Assembly: GCA_022562855.1 (NCBI GenBank)
Contig: JADFON010000028.1
Span: 1 to 12,068 of the forward strand
From: Candidatus Zhuqueibacterota bacterium
GTDB lineage: Bacteria; SM23-31
DNA length: 12,068 bases
Direction of reading: 5' to 3'
The notes beneath the pieces were generated by a model that was not told where the DNA came from, made no database searches, and was given only the letters and a program-made list of their open reading frames with translations. Within the stretch, counting starts at the first letter, position 1, and each line of letters opens with the position of its first letter. Below are positions 1 to 12,068 of the stretch, one piece after another. The position numbers were made by a program, and so were the translations under genes.

Positions 1-110
1 CCGCAGTGCGTAACCTTGACCTCTACTTCCCACGCGCCAAGCTGACCCGGGTCCCATTGGTAGTTAACAAGAGGATTGCCCACTTTTAGCGCCGCATAAC
101 CATTTAGCAT
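1..110 (-). CDS. Possible N-terminal gene fragment running off the left edge
   Basis: On the minus strand an open frame begins at an ATG at 110-108 and stays open to the edge (36 codons). The upstream in-frame stop is at 137-135. The translation contains GNPLVNYQWDPGQLGAWEVE, which reads like real protein, and a GGG-containing purine stretch lies about 12 bases before the ATG, but I do not recognise a family. A second minus-strand frame (246 to 64) overlaps it and contains SYIDLTNKNFTIVDRE, vaguely like the start of aldehyde ferredoxin oxidoreductases. The two frames could be halves of a frameshifted gene, or neither may be real. The plus strand is also open from position 3 to a stop at 87-89, so openness alone proves little. 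Confidence is low. Confidence 0.22.
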   Translation of the reverse strand, partial: MLNGYAALKVGNPLVNYQWDPGQLGAWEVEVKVTHC

Positions 111-215
111 TTTTGTCCCGCACCCTTTCTCTATCTACAATTGTAAAGTTTTTGTTTGTTAAATCAATGTAAGAGACTGTTGCATAATTGCCAAAATAAG
201 CCCAAAAATCTGTAT

Positions 216-274
216 GCGGGGTCGTCTCTGACCCCGCTTTGAGCACAGATGTTCGGGTCAGGGACGACCCGAAC
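216..274. repeat. REP-like twin hairpin (two inverted copies)
   Basis: Two perfect hairpins lie 13 bases apart. The first (216-237) has 8-base arms GCGGGGTC/GACCCCGC around a 6-base loop. The second (251-274) has 9-base arms GTTCGGGTC/GACCCGAAC around a 6-base loop. The second, read on the opposite strand, repeats the core of the first: GGGTCGTCYCTGACCC matches at 15 of 16 positions. Outside the core the arms differ between copies but remain paired within each copy, so the changes compensate. This is the architecture of REP/BIME-type intergenic repeats. No T-run follows either hairpin, so a terminator is unlikely. It lies about 75 bases before iscS. Whether it recurs elsewhere in the genome cannot be seen here. 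Confidence 0.6.
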
Positions 275-291
275 TACGCTGTTTTAGGATT

Positions 292-320
292 TTGCAACGC
301 TCTCATAAGATAGATATTCT
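292..320 (+). promoter_or_regulatory. Possible sigma70-type promoter for iscS
   Basis: TTGCAA (292-297) and TATTCT (315-320) are separated by 17 bases; each matches its consensus hexamer at 4 of 6 positions. Transcription would start near 327, leaving a leader of about 20 bases before the iscS ATG. The region is AT-rich, so a chance match is quite possible. Confidence 0.3.
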
Positions 321-347
321 AATAATTATTTTAGATTGAGATTGATG

Positions 348-1562
348 ATGAAACTTCCGATTTACATGGATAGTCTTGCGACGACGCCTGTAGATCCGCG
401 TGTATTGGATAAGATGCTGCCCTATTTTAAGGAGCGCTTTGGAAACGCCGCAAGTACGACGCACCCGTTCGGATGGGATGCCGAAGAGGCGGTTGAAACG
501 GCGAGGGATCAAGTCGCCGACCTGATTGGAGCCGATGCATCAGAAATTATTTTCACAAGCGGGGCGACGGAATCGAATAATCTCGCAATCGTCGGCGCAG
601 CCCGTATGTACGCTGATAAGGGCAATCATATTATTATCTCAGAAACCGAACACAAAGCGGTCCTCGATCCAACCTATTCGCTCAAGGCGCAGGGTTTCGA
701 CATTACCTATTTGAAAGTAGATAAATACGGTCTGATCGATCCCGAAGACGTTCGCAAGTCCATAACAGACAAAACCATATTAGTAAGTATAATGGCGGCA
801 AACAATGAAATAGGAACGGTTGCGCCGATAGGCGAGATCGGAAAAATTACAAGAGAAAAAGGTGTGTTATTTCACACTGACGCCGTACAGGCTGTGGGGA
901 AAATCCCTTTCAATGTCAACGAATCGAACGTCGATATAGCCTCATTAACCGCACACAAAATGTATGGACCGAAAGGATGCGGCGCATTATATGTCAGAAA
1001 AAAAGAACCCCGTGTAAAATTGATTCCGATTATCGAGGGCGGAGGTCATGAAAATGGCATGAGATCCGGCACCTTGAATGTACCGGGTATTGTCGGATTC
1101 GGGGCTGCCTGTGAACTCTGTATGAATGAGATGGAAGATGAGTCGAAACGGTTATCCGGTTTAAGAGAAAAGCTTTATTTTTTGATTACCGGTCATCTCG
1201 ATGAAGTATATCTCAACGGTCATCCCGAGAAGAGACTCCCGCACAATCTGAACCTCGCATTCAGATTTGTAGAGGGACAGTCGCTTCTTTTAGGTCTCAA
1301 AAACGTAGCCCTGTCTGCGGGTTCGGCGTGCAGCTCAAAAAACTCAAATGCCTCGCACGTCCTGATGGCGACGGGAATAGGAGAGGAGTTAGCGTCTAAT
1401 ACGGTCCGGTTCGGGATTCACCGTTTTACCACGGATGAGGAGATCGACTATGTCGCCGATGAAGTAATAAAGGTAGTGAAACAACTACGGGATTTGTCTC
1501 CCTTGTACAAGGAGGGTTTTGCAAATAACAAATTAAAATCTTTTAATTTTAATACAAATTAA
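348..1562 (+). CDS. iscS: Cysteine desulfurase IscS (PLP-dependent)
   Basis: IscS takes sulfur from L-cysteine, giving alanine and an enzyme persulfide that supplies sulfur for Fe-S clusters and tRNA thiolation in the cytoplasm. The protein is a class V aminotransferase fold. Visible landmarks are the N-terminal KLPIYMDSLATTPVDPRV, the EH motif (His102), HTDAVQ (Asp178, Gln181), the PLP lysine in AHKMYGPKG (Lys204) and the catalytic Cys328 in SAGSACSS. The long loop around Cys328 marks group I (IscS/NifS) and not SufS. Starting at the ATG at 348 gives 404 residues and places Lys204 and Cys328 almost exactly as in E. coli IscS, so I prefer it to the upstream TTG (336) or ATG (345). The loop after the cysteine (KNSNASHVL) and the Asn/Phe-rich C-terminus depart from the usual ASLEPSYVL and tail. 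The A-type carrier gene follows after 47 bases; no iscU, iscR, hscA or hscB is in the window. Confidence 0.96.
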   Translation: MKLPIYMDSLATTPVDPRVLDKMLPYFKERFGNAASTTHPFGWDAEEAVETARDQVADLIGADASEIIFTSGATESNNLAIVGAARMYADKGNHIIISETEHKAVLDPTYSLKAQGFDITYLKVDKYGLIDPEDVRKSITDKTILVSIMAANNEIGTVAPIGEIGKITREKGVLFHTDAVQAVGKIPFNVNESNVDIASLTAHKMYGPKGCGALYVRKKEPRVKLIPIIEGGGHENGMRSGTLNVPGIVGFGAACELCMNEMEDESKRLSGLREKLYFLITGHLDEVYLNGHPEKRLPHNLNLAFRFVEGQSLLLGLKNVALSAGSACSSKNSNASHVLMATGIGEELASNTVRFGIHRFTTDEEIDYVADEVIKVVKQLRDLSPLYKEGFANNKLKSFNFNTN

Positions 1563-1579
1563 GTATATTATTGTAAAAT

Positions 1580-1592
1580 TGCTATAATAGCA
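1580..1592 (+). promoter_or_regulatory. Extended -10 promoter within a 13-base palindrome, upstream of iscA
   Basis: TGCTATAATAGCA is a perfect odd palindrome (arms TGCTAT/ATAGCA, centre A at 1586). It contains TGnTATAAT, the full extended -10 consensus, at 1580-1588. No convincing -35 lies upstream, which extended -10 promoters can do without. Transcription would begin near 1595, just before the iscA Shine-Dalgarno AAGGA at 1598-1602. The symmetry over the -10 would suit a dimeric repressor, but that is inference. Confidence 0.42.
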
Positions 1593-1609
1593 GTAAAAAG
1601 GATATATAA

Positions 1610-1972
1610 ATGAGTAATTCTGAAGAAAAGGCAGTCTTAGATAATGCCATTCGGGTTACCGAAAATGCAGAATATGAGATCAAAAGACTGATAGAACGGG
1701 AAGAAGCCTCATCAGAAAGCGGGTTAAAAGTCGGAGTAAAAGGAGGAGGCTGTTCCGGTCTGATGTATACTATAGATTTTGCAAAAGGACCTGAAAAGGG
1801 TGAACGGGTATTTGAAGACAAGGGAATTAAGATCTTTGTTGATTTAAAGAGTTTTCTATATCTTCAAGGAACGGTCCTTGATTTTTCCGGCGGTCTGAAC
1901 GGCAAGGGATTTGAATTTACCAATCCTAATGCTTCGAAAACATGCGGATGCGGCATGTCCTTCGGAGTATAA
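1610..1972 (+). CDS. iscA: A-type iron-sulfur carrier (HesB/IscA family)
   Basis: A-type carriers bind an Fe-S cluster, or iron, and hand it to apo-proteins. The 120-residue protein has the three conserved cysteines: Cys48 in KGGGCSGLMY and Cys112/Cys114 in the C-terminal CGCGMSFGV. The 64-residue gap between the first and second cysteine equals that of E. coli IscA (Cys35/Cys99/Cys101). The central FVDLKSFLYLQGTVLDF stretch and the FTNPNA before the CGCG are also family hallmarks. The N-terminus is about 13 residues longer than in E. coli IscA. The start is well fixed by AAGGA at 1598-1602, seven bases upstream. IscA, ErpA and SufA cannot be told apart from motifs alone; the iscS neighbour favours the iscA name. 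It can be read from the iscS transcript or from its own probable promoter at 1580-1592. Confidence 0.93.
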   Translation: MSNSEEKAVLDNAIRVTENAEYEIKRLIEREEASSESGLKVGVKGGGCSGLMYTIDFAKGPEKGERVFEDKGIKIFVDLKSFLYLQGTVLDFSGGLNGKGFEFTNPNASKTCGCGMSFGV

Positions 1973-2005
1973 TACATAAATAATAAAACTAATTGATAAC
2001 TTTTG

Positions 2006-2027
2006 GAGCAGCGCTCAGGCTCTGCTC
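2006..2027 (+). other. Short hairpin between iscA and tpx
   Basis: GAGCAG (2006-2011) can pair with CTGCTC (2022-2027) around a 10-base loop. The next bases (TTATG) are not a T-run, so this is not a good intrinsic terminator. It may be a leader structure or chance. I found no convincing promoter in the 77 bases between iscA and tpx. Confidence 0.22.
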
Positions 2028-2049
2028 TTATGTATATATTGGAGGCACG

Positions 2050-2550
2050 ATGGCTTCTATCACACTTGGCGGTGATACGATCAATACAGTTGGATCCTTA
2101 CCTGCGGTTGGTTCTAAGGCTCCCGATTTTTTGCTTACAAAGAATGATCTGTCTGACGTGAAGCTGAGCGACTATTCAGGCAAAAAAGTAATACTAAATA
2201 TATTTCCGAGTCTTGATACAGGAGTCTGTGCAGATTCTGTTCGTAAGTTTAATAATGAGGCGTCAAAACTTGACAACACTGAAGTGTTGTGTATTTCGGC
2301 TGATCTGCCGTTCGCACACGGTAGATTCTGTGAAGCGGAAGGGATCGAGAAGGTGACGACATTATCCGATTTAAGAAATAAAGATTTCGGTGACAAATAC
2401 GGTGTTCTTATTACCGACGGTGTGCTTGCAGGCGTCATGTCCCGCGCTATTGTGGTTCTTGATGAAAGCGGAACGGTACTCTATACGGAGCAAGTCCCTG
2501 AAATAAAACAAGAACCGAATTATGACGCAGCATTGGGAGCCCTGTCGTAA
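2050..2550 (+). CDS. tpx: Thiol peroxidase Tpx (atypical 2-Cys peroxiredoxin)
   Basis: Tpx reduces hydrogen peroxide and alkyl hydroperoxides using thioredoxin. The 166-residue protein is very close to E. coli Tpx (168). It has the N-terminal VGSKAPDF, the peroxidatic cysteine in [16 protein letters not shown] (Cys60, with Thr57) and the resolving cysteine in [15 protein letters not shown] (Cys94), the Tpx-specific 2-Cys arrangement. A third cysteine (Cys81) lies in the LCISADLP strand. No signal peptide is visible, so it should be cytoplasmic. An in-frame TTG at 1993 would add 19 residues unlike any Tpx; GGAGG at 2041-2045, four bases before the ATG at 2050, settles the start. The nuoI-like gene follows after 26 bases, so the two are probably co-transcribed. 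Confidence 0.96.
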
Positions 2551-2576
2551 AGTTTGATTAAGCGGTGCGAAGGCAT

Positions 2577-3119
2577 ATGATAAGGCAAAACTTAAAATTG
2601 ACGACGGCGGAGAAATTTTATCTTCCGGCAATACTTAAAGGAATGCTTATTACCCTCAAGCATATGATTCGTCCTCATGACAGGGTAACCATTCAATATC
2701 CGGAAGAACGCAGAGACCACCCTACGGGTTACCGTGGATTTCACAGGCTGAATAAAGACGAACAGGGTCGCATCAAATGTGTTGCATGTGAACTGTGTGC
2801 AACTGCCTGTCCGGCGCACTGCATAACGATTGAACCGGAGCCGACGCCGGCGGAATGGACTGACAGAGAGCGCATGCCAAAGCGGTTCGATATTGATATG
2901 CTTGTTTGTATATATTGTGGAATGTGTGAGGAAGCATGCCCGGTAGACGCTATTGAGTTGACAAAAATCCATGATTGGACATCATCATCCAGAGAAGAGA
3001 TGATCTGGAACAAAGAAAAGCTTCTCGAACAATACGACAATACTACTAACGAAGCCTACATGGCAAAGATGGGTTTATCCTTAAATCCAAAAGACCAAAC
3101 CAAGAAAACAGCAGCATAA
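2577..3119 (+). CDS. nuoI: NADH-quinone oxidoreductase subunit I (NuoI), stand-alone
   Basis: NuoI is the complex I peripheral-arm subunit that carries clusters N6a and N6b and passes electrons toward quinone. The sequence shows two classical 4Fe-4S motifs: Cys68-x2-Cys71-x2-Cys74-x3-Cys78-Pro and Cys111-x2-Cys114-x2-Cys117-x3-Cys121-Pro. NuoI hallmarks surround them: LITLKHMIRP followed by IQYPEERR, GYRGFHRL, ERMPKRFDIDMLVCIYCG, and the tail EEMIWNKEKLLEQYDN. From the ATG at 2577 it has 180 residues, a normal length. GAAGG at 2569-2573 sits only three bases from that ATG; a GTG at 2565 would add four residues, so the exact start is open. No other nuo gene is in the window, which is unusual because nuoI normally lies within the nuo operon. 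A different multi-subunit oxidoreductase could use it, but the match to NuoI is strong. Confidence 0.87.
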   Translation: MIRQNLKLTTAEKFYLPAILKGMLITLKHMIRPHDRVTIQYPEERRDHPTGYRGFHRLNKDEQGRIKCVACELCATACPAHCITIEPEPTPAEWTDRERMPKRFDIDMLVCIYCGMCEEACPVDAIELTKIHDWTSSSREEMIWNKEKLLEQYDNTTNEAYMAKMGLSLNPKDQTKKTAA

Positions 3120-3229
3120 CCCATTTAGACCTATCCCTTTTTTCTTAACCTTTTCCTTCTCCCATCCTGCCGATCATTGAATATTTGAATGAATAATAAC
3201 CATATATTGCAATGTATGGCACGTTATGC

Positions 3230-3250
3230 AAGAGAAGGTCTCTTTTTTTT
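3230..3250 (+). terminator. Probable intrinsic terminator after nuoI
   Basis: AGAGA (3231-3235) pairs with TCTCT (3239-3243) around the loop AGG. The stem can extend by one A-T pair (3230/3244), and seven T residues follow (3244-3250). It lies about 110 bases after the nuoI stop. The stem is short and AT-rich, so efficiency may be modest. Read on the minus strand it has no 3' T-run, so it would not serve the convergent amidohydrolase gene. Confidence 0.45.
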
Positions 3251-3282
3251 AAATTTCCAATAATTTCTTCCCAAAACTCACC

Positions 3283-4860
3283 TTAATGTATGTTCATTCT
3301 CAGCGGTTTACCGGCGAGAGTTCCATTATAAAGCCCGTTTTCAATCACGATATTCCCGTTTACGAATAATGTCATTATGCCTTCACTGTACTGGTGCGGC
3401 TCGGTAAATGTGGCTTTATCGGTAATTGTGTTCGGATCAAATACAATGATATCAGCCACAAATCCCTTTTTTAATAATCCTCTATCCTGCAAATCCAGCA
3501 GTTCTGCCGGTAATCCCGAAGAAGACCGGATAGCCTGTTCCAATGACAAGATTTTCTTGTCCATCACATAGGTGCGGATCTTTCTGGTAAAGGTACCGTA
3601 ACTTCGAGGGTGGGGAACTCCTCTTCCGAATTCAGGAACAGAACCGTCCGATGCGGTCATTACATATGGTTTTTGCATGAAATATTCCACATCGGCTTCC
3701 TGCATGTTAAAGGAGATAATTCCGGGTCCTCCGTTCATAACTAATTCTATAGCAGTATCAACCTCATTTTTGTTCAACTCTCTGCTAATCTCCAAAAGAT
3801 TTTTGCCTTCCCATTCGGGGTTTGTTCTATAAGAAGAAATTACAATGGTCTCAGGACCGCCCCTTCTGTCAATATTTTCCGCAACTTCTCTTTTGATTCT
3901 TTCTGAAAGTTCAGGATCCTTTAATCTGCTAATCATGCCGCCGCCTGCCTGAACCCAACGGGGAATCACTGCGGAAGAGAGACCGGTGCTCGAGGCGACA
4001 TAGGGATATTGATCGGCATAGACTTTTACGCCTCTTTGTTGTGCGTTTTCGATTATCCTGCAGATTTCCTCAGCCATGCCCCATACCGGTTTTCCAAGGG
4101 CTTTTATATGTGAAATTTCCACAGGCACCCCGGCTTTCTCTCCAACTTCGATCGCCTCTTCTATCGATGCCTTTAAGCCGGTGGAATAGTTGCTTTCATC
4201 CCTGATGTGGCTGGTATAAATTCCATCAAATTCGCCGACAACACGTGCAAGCTCAATTACTTCTTCAGTTTTTGCAAAACTACCCGGGGCATAAAACAAA
4301 CCGCTCGCTAATCCAACCGCACCTTCTTCCATACCCTTTGCAATTAGTCGTTTCATTTGCTCAAGTTCTTCCGGGGTCGGTTCACGGTCTGCCGATCCTA
4401 TCACTTCGCTTCTCACTCTTCCGTGACCGATAAGATGGATAACATTCAGACCGATTCCCTGTTCTTCAAGAGTAGAGAAATACTTTCCAACTTCATATGT
4501 CCCACTGCCGCAGTTACCCGTAACCACGGTGGTAACCCCCTGCATCAGGTAATTTTGCGCGCTTTTCAGGTCTGGGTTTGTGAGGTTTCTGTCGCAATGC
4601 GTATGGACGTCGATAAATCCCGGGGCAATGTATAATCCTTTGGCATCGATGGTAGTCAAACCTTGCGAGGCATCAATAGCGCCGATTTCCACTATGTAAC
4701 CTCCTTTTATACCGATGTTTGCCTCGTAAGGGCTCTCTCCCGAACCGTCATAAATCATACCACCGATTATCACTATGTCGTATTGTTGACTGCAATTGCT
4801 TGCAAGGAAAGCTAATGGAATCAATAATAGAAGGGTTAACAATTTGAATTTTCGCACCAT
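3283..4860 (-). CDS. N-acyl-D-amino-acid deacylase-type amidohydrolase, exported, probable lipoprotein
   Basis: D-aminoacylases hydrolyse N-acyl-D-amino acids to a D-amino acid and a carboxylate. This 525-residue protein has the metallo-amidohydrolase pattern: GFIDVHTHCD (His86, His88), Cys117 in TGNCGSG at the position of the zinc-bridging cysteine of D-aminoacylase, His218 in YTSHIRDES, His251 in EISHIKALG and Asp405 in TASDGS. YADQYPY (281-287) and the C-terminal NGNIVIENG are also typical. The set of ligands suggests an active enzyme. The N-terminus (MVRKFK, a Leu-rich core, then ASNCSQQ) is a type II signal peptide with Cys23 as the lipid site; Asn at -1 is atypical. Location in the periplasm or on the outer membrane is therefore likely. 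AAGGA lies three bases before the ATG. A role in recycling D-amino-acid derivatives from cell wall is a guess; related dipeptide or N-acyl hydrolases are alternatives. Confidence 0.9.
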   Translation of the reverse strand: MVRKFKLLTLLLLIPLAFLASNCSQQYDIVIIGGMIYDGSGESPYEANIGIKGGYIVEIGAIDASQGLTTIDAKGLYIAPGFIDVHTHCDRNLTNPDLKSAQNYLMQGVTTVVTGNCGSGTYEVGKYFSTLEEQGIGLNVIHLIGHGRVRSEVIGSADREPTPEELEQMKRLIAKGMEEGAVGLASGLFYAPGSFAKTEEVIELARVVGEFDGIYTSHIRDESNYSTGLKASIEEAIEVGEKAGVPVEISHIKALGKPVWGMAEEICRIIENAQQRGVKVYADQYPYVASSTGLSSAVIPRWVQAGGGMISRLKDPELSERIKREVAENIDRRGGPETIVISSYRTNPEWEGKNLLEISRELNKNEVDTAIELVMNGGPGIISFNMQEADVEYFMQKPYVMTASDGSVPEFGRGVPHPRSYGTFTRKIRTYVMDKKILSLEQAIRSSSGLPAELLDLQDRGLLKKGFVADIIVFDPNTITDKATFTEPHQYSEGIMTLFVNGNIVIENGLYNGTLAGKPLRMNIH

Positions 4861-5243
4861 GTTTCCTTTCTAATGGAAATTGAATAGGATATATTTGATT
4901 ATTCGAATCACTTTTTACAAAAGGTGGAATAGAGAAAACTTGCCGGCGTAATGCCGTTACAAGTTAAGATAACATTCTTTTTTAAAAATAATTCAAATTA
5001 ATCTCATAAGGCATATTTATTCAGGTAACAAATCCGGTATTGTTATTGATATTGTAGAATAATTTTTGCAAAAACGGCAGGACCGAGTCAAAACTAAATA
5101 AAAAAATTATGTATTGCTTACAAAAGGGAAAGTTTTTATATTTTGTACTTTGTGTAATTATGAAATGAAACATACATTGCCGCTGGTTTGACAATCGACC
5201 TGGCGTTATAAAGAAGAGTAGTACTGTTTAAGGATTTTTTTCT
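4861..5243. other. Divergent intergenic region between amidohydrolase and HD-GYP genes
   Basis: These 383 bases are AT-rich and contain no plausible gene. They should hold promoters for both flanking genes, which are transcribed away from each other. TTGACA occurs at 5188-5193, but the nearest -10-like sequence (TATAAA, 5207-5212) is only 13 bases away, too close for a standard sigma70 promoter. The only structural element I see is the hairpin at 4937-4965. Confidence 0.5.
4937..4965. other. Imperfect inverted repeat in the amidohydrolase leader region
   Basis: AACTTG (4937-4942) pairs with CAAGTT (4960-4965), and inside it CGGC (4944-4947) pairs with GCCG (4953-4956) around the loop GTAAT. 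The internal loop is one base against three. Read on the minus strand, the direction of the amidohydrolase gene, the hairpin runs into a short TTTT-containing stretch about 75 bases before that gene's start. It could be an operator, a weak attenuator-like hairpin or chance. Confidence 0.3.
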
Positions 5244-6590
5244 ATGAAAATACGTATACCCCGCGATGAACTAAAGATCGGAATGTTTATCGACCGAGCC
5301 GTCCTTGAAAGGTCAAACGAGTCGAAAACCGGTGTGGATTTTATCCAAAAAATATTGATTGACACGCCTGAGAAGCTCGCAAAATTAAGAAAGCAAAATC
5401 TGAAATTTCTCATAATTGATACCGCAAAAGCCCAGAAAATAGAACCGAAAAAAGTTGAAACGCCAAAACCGAAACCGGTAGAAAAACCGCCGGAGCCTGA
5501 AAAAGAACCTGAAGAGAAGCCTGTTGTCGAAAAAGTAGTGGAACCTGAACCGGAACCCGAAGAACCCCAGGAGGAAGAAAAACTTCTCGAATCGTTCGAT
5601 GATGATGATAAAAAGGGGGCAATGGGCGGTTCAGTCGTTCCTTTTGAAAAAGAACTTGAAAAAGCCCGTGAAATAAAGGAAGTCGCCGTTCAGCATGTTA
5701 AGAATATGCTTGAGGACGCGGCAAGCGGTAAAAGTTTCGACACAGAGCCTGCTAAAGAGCAAGTAAACGATATAGTAAAAAGTGTGTTTCGTAACAAAGA
5801 TGCAATGTTAAGCCTTACGAGATTAAAAAGTTTTGACGAATATACGTTCACCCATTGCGTAAATGTTACCGTTCTTGCTATTGCGTTAGCCCGTGAAACC
5901 GGTTTCTCAAAAAGCCAGGTTGAAATGATAGGATTAGGCGGAATGCTGCATGACGTGGGCAAGATGAAAGTACCTGATGAAATTTTGAACAAACCGGGTA
6001 AGTTAACTCCGGAGGAACGGCTTATAATACAAAAGCATACGACATGGGGTTACGATATTCTAAAAGACCGGAAAGACATCTCTGATGTAGCAAAACTAAT
6101 GGCGTTGGAACATCACGAGAGAATTGACGGCAGCGGATACCCGAACGGCAAAACAGAAGACCAGCTTCAACCGGAAAGTATGCTTACGGGAGTGGTGGAC
6201 GTTTATGACGCCCTGACAAGTGCGCGCGTATATAAACCGGGAATGCCCCCCCCGAACGCTCTTTCATTTATCAAATCAAAGGCAGAAACGGAATTCAGAC
6301 CCGAGTATGTAGAGAAATTCATGGAAGTTATCGGTATATTCCCGGTAGGCAGCGTAGTAGAATTCAATACCGGACAAGTAGGAATAGTGAAAGAAATTAA
6401 TAGAGACAATCTCTATGAGCCTAACGTAATTATGGTGATGAATGCGCGGAAGCAGAAGTTGGGGACAGGCAGGGTTGTGGAGTCATCGAAATATGAAAAC
6501 GCCGGTTTAAAGATCATCAGGTTTCACCACCCTGACGACTTTGGGATAAACGTAAGTGAGTATCTCGATTTGGACACTAAACGGATCTAA
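5244..6590 (+). CDS. HD-GYP domain protein with N-terminal DUF3391, probable cyclic-di-GMP phosphodiesterase
   Basis: HD-GYP enzymes hydrolyse cyclic-di-GMP, lowering the second messenger that favours attachment. The 448-residue protein starts with a DUF3391-like domain (about 1-63), followed by a Pro/Glu/Lys-rich linker (about 64-113), a short helical region and the HD-GYP domain (about 185-360). Key residues are present: His204, the HD pair His236-Asp237 in HDVGK, His265, His290-His291 and the GYP signature in HHERIDGSGYP (290-300), then Asp319 in VVDVYDALTS. The C-terminal part (FPVGSVVEFNTGQVGIV onward) is the usual small beta domain of this subfamily. No signal peptide or membrane segment is seen, so it should be cytoplasmic. 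AAGGA at 5230-5234 lies nine bases before the ATG. Eight C residues (6246-6253) code for Pro-Pro-Pro after the GYP motif. Catalytic activity is inferred from the intact motifs. Confidence 0.94.
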   Translation: MKIRIPRDELKIGMFIDRAVLERSNESKTGVDFIQKILIDTPEKLAKLRKQNLKFLIIDTAKAQKIEPKKVETPKPKPVEKPPEPEKEPEEKPVVEKVVEPEPEPEEPQEEEKLLESFDDDDKKGAMGGSVVPFEKELEKAREIKEVAVQHVKNMLEDAASGKSFDTEPAKEQVNDIVKSVFRNKDAMLSLTRLKSFDEYTFTHCVNVTVLAIALARETGFSKSQVEMIGLGGMLHDVGKMKVPDEILNKPGKLTPEERLIIQKHTTWGYDILKDRKDISDVAKLMALEHHERIDGSGYPNGKTEDQLQPESMLTGVVDVYDALTSARVYKPGMPPPNALSFIKSKAETEFRPEYVEKFMEVIGIFPVGSVVEFNTGQVGIVKEINRDNLYEPNVIMVMNARKQKLGTGRVVESSKYENAGLKIIRFHHPDDFGINVSEYLDLDTKRI

Positions 6591-7543
6591 AAACCTCCCC
6601 CTTTTTTCTTCAGAAATTTTTCCATTTTCTCTTTTGTATCCGTCAATGCTTTTATCTGCTTTTTGCTCTCAACCGCAAATTCAGAATCGGGTTCGAGTTC
6701 TATCACTTTCTTAAAATGCTCTATCGGCGTATCGTAATCGTCCTTATCTTTCTTCTTATAAGCCTGCGCCATATAAAAGATAGGCTCAGCAGAATCGGGT
6801 TTAAGCATCATAGCATAACCGAATGCCAGTATAGCGTCCCACATTTCCAATACAGCGCCTCGCTTCAGATGATGCCTGCCTTCTGACAAATAATGATAAT
6901 ATTTTGCTTTTTTGTGGTCGGGTTTAAGTTCAAAAATCTTTTTGAAAGATTCTGCCGCTTCATAAAAATATGTCCCATTATATTCTTCCATTGCACCGGC
7001 AAAAAGCTCCTCGGCTTCGTGGTTCAACTCAAGCAGTTTTCTAAATTCTTCCGGTTCTTCCCTCGAATCCGGATTTTTCTCTTTAATGAGTTTATAATTA
7101 TCAATTGCCTTGTCAAATTCGCCCACTTTCCCATAAAGTTGGGTCAGGGCGTCTAAAACCGGCATGTAATCCGGGTGTTCCGATTTTATTTTTTCGTAAA
7201 TTGCAAGCGCATCCCGGTGTTTTTCGATGAATTCCAGGTATTTTCCTTTTCCAAATGTGGCTTCAATTATGCGCGATTCTGCAATCTTCCAGCCTGGTTT
7301 GTAAGCAAGGGCATTCTTATAGGAAGCTACCGCTTTATCAAATTGTTTATCCCCGCGGTAGGCGTCACCCAGCCTGAGATAGGCTTCATAGTTGTCAGGA
7401 AAATGATCTAAAATATCAGTAAATTCCACAATCGCATCTTCATAATTTTCATGCGATAGCAGCTCATCTCCCTTATTATACATTCCTGAACATTTTATCA
7501 TAAATAAAGCTAAAAGAATACAGGCAACTTTATAAATTTTCAT
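6587..7543 (-). CDS. Tetratricopeptide repeat protein, possible lipoprotein
   Basis: TPR proteins are helical scaffolds for protein contacts. The 318-residue product has TPR-like helix pairs across most of its length, for example YNKGDELLSHENYEDAIVEF (22-41), YLRLGDAYRGDKQFDKAVASY (55-75), the region around GKVGEFDKAIDNYKLIKEK (138-156), EAAESFKKIFELKPDHKKA (195-213) and TPIEHFKKVIELEPDS (272-287). The N-terminus MKIYKVACILLALFMIKCSG is a short signal peptide; Cys18 could be lipidated, but Lys at -1 is atypical. An ATG at 7564 is in frame, but GGAAGG six bases before the ATG at 7543 lies inside that extension, so 7543 is the better start. The stop overlaps the convergent HD-GYP stop by 4 bases (6587-6590). 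The partner is unknown; a cell-envelope role is inference. Confidence 0.86.
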   Translation of the reverse strand: MKIYKVACILLALFMIKCSGMYNKGDELLSHENYEDAIVEFTDILDHFPDNYEAYLRLGDAYRGDKQFDKAVASYKNALAYKPGWKIAESRIIEATFGKGKYLEFIEKHRDALAIYEKIKSEHPDYMPVLDALTQLYGKVGEFDKAIDNYKLIKEKNPDSREEPEEFRKLLELNHEAEELFAGAMEEYNGTYFYEAAESFKKIFELKPDHKKAKYYHYLSEGRHHLKRGAVLEMWDAILAFGYAMMLKPDSAEPIFYMAQAYKKKDKDDYDTPIEHFKKVIELEPDSEFAVESKKQIKALTDTKEKMEKFLKKKGGGF

Positions 7544-7689
7544 TATCATCCTTCCAAAGTACACAAATTAAAGCCTTGAATTCCACATCAAAACATCACA
7601 ATACAATATAAATAAAAATTTATTCTAATATTTAAATATTTTTATCGATTACAGTAAAAATAATAAAGGGCTGGCGAACTACTAATAAC

Positions 7690-7718
7690 TTGACATTAAG
7701 GGAAAAAATCGTTAAAAT
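7690..7718 (+). promoter_or_regulatory. Sigma70-type promoter for the aldehyde dehydrogenase gene
   Basis: A perfect TTGACA (7690-7695) is followed after exactly 17 bases by TAAAAT (7713-7718), a 5 of 6 match to the -10 consensus. The predicted start near 7725 gives a leader of about 70 bases before the ATG at 7798. The divergent gap (7544-7797) is AT-rich and contains no gene; it also has a 14-base AT-only palindrome at 7627-7640, which may be chance. Confidence 0.55.
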
Positions 7719-7797
7719 AATTGGCTTGATAACATTGAGAAATATCTTGTCTATACTTAATATTTTCATACATTTGCAACTTTAATTCGGGCTGGTA

Positions 7798-9282
7798 ATG
7801 GAGACATATTTTAACCACATTAACGGTGAGTGGACGGAAAGTTCGACTGCTGAAAGATTTGACAATAGAAATCCGGCGAATTGGAACGAGATTATCGGGA
7901 CTTTTCCGAAATCTGATAAAAAAGATGTGGATGCAGCGGTAAGATCGGCGAGGTCAGCATACTCCGATTGGCGGTTAACTCCTGCGCCCAAAAGAGGTGA
8001 ATACCTCAAAGTGGTTGGCGACATAATGACCGAACGAAAAGAAGAACTTGCACGGTTGATGACGCGTGAGATGGGCAAAGTACTCAAAGAGACTCGAGGA
8101 GACGTCCAAGAAGGTATCGATACTGCCTATTATGCCGCTACAGAAGGAAGAAGATTGTTTGGTCGCAACGCACCCTCTGAAATGCCAAACAAAGTCAACC
8201 TTACTTTTAGAATGCCGATTGGGGTAGCCGGTATCATTACACCCTGGAATTTTCCGATGGCGATACCTACCTGGAAAATTTTCCCTGCTTTGGTATGCGG
8301 CAATACTGTGGTCTTTAAACCGGCAAGCGACACACCGGCGACGGCGACAGAATTCGTGAAGATTCTACTTGAAGCCGGCATTCCGCCAAATGTTGTCAAT
8401 ATAGTCCACGGTACCGGAAGCGGAGTCGGCGCGCCGATTGTAAATCATCCCGATATTAACGTAATATCATTTACCGGTTCATCCGCTGTCGGAAAATCCA
8501 TAGCCGCGTCATGCGGTACTCAATTAAAAAGGGTGTCATTGGAATTGGGTGGGAAAAATGCCCAGATCGTTATGGATGACGCTGATTTAGACCTCGCTCT
8601 CGATGGGGTGCTCTGGGGTGCATTCGGAACTACCGGTCAGAGATGTACCGAGACAAGCAGAATTATTCTGCATAAAAAAATTTATGATACTTTTATAGAT
8701 AAGCTGGTTGTCAGGACAGAAGCGTTAAAACTTGGAAACGGATTGAACGAAGATGCGGAAGTCGGACCGTTCATTAACGAGGGTCAACGGGAAACGGTCG
8801 AAAAATATGTTGAAATAGGAAAAAAGGAAGGGGCGGATATCCTCTGTGGCGGCGAACGGGCAGAAAGTGGAGATTTGGCGGACGGGTTCTTTTATAAACC
8901 GACAATATTTGGCGGTGTAGACCAAAACATGACCATCGCACAGGAAGAAATATTCGGCCCCGTACTTTCGGTAATTAAAATCGGTTCTCTGGAAGAAGCG
9001 ATTTCTGTTTTGAATAACTCGATTTACGGGCTTTCGTCCTCAATATATACATGGGACATAAATTCCGCTTTCACCGCTATGAGGGATATAGAAGCGGGAA
9101 TCACGTATGTCAACGGTCCAACCATTGGCGCGGAGTGTCATATGCCGTTCGGTGGAATGAAAGAAACAGGCAATGGTCACCGTGAGGGCGGTTGGGAAGT
9201 GTACGAATTTTACAGTGAAACAAAGACTATATATGTTGACTTTTCAGGGAAATTGCAGAAAGCCCAGATTGATAACAGGTGA
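7798..9282 (+). CDS. NAD(P)+-dependent aldehyde dehydrogenase
   Basis: The enzyme oxidises an aldehyde to a carboxylate (or a semialdehyde to a dicarboxylate) with NAD(P)+. All ALDH landmarks are in place over 494 residues: GVAGIITPWNFPMAIP (Asn151), VVFKP (Lys174), the Rossmann FTGSS (225-229), SLELGGKN (general base Glu249), the nucleophile in GQRCTETSRI (Cys283) and EEIFGP (Glu384). The C-terminal CHMPFGGMKETGNGHREGG is also a family motif. Overall it resembles the 2,5-dioxovalerate/alpha-ketoglutarate-semialdehyde and amino-semialdehyde groups more than acetaldehyde enzymes, but the substrate cannot be fixed by eye. No signal peptide is seen. The Shine-Dalgarno is weak (a G-rich stretch only); the ATG fits the family N-terminus (YFNHINGEW). 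nadE follows after 52 bases. Confidence 0.95.
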   Translation: METYFNHINGEWTESSTAERFDNRNPANWNEIIGTFPKSDKKDVDAAVRSARSAYSDWRLTPAPKRGEYLKVVGDIMTERKEELARLMTREMGKVLKETRGDVQEGIDTAYYAATEGRRLFGRNAPSEMPNKVNLTFRMPIGVAGIITPWNFPMAIPTWKIFPALVCGNTVVFKPASDTPATATEFVKILLEAGIPPNVVNIVHGTGSGVGAPIVNHPDINVISFTGSSAVGKSIAASCGTQLKRVSLELGGKNAQIVMDDADLDLALDGVLWGAFGTTGQRCTETSRIILHKKIYDTFIDKLVVRTEALKLGNGLNEDAEVGPFINEGQRETVEKYVEIGKKEGADILCGGERAESGDLADGFFYKPTIFGGVDQNMTIAQEEIFGPVLSVIKIGSLEEAISVLNNSIYGLSSSIYTWDINSAFTAMRDIEAGITYVNGPTIGAECHMPFGGMKETGNGHREGGWEVYEFYSETKTIYVDFSGKLQKAQIDNR

Positions 9283-9334
9283 TCTTCGGTACTGCTGTTA
9301 GAGATGATATTGTATAATATTTAGTTGCTATGTA

Positions 9335-10198
9335 ATGCCGGAAAAATCAAATCAATCCAAGTCACCGGTGGTCGTCGATTTGTCTATCGATGCGGAAATC
9401 GTCGCAAAGATATTGACCGGATTCATAAAAGACTGTTTTGATAAGACAAAAAGTAAAAAAGCTGTAATAGGACTGTCCGGAGGATTGGATTCTTCCATTG
9501 TTGCCTCTCTTGCTGTGAGAGGAATAGGTGCGCAGAAGGTGCTTGGTGTAATTTTACCCTACAAGCTAAGCGCAAAAGAAAGCAGGAACGATGCGGAAAC
9601 CATCGCGAATCTTCTTGGAATTCAAATTGAGATAATTGAAGTTACACCAATGGTTGACGCATTCGTTGAAAATTTTCCTGTTGACAATTCCGAACGTATC
9701 GCAAATGTTATAGCAAGACAGCGAATGATCGTATTGTATGATATTTCCGCACGTGAAAGCGGGCTTGTTTTGGGAACCAGCAACAAATCCGAACTGATGC
9801 TCGGTTATGGAACAATATTTGGCGACCTTGCCTCCGCTATCAATCCTGTAGGCGACTTGTACAAAACTCAAATGAGACAGTTAGCCGAATTCCTTGAGAT
9901 TCCGGCTACAATACGATCCAAATCTCCGACAGCCGACCTCATTGAGGGGCAAACAGACGAATCGGACCTTGGTTTTACCTATGACGAGGTTGACAGACTG
10001 TTATATCTCTGGGTGGATAAAAGATGCTCAGAATCCGATTTAGAGGATTATGGATTCGAAAGCGATTATATAAGAGATGTTATCATGCGTGTCCGCCGGA
10101 ATCATTTCAAAAGAATTCCACCGTTAATCGGGAAAATATCCGCGCGAACAGTAGGTCATGAATTCCGATATCCCTGGGATTGGTCAACCACAAATTAA
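9335..10198 (+). CDS. nadE: NH3-dependent NAD+ synthetase
   Basis: NadE makes the last step of NAD+ synthesis: nicotinic acid adenine dinucleotide is adenylated with ATP and amidated with ammonia. The 287-residue protein has the ATP-pyrophosphatase P-loop VIGLSGGLDSS (45-54), the GTSNKSELMLGYGTIFGD motif (147-164) and SPTADLIEGQTDESDLGFTYDEVD (197-220), all diagnostic of NadE. The glutaminase (nitrilase-like) domain of the larger NadE forms is absent, so free ammonia, or a separate amidotransferase, should be the nitrogen donor. There is no clear Shine-Dalgarno before the ATG at 9335. A TATAAT at 9313-9318 lacks a matching -35, so read-through from the aldehyde dehydrogenase promoter is more likely. 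Its placement next to an NAD(P)-dependent dehydrogenase is suggestive but not proof of a link. Confidence 0.96.
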   Translation: MPEKSNQSKSPVVVDLSIDAEIVAKILTGFIKDCFDKTKSKKAVIGLSGGLDSSIVASLAVRGIGAQKVLGVILPYKLSAKESRNDAETIANLLGIQIEIIEVTPMVDAFVENFPVDNSERIANVIARQRMIVLYDISARESGLVLGTSNKSELMLGYGTIFGDLASAINPVGDLYKTQMRQLAEFLEIPATIRSKSPTADLIEGQTDESDLGFTYDEVDRLLYLWVDKRCSESDLEDYGFESDYIRDVIMRVRRNHFKRIPPLIGKISARTVGHEFRYPWDWSTTN

Positions 10199-10237
10199 AC
10201 ACCGCTTTTAAATAATTTTCAATTAAAAAAATAAACA

Positions 10238-10351
10238 CAGTACTTTTGTATTTTCTACCATTTAGATGCTGAAATCCCAAAAAACAAGGGACCACTACGT
10301 TGCCCCTTATTTGAGGTTTCGGAATCTTTTTCAATAATTACAAAAGTACTG
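10238..10351. repeat. 114-base nested imperfect palindrome, MITE-like or structured RNA
   Basis: The 13-base ends CAGTACTTTTGTA (10238-10250) and TACAAAAGTACTG (10339-10351) are perfect inverted repeats. Inside, 10264-10278 pairs with 10313-10327 (11 Watson-Crick and 2 G-T pairs of 15), then 10282-10290 pairs with 10304-10312 (8 of 9), leaving a 13-base loop. The whole element can fold as one long hairpin with one large internal loop (13 against 11 bases). It fills the middle of the 242-base gap between nadE and rsmI, which holds no gene. A decayed miniature inverted-repeat transposon is the simplest reading; a structured RNA is the alternative. No T-run follows, so it is not a classical terminator. 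Confidence 0.6.
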
Positions 10352-10440
10352 ATATACAATTAGAAACAACCGGGCATTTGTTGAGTAAATACAAAAAATT
10401 TGTTGTCCCAAAATGAATAATTACCGAAACTTACCCACTA

Positions 10441-11172
10441 ATGAGCGATTCACGACATTTAAAGAGTGAAGATATAAAAAGCTCCGGAGCAGGTGGGACC
10501 CTTTATGTCGTTTCTACGCCTATAGGAAATCTTGGCGATATTACGCACAGAGCGGTAGAAACTCTGAAAACGGCGGATTTGATAGCGGCAGAGGATACGA
10601 GAAGAGCTTCGATTATTGCAAAGAAATTTGAAATTACAACACCGAGGCTTAGTTATCATGAATATAACGCACAAAAAAGAATACCGCAATTTCTTCGAAG
10701 GCTGAAGGCAGGAGAAAACATTGCGCTCATATCCGATGCAGGGACGCCGGGGATTTCGGACCCGGGGTTTAAGCTGATAAGAAATTGTATTGAAAAGGAG
10801 ATATCGGTAACAGCCATACCCGGAGCATCCGCTTTCCTACCGGCATTAGTGGTTTCCGGTTTGCCGACTGACCGGTTTGTTTTCGAGGGATTTTTGCCTG
10901 TCAAAAAGGGGAGGAAAACAAGGCTGGAATTCTTGATTAATGAGAAAAGGACTATAATTTTTTATGAATCTCCGCACAGGTTGCTGCGGACAGTCAAGGA
11001 TTTGTGTGAGTATTTTGGTGAGCGGCAATTGGTCATTGTAAGAGAACTGACAAAATTATACGAAGAAATCATACGGACTACGACAACAGATGCGGTTCAA
11101 TTATTAGAAAAAAGAAAATTAAAAGGTGAATTTGTTCTGGTTGTTCACGGCGCTCCAAAAAAATCAGGTTAA
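10441..11172 (+). CDS. rsmI: 16S rRNA (cytidine-1402-2'-O)-methyltransferase RsmI
   Basis: RsmI methylates the ribose 2'-OH of C1402 in 16S rRNA, in the ribosomal decoding centre, using S-adenosylmethionine. The 243-residue protein shows the tetrapyrrole-methylase fold of the family: TLYVVSTPIGNLGDIT (20-35), AAEDTRR (49-55), ISDAGTPGISDPG (97-109), TAIPGASA (124-131) and FYESPHR (174-180). It is shorter than E. coli RsmI (286), ending soon after FVLVVHGA, so the C-terminal extension is missing; shortened forms occur in other phyla. About 19 residues precede the conserved core, and no Shine-Dalgarno is seen before the ATG; an in-frame stop at 10414 rules out a much longer product. The next gene starts 43 bases downstream with no terminator between, so they are probably co-transcribed. 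Confidence 0.95.
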   Translation: MSDSRHLKSEDIKSSGAGGTLYVVSTPIGNLGDITHRAVETLKTADLIAAEDTRRASIIAKKFEITTPRLSYHEYNAQKRIPQFLRRLKAGENIALISDAGTPGISDPGFKLIRNCIEKEISVTAIPGASAFLPALVVSGLPTDRFVFEGFLPVKKGRKTRLEFLINEKRTIIFYESPHRLLRTVKDLCEYFGERQLVIVRELTKLYEEIIRTTTTDAVQLLEKRKLKGEFVLVVHGAPKKSG

Positions 11173-11215
11173 TGATTAATTCCAATAATATTTTTAACAT
11201 CTGAGGGATTATTTG

Positions 11216-11914
11216 ATGAAAATATTGCCAAAAGGCGTTCAAAATTGGTATCTGAATTTAATAGAGCCGATGGTCAAATTTTTTATCCGGCTGGAAATCA
11301 ACCCAAATCACTTTACTACGTTCGGTTTTATAATTCAAGTTATCGCCGTTTATTTTTTAGCCACGGGAAATTTCCTCATTGGTGGAATATTTATATGGGT
11401 TTCGGGTACCAGCGACATCATTGACGGCAAAATTGCACGATCGAGAAAAGTAGGAACAAAGTTCGGCGCTCTCTACGATTCCACTTTAGACCGCTACGCT
11501 GAATTTGCAATATACTTTGGATTCGGATTTTTCTTTATCAAGAATGAAGACTATCTTTTTTCGGCTGTTACCTTTATAGCCCTCGGAGGTTCACTCATGA
11601 CGAGTTATATCCGTGCCCGAAGTGAAGCTCTTAATTTGTTTTGTAAAGTTGGAATGATGCAAAGACCGGAGAGAATTGTGTATTTGGGAGGGGCTTCCAT
11701 TATTTCAAGTATTTCATGGGTTGCAATAATCCCAATAAAAATTGTACTTATTATGGTAGCAGTATTGGCAAATATTACAGCAGTACAAAGAATGAAATAT
11801 GTCTATTATTTGACTGATAAGGGTCGCGAATTAATGCCAACCGATCCGCAAAAAGAGGAACCGTTCCACTCTGCGGAGCGCGAAAAACCGGACGGGGATG
11901 ACATTGATGAATGA
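11216..11914 (+). CDS. CDP-alcohol phosphatidyltransferase family membrane protein (inositol-phosphate lipid synthase-like)
   Basis: These integral membrane enzymes swap the CMP of a CDP-alcohol, usually CDP-diacylglycerol, for another alcohol to make phospholipid. The full motif D-x2-D-G-x2-A-R-x8-G-x3-D-x3-D is present: Asp67, Asp70, Gly71, Ala74, Arg75, Gly84, Asp88, Asp92. About five to six hydrophobic segments span roughly 34-62, 95-125 and 155-187, and an acidic hydrophilic tail ends in DGDDIDE. SYIRARSEAL (130-139) and CKVGMMQRPER (143-153) resemble phosphatidylinositol-phosphate and archaetidylinositol-phosphate synthases, so inositol 1-phosphate is the most likely acceptor; glycerol 3-phosphate (PgsA) is the main alternative. 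The ATG at 11216 is preferred to a TTG at 11213 because GAGGGA (11203-11208) stands seven bases before it. Confidence 0.91.
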   Translation: MKILPKGVQNWYLNLIEPMVKFFIRLEINPNHFTTFGFIIQVIAVYFLATGNFLIGGIFIWVSGTSDIIDGKIARSRKVGTKFGALYDSTLDRYAEFAIYFGFGFFFIKNEDYLFSAVTFIALGGSLMTSYIRARSEALNLFCKVGMMQRPERIVYLGGASIISSISWVAIIPIKIVLIMVAVLANITAVQRMKYVYYLTDKGRELMPTDPQKEEPFHSAEREKPDGDDIDE

Positions 11915-12034
11915 GTGGTCTGCCTGTGCCGTTTTTGGTGGGTGTGAAATTTTATCGAATTTTAGATCATTACATCTGAATTCTGTGTTGCCCGCGAATT
12001 ACATAAATACGAAAACAATTAATCGGAGGCGATG

Positions 12035-12068
12035 ATGTCGAACAATGGGTTGTCGATAGAAACAACAA
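12035..12068 (+). CDS. Start of a gene cut by the right edge
   Basis: A strong Shine-Dalgarno GGAGG (12025-12029) stands five bases before an ATG at 12035; another ATG at 12032 is only two bases away and less likely. The frame is open to the edge and begins MSNNGLSIETT. Eleven residues are too few to assign a family. It lies 120 bases after the CDP-alcohol phosphatidyltransferase gene on the same strand, so a shared lipid pathway is possible. The 120-base gap shows no clear terminator. Confidence 0.55.
   Translation, partial: MSNNGLSIETT

Follow-up and report, generated by a model that had tools for sequence, protein, structure and literature searches.

The 114-base palindrome at positions 10238-10351 of the window (the 12,068-nt stretch of DNA analysed here, contig C444 of its draft genome) is very probably an old MITE insertion between nadE and rsmI, with a target duplication of 7 bp. 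The element is real and belongs to a broadly familiar category, the bacterial MITEs: the family has terminal inverted repeats, is dispersed, short and multi-copy, contains no coding sequence, and makes a target duplication of fixed length. This accounts for the palindrome and corrects the reading of its target site from TA to 7 bp. It also provides a defined end sequence for tracking down the transposase that is missing in this uncultured bacterial class, and the palindromic modules found inside the MITE are a modest example of nested mobile repeats that lends itself to testing.

Structure of the window element

The first-pass annotation described a 114-base element with perfect 13-base terminal repeats and two further stems, and its coordinates, ends and nested stems were all verified. 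The perfect 13-bp inverted repeats (10238-10250 and 10339-10351) extend imperfectly to 16 nt, 15/16 of them paired. They form a left terminal inverted repeat at 10238-10253 (+ strand), where CAGTACTTTTGTA recurs across the genome, and a right one at 10336-10351 (- strand), with a right-end sequence common to copies C265, C420 and C83. The window contains a single perfect 13-bp inverted pair spanning no more than 130 bp; such a pair is rare for this base composition, since only 3/200 first-order Markov windows have one. Folds of both strands, alignment with copies C341 and C83, in which the modules are more complete, and module searches place the interior at 10264-10327, where an inner stem, GATGCTGAAA ... 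GTTTCGGAATC, is predicted around an AAGGG...CCCCTT stem. The sequences immediately outside the ends, ATAAACA (10231-10237) and ATATACA (10352-10358), are read as the left and right target-site duplication of this copy; they match at 6/7 positions and lie in the same register as the perfect 7-bp repeats around other copies. The neighbouring genes, taken from the ORF list and named as in the first-pass annotation, are nadE upstream (9335-10198, + strand; the element begins 40 bp after it) and rsmI downstream (10441-11172, + strand), whose homologues in relatives are 45-67% identical.

Copies in the same genome

The host genome is a 2.5 Mb draft of 491 contigs, 79.6% complete, in which about 20 elements with CAGTACTTTTGTATTTT ends and varied interiors were identified, a lower bound derived from targeted searches. 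BLAST against this genome, a check proposed in the first-pass annotation, recovers other copies (10 matches in 8 elements at E<=0.001). The 13-bp end with at most one mismatch occurs at 29 sites, against 3 for the reversed control, and a covariance model built from ten copies (R1) detects 12 places at E<0.01, of which ten are the copies it was trained on. Several copies (C244, C229, C81, C357:11423, C127, C392, C474 and C114) share only the ends and have other interiors. Lengths range from 49 bp (C318) to about 300 bp, and C318 and C90 (55 bp) are minimal copies with little interior. Two individual cases deserve mention. The G000:C244 copy (about 2780-2975) lies between direct repeats of 15 bp, AATTTAATTCAATAT, where 7 is usual. 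Contig G000:C293 breaks 32 bp inside an element (3710-3741), which would be expected had the assembly collapsed or omitted longer near-identical copies.

Ends and distribution in the class

Relatives of the same class contain dozens more copies, mostly 155-290 bp long, with the core RACTTTKGYAWWTTTT. The terminal inverted repeat has a consensus of about 19 bp, C-A/T-A/G-N-ACTTT-T/G-G-T/C-A-A/T-A/T-TTTT. Within an element the two ends covary (769 matches, where 691 are expected and 5000 shuffles reach at most 733), as would follow if a single transposase has to recognise both. Across the class the copies share these ends, are flanked by duplications and lack long reading frames; none of 39 elements selected by end motif lies inside an ORF of at least 150 aa. 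In the sister genus (G001) copies of 173-176 bp have the same ends, one of them with a perfect TCATAAA duplication, while in G004 and G005 numerous copies have the variant ACTTTGGYAAATTTT. Matches to a degenerate end motif number 25, 31 and 16 in G001, G004 and G005, where the reversed pattern yields 1, 6 and 2; in G002 and G003 the motif stays at background level. A stricter motif is present in 4/6 class genomes and in 0/54 genomes sampled outside the class. A scan of 84,980 species genomes with the pattern CAAGACTTTNGNAAATTTTGA found paired elements only in SM23_31 and CSMAG MAG records; matches elsewhere have no partner end and are hence attributed to chance, as are 28 single end matches in viral contigs, which include no convincing pairs. 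A literature search on the end sequences returned only unrelated items (primers, plant barcodes) among the matches listed. One copy in the sister genus, G001:C272:3413-3588, has its first 17 bp, CAGGACTTTTGTATTTT, tandemly repeated at one end; perhaps it was inserted into, or slipped within, its own end.

Target-site duplication

For 14 copies of the host genome, the 7-mers outside the two ends were compared over all offset pairs and the register was taken as the best of 64. In this register, which begins four bases outside ACTTTTG, 67/98 positions match, against a mean of 45 for shuffled pairings, and 0/20,000 trials in which the right flanks were shuffled among the 14 copies reach the observed score. 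The scores form the ridge on the diagonal expected for a direct repeat. Because the register had been chosen from this same table, it was re-tested on the 39 further elements, picked by end motif alone and almost all from relatives. At the register of the first set, perfect 7-bp repeats flank 8 of the 39 (0.26 expected) and perfect 8-bp repeats flank 3 (0.10 expected). The flanking direct repeats are AT-rich, 7 bp long (sometimes 8) and far above chance in two separate sets. Examples of perfect 7-bp duplications are TTATCCT, TAAGTAA, TTTACTA, TTATTGT and TTTATAA. Two copies of the host genome, C403 (TTAGAAT) and C83 (CAAATAA), have perfect 7-mers in a register one or two bases away, and several copies show no duplication or one shifted by 1-2 bases.

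These features suggest a short, gene-less and non-autonomous DNA transposon, both ends of which would be bound by a transposase supplied in trans. The enzyme would cut out or copy the element and join it to a 7-bp staggered cut in AT-rich intergenic DNA, and gap repair would then leave the 7-bp (sometimes 8-bp) direct repeat.

Palindromic modules in the interior

The inner stems of the window element seem to be residues of small, separate palindromic repeats of the GATNCNGAAACAAGTTCNGNATGAC kind, which appear to exist independently in the class and to sit inside most such MITEs. Repeats of the GATNCNGAAACAAGTTCNGNATGAC type occur inside most copies and also alone. Copies such as C341 carry a pair of palindromes arranged head to head, GATGCTGAAACAAGTTCAGCATGACG and GTCATTCCGAACTTGTTTCGGAATC; the latter is the reverse complement of the former in diverged form, with changes that leave each hairpin paired. 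We infer from this arrangement that the window copy retains the outer halves of both palindromes around other sequence, which would produce the inner stem noticed in the first-pass annotation. Module variants (GATCC/GGATG, GATGC/GCATG, GATTC/GAATG) likewise preserve pairing. The module GAAACAAGTTCNGNATGAC was found in 5/6 class genomes and once in one other genome; it stands alone in G002 and often between terminal inverted repeats in G005. Copies in G001 hold another module, TTGCGAGGAGCG...GAAGCAATCTC, which also occurs on its own in the class. A literature search on the inner modules listed no papers. The repeat GATNCNGAAACAAGTTCNGNATGAC is itself dispersed in 5/6 class genomes, and its variants maintain hairpin pairing.

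Such a distribution raises the question of which unit moves. The inner palindromic repeats could be the primary mobile units and the outer pair of terminal repeats only their preferred landing site, as might be suspected from the density of GTCATT-type modules, about ten times higher inside the MITEs (6.34 per kb) than in the flanks (0.66 per kb), from the presence of at least one in 31/39 elements, and from G002, where elements with terminal inverted repeats are essentially absent yet lone modules occur. However, the 7-bp duplications lie exactly outside the outer ends, indicating that the outer element moved as a unit, and the minimal copies C318 and C90 have little between their ends. We therefore regard this explanation as unlikely. 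The preferred reading remains a MITE delimited by the outer ends, whose modules may have nested as mobile units or been exchanged by recombination. The modules presumably resemble the Rickettsia RPE in being short palindromes scattered in genomes; they differ from RPE in that they are cargo in many copies of the MITE and no duplication can be assigned to them. RPE are themselves described as dispersed small palindromic repeats (PMC2229807).

Alternative functions and target sites

A strong fold in the spacer of two codirectional genes could also be a structured regulatory RNA or a terminator kept for its RNA function. The whole element folds at -33.6 kcal/mol on the + strand (z -5.25) and -36.3 kcal/mol on the - strand (z -5.09), in both cases far better than shuffles. 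As 0/200 shuffles equal the fold on either strand, there is no strand preference. The first-pass annotation had concluded the same from its imperfect pairs; its count of two G-T pairs for each strand differs slightly from the predicted folds, in which the + strand has 2 G-U pairs and the - strand 5, but the meaning is unchanged. Rfam contains no match to the element, and promoter-like and terminator-like scans of the nadE-rsmI spacer are at chance level with no terminator-like site. In the sister genus the nadE-rsmI spacer of G001 is without such an element, which is consistent with an insertion later than the separation of the genera; with rsmI 67% identical, the nearest relative is too distant to show a strict empty site. 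Copies with varied interiors at many unrelated sites also argue against a conserved RNA, and this explanation appears very improbable. The proposal that this is a decaying mobile element and not a strand-specific RNA is borne out by the multiple copies, the covariation of their ends and the duplications that flank them.

A further candidate is an IS630/Tc1-type MITE with TA duplication, similar to RUP or Correia elements, which the first-pass annotation raised (predicted empty site CAGTACTG). TA occurs at the expected place in each end of the element, and many bacterial MITEs are of this type (PMC2229807), but the proposal is scarcely tenable: numerous copies whose sites have nothing in common retain the CAG...CTG outside this TA, the 7-bp repeats lie outside CAGT, and a profile search of the about 80% complete host draft with one family model, DDE_3 (IS630-type), gave nothing. 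Since CAGTAC recurs beside unrelated flanks, the TA lies inside the element.

Relation to known elements

Among described elements, MITEAba12, related to ISAba12 of Acinetobacter, is of comparable organization: it is about 113 bp long, AT-rich and gene-less, with 16-bp imperfect terminal inverted repeats and a fixed multi-base target duplication (9 bp) that is intact in only some copies (PMC6382973). The present family shares its size, imperfect terminal repeats, AT-richness, absence of genes and fixed duplication intact in some copies only. It differs in the length of the duplication, and the ends of MITEAba12 (GGCTTTGTTGC...) are unrelated to those of the present family; MITEAba12 has a known parent IS, and no parent IS was found here. 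RUP, Correia/NEMIS and ERIC have 5'-TA at their termini, and RUP has been tied to an IS630 element (PMC2229807). Like them, the present elements are short, have terminal inverted repeats and fold into long hairpins; unlike them, they have a duplication of 7-8 bp and TA is not the target. More tentatively, the data may reflect a class-wide MITE superfamily with 7-bp duplication. The transposase that moves it would belong to an IS group not yet recognised, and unrelated palindromic repeats would land repeatedly at the centre of the MITE, with the result that two kinds of small mobile repeat, each independent, travel together; we consider this possible rather than probable.

Search for an autonomous partner

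Among the transposase families searched, in assemblies that are fragmented and 63-90% complete, neither an autonomous element with these ends nor a matching transposase was found. Assemblies of this kind commonly lose or break repeats of 1-2 kb. A DDE_Tnp_1 search of six class genomes revealed transposases, with ends that differ from those of the element, and the IS982 model gave nothing over the cut-off in the same six genomes. Near unpaired ends, no ORF resembles a transposase by eye. Larger elements bounded by the terminal repeats and containing a transposase were rejected, pairs beyond 400 bp having weak second ends. IS4 (DUF4372 + DDE_Tnp_1) was likewise rejected as a partner, its copies at G001:C92 and G005:C296 appearing to be bounded by AGTAGTGTCCGGT-like ends. 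The DDE_Tnp_1 transposase of the host genome (C75) is IS5-like.

A different MITE-like element, apparently with AGAGAGCGTTGCA-type ends, is located at G000:C53:5009-5121. A AGAGAGCGTTGCA-type sequence is also present upstream of the C75 transposase (7441), the only DDE_Tnp_1 found in the host genome, suggesting that the C53 element may be the MITE of that transposase.
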